A DNA stretch of 64,000 bases from Bacillota bacterium (lineage in GTDB: Bacteria; Bacillota; Halanaerobiia; B1SED10-174), in the NCBI GenBank assembly GCA_007122335.1, contig SKTZ01000021.1, positions 1-64,000 on the forward strand, read 5' to 3'. The first letter of the stretch is position 1, and each line of letters starts with the position of its first letter. Both the position numbers and the translations under genes were made by a program. Shown here piece after piece: positions 1 to 64,000 of the stretch. The notes below the pieces were generated by a model, which was not told the DNA's origin, did not search any database, and saw nothing but the letters and a program-made list of their open reading frames with translations.

Positions 1-1
1 T

Positions 2-1750
2 GATAAAAAAGGTTCCCTCCCGGGAATAATTCATGACCGTTCTTCCAGTGGCCAAACTGTTTTTGTGGAACCCCAGGCAGTGGTTGAAATGAATAATAAA
101 CTGGGGAGTCTGGAAAGGGAAGAGGAAGCAGAGATTTACAGGATATTAAAAGACATAACTGCAGATATTGCTGGAAAATCTTCCGAGATTTCCTTTGGCC
201 TTGAAGCGGCAGCCCATCTTGATTTTGTTATGAGTAAAGCTCACCTGGCCCAGGAATATAATTGTTCAGAACCGGAATTAAATTCCCAGGGACCAATTAG
301 ATTAAAATCTGCACGCCATCCCCTTTTGCCTGCAGAAGAAGTTGTCCCCATCGACTTTTCCCTTGGAGATAATTTTAATACCCTGGTAATAACCGGCCCC
401 AATACTGGGGGAAAGACCGTTACCCTTAAAACGGTGGGTTTACTCTGCCTTATGGCTCAGTCTGGCCTGCTTATCCCAGTAGATAAGGGTAGCGAAGTGG
501 GGATTTTTGCCGGAATTTTTGCCGATATTGGTGATGAACAGAGTATTGAACAAAGCCTGAGTACATTTTCTTCCCACCTTACTCAGATTGTTAAGCTCTT
601 AAAAAATGCCCAAAAGGGAGACCTGGTTCTCCTGGATGAAGTAGGTGCGGGAACCGACCCGGAAGAAGGAGCTGCTCTGGCAATGGCCCTTCTCCAACAC
701 CTGCACGGCAAGGGGATTTTAACAATTGCTACCACCCATTATACCGAATTAAAAGCTTTCGCCTATACCCATGATGGAATTGAAAATGCTGCAGTGGAAT
801 TTAATGTAGAAACTCTTTCGCCTACCTATCGCTTGATGATAGGTGTGCCAGGAAGGAGTAACGCCCTTGCCATTGCAGCCCGGCTGGGACTTTCCGAGGG
901 TATTATCACTCAGGCAAAAACCTTTATTGGGGAACAGCGCTCCAATGTTGAGGGAATGATCAGTCGAATCGAAAAAGAAGAGTATGCAATTCTGGAGAAA
1001 AAGGAATCATTACAAATAGAAAAAGAAAAACTGGAAAAAGAACTTTCCCAAATTAAACGGGAGAGGACTGAGCTGGCTGAAAAACATGACAAAATGGTTA
1101 GCGACTTTTCCCAAAGGGCGCAGGAAATAATTGAGGAAATTAAACAAGAAGGCAGCAAATTATTAAAGGAAATTAGAAAATATTCTGGACCTGCAGGAGA
1201 TCGAATGGCCAATGAATTCAACCTTGCATTAAAAGCCCAGGAAGAGAAGATCCTGGAATTAACAAGGGTTAAAGACAGGGCGCGAAAAGAAAGAGAACCT
1301 CTGGAGGTAAAACCCGGCCAGAAGGTTAAAATAGCTTCTTTAAATCAGGAAGGGGTTGTTTTGAGCGAAAAAGAAGATCAGGTTAATGTCCAGGCCGGGG
1401 TTATGAAAGTCTGGGTGGATAAAAAGGACCTGCTCCCCATAAAAGAAGAGGAAGGGGATGTTCCCAGGACCTCCCAGAGATACAAAAAATCGAAATCCCA
1501 GACCATTAGACAAACTCTTGATCTTAGAGGCATGCGCTGGGAAGAAGGAAGAGAAGAAGCAGATAAATACCTGGACGACGCCTATCTCGCGGGTTTAAAA
1601 AGAGTAGAAATTATTCATGGAAAGGGAACTGGAGCTCTTCGCCAGGGGATACACGAACTCCTTGAAGGCCATCACCATGTAGCGGGTTACCGCTTGGGAG
1701 GAGAAGGTGAAGGTGGCGATGGAGTAACAATAGTTGAATTAAGGACATAA
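2..1750 (+). CDS. mutS2: Endonuclease MutS2, 5' partial
   Basis: Frame is open to the window start (DKKGSLPGIIHDRSSSGQTVFVEP). Walker A TGPNTGGKTVTLKT; LLDEVGAGTDPEEGAALA; C-terminal Smr domain (LDLRGMRWEEGREEADKYLDDAYLAGLKRVEIIHGKGTGALRQGIHELL). Confidence 0.96.
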   Translation, partial: DKKGSLPGIIHDRSSSGQTVFVEPQAVVEMNNKLGSLEREEEAEIYRILKDITADIAGKSSEISFGLEAAAHLDFVMSKAHLAQEYNCSEPELNSQGPIRLKSARHPLLPAEEVVPIDFSLGDNFNTLVITGPNTGGKTVTLKTVGLLCLMAQSGLLIPVDKGSEVGIFAGIFADIGDEQSIEQSLSTFSSHLTQIVKLLKNAQKGDLVLLDEVGAGTDPEEGAALAMALLQHLHGKGILTIATTHYTELKAFAYTHDGIENAAVEFNVETLSPTYRLMIGVPGRSNALAIAARLGLSEGIITQAKTFIGEQRSNVEGMISRIEKEEYAILEKKESLQIEKEKLEKELSQIKRERTELAEKHDKMVSDFSQRAQEIIEEIKQEGSKLLKEIRKYSGPAGDRMANEFNLALKAQEEKILELTRVKDRARKEREPLEVKPGQKVKIASLNQEGVVLSEKEDQVNVQAGVMKVWVDKKDLLPIKEEEGDVPRTSQRYKKSKSQTIRQTLDLRGMRWEEGREEADKYLDDAYLAGLKRVEIIHGKGTGALRQGIHELLEGHHHVAGYRLGGEGEGGDGVTIVELRT

Positions 1751-1751
1751 A

Positions 1752-1790
1752 AAAACACCTGCAATTCGCTTGAATTGCAGGTGTTTTATT
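1752..1790. terminator. Bidirectional rho-independent terminator between mutS2 and the convergent PBP gene
   Basis: Perfect 16-bp stem AAAACACCTGCAATTC-gctt-GAATTGCAGGTGTTTT, U-rich on both strands. Confidence 0.9.
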
Positions 1791-4211
1791 TTAATCGTCT
1801 GTCCGATCCCACAACCGATCCCATAAACGGTCAATGGCCCCATCATCCTCTTCGGGAGGAGCTTCTTCTTCGGGGCGGGATGAACCGTGCACAAAACAGG
1901 ATTGGGTAGGTTTTTTCTCAAAAATATAATTGCCTTCTTCATCTGTAAGTGGAACCCCGGTACCGGGGTCAAACCTGTGAATGGGCAGCCCATTATCGCC
2001 AACACGAATGCCGGTGTCCATCTGGTAACGTCGGGTTTGCACATTTTCTTGAGGACAGTTAGGAGTCGCGAGAAGGCCGGTTTGCACGTCAACATCTACT
2101 CTTTCAATTGGTTGGTGGAAAGATTCTCTTTCTTCAGGTTCAGTTCCACGAATAAACAATTCTGTTACCTCCCGGGGAGCATAGCTTCCGGGGAGTTTTC
2201 CGGTAAAGGGATCAATGGAAATCTCGATTACATTCCGGGGGCGGTCGGGGAAGTGGGTAACAGGCATTGGTTCAACAGCAGCTCGCATATAACGTCCCCA
2301 GAGTTCAGCAGCAATCCAGCTGCTTAGGGTGACTCCGTAGTTGGGTTCATTGGTCCGGGGATTAATAACAACATTTCCTGAACCATCTGTCTGAGGGAAA
2401 TACTTCATGGGGCGAGGTGAATCTTCTCCGACCCAGACTGCGGTAACCAGATCTGGAGTGTATCCCACAAACCAGGCATCGGTGTAATCGTTTGTAGTTC
2501 CGGTTTTCCCTGCTGTAGGCCGGCCGAGTTCAGCCCGCCAGCCAGTTCCATCTTTGATAACAGATTGAAGCATATTAGTAATTATATAGGATACCCCTTC
2601 ACTTAAAGCAATCTCCGGGGTTGGATTGGCTTCGTAAAGAACGTTACCCCGATTATCTTCAACCTTTAAAATTGCTACGGGTTCTGTTCTGATCCCTCTA
2701 TTGGCAAATACTCCAAAGGCCTGAGCCATTTCCAGGGGCGTAACCCCGCGGGTTAAACCGCCCAGTGCAAGACCCAGGTTCCTGTCTTCAGGCACAAGGC
2801 TTTTTATACCGAGATCCTGGGCCATTCTCAGGGCATTGCTCACCCCAATTTCTGAAAGGGTTTTTACTGCGGCAACGTTGATGGAGTGATTCATTGCTTC
2901 TCTAAGAGTTACCCAACCCCGGTAAACGTCATTAAAGTTCCGGGGCCATGGTGTCGGTTGATCATCTCTTGAAGAAACGGTGTGGCCTGAAAATTCCACT
3001 GTGGGATAGTCCAGAACTACCGATCCAGGACTCAGTCCTTCTTTTACCGCTGCGGAATAAATTATTGGTTTAAAAGCCGATCCTGCCTGTCTGCGACTTT
3101 GAGTTGCTCTGTTCCATTGGTCATCGCCGCGCCCCCCAACCATGGCTTTGATGTGCCCTGTTTTGGGGTCAATAGATATTATTGCAAGCTGGGGTTGATT
3201 AGGATCCCCGGGAAGGTTATCCCTCTGGATTGTGGGCAGAGTTTCATCTTCAAGGGCTTCTTTAACTGTTTTCTCAGCCTGTTCCTGCATCCGATTATCA
3301 AGAGTTGTATAAACTCTAAGCCCTCCCCCGTAAACTACCTGGGGTCCGAACATCTTTAATAACTCATCACGGACATAACGCATAAAATATGGGGCGAATT
3401 CTTCCCGGGCCTGTCCAAGGCCAGCCAGCTCAATAGGTGCTTGGGCTGCCTGATTTGCCTCCTCGGGGGAAATCAAATCTAAATCCAGCATTCGATTTAG
3501 AGTTACCTGCTGGCGAAACCTGGCCTGGTCCATATTAAAATAAGGTGAATGCCTGTTTGGAGCCTGAATAATTCCTACAAGCATTGCGATTTCTGGTAGT
3601 TCAAGTTCCCAGGCATCTTTGCCGAAATACTGGTGGGACGCAGTTTGCACCCCATAAGCAGAGTGCCCCCAGAAAATTTCGTTCAAATAAAATTCCAGGA
3701 TTTCTTCCTTGGTATAGATTCTTTCAAACTGGAGGGCCAGGAACATCTCCTGGATTTTTCTGTAGATTAGTTTATCCTGAGTAAGGTAAACATTACGAGC
3801 AAGCTGCATTGTAATAGTGCTCGCTCCCTGGGCAAAACCACCTTCGCGAATGTCAACCCAGATAGTTCGAACCCAACCTCTCAGGTCAATCCCGGGATGC
3901 TGGAAAAAGCGGGCATCCTCCATGGCCAGAACAGCTTCCTGGAGTTTTTGGGGAATTTGATTCAGGGTGACGTATTCCCTGTTCTCTCTAAACAGACGGT
4001 GGATTAATTCGCCATCAGCATTATAAATGCGGGTTGTTTCAGTAGATTGCCAGTCACCATATGCCGAAACATTGGGTGTGTCACTGATAATATAGGCTCC
4101 GGCGCCGATAGTTAATCCAAAACCGAAGGAAATAAATAAAACTACGGCAATAAAAATGCCCTTTCCGGTTCCCACTTTTTTCTTGGGCTGGTTTTTTTTC
4201 CTAGAAACCAC
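1791..4211 (-). CDS. Class A penicillin-binding protein (transglycosylase/transpeptidase, PBP1A family)
   Basis: Single TM near the N-terminus, GT51 motifs (EDARFFQHPGIDLRGW, QGASTITMQLARNVYL), transpeptidase SRRQAGSAFKP and KTGTTNDYTDAWF. The ORF runs to 4334, but a GTG at 4211 with a G-rich SD fits a more typical N-terminus (VVSRKKNQPKKK). Confidence 0.93.
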   Translation of the reverse strand: MVSRKKNQPKKKVGTGKGIFIAVVLFISFGFGLTIGAGAYIISDTPNVSAYGDWQSTETTRIYNADGELIHRLFRENREYVTLNQIPQKLQEAVLAMEDARFFQHPGIDLRGWVRTIWVDIREGGFAQGASTITMQLARNVYLTQDKLIYRKIQEMFLALQFERIYTKEEILEFYLNEIFWGHSAYGVQTASHQYFGKDAWELELPEIAMLVGIIQAPNRHSPYFNMDQARFRQQVTLNRMLDLDLISPEEANQAAQAPIELAGLGQAREEFAPYFMRYVRDELLKMFGPQVVYGGGLRVYTTLDNRMQEQAEKTVKEALEDETLPTIQRDNLPGDPNQPQLAIISIDPKTGHIKAMVGGRGDDQWNRATQSRRQAGSAFKPIIYSAAVKEGLSPGSVVLDYPTVEFSGHTVSSRDDQPTPWPRNFNDVYRGWVTLREAMNHSINVAAVKTLSEIGVSNALRMAQDLGIKSLVPEDRNLGLALGGLTRGVTPLEMAQAFGVFANRGIRTEPVAILKVEDNRGNVLYEANPTPEIALSEGVSYIITNMLQSVIKDGTGWRAELGRPTAGKTGTTNDYTDAWFVGYTPDLVTAVWVGEDSPRPMKYFPQTDGSGNVVINPRTNEPNYGVTLSSWIAAELWGRYMRAAVEPMPVTHFPDRPRNVIEISIDPFTGKLPGSYAPREVTELFIRGTEPEERESFHQPIERVDVDVQTGLLATPNCPQENVQTRRYQMDTGIRVGDNGLPIHRFDPGTGVPLTDEEGNYIFEKKPTQSCFVHGSSRPEEEAPPEEDDGAIDRLWDRLWDRTDD

Positions 4212-4377
4212 TTGCCAGACCCCCTTCCACATCGTCATTATAACATATAAAACCGGGGATAGGTAGATTAAAATTTCAACTTGTTCAGGGGATTTAGCTG
4301 TGGTAAAATATACACAATAAAATAAATGCCACATCTCCGTCTGAGTGGCGGAGTTTATTATTTGGGAGGTGGCTTTT

Positions 4378-5595
4378 TTGGCCTGGCAGGAAAGTTTACG
4401 ATTACTTAAACAGGGAACAAATGAAATAATTGGGGAAGAAGATCTTGTAGAAAAATTAAAAAGGGCAGATTCTGGGGGACCACCCCTGAGGGTTAAGCTT
4501 GGGCTAGATCCAACAGCACCAGATATCCATATTGGTCATACCGTACCCCTCAGGAAAATGAGGGAATTTCAGGATTTAGGTCACGAAGCTTACCTGATCA
4601 TTGGGGATTTTACTGGGCGGATTGGAGACCCCTCTCAAAAATCAGAAACAAGGAAACAATTAACCACAGAGGAAGTAATGCAAAACGCCCGTACTTACCA
4701 GGAGCAATTCCGAAAAATTCTCGACCCGGAAAAGACTCACCTTGTTTTTAATAGTGACTGGTTTTCTAAATGGACCCCAGAAGAATTTTTGACCCTGGCC
4801 TCCAAATATACAGTAGCCCGGATGCTGGAGAGGGATGACTTTGAGCAAAGGTATAGGGAAGGGAAACCTATTTCCATTCTCGAGTTTTTCTACCCTTTAC
4901 TGCAGGGTTATGATTCCATTGCAATTAAAGCAGATGTAGAACTTGGAGGAACAGACCAGAAATTTAACCTTCTGGTGGGGCGACAGTTACAAAAGGAATA
5001 TGGACAGAACCCCCAGGCACTGATTATGACTCCCCTGCTCGAAGGTACAGATGGTGTTCAGAAGATGAGCAAATCTCTCAATAATTATATTGGAATTAAT
5101 GAAACTCCCGGAGAAATATATGGAAAGACCATGTCCATTTCTGATGATTTATTGAAAAGCTATATAACCCTCACAACCGACCTCCGGGGCCAGAAACTTG
5201 ATCAGTACCTTGCCGATTTGGAAAATAATAAAATACCTCCGCTGGAGGCAAAAAAATTCCTGGCCCGCCGGCTGGTTGAAATGTACCATGACCAAGAAGC
5301 TGCTTTAAAAGCAGAACAGGAATTTACCAAAGTTTTCTCCCGGGGAAATCTTCCCGAAGATATTCCTGAAAAAGAAATTGATGGTGAGTGGTTGAATGAA
5401 AATGGCGAGATAAGGCTGGTTCATCTCCTGTCTCATTTAGAGATGGTTAACAGCAACAGCGAAGGAAGGCGTCTGGTCAAACAGGGAGGGGTTTACATTG
5501 ATGAGGAAAGGGTTGAGGATCCCAATCAGGCAATTAAACCCCAAGCAGGAATGATTGTCCGGGTAGGAAAAAGGAAATTTTCCCGCCTGAAATAG
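4378..5595 (+). CDS. tyrS: Tyrosyl-tRNA synthetase
   Basis: LGLDPTAPDIHIGHTVPLRK, GGTDQKFNLLVGRQLQ, KMSKS, C-terminal S4 domain. TTG start at 4378 preceded by GGGAGGT; the ORF track starts at 4345. Confidence 0.93.
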   Translation: MAWQESLRLLKQGTNEIIGEEDLVEKLKRADSGGPPLRVKLGLDPTAPDIHIGHTVPLRKMREFQDLGHEAYLIIGDFTGRIGDPSQKSETRKQLTTEEVMQNARTYQEQFRKILDPEKTHLVFNSDWFSKWTPEEFLTLASKYTVARMLERDDFEQRYREGKPISILEFFYPLLQGYDSIAIKADVELGGTDQKFNLLVGRQLQKEYGQNPQALIMTPLLEGTDGVQKMSKSLNNYIGINETPGEIYGKTMSISDDLLKSYITLTTDLRGQKLDQYLADLENNKIPPLEAKKFLARRLVEMYHDQEAALKAEQEFTKVFSRGNLPEDIPEKEIDGEWLNENGEIRLVHLLSHLEMVNSNSEGRRLVKQGGVYIDEERVEDPNQAIKPQAGMIVRVGKRKFSRLK

Positions 5596-5610
5596 CTGAA
5601 TTAAAGAAAA

Positions 5611-5640
5611 AAAGGTCGTCTGTAAAGACGGCCTTTTCCA
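5611..5640 (+). terminator. Rho-independent terminator after tyrS
   Basis: AAAGGTCGTCT-gtaa-AGACGGCCTTTT. Confidence 0.8.
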
Positions 5641-5731
5641 TGAAAAAGACGGTGGGTGGAAAGGTTTTTAACCCCTTGGAGAAAAGGGATTTTGAGAAAG
5701 GTGGGGAATTTTAAAACAAGGAGGTGAATTT

Positions 5732-6847
5732 ATGGGAAAAAATAAAGCCCTTTATATACTCATAGGTCTTTTCATTGTTGGGGTCCTTTTAATTGCTTTA
5801 TTTTACCTGGAAAGGGAACCCGATTCCTTTGTCCTGACTCCCCCCTGGGAAGGAGAAATAAAAGAGGTTTTTTGGATTGATAATAATAATTTACTAATAA
5901 CTTTGATTTCCCGCGAGGGGGAGGGCGAAACGGAATCCCGAATTTATCAACTGGATCCGTTTAACGATGAGGCCACTGAAATTTTTTCCTCTCGGGGCTG
6001 GCGCCTTGACCTGGAAATCCTTGATTTTACCAAAGAGAAAGACCTTATTGCAATAAAAGACGGGGACAAAATTAAAATAATAAATTTTGCAGGGGAAACT
6101 CAATTCAGTATTGAAGAGGCAGGGACAAATGCCCAGGCCTATTTTTCCCCGGATTTGGAAAGAATGGCTTTTACTACATTTGCTGAATGGGAATTACCAA
6201 CCAATGCGTTTGTCCTGGATTTGCAAACCTGGGAATTTGACCAGCTGACAGATTATGAGTTTGGGCAGAACTATAAAACGGGGAAGATTGGCTGGGACCA
6301 AGCTGGTAATTTTTATTTCGTTGAAGAATTCGCCTTTGGGACCTTAACTATTGGGGGCCAGAGATTATTTTCAATTGAAGCCGGTCAGGAAAAAGAACTT
6401 TTCTGGGAAGTCCCGGGAGCAGAGCAGGTAATTGGTTTTAGTTTCCTGGAAAATTCCGAGCTCTTGTGTTTCTTTGTTGAGTGGGATGATGCTGCAATGG
6501 AAACCCAGTTGTTCCTCGGCCGTTTTGATGCAGCTCGGAATCAAAAAGATTGGATTATGGCTCTGGATAGTATGGGAGACAGGGAATTATGGAAAGAAAT
6601 AAAACCCGGTTATCCTACTGAGGGGGAAGTTATTGATGAAACAATTTGGGTTACCGGGATCAAAGGTGGGGAAGCTTTCCAAATTCTCCAGTTAGACCTT
6701 GGTTCGGGTGAGATAAAGCAGGAAATTTCTCAGGCGGGTTCGCCCAGAATTTCTCCTGATAAAGAGTGGATGGTCTTCTATGATTTCTCCGCGGATGAAC
6801 CTCTTTTAAAGGTTGGGCCCTTGACAAACTCCGGTAATTTGAGGTAA
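5732..6847 (+). CDS. Membrane-anchored beta-propeller-like hypothetical protein
   Basis: N-terminal TM (ALYILIGLFIVGVLLIALFYL), then WD/TolB-like repeats (YFSPDLERMAFTTF, RISPDKEWMVFYDF). SD aaggaggtg. Confidence 0.6.
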   Translation: MGKNKALYILIGLFIVGVLLIALFYLEREPDSFVLTPPWEGEIKEVFWIDNNNLLITLISREGEGETESRIYQLDPFNDEATEIFSSRGWRLDLEILDFTKEKDLIAIKDGDKIKIINFAGETQFSIEEAGTNAQAYFSPDLERMAFTTFAEWELPTNAFVLDLQTWEFDQLTDYEFGQNYKTGKIGWDQAGNFYFVEEFAFGTLTIGGQRLFSIEAGQEKELFWEVPGAEQVIGFSFLENSELLCFFVEWDDAAMETQLFLGRFDAARNQKDWIMALDSMGDRELWKEIKPGYPTEGEVIDETIWVTGIKGGEAFQILQLDLGSGEIKQEISQAGSPRISPDKEWMVFYDFSADEPLLKVGPLTNSGNLR

Positions 6848-6859
6848 TATTGTGCTAAG

Positions 6860-7080
6860 TTAAAAGCGTTGAAGGGAATGAAGGTCGAGAAAAGTTCTCA
6901 CAGAGAGGAACCGGTTGGTGCGAGGTTCTGGCTTTTCCGGTCAAGCCCTCCCGGAGCTGCAGAGCAGAAAGCTGCCGTTTGGGTTGCGTTAAAACCTTTG
7001 AGGCTTCTGGATTCAGAAGTGAAACAGGGTGGTACCGCGGGAAAGTCCTCGCCCCTGAACAGGGAAGGACTTTTTTTGTA
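6860..7080 (+). promoter_or_regulatory. T-box leader of alaS (alanine), putative GCC specifier at 6945-6947
   Basis: T-box sequence AGGGTGGTACCGCGG at 7026-7040; AGAGAGG...GGTTGGTGCGAG distal-loop motifs; GCC upstream of CTCCCGGAGC; terminator GTCCTcgcCCCTGaaCAGGGaAGGACTTTTTTT. Confidence 0.92.
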
Positions 7081-7103
7081 TCTAAAAACAGGGGGTTTTA
7101 GCA

Positions 7104-9755
7104 ATGAAAAAATTGACTGGTTCTGAAATTAGAAAACAGTTTTTGGATTTTTTCTCAGAAAAAGACCATTTAATCTGGGAAAGCGCTCCACTGATGCCAC
7201 AGGATGACCCAACCCTGCTGTGGATAAATGCAGGGATGACACCATTAAAACCTTTTTTTGATGGAAGTAAAAAACCTCCCCATCCCAGGATGGCAACTGT
7301 GCAAAAATGCATCAGGACCAATGATATTGAAAATGTAGGAAGAACTCTTCGCCACCACACTTTTTTGGAAATGCTGGGCAATTTTTCTTTTGGGGATTAT
7401 TTTAAAAAAGAAGCCATCAGGTGGGCCTGGGAATTCTTCACAGAAAAACTGGAAATGGATCCGGGTAGATTGTGGGTCTCAGTTTACGAAGAAGACCAGG
7501 AGGCATTTGAAATCTGGCGGAATGAAATCGGTGTTCCTGCTGAAAAAATTGCCTTTTTAGGGAAAGAGGATAATTTCTGGGAAATAGGACTTGGGCCCTG
7601 TGGACCCTGCAGTGAAATCCACTGGGATCGAGGAGAAGAATACAGCTGCGGAAGTGAATGCACTCTGGGTTGTGACTGTGATAGATTCCTGGAATTGTGG
7701 AATTTAGTTTTTACCCAGTTCGATAAAAAAGAAGACGGGTCCTACAAAACCTTACCGGCTAAAAATATTGACACCGGACTCGGTTTGGAAAGAATTGCCT
7801 CGGTTTTGCAGGAAACCCCCAGCAATTACGAGACTGATTTGTTCCTACCTTATATTAAGTTTCTTGAGGAAAAGTCAGGGTTAAATTATGAAAAAAGTGA
7901 AGGGAAAGAAAAAATGGCTTTCCGGGTAATTGCTGACCATATCCGGGGAATTTCTTTTGCCCTTGCAGATGGAGCCCTGCCTTCCAATGAAGGAAGGGGT
8001 TATGTTATCCGCAGAATCTTAAGGCGGGCTTCAAGATTTGGGCGCCATTTAGGATTAACTGAACCTTTCCTGCACGAAATGGTTCCCCTGGTTAAAAAAG
8101 TAATGGGAGAAGCATACTCGGAACTTGGAGATAAAGATGATTATATTGCTCAAATAACCCTGATCGAAGAAGAACGTTTCCTGGAAACCATTGAGCAGGG
8201 TCTTGAAATTCTGGAAGGGTATATAGATAATCTCCGGGAAGAAAGGAAAAAAATATTAGACGGGAAAGATGCTTTTAGATTATACGATACATTCGGTTTC
8301 CCAATTGATCTCACCAGGGATGAACTCCAGGAAGAGGGTTTTGAAGTCGATGAGGATGGTTTTAGGAAAGAAATGCAAAAACAAAGGGAGCGAGCACGGC
8401 AGGCACGTGCTCACAAATCCCTCGGTTTTGGAGAAAGAAAAGACAAAGAACTGGAGAAACTGGCCCAAAAAGTAAAGCCAACAGAATTTACCGGTTACGA
8501 AAAACTTGTTCAAAAAGGAAAAGTATTAAAAATTATTGCTTCTGCTGGAGAAAGAGAAAAAATTCAGGAAGGCCAAAAAGGGCTTTTGCTGGTTGATAGA
8601 ACTCCTTTTTATCCGGAGGGAGGAGGGCAGGTTGGTGATAAAGGTAATTTCTTTGCCCCTGGGATTAAAGGGAAGATAAGCAATACCCATCAATACCACG
8701 AATTGATTTTCCATGAAATTGAACTGGAAAAAGGAATAATTAAGGTTGACGATCAGGTTGAACTTAAAGTCGATGAGGAAAAAAGGAGGGCGACGGCGCG
8801 TAATCATACCGCTACCCACCTTGTTCACCAGGCTCTACGCAAAGTGCTGGGAACCCATGTTCAGCAGGCAGGTTCTCTGGTGGACCCGGAAAGGCTCCGC
8901 TTTGATTTTTCTCATTTCAAAGCCCTGAACTCTGGAGAAATTGAGGCGCTTGAGGAAGAAGTAAACAAGCAGGTTCTGAAGAATTTAACTGTAAAAGCCG
9001 AACACATGTCTCTGGTTGAGGCCCGGGAAAGAGGGGCCCTGGCGATTTTTGAGGAGAAATATCAATCCCAAGTCCGCTTAATAAATATAGGACCGGGTTA
9101 CAGCCAGGAACTCTGTGGAGGAACTCACCTGCAGGCAACTGGAGAAATGGGCCCTTTCAAGATTATTTCAGAAACAGGAATTGCAGCTGGTGTTAGGAGA
9201 ATTGAAGCAATCACGGGCTTTAATACCCTCAATTATTTTTCGGATCAGGAGAAGCGAATTCATAAGCTTTCCGGCCAACTAAAAGCCAAACCTGATGAAA
9301 TAGAAAGAAGGCTTGAACAACTGCTGAAAGAAAAGGAAGAACTTCAGGAAAAACTCAAAAAAGCCCAGAGTTATTCCCTGGCAGATCAGGCTCGTGACCT
9401 TGCAGGAAGGAAAGAGGAAATAAACGGGGTCCAGGTTATCCGCCAAATAGTCCAGGTTGATGGCCCCAATGAAATGCGACAACTGGGAGATATGATCAGG
9501 GACAGGCTATCCAGTGGAGTAATTTTCCTTGCAGCCGAACAAAAAGGAAAGGGGCAGCTTCTGCTAATGGTGACTCCTGATCTGGTTCAGGAGAAAAACA
9601 TCCATGCAGGCAGGTTGGTGGGAAAATTGGCCAAGATTATTGGCGGTGGTGGAGGCGGTCGTCCCGACATGGCCCAGGCTGGAGGCCCAGAACCCGAAAA
9701 AATTGGCTTGGCTCTGGCTGAACTGGAAACCTTTCTCCAGAATGAAAAGGAATAG
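7104..9755 (+). CDS. alaS: Alanyl-tRNA synthetase
   Basis: N-terminal GSEIRKQFLDFFSEKDHL, RNHTATHLVHQALRKVLG editing motif, CGGTHLQATGEMGPF, GGGGGGRPDMAQAGG. Confidence 0.98.
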   Translation: MKKLTGSEIRKQFLDFFSEKDHLIWESAPLMPQDDPTLLWINAGMTPLKPFFDGSKKPPHPRMATVQKCIRTNDIENVGRTLRHHTFLEMLGNFSFGDYFKKEAIRWAWEFFTEKLEMDPGRLWVSVYEEDQEAFEIWRNEIGVPAEKIAFLGKEDNFWEIGLGPCGPCSEIHWDRGEEYSCGSECTLGCDCDRFLELWNLVFTQFDKKEDGSYKTLPAKNIDTGLGLERIASVLQETPSNYETDLFLPYIKFLEEKSGLNYEKSEGKEKMAFRVIADHIRGISFALADGALPSNEGRGYVIRRILRRASRFGRHLGLTEPFLHEMVPLVKKVMGEAYSELGDKDDYIAQITLIEEERFLETIEQGLEILEGYIDNLREERKKILDGKDAFRLYDTFGFPIDLTRDELQEEGFEVDEDGFRKEMQKQRERARQARAHKSLGFGERKDKELEKLAQKVKPTEFTGYEKLVQKGKVLKIIASAGEREKIQEGQKGLLLVDRTPFYPEGGGQVGDKGNFFAPGIKGKISNTHQYHELIFHEIELEKGIIKVDDQVELKVDEEKRRATARNHTATHLVHQALRKVLGTHVQQAGSLVDPERLRFDFSHFKALNSGEIEALEEEVNKQVLKNLTVKAEHMSLVEARERGALAIFEEKYQSQVRLINIGPGYSQELCGGTHLQATGEMGPFKIISETGIAAGVRRIEAITGFNTLNYFSDQEKRIHKLSGQLKAKPDEIERRLEQLLKEKEELQEKLKKAQSYSLADQARDLAGRKEEINGVQVIRQIVQVDGPNEMRQLGDMIRDRLSSGVIFLAAEQKGKGQLLLMVTPDLVQEKNIHAGRLVGKLAKIIGGGGGGRPDMAQAGGPEPEKIGLALAELETFLQNEKE

Positions 9756-9804
9756 CGAAAGGAATAACGAATAATACTGGTAAGAAATAAAATGGAGGAG
9801 AGAG

Positions 9805-10071
9805 GTGGAGAAGATGCAGGAAAACAATCAGGAAACAAGAAAATTCAAGGTGGACAAAGAAGAAGTGCGGAAGGCGTCTCAGGTCCTCCGAGAAGTATAT
9901 GCAGCCCTGCGGGAAAAAGGATATAACCCAATCAATCAAATTGTGGGGTACATTCTTTCTGGTGATCCTGCGTATATAACCAGCTATAAAAATGCTCGGA
10001 CCCTAATCAGGACGCTGGAAAGAGACGAATTAATTGAAGAACTTGTAAGGTCCTACCTTGAGGATAAGTAG
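9805..10071 (+). CDS. ireB: IreB family (UPF0297) protein
   Basis: [72 protein letters not shown]; located between alaS and ruvX as usual. Confidence 0.95.
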
Positions 10072-10087
10072 GTCAATAATTTTTCCC

Positions 10088-10200
10088 GTAAGCCCGATAA
10101 AACCAGTCCAACCTTTGTAGGGGTTAGAGGGATAATGCTGCTCTGGAACCGGTGGGAGCACTTTATGGGTTTCGCACTGGATTCGGGGCTCTTATTTTTC
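10088..10200 (+). ncRNA. Candidate structured RNA of unknown class, or ruvX leader
   Basis: Closing stem TAAGCCCGA/TCGGGGCTCTTA plus inner hairpins AACC..GGTT and CCGGTG..CACTGG, ending in CTTATTTTTCC. By-eye folding only. Confidence 0.3.
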
Positions 10201-10321
10201 CAGGTCACAAATTCCTCCAGGATTTTTCTTTTTTGGGCAGAAGAAAGATTATGGCAGACAAAAAGTAGGATAGTAAAATAATGAACTTAATAATTTCCCG
10301 GTTGTATTAAAAATAGAAAGG

Positions 10322-10759
10322 GTGAAAAGTTTGCGGATTATGGGTTTGGATTTTGGCGAGAAAACCATAGGGGTTGCCCTGAGCGATTCCCTTAAAATTA
10401 CTGCTCAGGGTCTAAAGGTTATTCGCCGTCAGACCCTTGAACAGGATTTAAAAGAACTGGATAAAATTGTAGAAGATTATTCAGTTAAGGAAGTCGTAGT
10501 TGGGCTTCCCAGAATGATGAACGGGACAATCGGCCCCATGGGGGAAAAAGCCCTGGAATTTGCCAGTATCCTAAGGGAAAGATGGGAGTTCCCTGTTAAA
10601 ACCTGGGATGAAAGGCTTTCCACAATGCAGGCAGAGAAAGTTCTCCTGGAGGCTGACCTAACTCGAAAAAAAAGAAAAGGTTTAATTGATAAAACGGCAG
10701 CGGTTTTAATTTTGCAATCTTATTTAGGTGCGAGAAAGGAGGAAAAAAATGATGAATGA
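10322..10759 (+). CDS. ruvX: Holliday junction resolvase RuvX (YqgF family)
   Basis: MGLDFGEKTIGVALSD, VVGLPRMMNGTIGPMGEKA, WDERLSTMQAEKVLLEADL. Confidence 0.95.
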   Translation: MKSLRIMGLDFGEKTIGVALSDSLKITAQGLKVIRRQTLEQDLKELDKIVEDYSVKEVVVGLPRMMNGTIGPMGEKALEFASILRERWEFPVKTWDERLSTMQAEKVLLEADLTRKKRKGLIDKTAAVLILQSYLGARKEEKNDE

Positions 10760-11060
10760 AGGGATTATTGATTTTGATCAGGAAACCGGACAAATTATTC
10801 TCCGCCAGGAAGACGGGACTGAAAGCCGCTTTTATATTGAATGCGAGATTGAGGTAGATGAAAAGAGTTATATTGTTTTGGTTCCGGCAGAAGAATATGT
10901 GGCTGATGAAGAAGAAGTTACCGGAGTAGTATTTGAAATTGGTAAAGATGAAGAAGGGGAACAGGTCTGGATGGCAGTGGAGGACGACCAAAAACTTGCT
11001 AAGATAGAAAGAGCCATGGCCGAGTTGGAGGAAGAAGAAGAGGAAGAGGAAGAGGAGTAA
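10749..11060 (+). CDS. DUF1292 family protein with poly-Glu C-terminus
   Basis: GIIDFDQETGQIILRQEDGTESRFYIECEIEVDEKSYIVLVPAEE; operon position between ruvX and mltG; ATG with SD gaaaggaggaa. Confidence 0.88.
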   Translation: MMNEGIIDFDQETGQIILRQEDGTESRFYIECEIEVDEKSYIVLVPAEEYVADEEEVTGVVFEIGKDEEGEQVWMAVEDDQKLAKIERAMAELEEEEEEEEEE

Positions 11061-11082
11061 ATTGCAGGGAGGAGGGGCAGCA

Positions 11083-12093
11083 TTGACCAAAACCAAAACT
11101 CCAATTGGAGCAAAATTTTCTGCTGTCCTGGTTTTATTCTTAGCAATGGGTATGTTTGCTGTTTTTTTTACTGCAGATTACATTTGCACTCCCCTGGAAG
11201 AAGAAACAAGGGTAATGGTCCACCCCGGGGCTTCAACCAGAAGAATTGCCGAAGATCTGGAAAAGCATAATGTTGTTGCCAGTTCTCTTGTTTTTAGGGT
11301 TATTGTTCGCTTGCAGGGGCTGGAAAATTCTCTCCAAACTGGCTTTTATTCCTTTTCTCCGGAAGAAGATATATTTTCTGTTATTGAAAAAATTAGCCGG
11401 GGGGATGTTTTAAAATATCGGGTAACGGTCCCGGAAGGTTTGACTATGGAACAAACTGCTCAAATTCTTGCGGATAAAAGTGGTGATTTTTCCAGGGAAG
11501 AATTTCTGCAGGCAGCGGAACAAAATGAATTCATGTATGAATATTTGCCAGAACCTGATGATGAATTGGATTACCGCCTGCAGGGCTATTTATTCCCTGC
11601 AACATACGAATTCCCCGTTGGGAGTCAGCCCCGGGTAATTATCAGGCAAATGCTGGAAAGGTTTGACCGGGAAATTACCCCGCAATTAGTTGAAAAAGCT
11701 CAGGAATTGGGTTATGAAATTCATGAACTGATAACCATAGCTTCCCTGATTGAAAGGGAGGCAAAAATTGACGAAGAAAGGCCGCTGATATCCTCTGTAA
11801 TTCACAATCGCCTTGATATCAATATGCGTCTTCAGATTGATGCTACAGTTCAGTATGCTCTTCCTGAGTGGAAATCCCGGTTGTTTTTTGTTGATCTTGA
11901 ATATGATTCTCCCTACAATACTTATCTTTACCCTGGTTTGCCCCCCGGTCCTATTTGTAATCCCGGTAGGGCCTCTATCCGGGGTGCTTTTTACCCTGTA
12001 GAAACAGAGTACCTTTTTTACATTGCCAATCCTGATGGTTCCCATAATTTTAGCAGAACTTTTGAGGAACATCGCCTTTTTAGAATCAGATAG
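11083..12093 (+). CDS. mltG: Endolytic murein transglycosylase MltG
   Basis: N-terminal TM, VMVHPGASTRRIAEDLEKHNVV, YLFPATYEFPVGSQP, LASLIEREAK-like ITIASLIEREAKIDEERPLISSVIHNRL, IRGAFYPVETEYLFYIANPDGSHNFSRT. TTG start with GGAGGAGG. Confidence 0.95.
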   Translation: MTKTKTPIGAKFSAVLVLFLAMGMFAVFFTADYICTPLEEETRVMVHPGASTRRIAEDLEKHNVVASSLVFRVIVRLQGLENSLQTGFYSFSPEEDIFSVIEKISRGDVLKYRVTVPEGLTMEQTAQILADKSGDFSREEFLQAAEQNEFMYEYLPEPDDELDYRLQGYLFPATYEFPVGSQPRVIIRQMLERFDREITPQLVEKAQELGYEIHELITIASLIEREAKIDEERPLISSVIHNRLDINMRLQIDATVQYALPEWKSRLFFVDLEYDSPYNTYLYPGLPPGPICNPGRASIRGAFYPVETEYLFYIANPDGSHNFSRTFEEHRLFRIR

Positions 12094-12143
12094 CAATTTT
12101 TGCTATTAATGATGGTAATTAATTAAAATGTTTTGTGGAATAG

Positions 12144-12182
12144 AGAGGATCTCCCGGCTAAGGAGGTCTTCTTTTTATTTTT
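12144..12182 (+). terminator. Rho-independent terminator after mltG
   Basis: AGAGGATCTCC-cggctaa-GGAGGTCTTCT followed by TTTTATTTTTT. Confidence 0.85.
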
Positions 12183-12254
12183 TGCAATCTGTGCTATAAT
12201 AATGAAAGTGTAAAGAAGGAAAAAATTTCAATCCCTAAAAAAGGGGAATGCAAT

Positions 12255-12752
12255 ATGCTGGAAAGATTTCGGCCGAATGAGGTTGCCCCGCATTTAGATG
12301 ATATTGACCTGGAAAAGTTGCAAAAAAAAGGGGTGCGGGGTATAATTTGTGATATAGATAATACCCTTCTACCATGGGATCATGATGTCCCTGACAAGAG
12401 GGCAAAACAATGGATTGAAAAAGCTAAAAAGCTTGGAATTCAGGTAGTTTTACTTTCCAATGCTTTACCCCGAAGGGCGCGTTCATTATCAGAACAACTG
12501 GAAATTCCGGCTCGGGCTCAGGCTGTTAAACCTCGAAGGAGCGGTTTTAAAAAGGCCCTCAAAGAAATGGACCTGGAAGCCCGGGAGGTAGCGGTAGTTG
12601 GAGACCAGCTTTTTACTGATATTTGGGGAGGAAACAGGATGGGTATGCATACGATCCTGGTTGCCCCTCTTGCGGAAAAAGAATTTTTCAGCACAAGGCT
12701 TTTGCGCTGTTTAGAAATAAAAATAAAAAGGAAGCTAGGAATAATTAGCTAG
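12255..12752 (+). CDS. YqeG family HAD IIIA-type phosphatase
   Basis: GIICDIDNTLLPWDHDVPD, LSNALPRRARSLSEQL, AVVGDQLFTDIWGGNRMGMHTILVAPL. Confidence 0.92.
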   Translation: MLERFRPNEVAPHLDDIDLEKLQKKGVRGIICDIDNTLLPWDHDVPDKRAKQWIEKAKKLGIQVVLLSNALPRRARSLSEQLEIPARAQAVKPRRSGFKKALKEMDLEAREVAVVGDQLFTDIWGGNRMGMHTILVAPLAEKEFFSTRLLRCLEIKIKRKLGIIS

Positions 12753-12774
12753 TTTGCAACGGAGGTGAACCACA

Positions 12775-13467
12775 ATGGGAAAATTGCGAACAATATTAAT
12801 ACCATTATTTATCGCAATCATCCTAATTAGTTATAGTTTTTCTCTCCAGGCTTTATTTTTTATGGACCTTGGAGAGAGAGTATTGCGGATGGGCATGGAA
12901 GGAACTGACGTGGCTTTATTACAACAATTGCTGGCTCAGAAAGGATTTTATAAAAGCGATGCAATCGATGGAATTTTTGGCAAAATGACGGAAAATGCTG
13001 TCCGGGAATTTCAAAGGAGCAAGAATCTAAAAGTTGATGGAATTGTTGGACCAGAGACTTTTTCAGCACTACCAAAGGATTCTGGAGTTTCTGCTTCTAG
13101 GGCAGAATTCAACCGTGATGAAATTTTACTTCTGGCCCGTGTAATTCATGGAGAAGCTCGAGGAGAAAGCTTCAGTGGTCAGGTTGCAGTTGGGGCAGTT
13201 GTTTTAAACCGGGTAGGCGACCCGCGCTTTCCCGATTCAATCAGAGATGTCGTAATGCAGGATGGCCAGTTTTGTATACTTTTTGATGGACAAATAAACC
13301 TGTACCCAGGGGAAAAATCTCTAGAGGCAGCTCGGGCAGCTTTGCTTGGATACGACCCCTCCCGGGGAGCACTATTTTTCTATAATCCGGCCATAGCTAC
13401 TAATTCATCCTGGGTTTCCCAGCGGCCTGTTTCGGTACGAATTGGAAATCATGTTTTTACCCGTTAA
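12775..13467 (+). CDS. SleB-like cell wall hydrolase with peptidoglycan-binding domain
   Basis: Signal anchor; PG_binding_1 (MGMEGTDVALLQQLLAQKGFYKSDAIDGIFGKMTENAVREFQRSKNLKVDGIVGPETF); Hydrolase_2 (LLARVIHGEARGESFSGQVAVGAVVLNRV). Confidence 0.88.
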   Translation: MGKLRTILIPLFIAIILISYSFSLQALFFMDLGERVLRMGMEGTDVALLQQLLAQKGFYKSDAIDGIFGKMTENAVREFQRSKNLKVDGIVGPETFSALPKDSGVSASRAEFNRDEILLLARVIHGEARGESFSGQVAVGAVVLNRVGDPRFPDSIRDVVMQDGQFCILFDGQINLYPGEKSLEAARAALLGYDPSRGALFFYNPAIATNSSWVSQRPVSVRIGNHVFTR

Positions 13468-13472
13468 AATTA

Positions 13473-13502
13473 AACCCCAGGAATTCCCTGGGGTTATTTT
13501 TT
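13473..13502 (+). terminator. Rho-independent terminator
   Basis: AACCCCAGG-aattc-CCTGGGGTT then ATTTTTT. Confidence 0.85.
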
Positions 13503-13641
13503 AATAATCAGGTAATTCGAAACGAAATTCTGGTATTTTTTGCCGGGCAGTTGAAGTATTGCAAGCAGGTATTTTTAGCCTGGTGGCGAAAAAACTAATA
13601 TAGGAAATGAATTCCATTATCACTTGAAAGGGGGGGCTGGG

Positions 13642-14073
13642 ATGTCGTCCAGGATTAAGGAAATTGAAAATAAGCTTGTTCACGCTAAATTTAAACTTAC
13701 TACCCCCCGCCGGTTAATCATGGAAATTCTCCTGGAAAATGAAGGAGACCATCTAACCGCAGAAGATATCCATAACAGGTTGCGGGAGAAGGGACATCAG
13801 GTTGGGTTAGCTACTGTTTACAGAACTTTAGAGCTTTTTTGTGAATTGGACATTTTGTCCAGGCTTAATTTTGAAGATGCCAGCAGTTATTACGAACTGG
13901 AAGAACAGGATCAACATCACCATCACCTAATCTGTCTTTCCTGCAATAAGATTATCGAATTTAGTGATGAACTGCTTGAGGATTTTATGGAAAGTATTGA
14001 AAAGAAATATGGATTTGAAGTTACCGACCACAAAATTAAATATCTTGGGTATTGTTCCGATTGCCACGATTAA
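13642..14073 (+). CDS. Fur family transcriptional regulator
   Basis: TTPRRLIMEILLENEGDHLTAEDIHNRLREKGHQVGLATVYRTLELFCELDIL, HHHHLICLSCNKIIEF, CSDC. Confidence 0.93.
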   Translation: MSSRIKEIENKLVHAKFKLTTPRRLIMEILLENEGDHLTAEDIHNRLREKGHQVGLATVYRTLELFCELDILSRLNFEDASSYYELEEQDQHHHHLICLSCNKIIEFSDELLEDFMESIEKKYGFEVTDHKIKYLGYCSDCHD

Positions 14074-14127
14074 AACAGTAACTAAATGCCCTGAAGATAA
14101 TGTCTTTTCCCAGATCATTTTTTGGTA

Positions 14128-14253
14128 ATGGTTAATTTTATGACTTCCGTTCAGGATTTTAGGTTTTCGGAAAGTTTATATTTCCAATTAACTCTCTGGG
14201 CCGGGATATTAATCCTGGTCTTTGTTTTTCAGCGAAAAAACAATTTAAAATAA
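14128..14253 (+). CDS. Possible 41-aa single-TM small protein
   Basis: MVNFMTSVQDFRFSESLYFQLTLWAGILILVFVFQRKNNLK; one hydrophobic helix then a basic tail; too short for the supplied ORF track; SD is weak. Confidence 0.4.
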   Translation: MVNFMTSVQDFRFSESLYFQLTLWAGILILVFVFQRKNNLK

Positions 14254-14272
14254 ATTATGGAGGTGCAAAATA

Positions 14273-14866
14273 TTGGAATTTTCTCGCAGCAAAAAACTAG
14301 CCAGGGACGAAGTTTTTTTCCTCCATGAATCCCCCCCTCCCCTGACTTATATTGAAAAGGGTCTGGTCAAGTTTTATATCCTGAATTCGGCTGGAAGGGA
14401 AAGAATTCTTTTTCTTGGTTCTGAAGGTCAATACATAAGCGGTTTGCGGCATAATGAAGAAGACTGCAGGATTTATTTACAGGCCAAGCAGGATTCCCAT
14501 TTGGTTTTTTTTAACGACGAAGAAATTCAAAAAAAATTCGGAAACGGGAAAATCGACCCCCAGTTTCTTAATAGTTTATTTCAGCAGATGAATTTTCTTG
14601 TAAGAGAGATAAAATCTTTTACATTTAATAATTTTCCGGTCAGGCTTGCAGCCCTCCTTGTATATCTTTATGAGGAATTTGGGAAAAAGGAATTATTTTT
14701 TTCCCACCAGGAAATTGCTGATATGCTTGGGGTTTCACGGGTTACTGTTACCAGAGTTCTGGGATATTTTGCTGAAGCAGGATTGATCAATAAAAAAAGG
14801 AAAAAGATCATAATCAATGATATACAGGGACTTAAAGTTAGGGTAGAAGGGGGAGAGCATGATTAA
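14273..14866 (+). CDS. Crp/Fnr family transcriptional regulator
   Basis: cNMP-like N-terminus (YIEKGLVKFYILNSAGRERILFLGSEGQYISG); HTH (FSHQEIADMLGVSRVTVTRVLGYFAEAGLI). SD ggaggtg before TTG. Confidence 0.87.
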   Translation: MEFSRSKKLARDEVFFLHESPPPLTYIEKGLVKFYILNSAGRERILFLGSEGQYISGLRHNEEDCRIYLQAKQDSHLVFFNDEEIQKKFGNGKIDPQFLNSLFQQMNFLVREIKSFTFNNFPVRLAALLVYLYEEFGKKELFFSHQEIADMLGVSRVTVTRVLGYFAEAGLINKKRKKIIINDIQGLKVRVEGGEHD

Positions 14867-15275
14867 AACGTTTGTGGTCCGGGGCTGGAATAGTGGAATA
14901 AATACTTTTTTTATTTTAATGCGGGTTATGATCCCGGTATATATCCTGATAACTGTTGTGCGCCACACTCCCCTTCTGGGTTGGCTGAGTGAAATTTTCC
15001 AACCTGCTATGGCTTTTTTTGGTTTGCCTGGAGAGGCGGTTATGGTTTTAATCCTGGGGCAGGGAATAAATATTTACGCGGCAGTCGGAGCTATATCAGG
15101 ACTTGAAATGGGGGTTCGGGAAATTACAATTCTTGGGGGAATGCTCACCATTTCGCACAGCTTACCCATGGAGACCATGGTAATTCGCCAGGCCCGGGTT
15201 CCCGTTAAAGGACTTTTATTTATCCGGGTTGGACTATCCCTTTTAAGTGGAGTAATTTTAAATTTGCTTCTTTGA
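14859..15275 (+). CDS. Small nucleoside-recognition (Gate)-like membrane protein, 138 aa
   Basis: Polytopic; GLPGEAVMVLILGQGINIYAAVGAI and MLTISHSLPMETMVIRQA resemble Gate-domain motifs; overlaps the upstream stop. Confidence 0.65.
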   Translation: MIKTFVVRGWNSGINTFFILMRVMIPVYILITVVRHTPLLGWLSEIFQPAMAFFGLPGEAVMVLILGQGINIYAAVGAISGLEMGVREITILGGMLTISHSLPMETMVIRQARVPVKGLLFIRVGLSLLSGVILNLLL

Positions 15276-15311
15276 AATATTTGCTTTGTTTTTCCGGGGG
15301 GAGGTTGAGGG

Positions 15312-15764
15312 ATGGAATTTGTCGGGACAATTTTTGGAGAAATAATATGGGGTCTAGGGGAAATGGCTATTAAGATTTTCCTTATTATTATCCCTTTAAT
15401 GATAGGCCTGGAAATATTAAAAGGATATGGTATTCTGGAAAAGCTTACCCGTCCGCTCGCTCCTTTTTTGCAAAGGTTTGACCTTTCTCCTGCGGCAGGA
15501 GTGCCATTCCTTATTGGTCAGTTTTTGGGGCTCTCTTATGGAGCTGGTGTTTTGATCCAGTCCTCGAGGGAAGGCAAGGTTTCTCCCCATGAGATGTGGC
15601 TTGTCTGTCTTTTTTTATCTCTTTGCCATTCCCTTTTTGAAGACACCCTTCTTTTTGTTGCAGTTGGAGCCAACTTTTTCGTCCTGGTAGGATTCCGTTT
15701 GGCCCTCGCTATTGGAGTAACTCTTTTATTCAGTCGTGTCCTTTTGCCGAGGAGGGTTAATTAA
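15312..15764 (+). CDS. Second small nucleoside-recognition (Gate)-like membrane protein, 150 aa
   Basis: Polytopic; GVPFLIGQFLGLSYGAGVLIQSSREGKVSPHEMWLVCLFLSLCHSLFEDTLLFVAVGAN is Gate-like. Confidence 0.68.
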   Translation: MEFVGTIFGEIIWGLGEMAIKIFLIIIPLMIGLEILKGYGILEKLTRPLAPFLQRFDLSPAAGVPFLIGQFLGLSYGAGVLIQSSREGKVSPHEMWLVCLFLSLCHSLFEDTLLFVAVGANFFVLVGFRLALAIGVTLLFSRVLLPRRVN

Positions 15765-16645
15765 TGGGGATATCGGTCAATAAGTGGGCAATATTATTAA
15801 TTCTTGTTGCTTTTATCTGGGGAACTACTTTTGCAGTGATGAAGGACCTGCTGGAAAAGGTTTCTTTATTCAATTTTTTGTTCTGGCGGTTTTTCCTGGC
15901 GGGAATATTTTTGGCAATCTGGTCAGGTCCCCGCTGGAAAAGCCTTGATTCCACTCGCTTCAGGCAGGGAATCTTTATGGGGTTTTTGCTTTTTTCCGGC
16001 TATTTGACTCAGGTTCTTGGTTTGAACTGGACTACAGCCTCCCAGGCCGGATTTATAACCGGGCTTTCTGTAATTCTGGTTCCTTTAATTGCTTTAATTA
16101 TTGGGCAGGAACCTCTGCGTAAAAAGAGCCTTCTGGGTGCTGTACTTGCAGTTATTGGTCTTTATTTATTAAATTATGTCGATCAACTTTATTTTGGGTT
16201 AGGAGAGTTTTTGGTTTTTTTATGTGCAATTTTCTTTGCCCTTTATATTGTTTTTGTTTCCCGCTTTGCTCCGGAAGCAGATGGTCCACCCTTTGTTGCC
16301 CTGCAAATCCTCTTTATGACGTTTTTAATGGGAATTCTTGCCCTGTTTTTCGCTCCCTACAAACCCTGGGATTTGAGTTATCTCACCGGTTTACAGTGGC
16401 TGCAGATAGCTTATATGGGTATTGGGGCAACGGCGCTTGCCTATCTTTGGGAACATAAAGCCCAGCAGGTTATTTCAGCTACCTTTGCGGCCCTCGCTTT
16501 TGCCCTGGAACCAGTTTTTGCTACAATATTTGCTTTCTTTTACCTGGGGGAAGTACTTCCCGGAGCGAGTTATTTTGGCGGCCTTTTAATTGTTTATGGT
16601 ATGTTCCTGGCTGGCAGGGAAGAAAAAAAGGTTGTAGGAGTCTAA
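15764..16645 (+). CDS. EamA/DMT superfamily transporter
   Basis: Two EamA repeats, about 10 TM (FIWGTTFAVMKDLLEKVSLFNFLFWRF; YMGIGATALAYLWEHKAQQVISATFAALAFALEPVFATIFAFFYLGE). Confidence 0.92.
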   Translation: MGISVNKWAILLILVAFIWGTTFAVMKDLLEKVSLFNFLFWRFFLAGIFLAIWSGPRWKSLDSTRFRQGIFMGFLLFSGYLTQVLGLNWTTASQAGFITGLSVILVPLIALIIGQEPLRKKSLLGAVLAVIGLYLLNYVDQLYFGLGEFLVFLCAIFFALYIVFVSRFAPEADGPPFVALQILFMTFLMGILALFFAPYKPWDLSYLTGLQWLQIAYMGIGATALAYLWEHKAQQVISATFAALAFALEPVFATIFAFFYLGEVLPGASYFGGLLIVYGMFLAGREEKKVVGV

Positions 16646-16699
16646 AGAACTGCAGTTAAAAAACTGTGGAAAATCCCAACCCGAAAAGGAGTTAAAAAA

Positions 16700-17935
16700 A
16701 TGACGGAAAAAACCCGCTACATAATTTTTTCTCTTTATATGCTGGCTCTGGTAATAATCGGTTTGCTCTGGCCGGGTGAAAGTTTAGCTTCAACATGGGC
16801 CGGGTTTCAGGATATAATGAAAGTACCAGGGGTTTTAATTTCCGATTTTTTTTCAATTGGAGGTGTGGGTGCTACCTTAATTAACTCCGGCCTGGTCGGT
16901 TTTATTGGTCTCGGGTTAATTTATTTTAGCAAAACCCATTTTTCGGGGCCGACAATTGCAGCAGTATTTACTATGGCCGGTTTTGGCCTTTTTGGGAAAA
17001 CTCCTATCAATATCTGGCCGATTATTTTAGGAGTTGGCCTTGCTGCAGCTTTGAAAAAAGATAATTTTCGGTCTGTTATTGTTGTTGCCCTTTTTGGAAC
17101 TGCTTTGGGGCCACTGGTTTCTCAAGTTGCTTTTGGACTGGAATGGGGTTACATTCCTGCAGTCCTTTTAGGCATCGGGACCGGGCTTATTCTACCCGCA
17201 ATGGCTTCCCATGTTTTGCATAACCATCAGGGTTTTAACCTTTATAACGTTGGATTTACCTGTGGAATAGTGGGGATTTATCTAACTGCCATGCTTACCC
17301 TGGCCGGGGAAGATTTGTTTCTGTCCAGTGTCTGGTACAGCCAGGAACAGTGGGAATTGGGGCTGGTTTTCTTCCTGTATTTTGGTTTGATGATGGTTCT
17401 AGGCCTGCCTGGCTGGAAGGATACCAAAAAACTCTGGAAACTTCCCGGAACACTTGTAACGGATTTTGTAACTGAAGAGGGTATGCCCGCAACTTTATTC
17501 AATATGGGACTGGTTGGTTTAATCGGGATGACCTATATTCTCCTTGTTGGCGGAGAATTTAACGGGCCAACTCTGGGTGGAGTTTTTACCATGGTTGGGT
17601 TTGGAGCTTTTGGGAAACATTTAAAGAATATCTGGCCTCTGATGGCCGGGGTTTATCTGGGCGCTGTTTTAAGTTCCTATAGCCCTTCGGCCCCGGGCCC
17701 CCTCCTTGCGGCTCTCTTTGGAACAACCCTGGCGCCTGTAGCGGGGAATTTTGGGCCTGTTATTGGAATTTTGGCCGGTGTCGTTCACCTGAGTGTGGTA
17801 ATGATTTCTGGTCCGTTTCACGCGGGGATGAACCTTTATAATAATGGTTTCGCAGGAGGGCTTGTTGCGACTGTTTTTGTTGGTGTAAGCCGCTGGCTTA
17901 ATCAGCGGCCGCATAAAAAGAAGGAGGAGAAATAA
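16700..17935 (+). CDS. DUF1576-like polytopic membrane protein
   Basis: Tandem repeats GVGATLINSGLVGFIGLGLIY / GMPATLFNMGLVGLIGMTYIL; FNLYNVGFTCGIVG / MNLYNNGFAGGLVA. Family from memory. Confidence 0.75.
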   Translation: MTEKTRYIIFSLYMLALVIIGLLWPGESLASTWAGFQDIMKVPGVLISDFFSIGGVGATLINSGLVGFIGLGLIYFSKTHFSGPTIAAVFTMAGFGLFGKTPINIWPIILGVGLAAALKKDNFRSVIVVALFGTALGPLVSQVAFGLEWGYIPAVLLGIGTGLILPAMASHVLHNHQGFNLYNVGFTCGIVGIYLTAMLTLAGEDLFLSSVWYSQEQWELGLVFFLYFGLMMVLGLPGWKDTKKLWKLPGTLVTDFVTEEGMPATLFNMGLVGLIGMTYILLVGGEFNGPTLGGVFTMVGFGAFGKHLKNIWPLMAGVYLGAVLSSYSPSAPGPLLAALFGTTLAPVAGNFGPVIGILAGVVHLSVVMISGPFHAGMNLYNNGFAGGLVATVFVGVSRWLNQRPHKKKEEK

Positions 17936-18279
17936 TGCATTCATATAGGAGAAATATCAGGGGGATAGTTGACGAGCTTTTTAATAATGCTATTAAAGCG
18001 GGGGCCACAAGTATAGAAGCTTCAGTAAATTTTGATGGTGATCAGGTGGAGATCAGAGTTAAGGATAATGGCTCGGGTATGGACGAAGAAAAATTAAAAG
18101 AGGTGGAAAAAAAGCTTTGCCGGCCCCGCAGGGAAGAACTCGAAGATTATTATGGATCCCTGGCTGGACAGAGCTTCCAGGGAACCGGGCTTGCCCTTGT
18201 AGGCATGATGACGGACAGGGCAGAAGTTAAAACTTCGCCCGGAAAGGGAACGGAAGTTACAGTTTATATTAAGCTTTAG
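17935..18279 (+). CDS. Stand-alone GHKL (HATPase_c) domain protein
   Basis: IVDELFNNAIKAGATSIEA (N box), VKDNGSGMD (G1), GTGLALVGMMTDRAEVKTSPGKGTEVTVYI (G2). Start overlaps the upstream TAA (TAATG). Confidence 0.85.
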   Translation: MHSYRRNIRGIVDELFNNAIKAGATSIEASVNFDGDQVEIRVKDNGSGMDEEKLKEVEKKLCRPRREELEDYYGSLAGQSFQGTGLALVGMMTDRAEVKTSPGKGTEVTVYIKL

Positions 18280-18301
18280 AAATAAGAAGATAAGGAAACA
18301 A

Positions 18302-18329
18302 AAAAAGTCCCCGCAATCGGGGACTTTTT
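18302..18329. terminator. Bidirectional terminator between convergent genes
   Basis: AAAAAGTCCCCG-caat-CGGGGACTTTTT. Confidence 0.9.
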
Positions 18330-19751
18330 TTAACCTTTGATAGCAACAAGGGGTTTTAAACGGACGACTTTTTCGGTAATATCAATTTCAGTCAGGGTAT
18401 TTATCACATCGTCAATGTCTTTATATGCTCCAGGCGCTTCATCAATTATTTTTTTGTAATCACGAATATTGTAGTGAACGTCTCCCATTTGTTTTTCAAA
18501 ATCATTTTTGCTGATTTGTTTTTTGGCCTGTGAACGAGAAAGAACTCGACCCGCGCCATGATTAACGGAAAAGTAGGTTTCAGTAGCTTTTTCTCTGGCG
18601 ACTGTGACATAGGAACTGGTTCCCATGCTTCCGGGTATTATTGCGGGATGGCCAATATTCCGGTAAATTTCAGGATTCAGGGGATGTTTGGGGGGGAGGG
18701 CGCGGGTTGCGCCTTTACGGTGAATCAAAACTCTTTTTTTGCCGTGTTCTTCAAATTTTGCAATATTATGAGCCACATCATAAACCTGGCTCAGCCCAAG
18801 GCGATGGGGTACTTCGTGTAGTGCATCCCCGATTGCCTCCCTGACCAGGTGGGCGAGGAGCTGCCTGTTGGCAAAGGCAAAGTTGATGGCACAGCCCATT
18901 GCCTTGATGTATTGTTGCCCCTCGGGAGATTCTATTGGAACTGCAGCCAGCCCTTTATTCGGCAATTTAATATTATATTTCCCGGCGGCCTGGACCATCC
19001 GGGAGGAAAAATCTGTACAGATCTGGTGGCCAAAACCTCTACTTCCACTATGGATGAGGATGGTAAGTTGATCGGGCTGGAGGTTCATAAGCCCCGCGGC
19101 CTGTGAATTGTAAACTTCTTCTACATATCCCAGTTCGATAAAGTGATTTCCCGAACCCAGGGTTCCCAGTTGATCACCCCTGGAAAAGGCTTTTTTGCCC
19201 ACAGCACCGGTATCAGCGAGAGGGAAGGTTCCCTTTTCTTCAGTAGTTTCCAGATCGTCCCAGCGACCATAACCTGCTTCCACAAGGGCGCGGGCCCCTT
19301 TAATAAAAATTTTTTTGTTAATTGAAGCCATTTCTGCCTTGTAAGGGGTTGCTTTTCCAAGCCCTACGGGGACCCGGGAAAGAATGTTTTTCATGATTTC
19401 TTTTAATTGTTCAGGCTTAAGGTCGTGATAATTAATATTGGTTTGCAAAAGCCTTACTCCGCAGTTAATATCCATTCCAACACCCCCGGCCGAAACCAGT
19501 CCCTTTTCAGCGTCCATGGCCATGATCCCCCCGATGGGAAGACCAAAACCTGTATGAACATCTGGCATGGCCAGGACAGGCCCTGCGAGCCCGGGGAGGG
19601 AAGCAGCGTCTGTGAGCTGTTTGATGCAATCGTTTTCCAGATCACTGGCAAGTTCTGGTGTAAGGTAAAGGTAACAGTCAGAATTCATAGGACCTTGTTT
19701 GCTAATTTTATATTTGTTTTTCCCTGCGGTTTCTAGTTTGATAAAAACCAC
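18330..19751 (-). CDS. rtcB: RtcB family RNA ligase
   Basis: MPDVHTGFGLPIGGIMAMD, GGVGMDINCGVRLLQT, GSGNHFIELGYVEEV, HSGSRGFGHQICTDF, SVNHGAGRVLSRSQAKK. Start codon uncertain (see findings). Confidence 0.95.
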   Translation of the reverse strand: MVFIKLETAGKNKYKISKQGPMNSDCYLYLTPELASDLENDCIKQLTDAASLPGLAGPVLAMPDVHTGFGLPIGGIMAMDAEKGLVSAGGVGMDINCGVRLLQTNINYHDLKPEQLKEIMKNILSRVPVGLGKATPYKAEMASINKKIFIKGARALVEAGYGRWDDLETTEEKGTFPLADTGAVGKKAFSRGDQLGTLGSGNHFIELGYVEEVYNSQAAGLMNLQPDQLTILIHSGSRGFGHQICTDFSSRMVQAAGKYNIKLPNKGLAAVPIESPEGQQYIKAMGCAINFAFANRQLLAHLVREAIGDALHEVPHRLGLSQVYDVAHNIAKFEEHGKKRVLIHRKGATRALPPKHPLNPEIYRNIGHPAIIPGSMGTSSYVTVAREKATETYFSVNHGAGRVLSRSQAKKQISKNDFEKQMGDVHYNIRDYKKIIDEAPGAYKDIDDVINTLTEIDITEKVVRLKPLVAIKG

Positions 19752-19871
19752 CTCCCTTTCAGTTCATTATATAGTATTGGGAAGAAATTCTCAAAGGATT
19801 ATTAAGGTTTTTGCAGGAAAAATTTGGAATAAATAGAAAATAATTAAAAAAGATTGGGAGGTGCTTGCCTG

Positions 19872-20267
19872 GTGAAAAGAAATGGTTTTACCCTGGTGGA
19901 ATTGCTTGTGGTGATTTCTATTCTTGGTTTGCTGGCTATGATTACCATCCCCAGATTCGGAGGCTTCCGGGAAAGAGCGGTGGAAACTGCGACGATTGCT
20001 GAACTCCAGGCGGTCCGCCAGGCCTGGAATTATTATGAAATTGAGTTTGGAGAAGATTCTCTGGGTAGCGCAGAAGATTTGAGCCTTTTTCTGGGAGAGG
20101 ACCTGCAGGGTGATGAATATATGGGAAAGTATAATTTGAATTTGCAGGATGACAATGACACATCACATATAAAAGCCGAGGTCATTATAAATAACTCCGC
20201 AGATGGTGACCAAGAAAAACAGAGACAGGACGCTATTATTTTTCTGGACCGGATTGAAATTAATTAA
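19872..20267 (+). CDS. Type IV prepilin-like protein
   Basis: Class III signal MKRNG^FTLVELLVVISILGLLAMITIPRF and pilin-like body. Confidence 0.88.
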   Translation: MKRNGFTLVELLVVISILGLLAMITIPRFGGFRERAVETATIAELQAVRQAWNYYEIEFGEDSLGSAEDLSLFLGEDLQGDEYMGKYNLNLQDDNDTSHIKAEVIINNSADGDQEKQRQDAIIFLDRIEIN

Positions 20268-20281
20268 AGAAAGAAAAACTT

Positions 20282-20307
20282 CCGCCCCCGGAGGGCGGTT
20301 TTTTTAT
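20282..20307 (+). terminator. Rho-independent terminator
   Basis: CCGCCC-ccgga-GGGCGG then TTTTTTTATTTT. Confidence 0.88.
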
Positions 20308-20380
20308 TTTAAATAAGTGGTTGAAAAAACTTGAAAAAAACGGAGAAAATTCCGTTAATAATAGGGGGAGGTGTTTTATA

Positions 20381-22450
20381 TTGCTGGGAATAATAATCCT
20401 GTCTGGAATGGTTTCAACTATCCTGTCTTTTCTTTTCACTCCTCCCTTAGAAGTTATAGGGTTATTGGGTTTAAGTTCTCTCGTGTTTTGTTTTTCCTTT
20501 GGAGCGAAGGCCAGGAGTTTTAATCTACTATTATTTTCCTTTTTGATTTCCCAGGTAGGACAGGATAGTTTTTGGTTTTACCATTTATCCTGGATGGGTA
20601 TTTTTGGATTGTTTTCAATACTGGGTCCCCGATTTTTCCCCATTATTCTCAGCAAAATATTAAAAACACTGCTCCCCGAAGAGATAAAAATTGGATTTTT
20701 TGGTCCCAAATATAGATTTATTGCCGGGGACGATTTTATAAAAGAAGAGTTTGCTTCCGATCCGGAAGTGGTGTCACCGGCTAATAGGGGAGGCTGGCTT
20801 AAAACCGAAAGAGTAAATTCCGGTTACTGGTCATTCTGGGGCAGAAAATTACCCGGTGAGAAAATTACTTTTATTGTAGCCCGGGATAAAACACAAAACT
20901 GGCGATCGGAAAAATTGTTATGGGATCTAGAGGATATGGTTTTTTTCCTGGAACCTTCCGGAAAAATTTTAGCGTCCAATTTTAGTGGAGAAAAATTTTT
21001 AGGAGTGGAAAGGAGTTTACAGGGGGGAAATATTTTTTCTTTTCTTTTTCCTGAGGTAAATCAAAAGTTTAGCCGTTGTTTTTCCAGGGTAAAAAAAGGA
21101 AAGGGTGTTTCCAGATGCTTCCTGGAACAGGAAAACCAGGAGCAGGGAAAAACTTTCTGGCAATGGGAGTTTGAGGTTATTCCAGAAAGAGGGAAAACCC
21201 CTGGAGAAATCCTGGTCAGGGCCAGGGATATTACCAGACTTGTTGAAAACCAGAAAAAGCTCAAGAACAAAGTCAGACAATTACGGGAACTAAATTTAGC
21301 CTTCCGGCAGGAAATAAAGGAAAGGAAAAAAACCGAAGAGATGCTGGCAGCGGAAAATGAAAAATTGGATATAACGTTGCAAAGTATTGGGGAGGGAGTA
21401 ATAACAACAGATGAAAAAATGGCTGTAACCGGAGTTAATCCGGCGGCAGCAGAGATTGCAGGCTGGAACCAGGAGGAAGTGGTCGGCCAATCTCTGGAAA
21501 AAATTTACCAGGTTACAGAGAGGAAAACTACCGGAAATTCCAGCGGGGAAAATTCACTCCTTTCCACAAGGCAGGGGGGAATGAAGGTAATTAGTGAAAC
21601 CAGATCTCCAATTAAAAACAGAAAAGGAAAGGTCCTGGGCCAGGTAATAATTTTCCGTGATATTACCAAAAAAAAGCACATCGAAGAGCAGGTAATTGTT
21701 TCCCAAAAAATGGAATCAATTGGGCAGCTTGCTGCCGGGATTGCACACGAGATTAATACACCCATGCAGTATATTGGAGACAACCTTAGTTTTCTGCAGA
21801 AAGCTTTCGCCACCCTGGATCAATATATTGATATCCCGCAGGGCCGAGCCCGCCACCTTAAAGAGGAAATTCCTAATGCTCTACAGGACGCCAAAGAAGG
21901 TGCTCAGAGAGTAAATAAACTGGTTCTTTCCATGAAAAACTTTGCCCATCCGGGGGATTCCGAAATGAGATTGGGAGATATAAACCAGGGAATTGAGAGC
22001 ACCCTGGAAATTGCCAAAAATGAATGGAAATACGCCGCTGAAGTTGAACTGGATCTTGACCCCACCCTGCCCGGGATAGGATGTATTATGGAAAAAATTA
22101 ACCAGGTTTTTCTGAACATGGTAGTCAATTCGGCCCAGGCTATTTCGGAAGCCAGGGAAAAAGGCCTAATTGAGAGAGGAAAAATTAAAATTAAAACCTG
22201 CGCCCATGCAGAATATATTCAGATTAGAATTGCAGATAATGGGGTGGGAATTCCCCCGGAATTAAAAAACAAAATTTTTGATCCCTTTTTTACAACCAAG
22301 GAAGTGGGCAAGGGAACGGGCCAGGGACTGACAATTGCCCACGATATTATTGTTAATAAGCATAATGGAGAACTTTTTGTTGAATCAGAACCGGGAATGG
22401 GAACAGAGTTTATTATTAATTTGCCACTGACCAATCCGGTGGCAGGTTAA
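20381..22450 (+). CDS. Membrane-bound PAS-domain sensor histidine kinase
   Basis: N-terminal TMs, PAS domains (ITTDEKMAVTGVNPAAAEIAGWNQEEVVG), phosphoacceptor AAGIAHEINTPMQYIGDNLSFL, HATPase (IADNGVGIPPELKNKIFDPFFTTKEVGKGTGQGLTIAHDII). TTG at 20381 with GGGGGAGGT is preferred over 20321. Confidence 0.9.
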   Translation: MLGIIILSGMVSTILSFLFTPPLEVIGLLGLSSLVFCFSFGAKARSFNLLLFSFLISQVGQDSFWFYHLSWMGIFGLFSILGPRFFPIILSKILKTLLPEEIKIGFFGPKYRFIAGDDFIKEEFASDPEVVSPANRGGWLKTERVNSGYWSFWGRKLPGEKITFIVARDKTQNWRSEKLLWDLEDMVFFLEPSGKILASNFSGEKFLGVERSLQGGNIFSFLFPEVNQKFSRCFSRVKKGKGVSRCFLEQENQEQGKTFWQWEFEVIPERGKTPGEILVRARDITRLVENQKKLKNKVRQLRELNLAFRQEIKERKKTEEMLAAENEKLDITLQSIGEGVITTDEKMAVTGVNPAAAEIAGWNQEEVVGQSLEKIYQVTERKTTGNSSGENSLLSTRQGGMKVISETRSPIKNRKGKVLGQVIIFRDITKKKHIEEQVIVSQKMESIGQLAAGIAHEINTPMQYIGDNLSFLQKAFATLDQYIDIPQGRARHLKEEIPNALQDAKEGAQRVNKLVLSMKNFAHPGDSEMRLGDINQGIESTLEIAKNEWKYAAEVELDLDPTLPGIGCIMEKINQVFLNMVVNSAQAISEAREKGLIERGKIKIKTCAHAEYIQIRIADNGVGIPPELKNKIFDPFFTTKEVGKGTGQGLTIAHDIIVNKHNGELFVESEPGMGTEFIINLPLTNPVAG

Positions 22451-22470
22451 AGTTAAAGGAGGAATGAAAA

Positions 22471-23178
22471 ATGGAAAGGGAGAAAATCTTGATTGTTGAC
22501 GATGAACCCCGAATTCTGGAAGCCTTTCGCCGGCATTTAATTGATGATTTTGATGTGCTTACTGCTAAAAGTGCTGAACAGGGCTTGGAAATAATCAGTT
22601 CTAACAGCGATATTGCAGTTATTCTCGCTGATTACAAGATGCCGGGGAAGGATGGGGTTAAGTTCCTGGCAGAAACAAGGCAGTTATTACCCGATAGCAT
22701 TAGAGTAATAATAACAGGGTATGCTAACGTGGATAATGCCTTGCAGGCAGTCAATGAGGGGCAGGTTTTCAGGTTTTTGACCAAGCCCCTTGCTATTGAA
22801 AGGTTGACAAGGGTGATAAAGGAAGGAATTGTGGAATTCAGGATAAACAAATTTAAAAGAGAGTTGTTTAATAAAACGGTTGGTGCTGATTACCAACAGA
22901 TCCAGAGTTTTTTGGAAAACGACTGGCAGCAGGTTCACTACGAAATATTGAGATTCCTTAAGAAAAAAGAAGCAGGGTATGCTGACCCGGTTGGTTCCGA
23001 TTCACTGGGGGATTCACTTAATATAACTCCCTCCTATATCAGGGGGGTAATTGGCCCTCTGGTTGATTCAGGAGTTGTGGGTGTGCGAATGGGCCGCAGA
23101 GGTGGCTATTACCTGAATGTTGATCCCAGCCTGCTTTTAGATTGGGAAGAGTTGATGGGTTTTAAAAAGAGCAGTTAA
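22471..23178 (+). CDS. Response regulator with C-terminal winged-helix-like output
   Basis: REC: ILIVDDEPRILEAF, VILADYKMPGKDGVKFL, ITGYANV, FLTKP. C-terminus YEILRFLKKKEAGYADPVGSDSLGDSLNITPSYIRGVIGPLVDSGVVGVRMGRRGGYYLN looks like wHTH. Confidence 0.85.
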   Translation: MEREKILIVDDEPRILEAFRRHLIDDFDVLTAKSAEQGLEIISSNSDIAVILADYKMPGKDGVKFLAETRQLLPDSIRVIITGYANVDNALQAVNEGQVFRFLTKPLAIERLTRVIKEGIVEFRINKFKRELFNKTVGADYQQIQSFLENDWQQVHYEILRFLKKKEAGYADPVGSDSLGDSLNITPSYIRGVIGPLVDSGVVGVRMGRRGGYYLNVDPSLLLDWEELMGFKKSS

Positions 23179-23336
23179 GGATACCCCGGAAGAGAAATGA
23201 AAATTACCTGGCAGTAAAAATTTATGAGGATAGTAAAAAGTTGCGATTAAAGGGGCCCAAAAAAGAAAAAAGGGAAAAAACTTCCTGAAAAGGGTCAAAA
23301 AGGCCCAGAATGTTGCAAATTCGGTATAAATTGGCT

Positions 23337-23365
23337 TTGATAATTTCCAGCCTGAAAACTATAAT
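23337..23365 (+). promoter_or_regulatory. Predicted sigma-70/A promoter for the 35-aa ORF
   Basis: TTGATA (23337-23342), 17-nt spacer, TATAAT (23360-23365). Confidence 0.7.
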
Positions 23366-23420
23366 TAAACCAACATAGAGAAGGTTGGGGGCTTGTACTT
23401 TTAGGTTCTGAACGTAAAAA

Positions 23421-23449
23421 CCCCTCTCTATTAAATTCGAGAGGAGGGG
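23421..23449 (+). promoter_or_regulatory. SD-sequestering hairpin in leader of the 35-aa ORF
   Basis: CCCCTCTCT (23421-23429) pairs with AGAGGAGGGG (23440-23449) leaving one bulged G; loop attaaattcg; the 3' arm is the SD, 5 nt before ATG. Confidence 0.6.
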
Positions 23450-23454
23450 ATAAG

Positions 23455-23562
23455 ATGAAAAATGAAAAGAAATCCCAAGGAATGAAAGGTCGCAAAACAG
23501 AAAAAAGCAAAGCCATGGCTTCTGAAAAATCAAAAGGGACAAGGGCGAAACCAAAAAAATAA
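23455..23562 (+). CDS. Putative 35-aa Lys-rich basic small protein
   Basis: MKNEKKSQGMKGRKTEKSKAMASEKSKGTRAKPKK; SD GAGGAGGGG-ataag-ATG; promoter upstream and terminator downstream. Confidence 0.6.
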   Translation: MKNEKKSQGMKGRKTEKSKAMASEKSKGTRAKPKK

Positions 23563-23591
23563 CTGAGAAATGTTAAAAAGGTAATTTGAAG

Positions 23592-23620
23592 AGCTTTTGA
23601 CTTCGGTCAAAAGCTTTTTT
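23592..23620 (+). terminator. Strong rho-independent terminator
   Basis: AGCTTTTGAC-TTCG-GTCAAAAGCTTTTTT. Confidence 0.93.
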
Positions 23621-23725
23621 ATTGAAAAAATCAAGAATGGTTTTCCGATAAAAGAAAGGCACTCAGACAAAAAAATAGAAAAATACATTATAGACTCTGA
23701 AAGCTCAATTTTTAGGAGGTAAACA

Positions 23726-25807
23726 ATGGAAAAGAAAAACTGGTCAATTGAAGATTTGTTTTCATTCCAAACTCCGGGAAGCATGGAGTTATCGCCGGAT
23801 GGGAAGAGAGTTGTTTTCACAGTTCACACTGTAGACCGAGAGGAGGACAAAAGCAAATCCAGGCTTTTTCTGTGGGAAGGGGGAAAATCCCGCCCGCTGA
23901 CTTTTTCCGGGAAGGACCATTCACCCCGTTTTTCTCCAGATGGAGAAAAATTAGCTTTTCTGTCCGACCGCAAGGAGAAACCCCAAATTTATTTGCTTTC
24001 TTTTGAGGGCGGAGAACCCTGGCAGCTTGAAACAGAACAGGATATTAAATCATTTTTCTGGCATCCCAACGGAGAAAGCATTATTTTTACAGCCGATGAA
24101 TTTTGCAAAGAAGAAAGCTGGGAACCATATCCCGGTGCTCCAGAAAATGATGGGCTCAGAATAAAGGAAATAGAAAAAACCGCTGAAAAAGAAAAAGACA
24201 AGGAAAAGGATGAAAAAAAGCCCAACAAAGTTAAGGTTATCAATACCTTTAAATATCGATTTGATGGGAAGGGTTACCTCGGACACAAAGTTCAGCAGGT
24301 TTACCGATTAAAAATTCCTAAAGGATATGATGATAACCCAGAAATAGAGATGATTACAGGAGGAGATTACTCTCATTCTGATCCGGCAGTTGATCCTTCA
24401 GGTCGTTTTCTTGCAGTTGTAGCCAATTATGATGACCCGGAAGGGATGGACCCCAGGAAAAATATCCTGCTCTGGGATATGGAACGGGGAGAAGAATTTA
24501 TGCTCTACAAGGGCCCGGGCCCGATTTTTAGCCTCTGCTGGTCTTACTGTGGAAAGTATTTGTATTTTGCCGGGCACGATCAGCAAGAGGGGCTTTCCAC
24601 AACAAGTCACCTCTGGAAAATTGCAGTGGGAAATTTAGTGGAGAAGATCAAAAAGGGAGAAAATCCAGATCCCCTGGATAAAGATCAGGCCAAAGATCTG
24701 TTAAATGCGATTGACAGGCCTGTTGGGGCTTATGTCCAATCTGAACCCCGGGCGGGGAAAGGGGATTTTTTGATCTGTAAAGAAGATGGCGTGTATTTTC
24801 TCCTGACGAAAAACGGTGTCCCCGGCCTGTTTTTGGCAACAGAAGATGACCGGATTGAAGAAATTCTTTACGACCGGGAACGAATAATTACCGGGTTTTA
24901 TATTAATTCCCGGGGACTAATTTTCTCGGGGGCCAGAGGGGATAAGATGGATGAACTTTACCGTTTAACAAAGGGTAAAGAACAGGTTTTAACAGATCTC
25001 AATGGGCCTCTTTTAAAAGAAAGAGAGGTAATTAAGCCCCGGGAGATTAATTACCCGAGTACTGATGGCAAAGAAATCCAGGGCTGGGTTTACTACCCGC
25101 CCGGAGCTGATAAACAGAAATTTCCCCTTTTGTTACTTATCCATGGGGGGCCCCACGGGGCCTATGGGCCTTCTTTTATGTTCAGAGCACAATTTTTTGC
25201 CAGTAGAGGTTATGCTGTTCTTTTAACCAACCCCAGAGGGAGCGAAAGTTACGGCCAGGAATTTGCCAGCTGTATTGACGGGGACTGGGGAAATCTTGAC
25301 TACAAAGATATTATGGCCGGTGTTGATGCCGTGATCAAAAAAGGAAATATCGATGAGGAAAATATTTTCGCCCACGGCTGGTCCTATGGAGGCTATATGG
25401 CCTGCTGGCTGCCTACTCAAACCGATCGTTTCAAAGCTATCTGTGCCGGGGCATCAGTTAGCAATATGCTTAGTGGGTATGGGACTTCTGATATTACCCT
25501 TTCTGATGAATGGGAATATGGGGGACGTCCCTGGGAAAACCCCCTGCATCTAATGGAACAATCACCCCTGAGCCATGTGGAGAAAATTAACACACCAATG
25601 CTTTTAATGCATGGAGAGAATGATATGCGTTGTCCACCGGGTCAGAGTGAAGAATTTTTTGTTGCTTTGAAAAGGCTGGGTAAAGAAGTTACAATGATCC
25701 GTTACCCGGAAGAGTTTCATGGAATTAAACGACCTAAACACCGGGAAGATTTTTTTAATAGGCTCTGGGCCTGGTTCGAATATTTCCGGAAAAATTCACA
25801 GGGATAA
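23726..25807 (+). CDS. S9 family prolyl oligopeptidase-type peptidase
   Basis: N-terminal propeller; catalytic HGWSYGGYMACWLPTQ; LLLIHGGPHGAYGPSF; LMHGENDMRCPPGQSEEFF; C-terminal FHGI. Confidence 0.93.
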   Translation: MEKKNWSIEDLFSFQTPGSMELSPDGKRVVFTVHTVDREEDKSKSRLFLWEGGKSRPLTFSGKDHSPRFSPDGEKLAFLSDRKEKPQIYLLSFEGGEPWQLETEQDIKSFFWHPNGESIIFTADEFCKEESWEPYPGAPENDGLRIKEIEKTAEKEKDKEKDEKKPNKVKVINTFKYRFDGKGYLGHKVQQVYRLKIPKGYDDNPEIEMITGGDYSHSDPAVDPSGRFLAVVANYDDPEGMDPRKNILLWDMERGEEFMLYKGPGPIFSLCWSYCGKYLYFAGHDQQEGLSTTSHLWKIAVGNLVEKIKKGENPDPLDKDQAKDLLNAIDRPVGAYVQSEPRAGKGDFLICKEDGVYFLLTKNGVPGLFLATEDDRIEEILYDRERIITGFYINSRGLIFSGARGDKMDELYRLTKGKEQVLTDLNGPLLKEREVIKPREINYPSTDGKEIQGWVYYPPGADKQKFPLLLLIHGGPHGAYGPSFMFRAQFFASRGYAVLLTNPRGSESYGQEFASCIDGDWGNLDYKDIMAGVDAVIKKGNIDEENIFAHGWSYGGYMACWLPTQTDRFKAICAGASVSNMLSGYGTSDITLSDEWEYGGRPWENPLHLMEQSPLSHVEKINTPMLLMHGENDMRCPPGQSEEFFVALKRLGKEVTMIRYPEEFHGIKRPKHREDFFNRLWAWFEYFRKNSQG

Positions 25808-25886
25808 AAAGAAAAAGGAAAAAGCCAAAAAAGGGCTAATAATATAATACATTAGCCAAATAGAGTGAGAAAATAGGAGTGATTTT

Positions 25887-26906
25887 ATGGAATTTGTGGA
25901 TCTAAGAAGTGATACCATTACCCGGCCCACAGAAGAAATGAGGAAAATCATTGCCGGGGCTGAAGTTGGAGACGATGTTTACGGAGAAGACCCATCCATT
26001 AACCAACTGGAGAAAATCGCCGCAGAAATAATGGGGAAAGAAGCAGCCCTATTTGTTCCCTCGGGAACTATGGCCAATCAGATTGCTGCTATGGTTCATA
26101 CCAATCCTGGGGATGAAATTGTAACTGAAATAACCAGCCACATTTTTCTCTACGAAGCAGGAGGACTGGCCCGCCTGGCAGGAGTCCAGACTCATGTTTT
26201 AAAAGGAGAACGGGGGCTGTTTTCTCCTGAAGATCTGGATGGAGCAATACGGGGAGAAAATATTCACTTTCCCAGGACTACACTGGTGACATTTGAGAAT
26301 ACACATAATCGGGCTGGAGGGAGAGTTTTTTCTCGGGAAGAACTGGCACCCCACCTGGAAATTTGTAAAAGAGTGGGAATTGCAACCCACCTTGATGGAG
26401 CCAGGATTTTTAACGCAGCAGTAGCCCTTGAGTTGACTCCAGACTTTATTGCCCAGGATTTTGATTCCCTGTCTTTCTGTCTATCCAAGGGATTGGGAGC
26501 CCCGGTTGGATCGCTCTTATGTGGAACCACTGAATTTATCCAGGAGGGCCGCCGGGTTCGTAAAATCCTGGGGGGCGGGATGCGGCAGGCTGGAATTCTA
26601 GCTTCGGCAGGACTTTTTGCCCTTGACGGTTTTGAGGAAAGGCTGGCCCGGGACCATCAGTTGGCTCGAGTCCTGGGTGGGGCAATTGAAAAAATGGATA
26701 ATTTCCGCTTAGAATTCCCCGTTGAATCGAATATTATTGTCAGTCGTTACCTTGGAGATAAGCCTATCCTGGAGGTAGTAGCCCAGTTGAAAGAAAAGGG
26801 GCTTCTGGTAAATGCCTTTGGCCCTGATTCTATTCGCCTGGTTACCCACCAGGATGTAACTCAGGAAGAAATTCTCCGGGCTGAAGAAATTCTGGAGACA
26901 ATTTAA
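25887..26906 (+). CDS. ltaE: Low-specificity L-threonine aldolase
   Basis: VDLRSDTITRPTEEMRKIIAGAEVGDDVYGEDPSINQLEK, HLDGARIFNAAVAL, SFCLSKGLGAPVGSLLCG. Confidence 0.93.
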   Translation: MEFVDLRSDTITRPTEEMRKIIAGAEVGDDVYGEDPSINQLEKIAAEIMGKEAALFVPSGTMANQIAAMVHTNPGDEIVTEITSHIFLYEAGGLARLAGVQTHVLKGERGLFSPEDLDGAIRGENIHFPRTTLVTFENTHNRAGGRVFSREELAPHLEICKRVGIATHLDGARIFNAAVALELTPDFIAQDFDSLSFCLSKGLGAPVGSLLCGTTEFIQEGRRVRKILGGGMRQAGILASAGLFALDGFEERLARDHQLARVLGGAIEKMDNFRLEFPVESNIIVSRYLGDKPILEVVAQLKEKGLLVNAFGPDSIRLVTHQDVTQEEILRAEEILETI

Positions 26907-26971
26907 ACAAACTTGCAGGAAATTTTTTCCAGTTATTGAATCATATAGTAAAAGCTTAATGGGGAATTTCA

Positions 26972-28555
26972 ATGCAAAGAAGAAAAAAACTGGGAAAAAT
27001 CCTGTGTGAACTTGGTTTTATCAGCCAGGAAGAACTTAAAAAGGCTCTTCACCGACAAAAAAATACCTCGCCCCACCGGCAGATCGGTTCTATTCTGATT
27101 GAGATGGGTTTCCTTAGCGAAAGGCAACTTGCGCAAGGGCTTGCTGTTCAATTTAAACTGCCCTTTGTTGACCTGAAAAAGGAGTTGCCCCTGTCTGCCG
27201 TGGCGAGAAGCTTAAGCGAAACCAAAGCCCGCCAGAGCCGGGCTTTGGTTTTTGATCAGGTAGACAGGTCGTACAGGGTTGCTGTGGCCGACCCTACCAA
27301 TATTTCTCTTCTGGATAATTTACGCGGTTATCTCGGGAGAAGTGTGGAAATATTTGTCGGGGTACCTTCGGAAATTAAAAACATGATTGATTTTGTTTAC
27401 TCGGGAAAAGATGAAGAAAAAGTAACTGAACTGGCTGATCAAATTATTCACGAGGCAATTCGCAGAAAAGCCAGCGATATTCATCTGGAACCCGGAATGG
27501 AAAAATTAATGGTTCGCTACAGGGTGGATGGGGTTTTAGAAAATGCTTTTTCTATTTCCAAAAATGTCCACCCTTTTTTAATTTCCCGCTTAAAAATACT
27601 CGCGGGGATGGATATTGGGGAAAAAAGAAGACCCCAGGATGGTAGGGTAAAAATCGATAGAGGAGGGGAATGGGATCTTCGTGTTTCAACCCTGCCGGCA
27701 TACCAGGGGGAAAAAATGGCAATTCGGGTCCTGGATCGCTTAACCATTCCAGAAATGGAATATTTAGGCCTGGAGGTCAAACAGGAGAATAGACTCCGGG
27801 AAATTCTAAACCTGAGGAATGGAATTTTTCTGGTTGTGGGGCCGACGGGAAGCGGAAAAACCACAACCTTATTTTCCATGCTCAAAGAACTCCAGGGAAA
27901 AAATCTGAATATAACTACGGCAGAAGATCCCATTGAGTACATTCTCCCTGCAGTTAACCAGATTCAGGTTAACCCAAAAATAGGTCTGAATTTTGCCGCT
28001 CTTTTACGTTCCATTTTGCGACAGGACCCGGATGTAATTATGCTGGGTGAAATACGGGATGAGGAAACTGCAGGGATTGCTATTAATGCAGCTTTGACAG
28101 GACATCTGGTTCTGAGTACCCTTCATACCCATAATGCTCCTTCGGCCCTGATCAGGTTATTGGAAATGGGAATTGAACCATATCTTGTCTCTTCTACTGT
28201 TATTGGAATAATGGGGCAAAGACTGGTTCGGAAATTCTGTCCGGATTGTTTTCCGAAAAAAGAAAGTAATGATCTCCGCACCGTGTCTTACTGGGAACGA
28301 ATGGACCGGGTGGGAGAAAAGACTGGTTGTTCATCCTGTTATGCTTCAGGATACAGGGGAAGAACTGCAATAGCGGAAGTTCTAATTCCCGATGATAATT
28401 TGCGAGAAAAAGTTGTTCAAAAAGAACCCGGGGTTAACCTAAAAAAAGCTGCTGCGGGAATAATGGAGGAAAGTTTAAAAGAAGCGGGATTGAAAAAAGT
28501 TGAGCGGGGAGAAACCTCCCTGGAGGAGGTGTTAAGGGTTGTTCGGGGAGGATAA
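26972..28555 (+). CDS. pilB: GspE/PilB-type secretion/pilus assembly ATPase
   Basis: GSPII_E N-domain, ASDIHLEPG, Walker A VGPTGSGKTTTLFSML, Asp box EDPIEY, Walker B DPDVIMLGEIRDEETA, CPDC...CSSC zinc motif. Confidence 0.95.
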   Translation: MQRRKKLGKILCELGFISQEELKKALHRQKNTSPHRQIGSILIEMGFLSERQLAQGLAVQFKLPFVDLKKELPLSAVARSLSETKARQSRALVFDQVDRSYRVAVADPTNISLLDNLRGYLGRSVEIFVGVPSEIKNMIDFVYSGKDEEKVTELADQIIHEAIRRKASDIHLEPGMEKLMVRYRVDGVLENAFSISKNVHPFLISRLKILAGMDIGEKRRPQDGRVKIDRGGEWDLRVSTLPAYQGEKMAIRVLDRLTIPEMEYLGLEVKQENRLREILNLRNGIFLVVGPTGSGKTTTLFSMLKELQGKNLNITTAEDPIEYILPAVNQIQVNPKIGLNFAALLRSILRQDPDVIMLGEIRDEETAGIAINAALTGHLVLSTLHTHNAPSALIRLLEMGIEPYLVSSTVIGIMGQRLVRKFCPDCFPKKESNDLRTVSYWERMDRVGEKTGCSSCYASGYRGRTAIAEVLIPDDNLREKVVQKEPGVNLKKAAAGIMEESLKEAGLKKVERGETSLEEVLRVVRGG

Positions 28556-29759
28556 TAAACACGTTTTTTCTGAGGAAAATTTTTTTTACAGGGGGATTGA
28601 CCGGGAGGGAAACAGAGTTAAGGGAAGGATAGAGGCGCGAAATTCTCGGGAAGCACTGGAAGTTCTTGGGGACAAGGGGTATATAATCCTCAAGCTTAAA
28701 AAGAAAAAAAATATGAAAAAGAGAATCGGGCTGAGGATAAAAGGGGAGGAAAAGCAGTTGATTTTTTTCTCCCGCCAGCTAGCAATCCTTTTGCAGGGAG
28801 GGTTACCTCTTGGCCAGGCTCTGGATTTACTTGCAAACCAGGCCACCGATAAAAAAATGAAAGGAATTTTCCGGGAAATTAAGGGTCAGATCATGCAGGG
28901 GTACTCGCTTTTTGCGGCAATGTCAGGACACAGGGGTTTTTTCCCCGAATTTTTCCTGCAGATGATTAAAATGGGAGAAGAAGCCGGCCTGACTACAAAA
29001 ATTTTATTTAATATGGCAGAACATTTTGAGCGGAATCTCCAGTTGAAAAGAGAAATCAAAGAAGTTTTGCGCTACCCTATTTTTGTTCTGGCAGTCGCCC
29101 TGGGGGTAATGGCTTTCCTGATTTTTAATGTTCTTCCCTATTTCTCCTCTCTGTATCTGGATTACAGCCCGGAATTGCCCTTATTGACCCTGAGGTTGGT
29201 TAAAGCCAGCGAGTTTATTAGAATGAACTTTTCCCATTTATTAGTTTCCTTTATGCTTTTATTTCTGTTATTCAGAACCTTGAAATTTGAGAAAAAAATA
29301 AATTTTTGGCTGGATATACAAAAAGCGAGATTCTCGCCAACAAAAAAATATTTTTGGGCCTTTGTGGGAAATAATCTCAGCCTGTTATTAAAAGCAGGGT
29401 TAACGGTAGACCGAAGCCTAGAAATGGTGGTGGAACAAACTGAGAACCAGTTTTTAAGGGTTGGGTTGGAGAAGGCAGAAAAGGATGTGAAGGGGGGAGA
29501 ATTGCTTTCCAATTCACTGCAAAAATGGCTCAATCCTGATCCCTTCTTTATCTGTATGCTTCGAATTGGTGAGGAAACCGGAAAAGTGGATGAGATGACA
29601 GGCCAGGCTGGTTCATATTACCTGGAGGAAATGGAAAACTGGCTTAAAAATATGGTTTCTTTTCTGGAACCCTTACTGATTTTACTTGTTGCTGGCCTGG
29701 TTGGTTTGATCATGATAGCAATGGTTTTACCCATGCTGGATATGATCCAGATCTGGTAA
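28539..29759 (+). CDS. pilC: PilC/GspF inner-membrane platform protein
   Basis: F/YRGIDREGNRVKGRIEARNSREALEVL; two T2SSF repeats (FSRQLAILLQGGLPLGQALDLL; FVGNNLSLLLKAGLTVDRSLEMV). Confidence 0.93.
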   Translation: MFGEDNKHVFSEENFFYRGIDREGNRVKGRIEARNSREALEVLGDKGYIILKLKKKKNMKKRIGLRIKGEEKQLIFFSRQLAILLQGGLPLGQALDLLANQATDKKMKGIFREIKGQIMQGYSLFAAMSGHRGFFPEFFLQMIKMGEEAGLTTKILFNMAEHFERNLQLKREIKEVLRYPIFVLAVALGVMAFLIFNVLPYFSSLYLDYSPELPLLTLRLVKASEFIRMNFSHLLVSFMLLFLLFRTLKFEKKINFWLDIQKARFSPTKKYFWAFVGNNLSLLLKAGLTVDRSLEMVVEQTENQFLRVGLEKAEKDVKGGELLSNSLQKWLNPDPFFICMLRIGEETGKVDEMTGQAGSYYLEEMENWLKNMVSFLEPLLILLVAGLVGLIMIAMVLPMLDMIQIW

Positions 29760-29800
29760 AGGGAAATCGGTTTGATAATTTTTTCTGGAGGAAGTTTTAA

Positions 29801-30271
29801 ATGCGCAAAAAGTTTTACCCGGAAGAAAAGGGGTTTACATTGCTGGAGGTTATCCTGGTCCTTTTATTGCTGGGGCTATTATATTCGATAATTATGGGAG
29901 AAGGCTGGAATGTAGGTGCTTTGGATCTTCAAAAAAAGGCCCGCCACCTGGCAACTGATTTGCGCTGGGCCCGTTTCAGGGCAATTCAAACCGGGAAAGA
30001 GCATTATATAAACCTGGAACTGGAACAAAACAGGTACTGGATTTCGCAAAAAAAGGGAGAAAAGATTGTTGAATTAATGGAGAGGGAGCTTGGAGATGGG
30101 GTGGAATTGGTAGATTTTTCCCTGGCCCAGCCAGTTTTTCATTTTTCTTTAACCGGAGCTCCCTCACGTGGTAATACCATTACCTTGGGGGATGAAAAGG
30201 GTCAGGCCCGGGTTATTACCCGGGTGGGAACAGGCCGGGTCAGGGTCAGCATTGAGTCGAAGGAGGGATAA
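29801..30271 (+). CDS. Pseudopilin (GspH/FimT-like)
   Basis: EEKG^FTLLEVILVLLLLGLLYSI prepilin motif plus GspH-like body. Confidence 0.83.
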   Translation: MRKKFYPEEKGFTLLEVILVLLLLGLLYSIIMGEGWNVGALDLQKKARHLATDLRWARFRAIQTGKEHYINLELEQNRYWISQKKGEKIVELMERELGDGVELVDFSLAQPVFHFSLTGAPSRGNTITLGDEKGQARVITRVGTGRVRVSIESKEG

Positions 30272-30274
30272 TGT

Positions 30275-30640
30275 TTGCAGAATGATGGATTTATTCTCTG
30301 GGAAGTCCTGTTTTCTATGGTCCTGCTGGCCATAATCCTGGCTTTTATTTCCGAAGGCTGGTTGACCTGGAAAAAGATGGATAGTCAGGCCGAAGTTCTC
30401 GGGAGAGGGGTTTTTCTGGGGCAAAAGCAGATGGAAGTTTTGCTGGAAACCGGAAAAGGGGAAACAATTGACCGGGGAGAAAAAGGGTTTAAAATTCAAT
30501 CCAGAATGGAACCGTGGGAAAATCTTCACAAGGCCCGGGTTAAGATTAACTGGGAGCAGAGGGGAAATTTAAGGGAAATGGAATTTATCACACTTCACAC
30601 TACTGAGTGTATTTTCAGGGGGAAAAGGCTTGATGAATAG
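30275..30640 (+). CDS. Pseudopilin (PilV/GspI-like)
   Basis: MQNDG^FILWEVLFSMVLLAIILAFI. Confidence 0.72.
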   Translation: MQNDGFILWEVLFSMVLLAIILAFISEGWLTWKKMDSQAEVLGRGVFLGQKQMEVLLETGKGETIDRGEKGFKIQSRMEPWENLHKARVKINWEQRGNLREMEFITLHTTECIFRGKRLDE

Positions 30641-31109
30641 GGGTTTTCTTCTGTTAGAAGTCCTTCTGGCAATTTTTCTTGCGGGGATTCTCTGGATGAG
30701 CCTGAGCACAGCGTACATCAGGGTTGGAGAAAACTGGCAAAATAGCAGTGCTCGATTTGATATCAGGCAACAACAGCGGGTAGTTATGGAGGAAATAATC
30801 AGGAAAATCAGGCAGGCTAAACCGGGAACAATCAGGTTCCTTGAGGGGCCTGATGCCAGAGGAGTTTACACCCGCCTGGAAATGAACCTGAATTACGAAC
30901 CGGAGAGAGCAATTGCTTTTTACCAGAGAGGAGAAAACATTTTAAAAGGTGTTAAAAACCCCGGGCGAGAACGTTTTACCGGGATGTCAATAGCTTTAAA
31001 TGCTGGAAAAATTGTTTTTAAGCCCGCTGATGGGAGAATAATTGTGAAAATCCAGGAAGAAATCAGTTCTTTGGAAAGCGAGGTTTTTGTCCGGGAAGGA
31101 GCGGATTGA
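30630..31109 (+). CDS. Pseudopilin (PilW/GspJ-like)
   Basis: MMNRG^FLLLEVLLAIFLAGILWMSL, QQRVVMEEIIRKIRQAKPG. Confidence 0.76.
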   Translation: MMNRGFLLLEVLLAIFLAGILWMSLSTAYIRVGENWQNSSARFDIRQQQRVVMEEIIRKIRQAKPGTIRFLEGPDARGVYTRLEMNLNYEPERAIAFYQRGENILKGVKNPGRERFTGMSIALNAGKIVFKPADGRIIVKIQEEISSLESEVFVREGAD

Positions 31110-31504
31110 AAATGGGAAAGGAAGGGTCTGTTTTGGTTCCAGTCCTTGTAGTGTGTATTGTTTTTGCGGCAACCCTTGGTGCTCAATACCGGGAAAGTCG
31201 CCTGGAACTGATGATTAACAATAACCTCTACCGGAAACAAAAACTTTTTTACCTGGCCGAGGCTGGCCTGGTAAAGGGTTTTTACAAACTTAAAGAAGAA
31301 CCCGATTGGAAACCGGAGGAAAATTATTATTCCCTGGGACCCGAAGAGGGTTTTTCCCTGGAAATCTGGGAAAAAGAATGTGGTCAATATCTGATATCTA
31401 GGGGTTGCAAAGGAGAAGGAGAATTCTACCTGACAGCAAAATTCAAGGTTTCCGACAACCCTAAAGGTGTTGAATTGCTCTGGTGGAAAGAGGGTTTACC
31501 CTGA
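31106..31504 (+). CDS. PilX/GspK-like minor pilin
   Basis: GKEGSVLVPVLVVCIVFAATLGAQYRESRLELMINNNLYRKQKLFYLAEAGL (AEAG motif typical of PilX-type proteins). Confidence 0.68.
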   Translation: MKMGKEGSVLVPVLVVCIVFAATLGAQYRESRLELMINNNLYRKQKLFYLAEAGLVKGFYKLKEEPDWKPEENYYSLGPEEGFSLEIWEKECGQYLISRGCKGEGEFYLTAKFKVSDNPKGVELLWWKEGLP

Positions 31505-31545
31505 ATTGTGGGAGATGATGCAATTTGTAGAGAGGAGGGCCGGTT

Positions 31546-32475
31546 TTGTTTGCTCTGGACCTGGGAGAAAAAAACTTAAAAATAGTTCGTTTTTCCTCTG
31601 AAAAAAGATCTAAACTCAGGCCCGTAGACTACTGGATAAAAGAAATTCCAGCGGGTTTGTTTGGAGAAAAGGCTGTTAAGGACAGGGAGGGGGTGAAAAA
31701 GTTATTAAATATTCCCCTGGGAAAATCTGGGCTTAATTCAATCTCCCTGAGAGTTTCCCTGCCCCGGAGCAGAGGGCGGTTAATGGTATTTGATTTTCCT
31801 TTGCTGGGCAAAAAAGAATTGAAGGAGGCGGTTAAATGGGAAATGACCCGGTATCTTTCCTTTCGGGGAGAGGAAGCTTTATTTGATTTTGTCTGCCTTG
31901 AGAAAGGTAATAAGAAGCAAAAAATTGTAGCAGGGGCAATCTGTGCGGAATTTTTTAGGTCTTTTTTTAATTTCCTCAACGAACTGGGAACCTTTAAATA
32001 TGAAAGGATAACCCTGGCGCCTGCAGCCCTGTTTCCCCTTTGTTCCAACGGGAAAGCAGATCATGTCGTCCTGGATTGGGGGTGGGGCGGGGCAACCCTT
32101 GTTTTTATGTCAAGAGGTGTTCCCCTTTTAATAAGAAACCTATCAATCCAGGAAGAAAATGAGTTTAATGAAATGGAAAAGAATAATTCAGAAGGATACT
32201 TTATTAGAGTTAAAAAAGAAATTGAAAGAGCCCTGTTACATCTCCCCCAGAAGAGCAGTTCCTGGGAAATGGAGAAAATGATAATTACCGGAGGTAAGGC
32301 GCTAAAAAATGGGTTTATTGAATTCCTCGAGAAAAATTTTAAAGTTCCGGTCCGGTTTCCCGAATATTTTTGGCCTGAAAATCAAAAAGAACAGGTTTTG
32401 CTCTCAGCGGCTCTGGGGTTGGCCAATTTGAAAAGGAGAAAAACATGGAAAGAATTGATTTTACCAGATATTTAG
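31546..32475 (+). CDS. pilM: PilM-like pilus assembly ATPase
   Basis: FALDLGEKNLKIVRFS, actin-like fold motifs (VVLDWGWGGATLVF, MIITGGKALKNGF); followed by PilN/PilO. Confidence 0.82.
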   Translation: MFALDLGEKNLKIVRFSSEKRSKLRPVDYWIKEIPAGLFGEKAVKDREGVKKLLNIPLGKSGLNSISLRVSLPRSRGRLMVFDFPLLGKKELKEAVKWEMTRYLSFRGEEALFDFVCLEKGNKKQKIVAGAICAEFFRSFFNFLNELGTFKYERITLAPAALFPLCSNGKADHVVLDWGWGGATLVFMSRGVPLLIRNLSIQEENEFNEMEKNNSEGYFIRVKKEIERALLHLPQKSSSWEMEKMIITGGKALKNGFIEFLEKNFKVPVRFPEYFWPENQKEQVLLSAALGLANLKRRKTWKELILPDI

Positions 32476-32987
32476 AGGGAGAAAAAAGGGTTTCCAGATC
32501 GGCCCTCAAATTAGTTTTGCTGGCCCTGGTTCTGGTTTTGCTTGTGTTAAATTATTTTCAATTAAAGGGAAATTTGCTCTCCTCTCGGGAAGAGCTAAAA
32601 AGTTGGCGGGGTAGGCAGGTTGAACTTGAAAAAAGGCTTTCCCAGATGAATTTATTGGAAAAGAAGCTGACAGAAAAAAAGGACCAGCTAAATTTTTTTA
32701 AAGAAAAAATCCCAAAAAATAACTTAAATGATATTATATGGGAGTTGTTTTTTAGTATACCCAGGGGGGTCCACTTAACCTCCCTCAGGGCTGATAAAGA
32801 AAAGGGTTTTGTTCTGGAGGGATACCTGGAAAATGAAAATAAAAGAGGGGACCTGGAAAAAAACCTTTCCCTTGTTTTTCCGGAGAAAAAGAAAGTTTTT
32901 AAATTAAAAGATCCCCAAACAAAGGAGAATGGAAAATGGTTCGTTCTGGAGGTAAAACCCGGCCGGGAGGAAGATCGAGATGAATAA
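32445..32987 (+). CDS. pilN: PilN-like protein
   Basis: Short cytoplasmic N-terminus, one TM (LKLVLLALVLVLLVLNYF), coiled coil; IPRGVHLTSLRADKEKGFVLEGYLENE typical of PilN. Confidence 0.78.
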   Translation: MERIDFTRYLEGEKRVSRSALKLVLLALVLVLLVLNYFQLKGNLLSSREELKSWRGRQVELEKRLSQMNLLEKKLTEKKDQLNFFKEKIPKNNLNDIIWELFFSIPRGVHLTSLRADKEKGFVLEGYLENENKRGDLEKNLSLVFPEKKKVFKLKDPQTKENGKWFVLEVKPGREEDRDE

Positions 32988-33495
32988 AATGAATTTTTTG
33001 ATAATTACCATGGGCCTTGTTTCCGGATTAATTTTTTTCGCAATATTTCTTCCCATGCGCGATCAAATCGAAGAAAATAGGGAATTTCAGAACCTAACCA
33101 GGGGCTTAGTAAATGAACTTAGAGCCCGGGAACAAAGACAAATAGAATTAAAGACAGAGCTTGAAAAACTGGAAGGGGAGCTAAAAGAACTCGAGGAAGA
33201 ATTCGTCAAAAACCATGAAGAGATGCAAATGTTTAAAAGTTACTTTGTCGAAAGGGCCAAGGCAAGACAATTAACCGCAAAAGAACTGGAACTAATATCC
33301 TCTGGAGAAAGCACTCTACTAAAAGGAAAATGGAAAGGAAATTTCATTGATTTGCTGAGTTTTTTACAGGACCTTGATACTGTTCCCTTTTTTTTCGAGT
33401 TACTTAAGGTCCTTTTCCAGGTAGAGCAGGAACTGATCCTTGGGGTTACCGGGAAAATTCCTCTAATAAAGGGTGGGGATTTAAATGATTTCTAA
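32980..33495 (+). CDS. pilO: PilO-like protein
   Basis: N-terminal TM, coiled coil, WKGNFIDLLSFLQDLDTVPFFFELLKVLF ferredoxin-like PilO fold; position. Confidence 0.72.
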   Translation: MNKMNFLIITMGLVSGLIFFAIFLPMRDQIEENREFQNLTRGLVNELRAREQRQIELKTELEKLEGELKELEEEFVKNHEEMQMFKSYFVERAKARQLTAKELELISSGESTLLKGKWKGNFIDLLSFLQDLDTVPFFFELLKVLFQVEQELILGVTGKIPLIKGGDLNDF

Positions 33496-33937
33496 AGTCG
33501 GGGAAAAGCTGGCAATTTTCATTCCGGGAGCAATTGTATTGCTCCTCGGGAGTTTTTTAATAACAAACTTAGGGCAATCTCCTTCGAGAAAACCCGTTCC
33601 AGAAATTCTTCCTGAAAAACCTTACCGGATGAAAAATGAGGAAAAAGCTCCAGTTTTTGTCTACCATAGGGAAAGGGAAATTCCCCCTGATCCTTTTTTA
33701 AAGGAGGTGGAGAAGATTAAAAGCAGTCTTCCCCGTCCAGACGATTTAAAAGCTCGGGGCATAATCAGGGGTCGGGAGGTATACCTGGCAATAATTGAAA
33801 CTCAGGAAGAGGTTTATCTGGTTAGAAAAGGCGATGGATTTATGGACTGGGAAATTGAGGGGATATTTTCTGACCATATTGTCCTAAGTAAAATTCCTGG
33901 GGGAACTTTTTATTTTTTACCGGTAGGTGGTGATTAA
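33485..33937 (+). CDS. PilP/GspC HR-like periplasmic protein
   Basis: N-terminal TM; PPDPFLKEVE... LKARGIIRGREVYLAIIETQEEVYLVRKGDGFMDWEIEGIFSDHIVLSK; directly upstream of the secretin. Confidence 0.65.
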   Translation: MISKVGEKLAIFIPGAIVLLLGSFLITNLGQSPSRKPVPEILPEKPYRMKNEEKAPVFVYHREREIPPDPFLKEVEKIKSSLPRPDDLKARGIIRGREVYLAIIETQEEVYLVRKGDGFMDWEIEGIFSDHIVLSKIPGGTFYFLPVGGD

Positions 33938-33939
33938 TT

Positions 33940-35517
33940 TTGGAGAAACTGTTGATTTTTTTCTTGTTTTTGTTTTTAATTATTTCCCCCGTCGAAGCAA
34001 ATGAGCCTCTGGTTGAGGTTACATTTAAAGAAGCTGAATTGAGCGATGTTTTAAGGGGGCTTGCAGATATAGGTGGAATAAATATTTTAATTTCTAATGA
34101 GGTTAAAGGAAGAGTCTCGGCTCATCTGCAGGGGATTTCATTTTCAGAGGCCTGGGAGGGAATTCTTTACACCCATGGGCTGGATTATTTTAAAAAAGAC
34201 AATCTTTATCTAGTTGGCTGCTCTGATCTGATAGCCCAACTAAGTTCCAATGAGGCCATTAAGGTTTTTGACCTTGAAGGCAGGGCCCCCGAGGAAATCC
34301 AAAAATTGATGGGTGAAATTTTTCCCGGACTCAAAATAGCTTTGGATATCAATAGTTCCAGCCTGATCTGTAGCGGTGAAAAAGAAAAGCTTAAAAAGGT
34401 CGAAGAAATCTTATCCCAGGTTGGTGCCCCCCTTAGTAAAGAAAAGGTGAGGGTTTTGGAAATTGATAATATTCAATCGGAAAATGCGGTTGAAATAATC
34501 TCCCAATTGTACCCGGGACTTACTGTAATAACAAGGGGAGGAGATCAGATAATAGTGAAAGGGTTCCCGGAAAAAATAAAAAAAGCAAAAAAAATAATTG
34601 AAGAAATTGATTATCCGCTTCCGCAAAAAGAAATATTAGTTAAAGAGCTGGAGTATGGAGATCCGGAGATTTTTGAACCCCTTTTGCAGGAGCTTTTTTC
34701 GGAAATAGAAATTAAAACTGATAAACGCATGCAGCGGCTTTTGTTAAAAGGAAAACCGGAAAATTTAGAAGAAGTGGTCCCTGTAATCGAAGAGATGGAT
34801 CAACCCCGGGAATTGATTCTTGTTGAATTCCGGATTGAGGAAGTTTCCAGCCATTTTATTAAAGAAAAAGGATTGGACTTAGGACAGTTAGCCAACATAG
34901 ATTTATTTGAAGAAGGGTTTTTATTGCATGGAGAGGGAATTAGATTAAACCTGGAAAATTTTTTGAACCTGATGGAAGAAGAAGGAGTTTCGGAAACTCT
35001 GGCCCGCCCGAGTCTAACCACTCTGGAAGGAATTGAGGGGATACTCCATATCGGGGACAGGATTCCAGTTCACGGAGAGAGAATAAATAATGATGGGGAC
35101 CAGAGGATAGATTACCTGCAAACCGGAATCATAATCTCTTTTACCCCAAGGCTTTCTGAGGGGAAGTATATCACGCTTGAGGTTCGGCCAGAGGTAAGCA
35201 AAATTGGAGAGGAACTGGTTTCGGGTTTTCCCCGGGTGAGCACCAGGGAGGTAGAAACTGTCGTAAGGGTGGAGTGTGGAGAAACATTTGCCTTGGGAGG
35301 ACTTTTGCAGGTTGAGGACCGCTTTAGAAAAAAAGAATTGCCCTGGTTTCGCAAATTACCCCTGATTGGATCCTGGCTTGGTTCTAATAAGGAAAATAAA
35401 CTGGCCACAGAATTAATAATTTTTATTACCCCCCGGGTAATCAGAAAAGATGGAGGAAAATCCCCGGGGAATCAAGAAGAAATAATGAAAAAAATGGATT
35501 TCAAGAAAAAACAATAG
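33940..35517 (+). CDS. pilQ: Secretin (PilQ/GspD family)
   Basis: Signal peptide, STN/N domains (VEVTFKEAELSDVLRGLADIGGINILIS), secretin core (ARPSLTTLEGIEGILHIGDRIPV, RVSTREVETVVRVECGETFALGGLLQ, ELIIFITPRVI). Confidence 0.93.
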   Translation: MEKLLIFFLFLFLIISPVEANEPLVEVTFKEAELSDVLRGLADIGGINILISNEVKGRVSAHLQGISFSEAWEGILYTHGLDYFKKDNLYLVGCSDLIAQLSSNEAIKVFDLEGRAPEEIQKLMGEIFPGLKIALDINSSSLICSGEKEKLKKVEEILSQVGAPLSKEKVRVLEIDNIQSENAVEIISQLYPGLTVITRGGDQIIVKGFPEKIKKAKKIIEEIDYPLPQKEILVKELEYGDPEIFEPLLQELFSEIEIKTDKRMQRLLLKGKPENLEEVVPVIEEMDQPRELILVEFRIEEVSSHFIKEKGLDLGQLANIDLFEEGFLLHGEGIRLNLENFLNLMEEEGVSETLARPSLTTLEGIEGILHIGDRIPVHGERINNDGDQRIDYLQTGIIISFTPRLSEGKYITLEVRPEVSKIGEELVSGFPRVSTREVETVVRVECGETFALGGLLQVEDRFRKKELPWFRKLPLIGSWLGSNKENKLATELIIFITPRVIRKDGGKSPGNQEEIMKKMDFKKKQ

Positions 35518-35529
35518 GGAGGCTTTTAA

Positions 35530-36600
35530 ATGAAGGAAAGGATTGAAAAAATAAGGGAAGAGCTTGGAAATAATAACCTGGACGGCATTATTATAAACCA
35601 CCCCTCAAACCGATTTTACCTGAGTGGTTTCACCGGCTCTGCAGGCACGGTTATGGTAACTGCAAAAAAGGCGATGCTGATTACCGATTTCAGGTATACC
35701 GAACAGGCCCAAAATCAGGCTCCTCACCTGGAGATAGTCGAGCATGACCTGAAAAAAATGGATACCCTAAACCAATTAATAGCAGGGGAAGGGTTAAATA
35801 AAATTGGTTTTGAAGCCGACTTTGAAACTTTCGCAACTGTAGAACAACAGCTAAAGGGTAAAATCGATAACGTGGAATGGGTTCCCACCCATAATTTGGT
35901 GGAGAAGTTCAGAATATATAAAAGCGCTGCTGAACTTTCTTTTTTGCAGGAGGCAATTGATCTTGCCGACCAGGCCTTAGAACATATATGTGGCTTTATC
36001 AAGCCGGGAATGGCAGAGCGGGAAGTAGCTCTGGAATTGGAATTTTTCCTCCGTAAAAAGGGAGCCAAAGGGAGTTCTTTTGATATCATAGTCGCCTCCG
36101 GGCCCCGGGGTTCTTTACCCCACGGGATAGCAAGCGACAAGATAATTAAAGAAGGGGAACTTGTGGTAATTGATATGGGAGCCCGTTTGAACGGTTATGC
36201 TTCTGATGTTACCAGGACTTTTGCGATCGGGAGCGCAGGAGAAAAAGAACGGAAAGTCTATGAAACCGTTTTAGAAGCTCAATTGGCCGCTATTGAAGAT
36301 ATTAAACCGGGGCTGTCCGGACAGGAAGCAGATAAACTATCCAGAGATGTTATCTCTGCTGAGGGTTATGGAGATAATTTTGGCCACGGACTTGGCCATG
36401 GAATTGGAATTGATGTGCATGAAAGCCCCCGTTTGAGTCCCGTTAGCGAAAACAACCTGGAACCGGGAATGGTTTTTACCGTTGAACCTGGAATTTATCT
36501 CCCTGGCTGGGGTGGAGTCAGAATTGAGGATATTGTTGTAATGGAAGAAAATGGGGTCCGAAGCTTGACCAGAGCACCTAAGGAGTTTAAAATTATATAA
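35530..36600 (+). CDS. Xaa-Pro aminopeptidase (M24B)
   Basis: FYLSGFTGSAGTVMV; VVIDMGARLNGYASDVTRTFAIG; HGLGHGIGIDVHESPRLSP; GMVFTVEPGIYLPGWGGVRIED. Confidence 0.95.
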   Translation: MKERIEKIREELGNNNLDGIIINHPSNRFYLSGFTGSAGTVMVTAKKAMLITDFRYTEQAQNQAPHLEIVEHDLKKMDTLNQLIAGEGLNKIGFEADFETFATVEQQLKGKIDNVEWVPTHNLVEKFRIYKSAAELSFLQEAIDLADQALEHICGFIKPGMAEREVALELEFFLRKKGAKGSSFDIIVASGPRGSLPHGIASDKIIKEGELVVIDMGARLNGYASDVTRTFAIGSAGEKERKVYETVLEAQLAAIEDIKPGLSGQEADKLSRDVISAEGYGDNFGHGLGHGIGIDVHESPRLSPVSENNLEPGMVFTVEPGIYLPGWGGVRIEDIVVMEENGVRSLTRAPKEFKII

Positions 36601-36644
36601 GCTGAAATAGGGGAATGGGCTTAACCCCAGATAGGAGGTAAAAA

Positions 36645-37211
36645 ATGATAAACACCAACAACTTCCACACTGGAATAACTATTGATATTGAAGAAGGCAT
36701 CTGCACTGTGATTGAATTTTTGCATGTCAAGCCCGGCAAGGGTAGCGCTTTTGTCCGGACCAAATTAAGGAATATTGAAACAGGCGCGGTTTTTGAAAAA
36801 ACATTCCGGGCGGGGGAAAAAGTAAAAAAAGCTCATCTTGACGAGAGAGCAATGGAATTTCTCTATCAATCAGAAGATCAGTTTTATTTTATGGACAGGG
36901 AAACCTTTGAACAAACAGCAATTAACGCGGTTGATCTGGGAGAAAATATTATTAAATTTTTGAAAGAAAATTTAGCTTTAAAGGTTAAATATTACCAAGG
37001 GCGGGCTGTAACTATTGAACTCCCTACTTTTGTTGAACTTGAAGTTACCCAGACCGATCCTGGTGTTAAGGGAAATACGGTTTCTGGAGGAACCAAACCC
37101 GCTCAACTGGAAACAGGTGTAGAAATTAATGTTCCACTTTTTATTAATGAAGGTGATATTGTAAAAGTCGATACCCGCTCGGGAGAATATATGGAGCGAG
37201 TTTCCAAGTAA
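36645..37211 (+). CDS. efp: Elongation factor P
   Basis: VIEFLHVKPGKGSAFVRTKLRNIETGAVFEKTFRAGEKV; C-terminal GDIVKVDTRSGEYMERV. Confidence 0.98.
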   Translation: MINTNNFHTGITIDIEEGICTVIEFLHVKPGKGSAFVRTKLRNIETGAVFEKTFRAGEKVKKAHLDERAMEFLYQSEDQFYFMDRETFEQTAINAVDLGENIIKFLKENLALKVKYYQGRAVTIELPTFVELEVTQTDPGVKGNTVSGGTKPAQLETGVEINVPLFINEGDIVKVDTRSGEYMERVSK

Positions 37212-37232
37212 TAACTGGGTAGAGAAATTTAT

Positions 37233-37262
37233 ACCCGGGGTTTTCGCTCCGGGTGTTTTTTT
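37233..37262 (+). terminator. Rho-independent terminator after efp
   Basis: ACCCGG...CCGGGTGTTTTTTT. Confidence 0.75.
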
Positions 37263-37387
37263 CCGCGGAAGAAGCAAAACAGGGATTTTGTTTTTTAAAA
37301 GGAAAACGGTTCTGATTGTAGAATTTAGTTAAAGTACAGGTTTGGATAATTCAGGAAAGAAACAGGTGTTAATTTGGAGGTGGAAAA

Positions 37388-37885
37388 ATGTACCAACCAG
37401 CCCATGATTATGGAAGTGTTCATATTGCCGATGAGGTAATAGCAATAATTGCAGGTCTAGCGGCAACGGAAATCGAGGGTGTTAAAAGTATGACCGGGGG
37501 TTTTGGCGGTGGCCTTGTCGAACTTCTTGGGAAGAAGAACCTTTCCAAGGGGGTAAAAGTTGAAGTTGGAGAAAAAGAAGCCAAAATTGACCTTTACCTT
37601 GTAATTGAATATGGCGCCGTGATTCATGCCGTTGCCACTAAGGTCCAGGAGAATGTAAAAAAAGCCGTGGAAGGAATGGCAGGGCTTAAGGTGGTTGAAG
37701 TTAACGTTTTCATAACCGGGATCGATACTCACATGCCCAAAGAAGATGAAGAAGAGGAAGAAGAAGAGGTTAAAGAAGAAACTGAAGAAGGACAAGAGGA
37801 GCAAAAAGAGGAGGATACCAAGGCCAAAAAACCGAAAAAAGGGAAGAAAGAAAAAAAAGAAAACGAGGAAAAAAAAGATAAATAA
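37388..37885 (+). CDS. Asp23/Gls24 family envelope stress response protein, charged tail
   Basis: GSVHIADEVIAIIAGLAATEIEGVKSMTGGFGGGLVELLGKKNLSKGVKVEVGEKEAKIDLYLVIEYGAVI; long E/K tail. Confidence 0.93.
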   Translation: MYQPAHDYGSVHIADEVIAIIAGLAATEIEGVKSMTGGFGGGLVELLGKKNLSKGVKVEVGEKEAKIDLYLVIEYGAVIHAVATKVQENVKKAVEGMAGLKVVEVNVFITGIDTHMPKEDEEEEEEEVKEETEEGQEEQKEEDTKAKKPKKGKKEKKENEEKKDK

Positions 37886-37908
37886 AGGACTTTATAAAAT
37901 AAGGGGGG

Positions 37909-38646
37909 ATGAAAATGGGTTTTCTTTATAAGGCAATTCAGTTTATTGTTCTTGTTGGGATAACGCTGGGTAGTTTGCTTTTAAGCTTTCATTTTTTTGG
38001 TTTGATTTCTCCTGATATTTATATTTATTTCCTTAGAACCCTCTATCAAAATTACCTGGCAGGTGTTATTGCTCTGGTTGTTTTCTTTTTGGGGATTTTA
38101 AGTCTTCTGCCCTATTTCTTAAGGACTGAACCCCGAAATACAATGGTTCGTGATGGAAAAACCGGTGCAATCAGGGTTTCACTTGACGCTGTTGAGGGTT
38201 TAATCTACAGATTTGTTTCCCGACAGGAGGGTGTAAAAGAAGTAAAAACCTATATTAAACCCATAGAAGGCGGACTGTTTATACGCCTGAAACTCGGGGT
38301 TTGCCCCTATCAGGAGATCCCCGACCTGGTTACGGAAATCCAGGAATCGCTGCAGGATTATGTAAACCAGGTAGTAGGAGTAAAGGTGGAAAAAATTGAG
38401 ACTGTAGTTCATAGTATTGAAAGCGAGGAAAGAGATACTTTTGATCGTAAGCGGGAAAAAGCCAAACCAGAAAAGGTAGAAAAAGAAATAGCTGAAAAAT
38501 ACGAAAAAGAAAAAGAAAAAGAAATTGAAAAAGAAATTGAAAAAACTGAAGAGCAGATTCTGGAGGAAGAAACAGAAGAAAAGTGGTATGGTGAAGAAAC
38601 CACTGAGGAAGAAATTGAGGAAAGAAAGCAGGATAAAGATTTTTAA
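37909..38646 (+). CDS. amaP: AmaP-like alkaline shock response membrane anchor protein, charged tail
   Basis: Two N-terminal TMs then an Asp23-like domain (GAIRVSLDAVEGLIYRFVSRQEGVKEVKTYI); position asp23-amaP-nusB; E/K tail. Confidence 0.85.
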   Translation: MKMGFLYKAIQFIVLVGITLGSLLLSFHFFGLISPDIYIYFLRTLYQNYLAGVIALVVFFLGILSLLPYFLRTEPRNTMVRDGKTGAIRVSLDAVEGLIYRFVSRQEGVKEVKTYIKPIEGGLFIRLKLGVCPYQEIPDLVTEIQESLQDYVNQVVGVKVEKIETVVHSIESEERDTFDRKREKAKPEKVEKEIAEKYEKEKEKEIEKEIEKTEEQILEEETEEKWYGEETTEEEIEERKQDKDF

Positions 38647-38773
38647 AACAGGGCCTCGGAAAAATAGACTAGAAAACGAGATGAGATCTGTACCCATTAA
38701 CAGGTTTAGCTTTTTTTGGCTGTGCTCGGGGTAACAATTTTTCCGCTCCCGTATTGAGTAGGTGAGGTTTGTT

Positions 38774-39184
38774 TTGGCAACGATAATTAGTCGAAGACAG
38801 CAGAGAGAATGGGCCGTCCAGGTCCTTTATCTCATTGGACAAACCAATTATGATTTTGCCCAAGCCTGGAAGTATTTTTTGTTATTGGAACCCGCAGCGG
38901 AAAAAGCTACTTATACTGAAAAACTTGTCCAGGGTGTCCTGGAAAAAAAAGAGGAACTGGATCAAAACATAAAAAAATACCTTTCCAGGTGGAAACTGGA
39001 AAGGCTATCCCGGGTTGATCTTAATATTATTAGAATTGGTCTCTTTGAAATGAAGTTCTGTCCTGATATCCCCGATGCCGTGGCAGTGGATGAGGCTATT
39101 GAATTAGGGAAAGCTTTTGGAGGAGAGGAATCGGGGAAGTTCATTAATGGATTGCTGGGGCGATTTTTTGAAAAGCAGGGCTGA
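38774..39184 (+). CDS. nusB: Transcription antitermination factor NusB
   Basis: RRQQREWAVQVLYLIGQ, WKLERLSRVDLNIIRIGLFEMKFCPDIPDAVAVDEAIELGKAFGGEESGKFINGLLGRF. TTG 38774 preferred; ORF begins at GTG 38762. Confidence 0.93.
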   Translation: MATIISRRQQREWAVQVLYLIGQTNYDFAQAWKYFLLLEPAAEKATYTEKLVQGVLEKKEELDQNIKKYLSRWKLERLSRVDLNIIRIGLFEMKFCPDIPDAVAVDEAIELGKAFGGEESGKFINGLLGRFFEKQG

Positions 39185-39202
39185 GAAGGCCTGCTTTTTT
39201 TA
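39171..39202 (+). terminator. Terminator overlapping the nusB stop codon
   Basis: AAAAGCAGG-gctgagaagg-CCTGCTTTTTTT; the TGA is in the loop. Confidence 0.8.
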
Positions 39203-40258
39203 GTAAAGGAGCATAAAAACAAAAGGCAGGATCAACTTGAGAACCATCAGACGGGAAAGATGCATCAGGGAAATTGCAACGGGATTGCGATTTTCCTGTA
39301 GGGCGAGAGCAGTCATTATTGTAAATCCGGCAGGTGCTGCTGCCAGATAGGCTGAGATGGGATCCCAGCCGGCAAAGCGGTGAATCAGAAAGGCTACAAA
39401 AAGGGAACTCCCGATTATAAGGATAATCGATAAAATAAGGGGGATAATAATCTGGGCACTTATTATCGCTGTTAGGCTTGTTGTATCAATCCGGTCTGCG
39501 ATCATTACTCCTACTCCAATCAAAAACCAATTAAGAAGGTAGTGGGGAGGATGAAAGACCGGGAGTCGTAAACGGCCGCATATAACCATGAAAATAATGG
39601 CTCCAACAAGCCCCCCTGCAGGAATCTGGGCTGCGTGGCTTAAAAAACCAACTAAAATTGCCCCGGCAAGAGTAAATAAGGCAGATCCCAGAGACCTTTG
39701 GGGTTTGTAAGGAGATTTATTTTCAGCTTTTATTTCGTTCTGGGCTGGTGGGGGTTCGGGGAATTTTATCTTTAACCATTTTAAAGCTACCGGGAAAAGC
39801 ATCAGGGTGACAATAAGCCTGGTAATGTGGAAGAAAATTACCACAACAGGGTCGGCATCAGTTGCGACTGCTAAAACGGTCATTTCAGGAAGCCCTCCTA
39901 CACTGGAGGAAAGTATTGCTGTATTCAGGTCCAGAGCGGTCAGGGAAGTTATAATGTAGCCAGAAACGAAGGCCAGGCTTAAAGCCCAGAAAGAGACGAT
40001 AAAGGCGGGCTTGGCGATCCCAATCAAGGGTTGGCTGGTTTCTTCATTGAAACGGGCACCAACCATTAAACCCAGGGCAACCTGGATAATCAAAACACTG
40101 ACTTCGGGAAGTTCAGGAAGTGGTATCCCGATTAACCTAAGTATGGTTAAAAATATCAGGCTTCCCAAAACTGGTGCTGCTGGAAGGCGACCTTTTCTTC
40201 CCAGGAAACTTCCTACCATCCCTAGGACATAGAGAAGAATAAGTTCCAAAATGAACAT
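39200..40258 (-). CDS. AbrB family (YibP/AbrB duplication) membrane protein
   Basis: Duplicated module GRKGRLPAAPVLGSLIF..., ILSSSVGGLPEMTVLAVATDADPVVVIFFHITRLIVTLMLFP; AYLAAAPAGFTIMTALALQENRNPVAISLMHLSRLMVL. Confidence 0.87.
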   Translation of the reverse strand: MFILELILLYVLGMVGSFLGRKGRLPAAPVLGSLIFLTILRLIGIPLPELPEVSVLIIQVALGLMVGARFNEETSQPLIGIAKPAFIVSFWALSLAFVSGYIITSLTALDLNTAILSSSVGGLPEMTVLAVATDADPVVVIFFHITRLIVTLMLFPVALKWLKIKFPEPPPAQNEIKAENKSPYKPQRSLGSALFTLAGAILVGFLSHAAQIPAGGLVGAIIFMVICGRLRLPVFHPPHYLLNWFLIGVGVMIADRIDTTSLTAIISAQIIIPLILSIILIIGSSLFVAFLIHRFAGWDPISAYLAAAPAGFTIMTALALQENRNPVAISLMHLSRLMVLKLILPFVFMLLY

Positions 40259-40445
40259 GCCGGGCCTCCTATCTATATTGAAACAAAAATATCATATTTA
40301 ATTTGTATAATATTTAATTTTCCTTTTTTTCCTTTCCTTCCTTCTTTTATATTATGCTTTGCTAGAGAAAGTTAAATGGAAAAGGGGAAACCTGACGTAA
40401 AAGGAGCAGGGAGGATTTCAAGGGTCTGGCAGAGAAGGTAATTGG

Positions 40446-40637
40446 GTGAATACCGGGGAAATTTCTAAACTGAAATACCGGAGGGGTTTTATGTTGGGGC
40501 TTAATTTTAATCGCCAGTTATTTGATGAGGAGAAGAATAAGAGGCCAGAGGATGTTCTGGCCAGGATAAAATTCGGTTTTTTCTGGCTGGTAATCCTGGT
40601 TTTACTTTTATTTTTGGTTTTTCGAATACGGAGTTAG
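40446..40637 (+). CDS. Small single-TM hypothetical protein
   Basis: 63 aa; IKFGFFWLVILVLLLFLVFRIRS C-terminal TM. An internal ATG at 40491 is also possible. Confidence 0.5.
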   Translation: MNTGEISKLKYRRGFMLGLNFNRQLFDEEKNKRPEDVLARIKFGFFWLVILVLLLFLVFRIRS

Positions 40638-40649
40638 GGAAGGTTGGCC

Positions 40650-41369
40650 ATGTTTTTTAAATCTAAAAAAACCAAATGGCTTTTTTATTTATCCATAATA
40701 ATTGTAATAGTTATTTTTCTGGTGATCAGAGATTCTGGCTACGTTCCCCAGGCTTTCAGCATGCACATGGTTTCCCAAGAAAGAAGAGGAGACAGAATTG
40801 TTGTTTTTGAAGAGAGGGGCGAATTTGTTGCACCCCTCTGGGAACGAGCCAGCTATTATGCAGACCGCAGGCCTGATGAGGAAATTCCACCAGCAAATAC
40901 AGAATATTTTTTTGAGATTTATTTTTCCGAGGGCCAGAATATATTAGGTCAAAAGGGGCGTTTTGTAGTCTTTCCCGACCGTTTAATTGTTGATGGTAAG
41001 GAAATAAAACAGGATATGAAGGACTTTTTTGCCTATTGCAAAAAAGTTATGCAAAGCAGTAGATCTCTTGTATCTATGCTCATGGATGCAGGATACCTGG
41101 AGGTTTTGGAACCTGAAATTGGCAGGGAAATTGTTCTTTCTATGGGCGAGATTGACCTCCTCCTGGAAAAATTTAATGATATAGAGGACGGAAGAGAGGG
41201 AAATGCCCCCAATCCTGAGGAAACAGAATATATTTTTATTATTCCCGAAGGAGAAATTCACCTGCAATCGGATAATGAGCTGGTTTTTTCTTTCTGGGGA
41301 GGACACTGGCATTACGGGGGTGCTGATGACCTGGCTAGCCTTTTACAGGGCATAATTTCCGGAGAATAA
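40650..41369 (+). CDS. Membrane-anchored hypothetical protein
   Basis: N-terminal TM (WLFYLSIIIVIVIFLVI), acidic soluble domain; ATG 40650 or 40644. Confidence 0.62.
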   Translation: MFFKSKKTKWLFYLSIIIVIVIFLVIRDSGYVPQAFSMHMVSQERRGDRIVVFEERGEFVAPLWERASYYADRRPDEEIPPANTEYFFEIYFSEGQNILGQKGRFVVFPDRLIVDGKEIKQDMKDFFAYCKKVMQSSRSLVSMLMDAGYLEVLEPEIGREIVLSMGEIDLLLEKFNDIEDGREGNAPNPEETEYIFIIPEGEIHLQSDNELVFSFWGGHWHYGGADDLASLLQGIISGE

Positions 41370-41386
41370 ACAGAAGAGGAGCAGCG

Positions 41387-42355
41387 TTGATGGGACAAAC
41401 ACTTTTCTGGTTCTTGATTGGGCTTGGTCTATTAATTAAGGGTGGAGATTTTTTTGTTAGTTCAAGTGTGAATCTCGCGCGTATTTTCCGAATTCCGAGG
41501 ATGATTATTGGAGGAACTCTGGTCAGTCTTGCTACGACATTACCTGAATTGATAGTAACAGCAACAGCCAGTTTCCAGGGGAATCCTCAGTTAGCAATCG
41601 GCAACGCTGTTGGTTCGGTGATTGCTAATAGTGGTCTCATTGTCGGTTTTACTGCCCTTGTCGGTGTGGTTTTAGTGAGGCGCCGCGATTTTGTAATTTC
41701 GGCCTGGGTAATGCTGGGTTCGGCTCTAATATTAAGTTTTCTAATCCTTGATGGGTTTGTTCCCCGCTGGGGTGGCATTGTTTTGCTGCTAACCGGAGCG
41801 GTTTACCTTGCAGGTGATTTAATCCGGAATTATCGTTTTAATAAAAATGGTGTGAATAAAGAAGCAGAACAGGAAATCCTGGAAAAACACGGAACTGCTC
41901 AACGGAATTTTTTGTTTTTTCTTATTGGAGCGGTGATGGTGGTTGGGGGCAGCCGACTTTTGGTAAATTCAAGCCTGGAAATTGCTGAGTACTTTAATCT
42001 TTCAGCCCTATTTGTTGGCCTTACTATAATTGCTATAGGAACATCGCTCCCCGAATTGACAACGGCAGTTGTTTCCATGCGGAAAAAAGTGGTTGATCTT
42101 TCCCTGGGTAATGTTGTTGGGGCCAATATACTCGGGCTTACATGGGTGTCAGGAATTGCAGCTACGATTAACCCCTTTTCTCTAGGGGGTCTGGGGGACT
42201 TACTCAGTCTATTGGCAATGCTTTTATTTGTGGTAATGCTTCTGGTAATGGGGTTTACCCATTCCAAAATAACCCGCCGGGAAGGGCTGGTGTTGATATT
42301 GTTTTATTTTGCTTACATATTTGGAGCCTATCAAGCTGGCTTTTTAATAGGCTAG
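41387..42355 (+). CDS. Calcium/sodium antiporter (CaCA family)
   Basis: Two alpha repeats: GGTLVSLATTLPELIVTATASFQGNPQLAIGNAVGSVIANSGLIVG and GLTIIAIGTSLPELTTAVVSMRKKVVDLSLGNVVGANILGLTWV. Confidence 0.95.
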   Translation: MMGQTLFWFLIGLGLLIKGGDFFVSSSVNLARIFRIPRMIIGGTLVSLATTLPELIVTATASFQGNPQLAIGNAVGSVIANSGLIVGFTALVGVVLVRRRDFVISAWVMLGSALILSFLILDGFVPRWGGIVLLLTGAVYLAGDLIRNYRFNKNGVNKEAEQEILEKHGTAQRNFLFFLIGAVMVVGGSRLLVNSSLEIAEYFNLSALFVGLTIIAIGTSLPELTTAVVSMRKKVVDLSLGNVVGANILGLTWVSGIAATINPFSLGGLGDLLSLLAMLLFVVMLLVMGFTHSKITRREGLVLILFYFAYIFGAYQAGFLIG

Positions 42356-42365
42356 GGAGGAAAAA

Positions 42366-43751
42366 ATGGTTAAGATTGCGCTGGTATTAATTATCCTTTT
42401 TTCTTTTGGTTCTTCAGCCATTGGGAGTGCTGAAATTCACCACTGGGAAGATTTGACTGGATTTCCTGGTGGTAGCGGGGAGACAAAAATTTTGCTTGTT
42501 CATGGTTTTCAGCCCGGAGTTTTAACAGATGGGCTTTTGCGAACCCTTCCCATTGAGAACTGGAACCAAATGGTCCGGGCTATAACTAAGAACGAGGAAC
42601 TGGCCGGTAATGTAGAAATTTATGTTTTTCTTTACCAGCCCTATTTTGATGATATTGCAAACCTTGCTGAAAAAATGGCTCTGGAAATTAAGCGTGCAGA
42701 CCTCGAAGATAAAGAGTTGATAATTATTGCTCATAGTATGGGAGGGTTAATTGCCCGTCATTATATTAATTTTAAGCAGAACAAGGAAAAGGTTAAAGCG
42801 CTTTTTACCCTTGGAACTCCCCACAAGGGCATACCTGTTCTTTTTGCTGCAGAGAACCTGGGGGTTGGCCCCGCAATCCAGGATATGCGGGGGACTCCAT
42901 GTCTGATGGAAAGGTTTGGGTTCATTGAAAAAGAAAACTATAGTTATCTTCAGACCTTAAATAAAGAAGAAGGTTATGCCCACCTGTACTATACCTTTTC
43001 TGGAAGGCTTGACCCCAGCGTTTCCCGCAACTTCTTTTCCTATGTAGGAGAAGCTTATTACCAGTTAATATCATCCCTGCGGGTTCCCGGGGATGGAATT
43101 GTTTCTAACTACAGTTCGAGCCTGGAGGGTGCCCATAATTTCCCGCCAGTAGAAGGAGTTTATCATCAGGGCCTTTTCCAAAACAAGGAAATTATTTCAT
43201 CCATTATTTCCGGGCTTGAGGGTTTAATCCTCGGGAAAAAATTCCCTGTTTCTGGCAGGATCAAAGGGAAAAATGGGGAGGGTCTGGAAGGTATAAAAGT
43301 GAGGCTGGGCTCGGAAACATTAATTACAGATAAACAGGGTTTCTTTCAGAGTTCCAAAAATCTTGAGTTCGGGGAAAAAATCCAACCAGAACCAAAAGAG
43401 GAAATTTATTTTTTCCCTCCCTCCCAACCAGTTGATGGCAGGGAAGAAGCCTATGATTTTAATTTGAAGGAAACCTTTGCTGTTGGGGGAAAAATCCAGA
43501 CTTTTTTCAGCGATGATGACCTCCAGGGAAGTACCATGATAATCAGCAGCGAGGAAAATTATCACAATTTCTTTAAACTGGAAATAGGAAAGGAAGGTTC
43601 TTTTCGGGCGGAAAATATTCCTGCGGGGAATTATCGGTTTTTCCTTTTTCACGAAAACAGGCCGGGTCTTTCCTTTCAAAAATTTGAGGTGGACGAAACT
43701 GATTTAGATCTGGAAGTTAACTTTTTCCACCTGTTTGGTAATAATAACTGA
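42366..43751 (+). CDS. Secreted alpha/beta hydrolase (lipase/PGAP1-like) with C-terminal carboxypeptidase-regulatory-like repeats
   Basis: Signal peptide; KILLVHGFQPG; nucleophile elbow IIAHSMGGLIARHY; LFTLGTPHKGIPV; C-terminal FPVSGRIKGKNGEGLEGIKVRLGSETLITDKQGFF beta-sandwich. Confidence 0.83.
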   Translation: MVKIALVLIILFSFGSSAIGSAEIHHWEDLTGFPGGSGETKILLVHGFQPGVLTDGLLRTLPIENWNQMVRAITKNEELAGNVEIYVFLYQPYFDDIANLAEKMALEIKRADLEDKELIIIAHSMGGLIARHYINFKQNKEKVKALFTLGTPHKGIPVLFAAENLGVGPAIQDMRGTPCLMERFGFIEKENYSYLQTLNKEEGYAHLYYTFSGRLDPSVSRNFFSYVGEAYYQLISSLRVPGDGIVSNYSSSLEGAHNFPPVEGVYHQGLFQNKEIISSIISGLEGLILGKKFPVSGRIKGKNGEGLEGIKVRLGSETLITDKQGFFQSSKNLEFGEKIQPEPKEEIYFFPPSQPVDGREEAYDFNLKETFAVGGKIQTFFSDDDLQGSTMIISSEENYHNFFKLEIGKEGSFRAENIPAGNYRFFLFHENRPGLSFQKFEVDETDLDLEVNFFHLFGNNN

Positions 43752-43782
43752 ATACCGGATGACTGGAGGAGGTCTAAATTTT

Positions 43783-45966
43783 ATGGATGAACAACAGATT
43801 GTAAAACTAATCAGTCAGGAACTCGGTTTGGGACTGGAGCAGGTTCGAAGGACAGTTGAACTGCTCGATGGGGGTAATACCATCCCCTTTATTTCACGCT
43901 ATCGCAAAGAAGCAACCGGAGGCCTTGATGAAGAAGTATTGCGTAAACTTGAAGAAAGACTGAATTACCTGCGCAACCTGATGCAGCGAAAAGAAGAGGT
44001 GCTCAGATTAATTGCAGAACAGGAAAAATTAACTCCTGAATTAGAGGAAAAAATAAATCTGGCAACTAAAATGCAGGAACTCGAGGATTTATACCGTCCT
44101 TTCCGACCCAAACGAAGAACCCGGGCTACCAAAGCCAAGGAAAAAGGCCTGGAGCCCCTGGCCCAGTTGATTTTTTCTCAAAAAGAAGATCTTGCAGAAC
44201 CTGACCTGGAAGCGGAGAAATATCTTGACGAAGAAAAAGAATTGGTGGAAGTTTCCCAGGTCTGGCAGGGGGCCCGAGATATTATTGCCGAATGGGTAGC
44301 AGATGATCCCGAAGCAAGAGCCCTGGCCAGAAAAAGCAGCTGGGAGAAAGGGATTATTAATTCCCGGGGGCAGACCCAAGAACATTCCCCCTATGAAATG
44401 TACTATGAGTACAGGGAACCGGTAAAAAAATTGCCTCCCCACCGAGTGCTTGCTCTGAGCAGGGGAGAGAGAGAAGATTTTCTAAAGGTGAATCTGGAAG
44501 TCCCCCAGGAGGAAATTATCGAGCTTTTAGGCAGGAAGTTTATTGAAAACAATGAATTTTTCGGTCGGGAGCATATCGAAGAAGCTATAGAGGAAGGTTA
44601 TAAGAGGTTAATCCAGCCTGCTGTGGAAAGAGAAATAAGGAATGATATCTGGGATAAAGCGGAAGAACACGCAATTACCATATTTGCCTCTAACCTGAAA
44701 AAACTCTTGTTGCAACCTCCTGTTAGCGGGGCAAAAATAATGGGGATTGACCCCGCTTTTCGGACCGGCTCCAAAGTGGTGGTTGTGGATGAAACGGGTC
44801 GGGTTTTAACAACAGAGACAATTTTCCCCCATGCTCCCCAGAATAAATGGGAACTGGGGTTACGGGTCCTGGTTGACCTCGTTGAAACCCATGATGTTGA
44901 TATTATTGCGATTGGTAATGGGACAGCCTGCCGGGAAACTGAAAAGCTGGCTGTTGAGGTAATCGAGGAAAGCAAAAATGAACTGAAATATATCGTGGTT
45001 GATGAAGCAGGAGCAAGTGTTTACTCGGCTTCGCCTCTGGCGAAAAAAGAACTCCCAGGAATGGATGTTTCCATGCGGGGAGCGGTATCCATTGCCCGGC
45101 GGCTTCAGGATCCCCTGGCCGAACTGGTAAAAATAGACCCCAAGTCCCTGGGTGTGGGGATGTACCAGCATGATGTAACGGGTTCCAAGTTGAAGGAAAA
45201 ACTGGAGCAGGTAGTTGAATCCTGTGTAAACCACGTAGGAGTAGACCTGAATACTGCTTCTCCAGCCCTATTGCGCTATGTGTCCGGAATGAACAGCAGG
45301 GTTGCAGGTGCTGTGGTAAAGGCCCGGGAGGAAGATGGAATTTTTCAGGCCAGGGAGGATCTACTGGATGTTAAAGGCTTTGGAGACAAAACTTTTCAGC
45401 AGGCCGCCGGTTTTCTCCGAATTTATAGTCACCGGGATCCTTTGGCCAGGACCCCAATCCATCCAGAATCCTACTCTGTAGCTGAAAAATTACTAAATAA
45501 AATTGGCTTCAGTTCTGAAGACCTTGAAGATAAAGAAAAAGTTACTCAATTAAGGACAGAATTAAAAGATATTAATCCTTCAACCCTGGTTGAAGAGTTA
45601 AACACCGGCCTGCCAACTCTGCGGGATATAATTGATTCACTCTCCCGTCCGGGGCGGGACCCCCGGGAAGATTTACCAAAACCAATTTTCCGGACCAATG
45701 TTTTATCTATTGAAGATCTGGAGGAAGGCATGATTTTGAAAGGAACTGTCCGGAATGTGATTGACTTTGGTGCTTTTGTTGACATTGGAGTTAAAGAGGA
45801 TGGGCTCGTTCATATTTCGGAAATGAGTGAACGTTTTGTCCGGGACCCAATGGAACTAGTTTCGGTGGGCGATGTGGTTGAGGTTATGGTAAAAGGAGTT
45901 GACCTGGAAAGAAAAAGAATTGGACTGACCATGGTTCTTCCCAAGGGAAAAAATAGAAAGGGGTGA
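43783..45966 (+). CDS. tex: Tex family RNA-binding protein
   Basis: GGNTIPFISRYRKEATGGLDEEVLRKLEERL; MGIDPAFRTGSKVVVVDETG; DLNTASPALLRYVSGMN; S1 domain (GMILKGTVRNVIDFGAFVDIGVKEDGLVHISEMS). Confidence 0.97.
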   Translation: MDEQQIVKLISQELGLGLEQVRRTVELLDGGNTIPFISRYRKEATGGLDEEVLRKLEERLNYLRNLMQRKEEVLRLIAEQEKLTPELEEKINLATKMQELEDLYRPFRPKRRTRATKAKEKGLEPLAQLIFSQKEDLAEPDLEAEKYLDEEKELVEVSQVWQGARDIIAEWVADDPEARALARKSSWEKGIINSRGQTQEHSPYEMYYEYREPVKKLPPHRVLALSRGEREDFLKVNLEVPQEEIIELLGRKFIENNEFFGREHIEEAIEEGYKRLIQPAVEREIRNDIWDKAEEHAITIFASNLKKLLLQPPVSGAKIMGIDPAFRTGSKVVVVDETGRVLTTETIFPHAPQNKWELGLRVLVDLVETHDVDIIAIGNGTACRETEKLAVEVIEESKNELKYIVVDEAGASVYSASPLAKKELPGMDVSMRGAVSIARRLQDPLAELVKIDPKSLGVGMYQHDVTGSKLKEKLEQVVESCVNHVGVDLNTASPALLRYVSGMNSRVAGAVVKAREEDGIFQAREDLLDVKGFGDKTFQQAAGFLRIYSHRDPLARTPIHPESYSVAEKLLNKIGFSSEDLEDKEKVTQLRTELKDINPSTLVEELNTGLPTLRDIIDSLSRPGRDPREDLPKPIFRTNVLSIEDLEEGMILKGTVRNVIDFGAFVDIGVKEDGLVHISEMSERFVRDPMELVSVGDVVEVMVKGVDLERKRIGLTMVLPKGKNRKG

Positions 45967-45972
45967 AACAGG

Positions 45973-47667
45973 TTGTTTAATATTCGGATAGGTGGACAGG
46001 CAGGACAGGGAATGAATACCATTGGAAGTTTGCTTGCAAAAGCCCTATTGCGAATGGGGTTCCATGTTTTTACCTGCAAGGATTACATGTCCAGGATAAG
46101 AGGAGGGCATAATTTTTCTGACATTCGTTTTGGACCCGAACCCCTGCAGGGGGGGGCGGAAAAAGTAGATATTCTTCTCGCTTTAAATGAAGAAACCTGG
46201 GAACTGCACAAAAACACCCTGGGGGAAACGGGGATGCTGGTGTATGACGAAGAGGATTTTACTCCTAAGGGAGAGGAAGGCAAAAGAAAAGGTCTACCCC
46301 TGAGTAAAAAAGCAGAAGAAATTGGAGACAAACGGATAGCAGGGGTCATTGCCCTTGGTTTCATCCACAGTGTTCTTGGTTTGTCTCCGGATGCTCTGGA
46401 GAATATCCTGGCAGAAAAATTCTCGGGAGAAATTTTGCAAAAAAATATTAAAGCTCTCCAGTGGGGGCATGAGCAGGGTGAGGAAACATTTTCTGTTAAG
46501 CCAGCCAAAGGTTTAAAGGGGACCAAGTTGATCAACGGAAATAATGCTATTGGCATGGGGGCACTGGTTGCGGGAGTCCAATTTTATGCCGCCTACCCCA
46601 TGACTCCTTCAACTGGTGTTTTGAATTTTTTGGCTCAACAGGGTGAACGTTTTAATATCCTTGTGGAACAGGCTGAAGATGAAATTGCAGCAATAAATAT
46701 GGCTTTAGGTGCTTCTTTCGGGGGAGTTCGAGCTATGACTGGAACTTCCGGTGGCGGTTTTTCCCTGATGGTTGAAGGCCTGGGGCTAGCAGGAATTACG
46801 GAAACTCCCCTGGTAATACTTAATGCTCAACGGCCTGGCCCTGCTACAGGTTTACCAACGAGAACTGAACAGGGAGACCTGGAATTTGTAATCCATGCTT
46901 CCCAGGGAGAATTCCCCCGGATTGTCCTTGCTCCACGAGATGCTGAAAACGCTTTTTATAAAACGGTTAGGGCTTTTAACCTTGCCGATAAATACCAGGT
47001 CCCCGTTATTATTTTAAGTGACCAGTTTTTAGGAGACTCTGAACAAACTGTCGCTGAATTTGATCCAGAAGCGGTTCAGATAAACCGGGGCAAGCTGGTA
47101 AAAGATTACCAGGAAGACACCCCCTACTTACGTTACAGGTTTACCGAAGATGGCGTTTCTCCCCGGCTGATTCCCGGAGAAAAAGGGCAGGTTGTTCTCG
47201 CGGATAGTGATGAACATAATGAAGCTGGGAATATTATAGAAGATGCCCAAACCCGGGCCAAAATGGTGGAGAAGAGAATGAAACGCATGGAAAAAATAAA
47301 GGAAGAAATGGAGCCCCCTCTTTACAATGGGCCGGATCATGACCAGGCCGATTATATCCTGGTTAGTTGGGGTTCCAATTATGGTCCCGTAGAAGAAGCA
47401 AGGTTGGCTCTGAATGATGATGGAATGAAGATTGGACACTATTCTTTTTCCGATATCTGGCCTCTTCCTGAAGGAAAGTGGAGAGAAGTTCTGAAGGGAA
47501 AAAGCTTGATTTTAGTTGAGAATAATTATTCCAGTCAACTGGGCTCACTGCTGCAAAAGGAAGGTCTGGGAAAACCAGAAATCTTCATCGGAAAGTATGA
47601 CGGCCGGCCCTTTAGTGGCGATGAATTAAAACGCCGGATTAAGAAGGAGGTGGCAAGCAGTGGTTGA
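45973..47667 (+). CDS. 2-oxoacid:acceptor oxidoreductase, gamma-alpha fusion subunit
   Basis: Gamma part FNIRIGGQAGQGMNTIGSLLAKALLRMG; alpha part LINGNNAIGMGALVAGVQFYAAYPMTPSTGVLNFLA, AINMALGASFGGVRAMTGTSGGGFSLM. Confidence 0.95.
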   Translation: MFNIRIGGQAGQGMNTIGSLLAKALLRMGFHVFTCKDYMSRIRGGHNFSDIRFGPEPLQGGAEKVDILLALNEETWELHKNTLGETGMLVYDEEDFTPKGEEGKRKGLPLSKKAEEIGDKRIAGVIALGFIHSVLGLSPDALENILAEKFSGEILQKNIKALQWGHEQGEETFSVKPAKGLKGTKLINGNNAIGMGALVAGVQFYAAYPMTPSTGVLNFLAQQGERFNILVEQAEDEIAAINMALGASFGGVRAMTGTSGGGFSLMVEGLGLAGITETPLVILNAQRPGPATGLPTRTEQGDLEFVIHASQGEFPRIVLAPRDAENAFYKTVRAFNLADKYQVPVIILSDQFLGDSEQTVAEFDPEAVQINRGKLVKDYQEDTPYLRYRFTEDGVSPRLIPGEKGQVVLADSDEHNEAGNIIEDAQTRAKMVEKRMKRMEKIKEEMEPPLYNGPDHDQADYILVSWGSNYGPVEEARLALNDDGMKIGHYSFSDIWPLPEGKWREVLKGKSLILVENNYSSQLGSLLQKEGLGKPEIFIGKYDGRPFSGDELKRRIKKEVASSG

Positions 47668-48514
47668 TAAAAAAGCATATCAGAATAAAGAGGAAATCGC
47701 CTGGTGTCCAGGGTGTGGAAACTTTGCAATCAGAATGACCTTGCAAGAAGCGCTTGCAGATCTAAATCTTGAACCCCACCAGGTTTTGATAGCCAGTGGA
47801 ATTGGCCAGGCAGCCAAAATCCCTCACTATCTGAAAATTAATGGATTTAATGGGTTGCATGGAAGAGCGATACCGGTGGGAACTGCTTTAGCTGCAACCA
47901 GGAAAGATTTAAAAATTATTGTTGAATCTGGAGACGGGGATATTTATGGCGAGGGAGGCAACCACTTTTTACATGCTTTTCGGCGCAACCCCAACATGGC
48001 TTTATTTGTTCACAACAACCAGGTTTATGGATTGACCAAAGGCCAGGCTTCCCCAACTTCGGAAATGGGAATGAAAACAGGTGTTCAGGTTAAAGGAGTT
48101 ACAAATCTGCCCCTCAATCCACTGCTGTTAGCTTTGGCAGGTGGTGCAACCTTCGTGGCCCGATCCTTCGCCGGGGACAGAAAACATTTAAAGTCAATGA
48201 TGCAACAGGCGATTCAGCACAGGGGTCTTGCTTTTTTGGATATTCTTCAACCGTGCGTAACCTTCAACAAGATCAACACCTTTCAGTGGTACAAGGAAAG
48301 AGTATATAATTTGGAAGAGGACCACAACCCCGAAAGCTGGGAAAAAGCCCTGGAAAAAGCCCGGGAATGGGGAGAAAAAATCCCAACAGGAATTTTCTAT
48401 CGGAAGGAAAGGCGGATTTTTGCAGAAGAATTTCCCCAGCTTTCCCGGGAAGAAATTTACGATCCCCGGGAAAGGGTTTACTGCTGGCCAGAACTGCTTG
48501 AGAATTTTAAGTAA
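47660..48514 (+). CDS. 2-oxoacid:ferredoxin oxidoreductase, beta subunit
   Basis: AWCPGCGNFAIRMTLQEAL; VESGDGDIYGEGGNHFLHAFRRNPNMALFVHNNQVYGLTKGQASPTS (TPP motif). Confidence 0.95.
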   Translation: MVDKKAYQNKEEIAWCPGCGNFAIRMTLQEALADLNLEPHQVLIASGIGQAAKIPHYLKINGFNGLHGRAIPVGTALAATRKDLKIIVESGDGDIYGEGGNHFLHAFRRNPNMALFVHNNQVYGLTKGQASPTSEMGMKTGVQVKGVTNLPLNPLLLALAGGATFVARSFAGDRKHLKSMMQQAIQHRGLAFLDILQPCVTFNKINTFQWYKERVYNLEEDHNPESWEKALEKAREWGEKIPTGIFYRKERRIFAEEFPQLSREEIYDPRERVYCWPELLENFK

Positions 48515-48520
48515 AAAGAA

Positions 48521-48549
48521 GATGACCCCGGAAAAAAGCCGGGGTCATC
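48521..48549. terminator. Strong hairpin / possible terminator after the oxidoreductase operon
   Basis: GATGACCCCGG-aaaaaag-CCGGGGTCATC; no clear + strand U-tract. Confidence 0.5.
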
Positions 48550-48554
48550 AAACA

Positions 48555-48625
48555 AAAAAGGCCAAACTCCGGAGGTTGGGAGGAGGGAAATCCAACCGGG
48601 GGACAGCACCGGAGGGCTTTAGGGA
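48555..48625 (+). ncRNA. Candidate structured 5'-UTR RNA of unknown class
   Basis: Nested stems: AAAG[G]CC/GGCTTT; CTCCGG (48567-48572)/CCGGAG (48609-48614); GGTTGG (48574-48579)/CCAACC (48592-48597). Purine-rich loop GAGGAGGGAAA. Confidence 0.35.
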
Positions 48626-48740
48626 GTTATCTTTTTAACATTATAAAGGAAAGAACTATATCTGTCAAGGGAAAACAAAGGAATTTTCCCTGTTGATGGA
48701 AAAATTAATAAGGGTATATAAAGAAAAAGGAGGGGCGATA

Positions 48741-49025
48741 ATGGCAGATGTAGCCCTGCAGGCAAGAATACAGGGCCGGGTTCAGGGGGTAGGTTTTCGG
48801 CACTTTGTACTGGAAAAAGCACAGAGATTGGACCTGGTTGGGTACGTCCAGAACCTTGCTGATGGAGATGTGGCGGTTTTTGCTGAAGGAGATGAGGAAG
48901 ATCTAAAAAAACTGGAAAAGTTTTTGAATAGGGGCCCCTTTATGGCCCGAGTAACTCAGGTAAAAACCGAATGGAAAGAAGCCGAAGGCAATTTTTCTAC
49001 CTTCGAAGTTAAATTTAAAACCTGA
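48741..49025 (+). CDS. Acylphosphatase
   Basis: RIQGRVQGVGFRHFVLEKAQRLDLVGYVQNLADGDVAVFAEG; ATG with aaaggagggg. Confidence 0.96.
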   Translation: MADVALQARIQGRVQGVGFRHFVLEKAQRLDLVGYVQNLADGDVAVFAEGDEEDLKKLEKFLNRGPFMARVTQVKTEWKEAEGNFSTFEVKFKT

Positions 49026-49043
49026 TAAAAGGAAAGGATTGCC

Positions 49044-50345
49044 ATGGATAAGGTTAGTGGCCTATCCGGTTTAGGAAATAAAAGTGATTTTAAAGCCCAG
49101 TTTTTCTGGTCCGAGCTATTAAAGAAACTTGGATTGCAGGAAAAAAAGCTTTTTGATTTATCCCCCCGGTATTTAAAGGAAGAATTGCAGAAAAGAAATT
49201 TAGCAAATTATTCTCCCCGACTAAGAACGAGAATTGAAGTTTTGCTTTTAATTTTGGACCTTTATACTGAAGAGACTAATCCCCAGAAAAACAACATAAA
49301 GGGGAATAGCCTTCTTGCCACAGAATTATTATTTCAGGGGGCTCAATTGGCCAGAGAAAAGGGGAATATTTCCCTGGCAAAAAAAATCAATTTTTTTCTG
49401 CATGGAGAAGATTTAAAAAAAGAGTGGGAAAAATGCATAAGGCAGTTTGCCCATCTTCTGAGAAAGGAAATTAGCAATAGGGCGGAGCAAAAAATCCTGA
49501 TTAATCAACTTGACCAAAAGGGGTTTAAGGGTTTGCACCAGTACCTGAAAACATCGGAATTACCAAGGTTAAATAGGGTTTCTGCAACAAGATTTCTGGC
49601 CCTGCAATATCTGTTGGAATATATATTGGAAAATGAAGCCCCTGATGGAAAAATAATTACTGCAAAGCACCAAAGAAACCTTGAATTAGACCTCCCTGAA
49701 ATATATAATAAAATGCTTTTAACTGTGAACCGGGAGCGCTTGAACCTTCTCTTGCCTATAGTTGAGGAACTAAGCCTTTGGAGCGGACAGGAACTGGGCC
49801 AGGTTGCCAGGGAAGAAAGCTCAAGATTGGCAAATGACCAGAGATTTTCAACTGGCTTGATTGCTTTTATTCTGGGCAGGTTGAATAAACTGTTATTTAT
49901 GGAAGAAAACCCGACCACCTTTAATCAACACGATTTAAGTCAACAGGAAAAAATGGCAGTTGCAATTTTATTGCGGGATAACTATCCTGCAATTTACAGG
50001 TATTACCGCCAGCTGGGACTTCCAGCCTTACCCCTCGAAGAAGAAATAGGGCCCCAATTTGGCCCCTGTTTTGTGGCGGGAGCGGTATTTACAAAAAAAG
50101 AAGAAGAAAAATACATTGCAATCCTAAAGTTCTGGCGAGATAATTACCTTAAGGGCCATTGGCCGGGCAGGCTATTTATTATTTTATATTACAGATCCGG
50201 ACCTTTTCTGGCCAAGGTACTCGCGGAGTTTCCTTTTTTAAAAGAACCCGTTCGCAGGTTTCTGAGAATTATAACCCAGGGGCTTCTTTTTAAATTTTCA
50301 AATAATTACAAAACAGTGAAGGAGGATGAAAATGTTAGTTTTTAA
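49044..50345 (+). CDS. Helical hypothetical protein with divergent CFI-box-CTERM-like C-terminus
   Basis: C-terminus GPCFVAGAVFTKKEEEKYIAILKFWRDNYLKGHWPGRLFIILYYRSGPFLAKVLAEFPFLKEPVRRFLRIITQGLL resembles CFI-box-CTERM (CFIATAAYG..FRD..L...GR.F...YY..SP..A). Confidence 0.6.
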   Translation: MDKVSGLSGLGNKSDFKAQFFWSELLKKLGLQEKKLFDLSPRYLKEELQKRNLANYSPRLRTRIEVLLLILDLYTEETNPQKNNIKGNSLLATELLFQGAQLAREKGNISLAKKINFFLHGEDLKKEWEKCIRQFAHLLRKEISNRAEQKILINQLDQKGFKGLHQYLKTSELPRLNRVSATRFLALQYLLEYILENEAPDGKIITAKHQRNLELDLPEIYNKMLLTVNRERLNLLLPIVEELSLWSGQELGQVAREESSRLANDQRFSTGLIAFILGRLNKLLFMEENPTTFNQHDLSQQEKMAVAILLRDNYPAIYRYYRQLGLPALPLEEEIGPQFGPCFVAGAVFTKKEEEKYIAILKFWRDNYLKGHWPGRLFIILYYRSGPFLAKVLAEFPFLKEPVRRFLRIITQGLLFKFSNNYKTVKEDENVSF

Positions 50346-51495
50346 GAATGCCAAAATAATGACCGGAAAAGGGGATACAATTGAATCAGGCCTTTTGCTG
50401 GTCAAGGATGGGAAAATAGTTGATGTTGTAAAGGAAGGAGACATCCCCCAGGGAGCAGAGGTCATCGACCTTGAAGGGAAAATAATAACTCCCGGGTTTA
50501 TTGATGCCCATTCCCACGTTGGTATAGGTGAAGTGGGGGTAGGCTGGGAAGGCCAGGATTACAATGAAATTTCGGATCCGGTTACCCCGCACCTCAGGGC
50601 TATAGACGGAATCCTTCCCGAAGATGGAGGGTTTAAGAGTGCCCGGTCGGGAGGGGTTACAACAATTATGACTGGTCCCGGAAGCGCCAATGTAATCGGG
50701 GGAGAAACAGTTGTAATCAGAACTGCTGGAAAAACAATTGAGGAAATGATAGTCCGCAACCCCGCGGGGATGAAAGCTGCGCTGGGGGAAAATCCAAAAA
50801 GGGTTTACGGGGTAATGGGCCCCAAAAAATCACCTATTACCCGGATGGCTTCAGCTGCACTGCTCAGAGAAACCCTTGTTAAAGCGGAAAATTATAAGGC
50901 CAAACTGGAGAAAGGCGAAAAAGATCCGGAAAAGATGCCGGAAAGAGATTTGAAAATGGAGGCCATGCTCAGGGTCCTCAACCGGGAAATGCCCCTTCGC
51001 TTGCACGCCCACCGGGCTGACGATATTATGACAGGAATCCGGGTTGCCCGGGAATTTAATATTGACCTGACTATAGAGCATTGTACCGAGGGACATAAAA
51101 TTGCTCCTGAAATTGCTGAAAGTGGATTTCCAGCAATAGTTGGTCCTTCCTTAGGACCCGCAACAAAGCTAGAGACGAAAGACATCACCTGGGAAACTCC
51201 CAAGGTTCTCCATGAGGCGGGAGTAAAGGTAGCCATCATGACTGATCACCCGGTGGTTCCTATAGAGTACCTGGGCCTTTGTGCAAGCCTGGCCATGAAG
51301 GCAGGGCTTCCCGAAGAAGAAGCCCTAAAAGCTATAACCCTTAATGCTGCCGAAATACTCGGCATTGCTGACCGGGTAGGCAGCCTGGAAAAGGGGAAAG
51401 AGGCAGATTTTGTGATCTGGGATAAGCATCCTTTTGATGTGCACAGTCGAGCTCTAAAAGTTTACATACGGGGCGAGCTGGTTCAGGATGAGTAG
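50332..51495 (+). CDS. Amidohydrolase (imidazolonepropionase-like)
   Basis: GFIDAHSHVGIGEVG, RLHAHRADDIMTGIRVAREFNIDLTIEHCTEGHKI, IMTDHPVVP, ITLNAAEILGIADRVGSLEKGKEADFVIWD. Confidence 0.92.
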   Translation: MLVFKNAKIMTGKGDTIESGLLLVKDGKIVDVVKEGDIPQGAEVIDLEGKIITPGFIDAHSHVGIGEVGVGWEGQDYNEISDPVTPHLRAIDGILPEDGGFKSARSGGVTTIMTGPGSANVIGGETVVIRTAGKTIEEMIVRNPAGMKAALGENPKRVYGVMGPKKSPITRMASAALLRETLVKAENYKAKLEKGEKDPEKMPERDLKMEAMLRVLNREMPLRLHAHRADDIMTGIRVAREFNIDLTIEHCTEGHKIAPEIAESGFPAIVGPSLGPATKLETKDITWETPKVLHEAGVKVAIMTDHPVVPIEYLGLCASLAMKAGLPEEEALKAITLNAAEILGIADRVGSLEKGKEADFVIWDKHPFDVHSRALKVYIRGELVQDE

Positions 51496-51832
51496 GCTGG
51501 AAGAGTTTAAAAAGTTTCGCGAAGAAATCAACCAGGAAATTGAAAAAATAGATAACCAGACCATTAAAAGGTTTTTCGCTCTTGATAACCAGGTTTATAA
51601 AGAAGGGGCCCTTCCAGAAAAAACAAAAGAACTGCTGGGCCTGGTAGCTTCAATGGTTTTAAGGTGTGATGACTGTATCACCTATCACCTGTGGCAGGCT
51701 CAAAAAGTTGGGGCCAGTAAGAAGGAAGTTGAGGAAACCATGGCAGTTGCACTGGTGGTAGGAGGCTCGATTGTAATTCCCCATATGAGGCGAGCGGTTG
51801 AGCTGATCAAGGAAATGGACTGGAAGGAATGA
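51488..51832 (+). CDS. Carboxymuconolactone decarboxylase (AhpD-like) family protein
   Basis: LGLVASMVLRCDDCITYHLWQAQKVGASKKEVEETMAVALVVGGSIVIPHMRRAVE (CxxC...H). Confidence 0.92.
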   Translation: MSRLEEFKKFREEINQEIEKIDNQTIKRFFALDNQVYKEGALPEKTKELLGLVASMVLRCDDCITYHLWQAQKVGASKKEVEETMAVALVVGGSIVIPHMRRAVELIKEMDWKE

Positions 51833-51861
51833 TCCCCTGCGGGGGGTCATTCCATTTTTTT
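51826..51861 (+). terminator. Rho-independent terminator
   Basis: GGAATGATCCCC-tgcgg-GGGGTCATTCC then ATTTTTTT. Confidence 0.85.
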
Positions 51862-52014
51862 AGGTTTTTTTGGAGTGATATTATTCAAATCAATAAAAAA
51901 TCAGGTGTTTAATGAAGGGTTAATTAAAATATTGAAGGAATAATAACGACTTTGGGGAATAGTAGTTTAAAATGGTGAAAATTTTTCTGGAGAATTTACG
52001 GGAGGGAGATTCAA

Positions 52015-53403
52015 ATGGATTACTTTAGAAGAACCAGGGTAAAAGAAATTATCAGTGGTCAAAAAGCCGACCAAAAGGTAATTATTTTAGGATGGGCAAG
52101 GACAAAAAGGCTGTCAAAAAATGTAGGTTTTATTGAAATAAATGACGGAAGCTCCCTGCATAATGCCCAGCTCGTTTTTTCTCCTCCCGGAGATTTTCCC
52201 GAGCTTGAGAGGATAATAACCGGGACTAGTTTGCGTGTTGTGGGCAAGGTGGTTAAGGTTGAGGGCAGAGAGCAGGCCTATGAAGTTCATGCGGAAGAGC
52301 TGGAAATTGTGGGAGAATGCTCTCAGGATTACCCCCTGCAGAAAAAAAGGCATACTTTTGAATTTTTGCGGGAAATTGCCCACCTCAGACCCCGGACCAA
52401 TACCTTTGGGGTTATTAATCGGTTTAGAAGCAAACTATCTCATTGTATTCATGAATATTACCAGCAAAGAGGTTTTTATTACATCCATACCCCGATTATT
52501 ACTACCAGTGACTGTGAAGGAGCGGGAGACCTTTTTCAGGTAACCACTCTTCCCTTAAAGGAACTTGCTGAGAAGAAAACCGAACTGGATATGGATAAAG
52601 ATTTTTTTGCGGAGAAGGCCTATCTGACTGTAAGTGGTCAACTTGAAGGAGAGTTAATGTGCACCGCCCTGGGTGATATTTATACCTTTGGTCCTACCTT
52701 TAGGGCAGAAAAATCCTATACTTCACGCCATCTTTCGGAGTTCTGGATGATGGAACCAGAAATGGCTTTTTGCGATCTGGATGAAATGATAATTTTAATC
52801 GAGGATTTCTTAAAACACCTTATTTCCTATAGTATTGAGCAGTGCGAGGAAGAGATGGCCTTTTTTAACCAGTGGATTGATAAAGGTAGGCAAAAGGTTT
52901 TGCAATCTATTGTAGAATCTGATTTTGCCAAGATTACTTATACTGAAGCCGTTGATATTCTAAAAAAATCCAAACGGAATTTTGAATTTCCTGTTGGATG
53001 GGGCCTTGATTTACAGTCAGAACATGAACGTTTTCTCTCGGAGGAATATTTTAAAAAGCCAGTCTTTGTAACTGATTATCCTAGAGATATAAAGGCTTTT
53101 TATATGCGGGTTAATGAAGATGAGAAAACGGTTCGTGCAGTTGATGTCCTGGTTCCCCTTGTAGGAGAAATTGTCGGTGGAAGCCAGCGGGAAGAGAGGT
53201 ACGATTATTTAAGAAAGAATATGGTCCAGCAGGGCATGGATATTGAGGAGTACCAGTGGTTTTTGGATATCAGAAAATATGGTACTGTACCGCATTCAGG
53301 TTTTGGACTGGGATTTGAAAGGATGCTAATGTACCTATCTGGAATGACTAACATCCGGGATGTGATGCCTTTTCCCCGATTTCCTCGTTCTGCAAAATTT
53401 TAA
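52015..53403 (+). CDS. asnS: Asparaginyl-tRNA synthetase
   Basis: [103 protein letters not shown]. Confidence 0.96.
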
Positions 53404-53660
53404 CTGGAAAAGAAGAAAGGATTTTCCTTTTTCCAAGATTTTTCTTTAAAACAACTGTGCCCTGCATTACTTGAAAAGAATGGTTGGGCCTTTAAAAACC
53501 TTTATTTTAGCGGGTTTTTTACTTCTAGCAAAAACGAAAAAGGGTTTAGGTGGGAAGAGTCCTTTCAAGAAAAGGTTTTTCTTGGTTAAAAAAGGAAGGA
53601 GTTATCTACAGGTTTGGCGAATCATACGACAACAAGGCAACTGCGGGAAGGGTGGTTTTT

Positions 53661-54275
53661 TTGCAGGAAAAACTTCGGGAAAGAATCGCTCAGCTCGAGG
53701 GCGTTTTAGCAGTTAATATTACTCAGGAAGAAGACGGGGAAATCCAAGAGATCCACGTTCTTTCTGATGAATCCCGCAACCCAAAAAGGTTGGTAAGAGA
53801 TATTGAGACCGTTCTTCAGGTTGAAACTGGGGAATCCTTTGACCATAAAAAGATCAGTATTGCCCAGGTAAATGAACAAAAAAAAGATGGAAGCCCCCTG
53901 GACAGGATTCAAATTTTGGGAGTTTATTTGAGGCCAAGAGAGCCGGTTTGCACAATTGAATTAAAATTTCGGGGAGAAGAGTACAGCTATAAATACCAGG
54001 GGGATGAAATGGATGAACCCCAGGAAATTGTTTTAAAGGCTCTAACCAAAGCTGTTGAAATGTTTATTAAACCACCCTTTCGAATTAAAATTAGGGATGT
54101 TCAGGAAACCCATATGCGAGAAAAAATTATCGTTATTATTATCCAGCTAAAGTGGAAACAGGGAGAAGAAATCCTTGTGGGTGCGAGTCTGGTTGATGAA
54201 AACATGCCTCTGGCACTTTCCAAAGCTTTTTTCCATGCTCTTAACAGGAAGTTGAACACAGTACTAGTTATCTAG
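53661..54275 (+). CDS. Conserved-looking hypothetical protein upstream of HD-GYP gene
   Basis: LQEKLRERIAQLEGVLAVNITQEEDGEIQEIHVLSDESRNPKRLVRDIETVLQVETGESFDHKKISIAQV; TTG 53661 with GGGAAGGGTGG upstream; ORF track starts at 53550. Confidence 0.6.
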   Translation: MQEKLRERIAQLEGVLAVNITQEEDGEIQEIHVLSDESRNPKRLVRDIETVLQVETGESFDHKKISIAQVNEQKKDGSPLDRIQILGVYLRPREPVCTIELKFRGEEYSYKYQGDEMDEPQEIVLKALTKAVEMFIKPPFRIKIRDVQETHMREKIIVIIIQLKWKQGEEILVGASLVDENMPLALSKAFFHALNRKLNTVLVI

Positions 54276-54317
54276 ATTTCTCAATGGCCGGGGACGAGCG
54301 GAGCATAACATATGAGC

Positions 54318-54356
54318 TTAGCCTACCTTCAAGAAAGATACTAGAAGGGAGGCTAA
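54318..54356 (+). promoter_or_regulatory. Hairpin sequestering the SD of the 33-aa ORF
   Basis: TTAGCCT-a-CCTTC / GAAGG-g-AGGCTAA, loop aagaaagatacta; the 3' arm contains GAAGGGAGG, the SD. Confidence 0.6.
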
Positions 54357-54360
54357 CAAA

Positions 54361-54462
54361 ATGAAGAAGAAACTCTTCATTCTTTTCACCACTGTGGTTT
54401 ATGTGGTCCTTTCTACCCTGGTTGCTCTGGGTGGAGATTCCGGACAGTTTGGCGCAAGATAA
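54361..54462 (+). CDS. Putative 33-aa small membrane/leader peptide
   Basis: MKKKLFILFTTVVYVVLSTLVALGGDSGQFGAR; signal-peptide-like KKK + hydrophobic stretch; SD gaagggagg. Confidence 0.55.
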   Translation: MKKKLFILFTTVVYVVLSTLVALGGDSGQFGAR

Positions 54463-54497
54463 CAGATAGGTCTTTAAAAAACCTCCCGGCCATTGAG

Positions 54498-54513
54498 ATC
54501 CTGATTGGAGGAT
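54498..54513 (+). promoter_or_regulatory. Hairpin over the SD of the HD-GYP gene
   Basis: ATCCT (54498-54502) - gattgg - AGGAT (54509-54513); SD GGAGG (54507-54511) can alternatively pair with CCTCC (54482-54486). Confidence 0.45.
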
Positions 54514-54518
54514 TAACC

Positions 54519-55781
54519 GTGCGCGACAGAGGATGGACAATATTTGTTACTACAATTTATTTAATCGCAGCGGGTTTTTTTATTTATTTTTTTGGAACAG
54601 ATCAAACTTATCTTGACCCAACAGAGTTGGGTTTGGTTATTTTGCTTACTTCACTTTTACTTCTTCTTTCCTTTGGAACCACCGTGGGAAGCGGTTCTGG
54701 CACCCACAGTTCAATAACCCTGCCAATAATTATACCCGCCCTGTACCTTTTGGGACCGTTTTGGGGTGGGTTTGTTTCTGCAATAGGGACAATCCAACCC
54801 AATCAAATTAAAAAAGGTTTTCCGGTATATATTTTTATCCTTAACCGAGCTATGATTTTTATTTCGGTTATTATAAGTTCATTCTGGTTAAGGTTTTTGG
54901 TCAATGGTGGATTTGAGTGGATTAATATTTGGATTGTTGCTGCAATTGGGTTTTCCTATAACTTGGTTAATAATATAATGCTTTGGGCTGGTCTTTGGGC
55001 CGACAGAAAACTTTCTTCAGGAAATAACTTTATTTTATTTGCCCTGGAAAGGACAAGAACTGTTTTTATTTCCACCCTTGTCGCAGTAATCTTTATCATT
55101 GTTTACCAGTCCCATGCTCTTCCGGGGATTTTAATTTTGTTTGCCCTGGTTTTTCTTTTTCGGGATGTTTTGCAGGCCAGATTTAAGCATATTAACAGTT
55201 TTTTTCAGGTTATCGAAAGCTTTGCCCGGGTAATTGATACCAAGGACCCTTATACCCGAGGGCATTCCGAGCGCGTGGCTCAATATGTTGAGGATATTGG
55301 AAGGAGAGCAGGGCTTTCCCCTATTCGTATCCCCCGGATAGTTCAGGCTGCAAAACTTCATGATGTAGGTAAATTGGGAATTCCAGAAGCCATTCTCCTG
55401 AAACCGGGCAGGCTGACTGCGCAGGAATATGACCAGATAAAATCCCACCCGGTAAGAGGTGAAAAGCTTTTAGAAGATATTGAAATGCTTGATGATTTAA
55501 TGGCCATAATCCGGCACCACCATGAACGTTACGATGGGAAAGGCTATCCGGATGGTCGCAAAGGTGAAGATATTCCTTTTGAAGCCCGAATTCTTTCCCT
55601 GGCCGATGCTTTTGACTGTATGACGACTGACAGGATTTATCGCAAGGCGATGAATAAAGAAGAAGTTTTGGAAGAACTGGAGAGGTGTTCAGGTACTCAG
55701 TTTGATCCCCACCTGACGAGAATATTAATTGATATGTTGCAGAATGATTTTTATGATGAAAACTTTGGCTGGCAAAAATAA
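54519..55781 (+). CDS. Multi-TM HD-GYP domain phosphodiesterase-like protein
   Basis: Polytopic N-terminus; HD-GYP: RGHSERVAQYVEDIGRRAGL, LHDVGKLGIPEAIL, HHERYDGKGYPDGRKGEDIPFEARILSLADAFDCMTTDRIYRKAM. GTG start. Confidence 0.93.
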   Translation: MRDRGWTIFVTTIYLIAAGFFIYFFGTDQTYLDPTELGLVILLTSLLLLLSFGTTVGSGSGTHSSITLPIIIPALYLLGPFWGGFVSAIGTIQPNQIKKGFPVYIFILNRAMIFISVIISSFWLRFLVNGGFEWINIWIVAAIGFSYNLVNNIMLWAGLWADRKLSSGNNFILFALERTRTVFISTLVAVIFIIVYQSHALPGILILFALVFLFRDVLQARFKHINSFFQVIESFARVIDTKDPYTRGHSERVAQYVEDIGRRAGLSPIRIPRIVQAAKLHDVGKLGIPEAILLKPGRLTAQEYDQIKSHPVRGEKLLEDIEMLDDLMAIIRHHHERYDGKGYPDGRKGEDIPFEARILSLADAFDCMTTDRIYRKAMNKEEVLEELERCSGTQFDPHLTRILIDMLQNDFYDENFGWQK

Positions 55782-55785
55782 TGAG

Positions 55786-55808
55786 CCCCACTTCAAGGTG
55801 GGGTTTTC
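55786..55808 (+). terminator. Rho-independent terminator
   Basis: CCCCAC-ttcaag-GTGGGG-TTTT. Confidence 0.7.
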
Positions 55809-55838
55809 TGCATTTTACAGGAAAAAGGAGGAATTTTT

Positions 55839-58700
55839 TTGTCCCTCAAGATAATTGGTTACCGGGATATTCCCGAGTTAATAAAGAAAATTGCCCTTTC
55901 TCCAAGGATGCTTTTGATCCTCCCCACGCAAAAGAAAGCCCATTTTATAAAAAATGAACTTTTAAGGTATTGGGAAAGTCCAGGGGTGTTTTCCCTCCCC
56001 GAGCTATTGTTTGAACAGTACAAAAGTAGGGGAGGGATAAAAAAAAGAATAACCCCGGCCCAAGAGATTTTAATTATGGAAAGGATAATTGAAGAAACCT
56101 GGGATGATTTGCATTTTTTTTCTCAGTCAGAACAATTTCCCGGACTTGCTGTTAAAATTAAAAGCTTATTTAATACTCTGGTCCAGGAGAAAAAGACCAT
56201 TAACGAGGTTAATGAATTTGCTGCCCAAAAAGAAGATCTGCTGATCCTGCGGGAAAAATATCTTTCCTTTTTAAGGGAAAAGGAATTAATAGATGCGGAT
56301 TGTCTTCTGGAAATGGGAGGAGAATTGGTAAAGGATTTAAATAAGGATTGGGAAAGCTTGGGTTTGGATACACTGCATTATATGATGCCAGTTGATTGGG
56401 AGATAATTGGGGAATTGGAAATTGGTTTTGCAAGAAAATTTATTTTTACCGATTTACTCGAAAAACTGCCATCGGGAAAAACTTTCCTTGCCTGTTTAAA
56501 GGAATTTCATCAGGACAATTTTAAACTTACTTCTGGTAAAAAACAAGATTGCGGCTCTGTTGGGATCTTTTTTAACCCGGAAGAAGAAACGAAACATGTA
56601 GCCCGGGATCTTCGCCGGAAAGTTGAAAGTGGGGTTCCCCCTGCAAATTTATTTGTTGTTCCTGCAGCGCTGGAAGAATACCAGGCTCTGATCATGGAGA
56701 TATTTCCTCAATATGATATACCTTTTGATATATCAAGGGGACTACCGCTGGAGGGGAGCCCCCCGGCAATTCTTCTGAAAACCATCCTCGAGCTTGTAGA
56801 AAACCCCTTCAGCAGGCAGCTCCTCTATAGATTTTTTTCCAGTTCTCTTGTTGAACTGAGGGGATTGGATATTGAAGTAATTGATGATTTTGCCCGGCGC
56901 TTCAATTACAATGACCTGGAACCCCTGTTTAAAGGAGAGGTCGATCTGGGGGCAATCCTCGCCAAAAAAGATGCGACTTCAATTGGAAATCAGCTTAAAA
57001 TTTTAGGAAGATTTATAGAAAATTTTTTAATCCCAATTCAGCAAAACCGGGATTATAGAAATATTTTCTCCCTGCTGCGGGAAATTTTCCTGAAGATTTC
57101 TTTTTTGGAGAATGTAATTGATCCTGGGGTGAGCGAGGGAAATTTTAACCCCCAGGAAATTACTATTGCCATCCGTAAAATATATGAGGTTTTAGATGAT
57201 GCGGAACAGCTATTTGCAGGAGGGGTTGTATTTGCAGATAATTTACAGGAAAGAATTAAACATGTTCTGGGAAGATTAATTGCGGAAAAAGAGTACTATA
57301 TTCCCTCCCGGGCAGGAGGGGTTCAGGTAACGGGAATATTAAATATGCGGGGTTGGCCAGCAGAAAAGGTCTATTTTATGGGGGTGACTGCAGATAATTT
57401 TCCCGGGATCCCGGAAAACAATTTCCTTTTGCCGGGCAAGGATTCCGGCCAGGTTTTAAGAGAAGCGAGATTATTTTTCTATCAAATTGTTTCTGCGTGT
57501 GGAGAAGTTGATATTTCCTTTCCAGCCTATTTTAAAGGGAAAGAAACCCGCCCCTCAACATTGCTTAAAGATTTTGAAGTAGAAAATTTTTCTGGAATAC
57601 AGCCTGGTGGTGATTTCGCCGGGTTAAATGATATGCTCGGTTTCCTGGCCCAATACCAGGACCGGGAAACCTGGCAGAAATTTGCCAGCCCCGGGGATAT
57701 TAAAGATATAATTATGGACTGGGCAAGAGAAAACAATTTAGCCAGTAAATTTAATGGTTTCCTGGGTCCTGGAATTGGCTTGACTCCGGATCCTGTAGCA
57801 GTAACAGCACTTGAAGATTACTGGCGCTGTCCCTTTTATTATTTTCTAAACTGGGTTCTTGAGCTTAGAAAAACGGAGGAAGTGGAAGAAGAAGAGGAAT
57901 TGGCTCTCTTCGGTCTGCAGATCCATCGGGTCTTGGAACTTTTTGGCAAAAATAATGGTTTCGAGCTCTTAAAACAAGATTTAAAGGCTGCTTCTGACAA
58001 AATGAGGGAAATTGCCCTGGAGGTATTGGAGGAAGAAAATATAGATCTGGATAGGAACATGTTTGTTGGAGCCCAATACAAGAACTGGTTGAGAGGACTT
58101 GGGGATGGGAAACTCCCGGAAGGGGTTTTAAGCCGGTTTTTGAGGGAAGAGCAAACTCGATTGGAAAAATTTTCTCCCCGGGATTTTGAGACGGACCTGG
58201 GAAAGAATAATTACTTTCCAAAATTAGGCCCCTTTAGGCTGAAAGGTAGAGTAGACAGGCTGGACGGTTTCGCAGAACAGGATATAATGATTTATGATTA
58301 CAAAACAGGCCGGGTTCCCCCGGGGAAAGAGATCCGGGAGTGGAGAAATTTGCAGTTACCTCTTTATGTGCTTGCCCTGAAAAATCGCCCTGACCTTGAA
58401 GGCAGGGAAATCCTGGGAGGATATTATCAACTGCGGCACCGCGAGCCCCCAGCTTTGAAGCCCTTAATTGGAGATAATTTGGGAAAAAATTTCAATAAAC
58501 GAAGTATTATTGAACTTGAAGAACTGGGTGGCCGGGAAAAATACGAAGAAATTCTTGGAAAAATTAAAGAAGGAATTGACCGGGGAAATTTCCAGCCTAC
58601 TACCTGGGACCGGGAAGATGCGAAGTGTGATTATTGTTCTTTCCGGACAGTTTGTAGAAAAAATAATTATTACCGGGATGGGGGGAATAGCCGTGACTGA
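55839..58700 (+). CDS. AddB-like helicase-nuclease subunit, PD-(D/E)XK nuclease with Cys cluster
   Basis: C-terminal nuclease GRVDRLDGFAEQDIMIYDYKTG; Cys pattern YWRCPFYYF ... CDYCSFRTVC; no canonical Walker A; adjacent to the UvrD-type partner. Confidence 0.82.
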   Translation: MSLKIIGYRDIPELIKKIALSPRMLLILPTQKKAHFIKNELLRYWESPGVFSLPELLFEQYKSRGGIKKRITPAQEILIMERIIEETWDDLHFFSQSEQFPGLAVKIKSLFNTLVQEKKTINEVNEFAAQKEDLLILREKYLSFLREKELIDADCLLEMGGELVKDLNKDWESLGLDTLHYMMPVDWEIIGELEIGFARKFIFTDLLEKLPSGKTFLACLKEFHQDNFKLTSGKKQDCGSVGIFFNPEEETKHVARDLRRKVESGVPPANLFVVPAALEEYQALIMEIFPQYDIPFDISRGLPLEGSPPAILLKTILELVENPFSRQLLYRFFSSSLVELRGLDIEVIDDFARRFNYNDLEPLFKGEVDLGAILAKKDATSIGNQLKILGRFIENFLIPIQQNRDYRNIFSLLREIFLKISFLENVIDPGVSEGNFNPQEITIAIRKIYEVLDDAEQLFAGGVVFADNLQERIKHVLGRLIAEKEYYIPSRAGGVQVTGILNMRGWPAEKVYFMGVTADNFPGIPENNFLLPGKDSGQVLREARLFFYQIVSACGEVDISFPAYFKGKETRPSTLLKDFEVENFSGIQPGGDFAGLNDMLGFLAQYQDRETWQKFASPGDIKDIIMDWARENNLASKFNGFLGPGIGLTPDPVAVTALEDYWRCPFYYFLNWVLELRKTEEVEEEEELALFGLQIHRVLELFGKNNGFELLKQDLKAASDKMREIALEVLEEENIDLDRNMFVGAQYKNWLRGLGDGKLPEGVLSRFLREEQTRLEKFSPRDFETDLGKNNYFPKLGPFRLKGRVDRLDGFAEQDIMIYDYKTGRVPPGKEIREWRNLQLPLYVLALKNRPDLEGREILGGYYQLRHREPPALKPLIGDNLGKNFNKRSIIELEELGGREKYEEILGKIKEGIDRGNFQPTTWDREDAKCDYCSFRTVCRKNNYYRDGGNSRD

Positions 58701-61700
58701 AAAACTGGAATTAACAGGGGAGCAGAAAAACGCCCTCAACCTGGATAAAAATTTACTGGTTCTGGCTGGGGCGGGTTCCGGGAAAACCCGCGTTTTGACC
58801 GAGCGTTATCTAAAAATTGTGGAGCATTCAATTGCAAGGGGAAGACCGGTTAAACCGGGAAATATTTTGGTTGTAACCTTCACCGAAAAAGCAGCGGGTG
58901 AAATGAGAGAAAGGATCCAGAAAAGAGTAGAAAACCAGAGAGGAGAGGACTGGGAAAATTTTTCCGATCACTTTCTGGATAATCAAATCTCGACTTTCCA
59001 CTCCTTTTGTGCAAGACTCCTTAAGACTTTTCCCCTAGAAAGCGGGGTTGATCCTGAATTCAGAGTAATTGAAGGTTTTGATCAACAGCAGCTTCTAATG
59101 GAGACTGTGGAAAAAGAAATTAATCAGCTTTCCCGGGTACAGGACCGGGGACTGGAGAAATTACTTTCCCTTTGGAACAGGCGTCAGCTGGAAAAAAACT
59201 TAATTGAACTGGTGGATAAACGATATGAAATTAAAAATATCCTGGAGGAATATGAGAATTCTAACCCGGATGAATTGCTGGACCGCTGGTTTGGGAAAAA
59301 AGAATTTCCCTATTTATCCTACAAGGAAATAATTGAGTTATTACAACCTTTAATTGGGTACTCTGAGCTTAACGTTCAGGAAAGCGATAAGGGAATCAGT
59401 TTTATCCGAGATCTTGCCGATTTTTATTTCTATCTTCAGAACAAAGGGCTACCCCCTGATATCTGGGAAGAAGCCATTGATTTTCATGAGCTGGTTAAAA
59501 AATTTATTTCTTCTGGGGATTACCTGACAATGAAAAGCCACCATCAGGTAGGTATAAAAGGTAATTGGAAAGGGCTGGAAAAGGAACACCAAGAAATGAA
59601 AAAGTTGCTCCTGGAAATAAGGGAGAATCTGGAAAGGATTTTGCCTCCTGAAGATATTAACCTTTTGCCTACCCGTTTTGATCGGGAAGCTGCCCGTCTT
59701 TTTCCCCATTTAGCACAAATTGTCAGGGGCTGTATAGATCGGTTTCAGAAAGCCAAAAAACAACAAAATTTTTTGGATTTTAATGATCTGGAGGGCTTTA
59801 CTCACTCCTTAATTGTCAATAATAAAACCGTTAGCCAGAAGCTGGGGGACCGTTTCCGGTATATTATGGTTGATGAATTTCAGGACACAAACTCCAGGCA
59901 ATGGGAAATTATTGAGAGAATCTGGCGGGGCGGAAAGAAAAGCAACCTCTTTTTGGTGGGAGATATTAAACAGGCTATTTATTCCTTCCGGGGCGGAGAT
60001 GTTACTATTTTCCACAGAGGAAAAAGAGAAATTTTAAATTCTGGGGAAGAGATTATTTTTAACAAGAATTTCCGTTCCTGTGGGAGCTTGATTAAATTTT
60101 TCAATTCTTTTTTTAAAGAACTTTTTAAGGGTGCCAGCGCTGAATATGAAGCGCCTTTTCAAGAATTGGAACCCGGAGAGGAAAAAAAAGATTTTCCGGG
60201 GGAAGTAATGGCTTTAGTTATTAATGAAAAGGGAGATAGATTGAGTCGGATTTCCGCTGAAGCCCGCACGGTTGCTGAGAAAGTGTCTGATCTCCTCCCG
60301 CTTCTGGAAGAGGATCAGAAAAAACCACGCCTGGCAATTCTTCTGCGGAGTTTAACCCATGTCCACCACTATGAAAAGGCTCTTCGCAAGAAAAAAACAG
60401 GCTTTACTACCGTTCGAGGGAAAGGTTTTTTCAACCAGCAGGAAATTTTCGATTTATGCAATTTGCTTTTTTTCTTGGCTAATCCCCGGAAAGATATTGA
60501 ATTGGTTGGTCTTTTACGTTCACCGTTGATCGGGGTCAGCGATCCCGAAATTTTCGAGTTAGCCCAAATTGAAGGTAATTCGTTTTGGGAAAAAATCCAG
60601 AAAGCAGAGGATAAATTATGGATTAATATAAAAAAAGACCTTTCCCGGTGGTTTTTTCTCAAAGATCGCCTGCCCCTTGGGGAATTTCTGCAGGCAATTA
60701 TTATGGATTCCAGGCTTTTTCTTAACCTGAGCCTGGGAGAAAGAAGCCAGCAAAAAATAAGAAATGTGGAAAAATTCCTGGAAATCGCCCGCAGGTTTTC
60801 CCGGGGAGGAAGATCATTGGGAGAATTCAACCATTTCCTGGAACAGCAACTGAAAACCCCCACCGAAGAAGGGGAAGCAGTTACAGATGTTGATACTGAC
60901 GTTGTTATTATGAGTATTCACCAGGCCAAAGGGTTACAGTTTCCTGCTGTAATCCTGGCTGACCTAGCAGGGCAATTTAACTGGGGGCATGGAGACCCAA
61001 TTCGCAAGGGTAAAATTGGTGAAAAAGAAGAGCTGGGGTTTGGAGTGATTGATCCCGAAACCGGTTTACGTGGAACCCCAGCTGTTCGGAAGAGAATAGG
61101 AGAGAGGTTGAAGGTCGAACAGCTTGCTGAAGAAAAAAGGCTGTTTTATGTTGCGGTAACCAGGGCGGAAAGATACCTTTTGCTGGTTGGTTCAAGGGAA
61201 AATAATCGGGAAATTGATGATTTTTCTCAGGCCAAAAGTTTTTTAGATTGGCTGGAAGTTGCCTATGGAGGACCGGGTTTTCCTCTGGCCCGGGAGGAAG
61301 GGGTTTTAAAAGTAGAGGAGGTTGAAGAAACAGAAAAAGATCTTTCCCCCCTGCCCGGGGTGGAGAAAAACCCTGTTTCCTTTCTGGAGGGGATTTCTGA
61401 AGAAGAGCTTGTTGGTTGGAAACCAAAACCATTACCCGGGCATTTGGAGATTGAACTCAGCCCCACAGATCTTAGTTTATACCTGACCTGTCCTTTGCGC
61501 TACTATTACCGCCAGGAGCTGCTGGTGGATGAGAGGATGCTACTTCCCCGCAAAGATTTTGGCAGTGGGGAGAAAAAAAGAGTTGAACCCGTAAAAGTGG
61601 GCAAGATTTTGCACGGTCTTATGGAACAAAAAACCTACCAAGCCACAGGACAAATTTGGGAAGATCAGCTGAAAAACCTGGAAATTTCCCAGGAGTTGCA

Positions 61701-62199
61701 GAAAGATTATCAGAAAGAATTAAGAAAGCATTTGGATAATTTGCAGGCTTCGGGCTGGCTTGATAGAATAAATAGAGCGGAGGAAGATATCAGAGAGAAA
61801 AAATTCCGGGTTAAATGGAAGAAAAAGGATAACCTTGTAATTAATCTTAAAGGCATTGTTGACCGTTTAATCAGGGAAAAAGATGGGTGGAAATTAATCG
61901 ATTTTAAAACAACCCATATCGGGGATAAGGATATTGAAGAAATCACCTGCAAAAATAATTACCACATCCAATTGGCCTGCTATATTGAAGCCCTGGGCTG
62001 TCTACAACCGGGAGTGGAAATTGAACAGGCCTGGCTCATATACACCTCGGCAGGGCAGGCAATGGAAATCAAGACTTCCGAAGCCACAAAAAAAATAATT
62101 GAAGATGTTGCGAGGCAGATCGCCGCAAGGAATTTTCCGTTGAGAACCGCTGAACACTGTAATTATTGTGAATTTTACTCGATTTGCCCCGCGTATTAA
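58693..62199 (+). CDS. AddA-like UvrD-type helicase with C-terminal PD-(D/E)XK nuclease and Cys cluster
   Basis: Walker A LVLAGAGSGKTRVLTERYL; VDEFQDTNSRQWEII; VMSIHQAKGLQFPAVILADL; YVAVTRAERYLLLVGS; nuclease LKGIVDRLIREKDGWKLIDFKTTH; CPLRYYYRQ...CNYCEFYSIC. GTG 58693 with ggggg SD is preferred over 58468. Confidence 0.9.
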   Translation: MTEKLELTGEQKNALNLDKNLLVLAGAGSGKTRVLTERYLKIVEHSIARGRPVKPGNILVVTFTEKAAGEMRERIQKRVENQRGEDWENFSDHFLDNQISTFHSFCARLLKTFPLESGVDPEFRVIEGFDQQQLLMETVEKEINQLSRVQDRGLEKLLSLWNRRQLEKNLIELVDKRYEIKNILEEYENSNPDELLDRWFGKKEFPYLSYKEIIELLQPLIGYSELNVQESDKGISFIRDLADFYFYLQNKGLPPDIWEEAIDFHELVKKFISSGDYLTMKSHHQVGIKGNWKGLEKEHQEMKKLLLEIRENLERILPPEDINLLPTRFDREAARLFPHLAQIVRGCIDRFQKAKKQQNFLDFNDLEGFTHSLIVNNKTVSQKLGDRFRYIMVDEFQDTNSRQWEIIERIWRGGKKSNLFLVGDIKQAIYSFRGGDVTIFHRGKREILNSGEEIIFNKNFRSCGSLIKFFNSFFKELFKGASAEYEAPFQELEPGEEKKDFPGEVMALVINEKGDRLSRISAEARTVAEKVSDLLPLLEEDQKKPRLAILLRSLTHVHHYEKALRKKKTGFTTVRGKGFFNQQEIFDLCNLLFFLANPRKDIELVGLLRSPLIGVSDPEIFELAQIEGNSFWEKIQKAEDKLWINIKKDLSRWFFLKDRLPLGEFLQAIIMDSRLFLNLSLGERSQQKIRNVEKFLEIARRFSRGGRSLGEFNHFLEQQLKTPTEEGEAVTDVDTDVVIMSIHQAKGLQFPAVILADLAGQFNWGHGDPIRKGKIGEKEELGFGVIDPETGLRGTPAVRKRIGERLKVEQLAEEKRLFYVAVTRAERYLLLVGSRENNREIDDFSQAKSFLDWLEVAYGGPGFPLAREEGVLKVEEVEETEKDLSPLPGVEKNPVSFLEGISEEELVGWKPKPLPGHLEIELSPTDLSLYLTCPLRYYYRQELLVDERMLLPRKDFGSGEKKRVEPVKVGKILHGLMEQKTYQATGQIWEDQLKNLEISQELQKDYQKELRKHLDNLQASGWLDRINRAEEDIREKKFRVKWKKKDNLVINLKGIVDRLIREKDGWKLIDFKTTHIGDKDIEEITCKNNYHIQLACYIEALGCLQPGVEIEQAWLIYTSAGQAMEIKTSEATKKIIEDVARQIAARNFPLRTAEHCNYCEFYSICPAY

Positions 62200-62217
62200 A
62201 ACTGGGAGGCAACAATT

Positions 62218-63444
62218 ATGGAACTAAAAAGGATCCCCTGGGCTGAAATAACGCCCCCCTTTGCTATTAATCTTGTAATGGGTTTTTCTCTTGGAGGTTT
62301 TGCTGCTCTTTTACCAATGGTCAGGGAGGATTTCCAACTCTCCCGGACCCAGGTGGGCTTTTATACAACCTTTTTGTTTTTAGCTTCTTTTGCTTCGGCG
62401 CTTTTTGCAGGCTACCTGATTGATCGACTGGGAATAAGGAAGGGTTTAGCTCTCGGAGGACTGGTAATGGGGAGTTTTATTGCCCTGTACGGTGTGGTTC
62501 CCAACTACAGTTTTCTGCTGGCTTTTGCCTTCGGAGCTGGTCTCGGGCAGAGTCTTTTAACCCCTGCGGGAAATAAAGCCATAATTGCCTTAACCTCTGG
62601 TAAGTCCAGCAATACAGTTATGGGTTTATTCCGTTCCGGGGTGGGAATCGGTTCCTTAACCGGGGCTTCGGTCTTGCCGGCGGTTGCCATCCACCTTGGA
62701 TGGAGAATTGCCGTAATTGGTGCCGGGCTGGTCTGTCTGGGATTAGCAGTTAGTATTTTTAAAAACAAGGGCCTGGCTCAAAGAGACCAGGCTTATAAAA
62801 ATGATGGAGAAAAAGGTGGTCCTTTCAAAAAAGAAGTCCATGATTTACTGGTAATTCCCGATTTTCGTTTTCTCCTGCTCACGGGATTTGCTTTTGCTTC
62901 CGTTTTGGGCACCCTTATTGGTTATTTGCCCCTCTGGTTACACGAGGAAGGAGGGTTATCCCTTTATCACGCAGGTTTAGGACTGGGACTGGCCCAGGCC
63001 GGAGGTGTTTTCGGACGCCCCTTCTGGGGTCTTTTATCTGACCGGTTCCGGTTTTTCCGGCAGGACCTGGTAATGACAATTCAGAGTATTATTGTCATTA
63101 CTATTCTTTTGGTTTTTGCTTTTGCAGGAACAACTCTTGCCCGGGGAGCTTTATTAACACTGGCCTTTTTTGTAGGTTTTTCTGGTATGGGCTTTGCGGG
63201 GGTTTATTTCGGATTTCTGGGAAGCCTTGCGGGAGCAATTAAAACAGGTGTGGCCACTGGACTGGCTCTGTCCTTTGTTCGTCTGGCAGTAGTTGCATTG
63301 CCTCCAATTTTTGGCTTAATTGCCGATCAAACTGGCCACTACACTTATTCCTGGATTTTAATTTCGGTATTTCCAATTCTTTCTGTCCTATATTTTTTCT
63401 TCCTCCGGGGGAAAAATCCCCAGCCTCAGGATTACCGAGGTTAA
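62218..63444 (+). CDS. MFS transporter
   Basis: 12-TM; GYLIDRLGIRKGLALGGLVMG; RSGVGIGSLTGASVLPAVAIHLGWRIAVIG; GRPFWGLLSDRFR. Confidence 0.92.
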   Translation: MELKRIPWAEITPPFAINLVMGFSLGGFAALLPMVREDFQLSRTQVGFYTTFLFLASFASALFAGYLIDRLGIRKGLALGGLVMGSFIALYGVVPNYSFLLAFAFGAGLGQSLLTPAGNKAIIALTSGKSSNTVMGLFRSGVGIGSLTGASVLPAVAIHLGWRIAVIGAGLVCLGLAVSIFKNKGLAQRDQAYKNDGEKGGPFKKEVHDLLVIPDFRFLLLTGFAFASVLGTLIGYLPLWLHEEGGLSLYHAGLGLGLAQAGGVFGRPFWGLLSDRFRFFRQDLVMTIQSIIVITILLVFAFAGTTLARGALLTLAFFVGFSGMGFAGVYFGFLGSLAGAIKTGVATGLALSFVRLAVVALPPIFGLIADQTGHYTYSWILISVFPILSVLYFFFLRGKNPQPQDYRG

Positions 63445-63811
63445 GGGGAGACTAAATTTTTGGAGACAGGTTTGCTTTAGTCCTGATTTTGGGATAAATA
63501 ATTAGCAGGAGAGATTGTCTTTTATTAAAAAGTTATCTGAATGGATTGCCCTGCTCCAGAAAAGAGTCCTTAATATCCATTGAGTTTTTGGTTGCTCCAA
63601 AAATTTTGATTTGCTGGATAAAGTAGGGGAGTAAAAGTGAGTTTTTCGGTTAAATTTGCTAATTAACGGGCGTCTATTTTCTTAGAAAGAAAAATTTAGA
63701 ATTTATAGGACTTTTTTGGGAAGTCAGAAAAAAAGAATAGCGGGGATAATATAAAAGGAGTATAATAGTGAAGAATGGGTTCAATATTTTTGTTTTAGAG
63801 GAGTGATTTGT

Positions 63812-64000
63812 TTGCTTTGGAAAAAATTATTGCACGGCGCTCTAATCATTATGGCAGTACTTATGGTTGTGGGCGTTTATACTGTTGTTACAGAAACTCC
63901 CCTTTTACAGGCAGGCCCTGGAGAAGGAGAGTCTTCAGTAGGACATGTTGATATCCGCAGGATTTTTGAAGCTCATCCCGATACCATGTCTGCTGAAATG
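63812..64000 (+). CDS. OmpH/Skp-like periplasmic chaperone, 3' partial
   Basis: Signal peptide (LLHGALIIMAVLMVVGVYTVVTETP) then SSVGHVDIRRIFEAHPDTMSAEM, an OmpH-like start; SD gaggag; runs off the window. Confidence 0.62.
   Translation, partial: MLWKKLLHGALIIMAVLMVVGVYTVVTETPLLQAGPGEGESSVGHVDIRRIFEAHPDTMSAEM

Follow-up and report, generated by a model that had tools for sequence, protein, structure and literature searches.

The window (the whole stretch of 64,000 nucleotides analysed here) carries a gene for a membrane HD-GYP protein downstream of an uncharacterised protein gene, and between the two lies a leader RNA with a short ORF (Table 1). The stop codon of the upstream gene (54273-54275) is separated by 3 bases from the 5' arm of a long-range stem, referred to here as P1. 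The SD of the ORF, GGGAGG (54347-54352), lies inside the 3' arm of a local hairpin whose anti-SD strand is formed by the 3' half of Motif 2, and no U-tract follows P1 in the window genome. Folding of the 250-nt region gave z = -4.4, and 0/200 shuffles were equally stable.

Table 1. Features of the locus, with positions counted from the first base of the window
Feature	Position	Strand	Basis
Uncharacterised protein gene	53550..54275	+	ORF list; start codon uncertain
P1 5' arm, TCTCAATGGCCGGGG	54279..54293	+	Covariation with 3' arm in 27 genomes; Bacillota-wide arm swap
Motif 1, GAGCGGAGC	54296..54304	+	Alignments A4 and A7
Motif 2, GAGCTTAGCC	54314..54323	+	Near-invariant columns in A4
SD-sequestering hairpin, UUAGCC/GGCUAA and CCUUC/GAAGG	54318..54356	+	Pairing in 27 genomes
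Micropeptide gene, 33 codons, MKKKLFILFTTVVYVVLSTLVALGGDSGQFGAR, signal-peptide-like	54361..54462	+	pN/pS; counterparts in class and phylum loci
P1 3' arm, TCCCGGCCATTGAGA	54484..54498	+	21 nt past ORF stop
HD-GYP gene SD, GGAGG	54507..54511	+	Sequence
Membrane HD-GYP c-di-GMP phosphodiesterase gene (predicted), 420 aa	54519..55781	+	Pfam HD_5; AlphaFold model; PDB comparison

A previous sequence-only reading of this DNA had reported 14-bp perfect arms (TCTCAATGGCCGGG, 54279-54292, and CCCGGCCATTGAGA, 54485-54498), a hairpin whose 3' arm contains the SD of the ORF, and the 33-aa ORF itself. All three were found where it had placed them; the hairpin is conserved, and 300 dinucleotide shuffles of the region gave arms of 11 bp or less. 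Two shorter pairings fared differently. That of AGGTCTTT with AAAAACCT is present in the window but is not conserved, being missing in two genomes (G001 and G005), and the pairing of CCTCC (54482-54486) with the SD of the HD-GYP gene is likewise present in the window, but CCTCC is missing in the same two genomes and in the class Halanaerobiia. The switch that had been proposed on this basis, with the HD-GYP SD pairing with CCTCC to the exclusion of the P1 3' arm, is not upheld: close relatives have lost it, and the class does not have it.

The HD-GYP protein has a multi-TM N-terminal half and a Pfam HD_5 domain (9.8e-41) with an intact HHERYDGKGYP motif. In the AlphaFold model (mean pLDDT 84, pTM 0.52) the C-terminal half matches the HD-GYP structures 4mcw, 4r8z and 9rbz, and the membrane half gives a weak match to ECF S-components, which are small-molecule binders (best E 0.1, 4huq_S). 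With both the HD and the GYP motifs in its HD_5 domain, the product is, by its sequence, an HD-GYP c-di-GMP phosphodiesterase. The product of the upstream gene gave no Pfam, NCBIfam or PDB match above the cut-off. In most loci elsewhere in the phylum the unit closely follows a gene that, like this upstream gene, carries the C-terminal motif A[IVL]NR[RK], and the neighbourhood may form a conserved three-gene unit.

Conserved RNA structure in Halanaerobiia

Loci gathered around the orthologous HD-GYP gene in relatives carry the same unit 5' of that gene. Of the 31 class genomes with an HD-GYP ortholog, 28 yielded a single element each with the core covariance model, and none (0/28) of those without an ortholog yielded a credible one, a co-occurrence with Fisher p ~1e-13. 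In the three exceptions the element is divergent (G011) or reduced (G041), or the contig begins within the gene (G058). Weak covariance matches in G031 and G043 were inspected and judged false, and a third weak match outside the carrier set was seen in G025 (E 0.08). Every named record with the core pattern belongs to Halanaerobiales; Halanaerobium saccharolyticum, H. salsuginis, H. polyolivorans and Candidatus Frackibacter are examples, and the congeners of the window genome are MAGs labelled Halobacteroidaceae. Run over 300 phylum genomes, the class model returned class members only.

Structure in the class was assessed on a MAFFT alignment of 27 whole elements, built without structure. P1 was paired in 90% of cells, with changes on both sides in 14 of its 15 pairs; for the SD hairpin the corresponding figures were 91% and 4/9. 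Cells with double changes, taken over P1 and the hairpin together, numbered 100 compared to 36 in shuffles (0/500 shuffles were as good), sliding one strand as a control lowered pairing to 38-51%, and P1 was recovered independently by RNAalifold. Conservation of both the long-range stem and the SD hairpin, including the covariation in relatives that had been named as a check, bears out the earlier proposal that a cis-acting, structured RNA containing a leader ORF precedes the HD-GYP gene.

The frequent G-U pairs in the class stems speak for an RNA rather than a repeat at the DNA level. The alternative put forward had been a MITE-like insertion with terminal inverted repeats, and the unit is indeed bounded by inverted repeats. 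The search for further genomic copies returned one copy in the window genome, the locus is fixed in the class and common to many families, and the repeats differ between families yet stay paired through compensatory changes in which G-U pairs are kept. The insertion reading was rejected on copy number, fixed locus and compensatory repeat changes, and its probability is considered negligible.

The core motifs vary between groups. GAGCGGAGC is the form of Motif 1 across Bacillota, and GACTAGCTTA stands at this position in most other Halanaerobiia. Most class members have three copies of AGCUUAG, one ahead of the hairpin, one at the 5' base of the hairpin and one in the hairpin loop; in the window genus GAGCGGAGC replaces the first copy and the loop copy is absent. 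Directly 5' of P1, 17 of the 21 class members outside the window family carry AGGAnnT-N14-GAA(T/A) (0.15 expected), which we take to fit the sigma-H consensus. In the window family the element begins a few bases past the stop codon of the preceding gene, and transcription therefore probably starts further upstream.

The micropeptide gene

Within the window genus pN/pS of the ORF was 0.13, with ratios >2 in the other two frames, and over the class it was 0.42, with no such signal in the other frames. Close phylum pairs gave a pooled value of 0.26, and the recent group f22 gave 0.79 on few changes. By these substitution patterns, purifying selection acts on the peptide ORF. Comparison of genomes here added two things that the sequence-only reading had missed: the ORF is a peptide gene conserved by selection, and the unit extends across Bacillota.

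In the class the ORF is 28-34 codons long (G041 excepted), and K2, K3, T10 and W28 are invariant in the 21 genomes outside the window family, with residue 27, beside the invariant W, variable. The peptides start with basic residues and continue with a hydrophobic stretch, followed by small residues of the kind seen at signal-peptidase sites and by a short tail. Elsewhere in the phylum the peptide typically has 24-29 residues, follows MKxxxKxLxALxxLVLAGGAxFKW and ends like ...LVLAGGANFKW. The alignment behind the peptide profile (A8) was typed by hand, with an extra K in the G082 peptide and a shortened G109 tail, and served as a search profile only. At about 15 residues, the hydrophobic stretch is rather short to be a transmembrane helix. 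Small residues at -3/-1 with a tail of 3-9 residues were found in 103 of 104 peptides, compared to 61 expected in shuffled peptides.

Such a layout would suit secreted-peptide signalling, in which the adjacent HD-GYP protein would sense the tail of 3-9 residues (DTSKW, NFKW and the like) after its release and the RNA would do no more than tune expression; the cleavage itself is predicted only. The variable residue 27, the sigma-H-like promoter of the class and the strict pairing with one membrane protein type described below are in keeping with this, and sigma-H also drives the Phr precursors in Bacillus. On the other hand, the LAGGA segment is more conserved than is usual for signal peptides, and the membrane half of the enzyme resembles, weakly, an ECF S-component, a binder of small molecules. 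In the reduced locus of G041 (L033) P1 is kept, the core motif is lost and the ORF has 13 codons (MKKRIMANTSWWS), with an aromatic end and no hydrophobic part; for that lineage, this argues against a role in the membrane or in secretion. Secreted-peptide signalling is on balance rather unlikely.

At four further loci, G062 (L133), G108 (L149), G338 (L180) and G074 (L181), the peptide is present and P1 or the core is unrecognisable. Persistence of the peptide under these circumstances suggests that it serves more than the RNA and argues against a mere timer.

Occurrence and pairing across Bacillota

The first sign of the unit outside the class came from two distant genomes, alike in layout and different in sequence. 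Searching 399 phylum genomes with a profile of the membrane HD-GYP protein yielded about 120 relatives of full or nearly full length, and the upstream regions of 82 of these, picked by protein score alone, were examined; one (G407), where the match lies inside the gene, was left out as unjudgeable. The peptide ORF was present in 79 of the 81 judgeable regions, from 35 further families (77 by detector and two, G144 and G076, by eye). It was absent at G232 and at the best G210 locus; another G210 copy has the ORF. A stricter ORF detector scored 68 of the 82 real regions, 1 in the reverse complements and 0.3 in shuffled sequences. Most of these ORFs are enclosed by a covarying stem and accompanied by AGCGGA-type motifs and a sequestered SD, and the RNA-peptide-enzyme arrangement spans about 40 Bacillota families.

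Where the gene position is known, matches of the phylum core sequence profile at E <0.002 adjoin the HD-GYP gene or contig ends. In 250 genomes the peptide profile had about 60 strong matches, almost all of them at the HD-GYP locus, with a few at contig ends or of unassigned context (G077, G083, G163). To judge from these profile searches, the peptide ORF occurs essentially only before this type of membrane HD-GYP gene.

Model R2, built on the phylum alignment, contains no base pairs, since the variable P3 arms were misaligned by MAFFT, and is a sequence profile only; phylum pairing was tested alignment-free, by swapping arms between loci. For P1, native arms beat swapped arms with z = -17.8, in permutations that ignore kinship among genomes. 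The native partner was top-ranked in 11/73, partly because arms are common to related genomes, and it is the mean shift, not the rank, that carries this result. The P3 hairpin gave z = -14.3, and pairing of the SD region with the linker before P3 gave z = -6.2 (0/5000). This linker-SD pairing crosses a short CGGU/ACCG pairing, and a pseudoknot between linker and SD is therefore possible.

A strong stem around the ORF was found in 66 phylum loci. Its 3' arm begins a median of 12 nt past the ORF stop (10th-90th percentile 6-30), and a U-tract (>=5 U in 8) follows it in 41 of the 66 (62%) compared to 9% in the background. P1, as these comparisons describe it, is thus a stem that is variable in sequence and kept by compensation, that encloses the whole unit and that closes soon after the peptide stop.

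This geometry invites comparison with a leader-peptide attenuator, in which the nascent peptide would stall the ribosome at or near its stop, as in TnaC or SpeFL, block P1 and permit read-through into the HD-GYP gene. The tightly kept length, mostly 24-29 codons, the aromatic or hydrophobic end beside the stop, the median distance of 12 nt to the P1 3' arm and the frequent U-tract would all be expected of such a device. Against it, the stop-to-arm distance varies widely and has no clear match to ribosome blocking, LAGGA is conserved as much as the last residues, the window genome has no U-tract, and the peptide persists in the loci mentioned above where P1 or the core is unrecognisable. Attenuation is accordingly regarded as unlikely.

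Relation to known systems and proposed function

No Rfam 15 family matched the element at E up to 1-5, in keeping with the earlier remark that no known riboswitch class was recognised, and the c-di-GMP-I and c-di-GMP-II covariance models gave no match in the window, in 6 class loci or in 20 phylum loci. Pfam and NCBIfam had no entry for the element or the peptide, a plasmid database search with the region gave no match, and no paper on the element, the peptide or the RNA-enzyme pairing was found in the open-licence literature.

As in riboswitches generally, a conserved secondary structure lies upstream of a gene, and like the c-di-GMP-I and -II riboswitches the element is a structured leader before a c-di-GMP-related gene. 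It differs from those two in giving no match at the thresholds used and in having a closing stem that encloses an ORF. For a riboswitch proper, the AGCGGA/AGCUUA core would bind a ligand, c-di-GMP or another, and gate the peptide SD. The conserved motifs that stay unpaired, one of which sits in an apical loop, the covarying SD pairing and the nature of the gene concerned point in that direction; yet no Rfam family matches, the motif sequence differs between Halanaerobiia and other Bacillota, and an RNA-binding protein fits repeated short motifs at least as well. We consider a riboswitch proper improbable.

The selection on the ORF indicates a translated short upstream ORF of the kind found in leader-peptide attenuators, with co-transcription inferred from the layout. 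TnaC, SpeFL and the trp/his leaders likewise have a short ORF and then a stem, often terminator-like, before a structural gene; here the stem is long-range and takes in an upstream motif as well as the ORF, the SD of the ORF is sequestered by a structure of its own, and the peptide is conserved through the phylum and signal-peptide-like. Bacillus Phr precursors resemble the unit as short peptides of secreted-precursor type beside a possible sensor, and share with the Halanaerobiia a sigma-H-like promoter, but the present peptide is shorter (24-34 aa) and RNA-wrapped, and its neighbour is a membrane HD-GYP enzyme, not a Rap protein. KdpF and CydX are also tiny hydrophobic peptides encoded beside a membrane protein; the short hydrophobic stretch, the signal-peptidase-like end and the surrounding RNA structure set the micropeptide apart from them, and its partner binding is putative. 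The enzyme shares the HD_5/HD-GYP domain with HHExxDGxGYP with other HD-GYP phosphodiesterases and differs from them in its multi-TM N-terminal half and in the RNA-peptide unit upstream. To our knowledge, the ORF-enclosing stem, the phylum-wide conserved peptide and the strict pairing with one enzyme type are new.

The reading that we favour, with some confidence, is that of a leader-RNA class, absent from Rfam, that controls a functional micropeptide gene paired with an HD-GYP phosphodiesterase. Peptide and RNA would probably control, or work with, this c-di-GMP-destroying enzyme. In the mechanism proposed, the local structure with the AGCGGA or AGCUUA motifs, which pairs with the peptide SD, would gate translation of the peptide, and P1 would act as a long-range terminator or barrier setting the amount of transcription or translation that continues to the HD-GYP gene. 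A terminator role is not general, because about 38% of phylum loci and the window genome have no U-tract; in the window genome, for the same reason, P1 would act mainly on the mRNA beside the HD-GYP start. The peptide, for its part, would most likely act with the HD-GYP protein rather than as a translation timer only. Among its conceivable roles that of a small membrane partner is put forward tentatively, a secreted signal is somewhat less probable, a ribosome-arrest leader less probable again, and anything else quite unlikely. Whether the unit is a Bacillota-wide module, in which the micropeptide, encoded inside its regulatory RNA, would serve the membrane HD-GYP protein as its dedicated ligand or subunit and so link an extracellular or membrane cue to c-di-GMP breakdown, we consider evenly balanced.

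HD-GYP enzymes of anaerobic Bacillota have few known inputs, and a dedicated RNA-locked peptide gene before one membrane HD-GYP gene would be a direct and testable input to c-di-GMP. The RNA is in addition a widespread structured class absent from Rfam, with an ORF-enclosing, often terminator-like stem that is unusual for a bacterial leader.

Some further observations concern individual genomes. A tandem second copy of the membrane HD-GYP gene was seen at the same locus in G007 (L090), G115, G264, G216, G240, G153, G187 and G069, and no element is recognisable at the first of the two copies in G007. In G002 the HD-GYP gene is spread over two contig ends (L039, L092), with about 71% N-terminal and 94% C-terminal identity to the window, a pattern that suggests recombination or a chimeric MAG. 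Elsewhere in the window, positions 6860-7059 score marginally above the gathering threshold for the T-box leader (Rfam RF00230).
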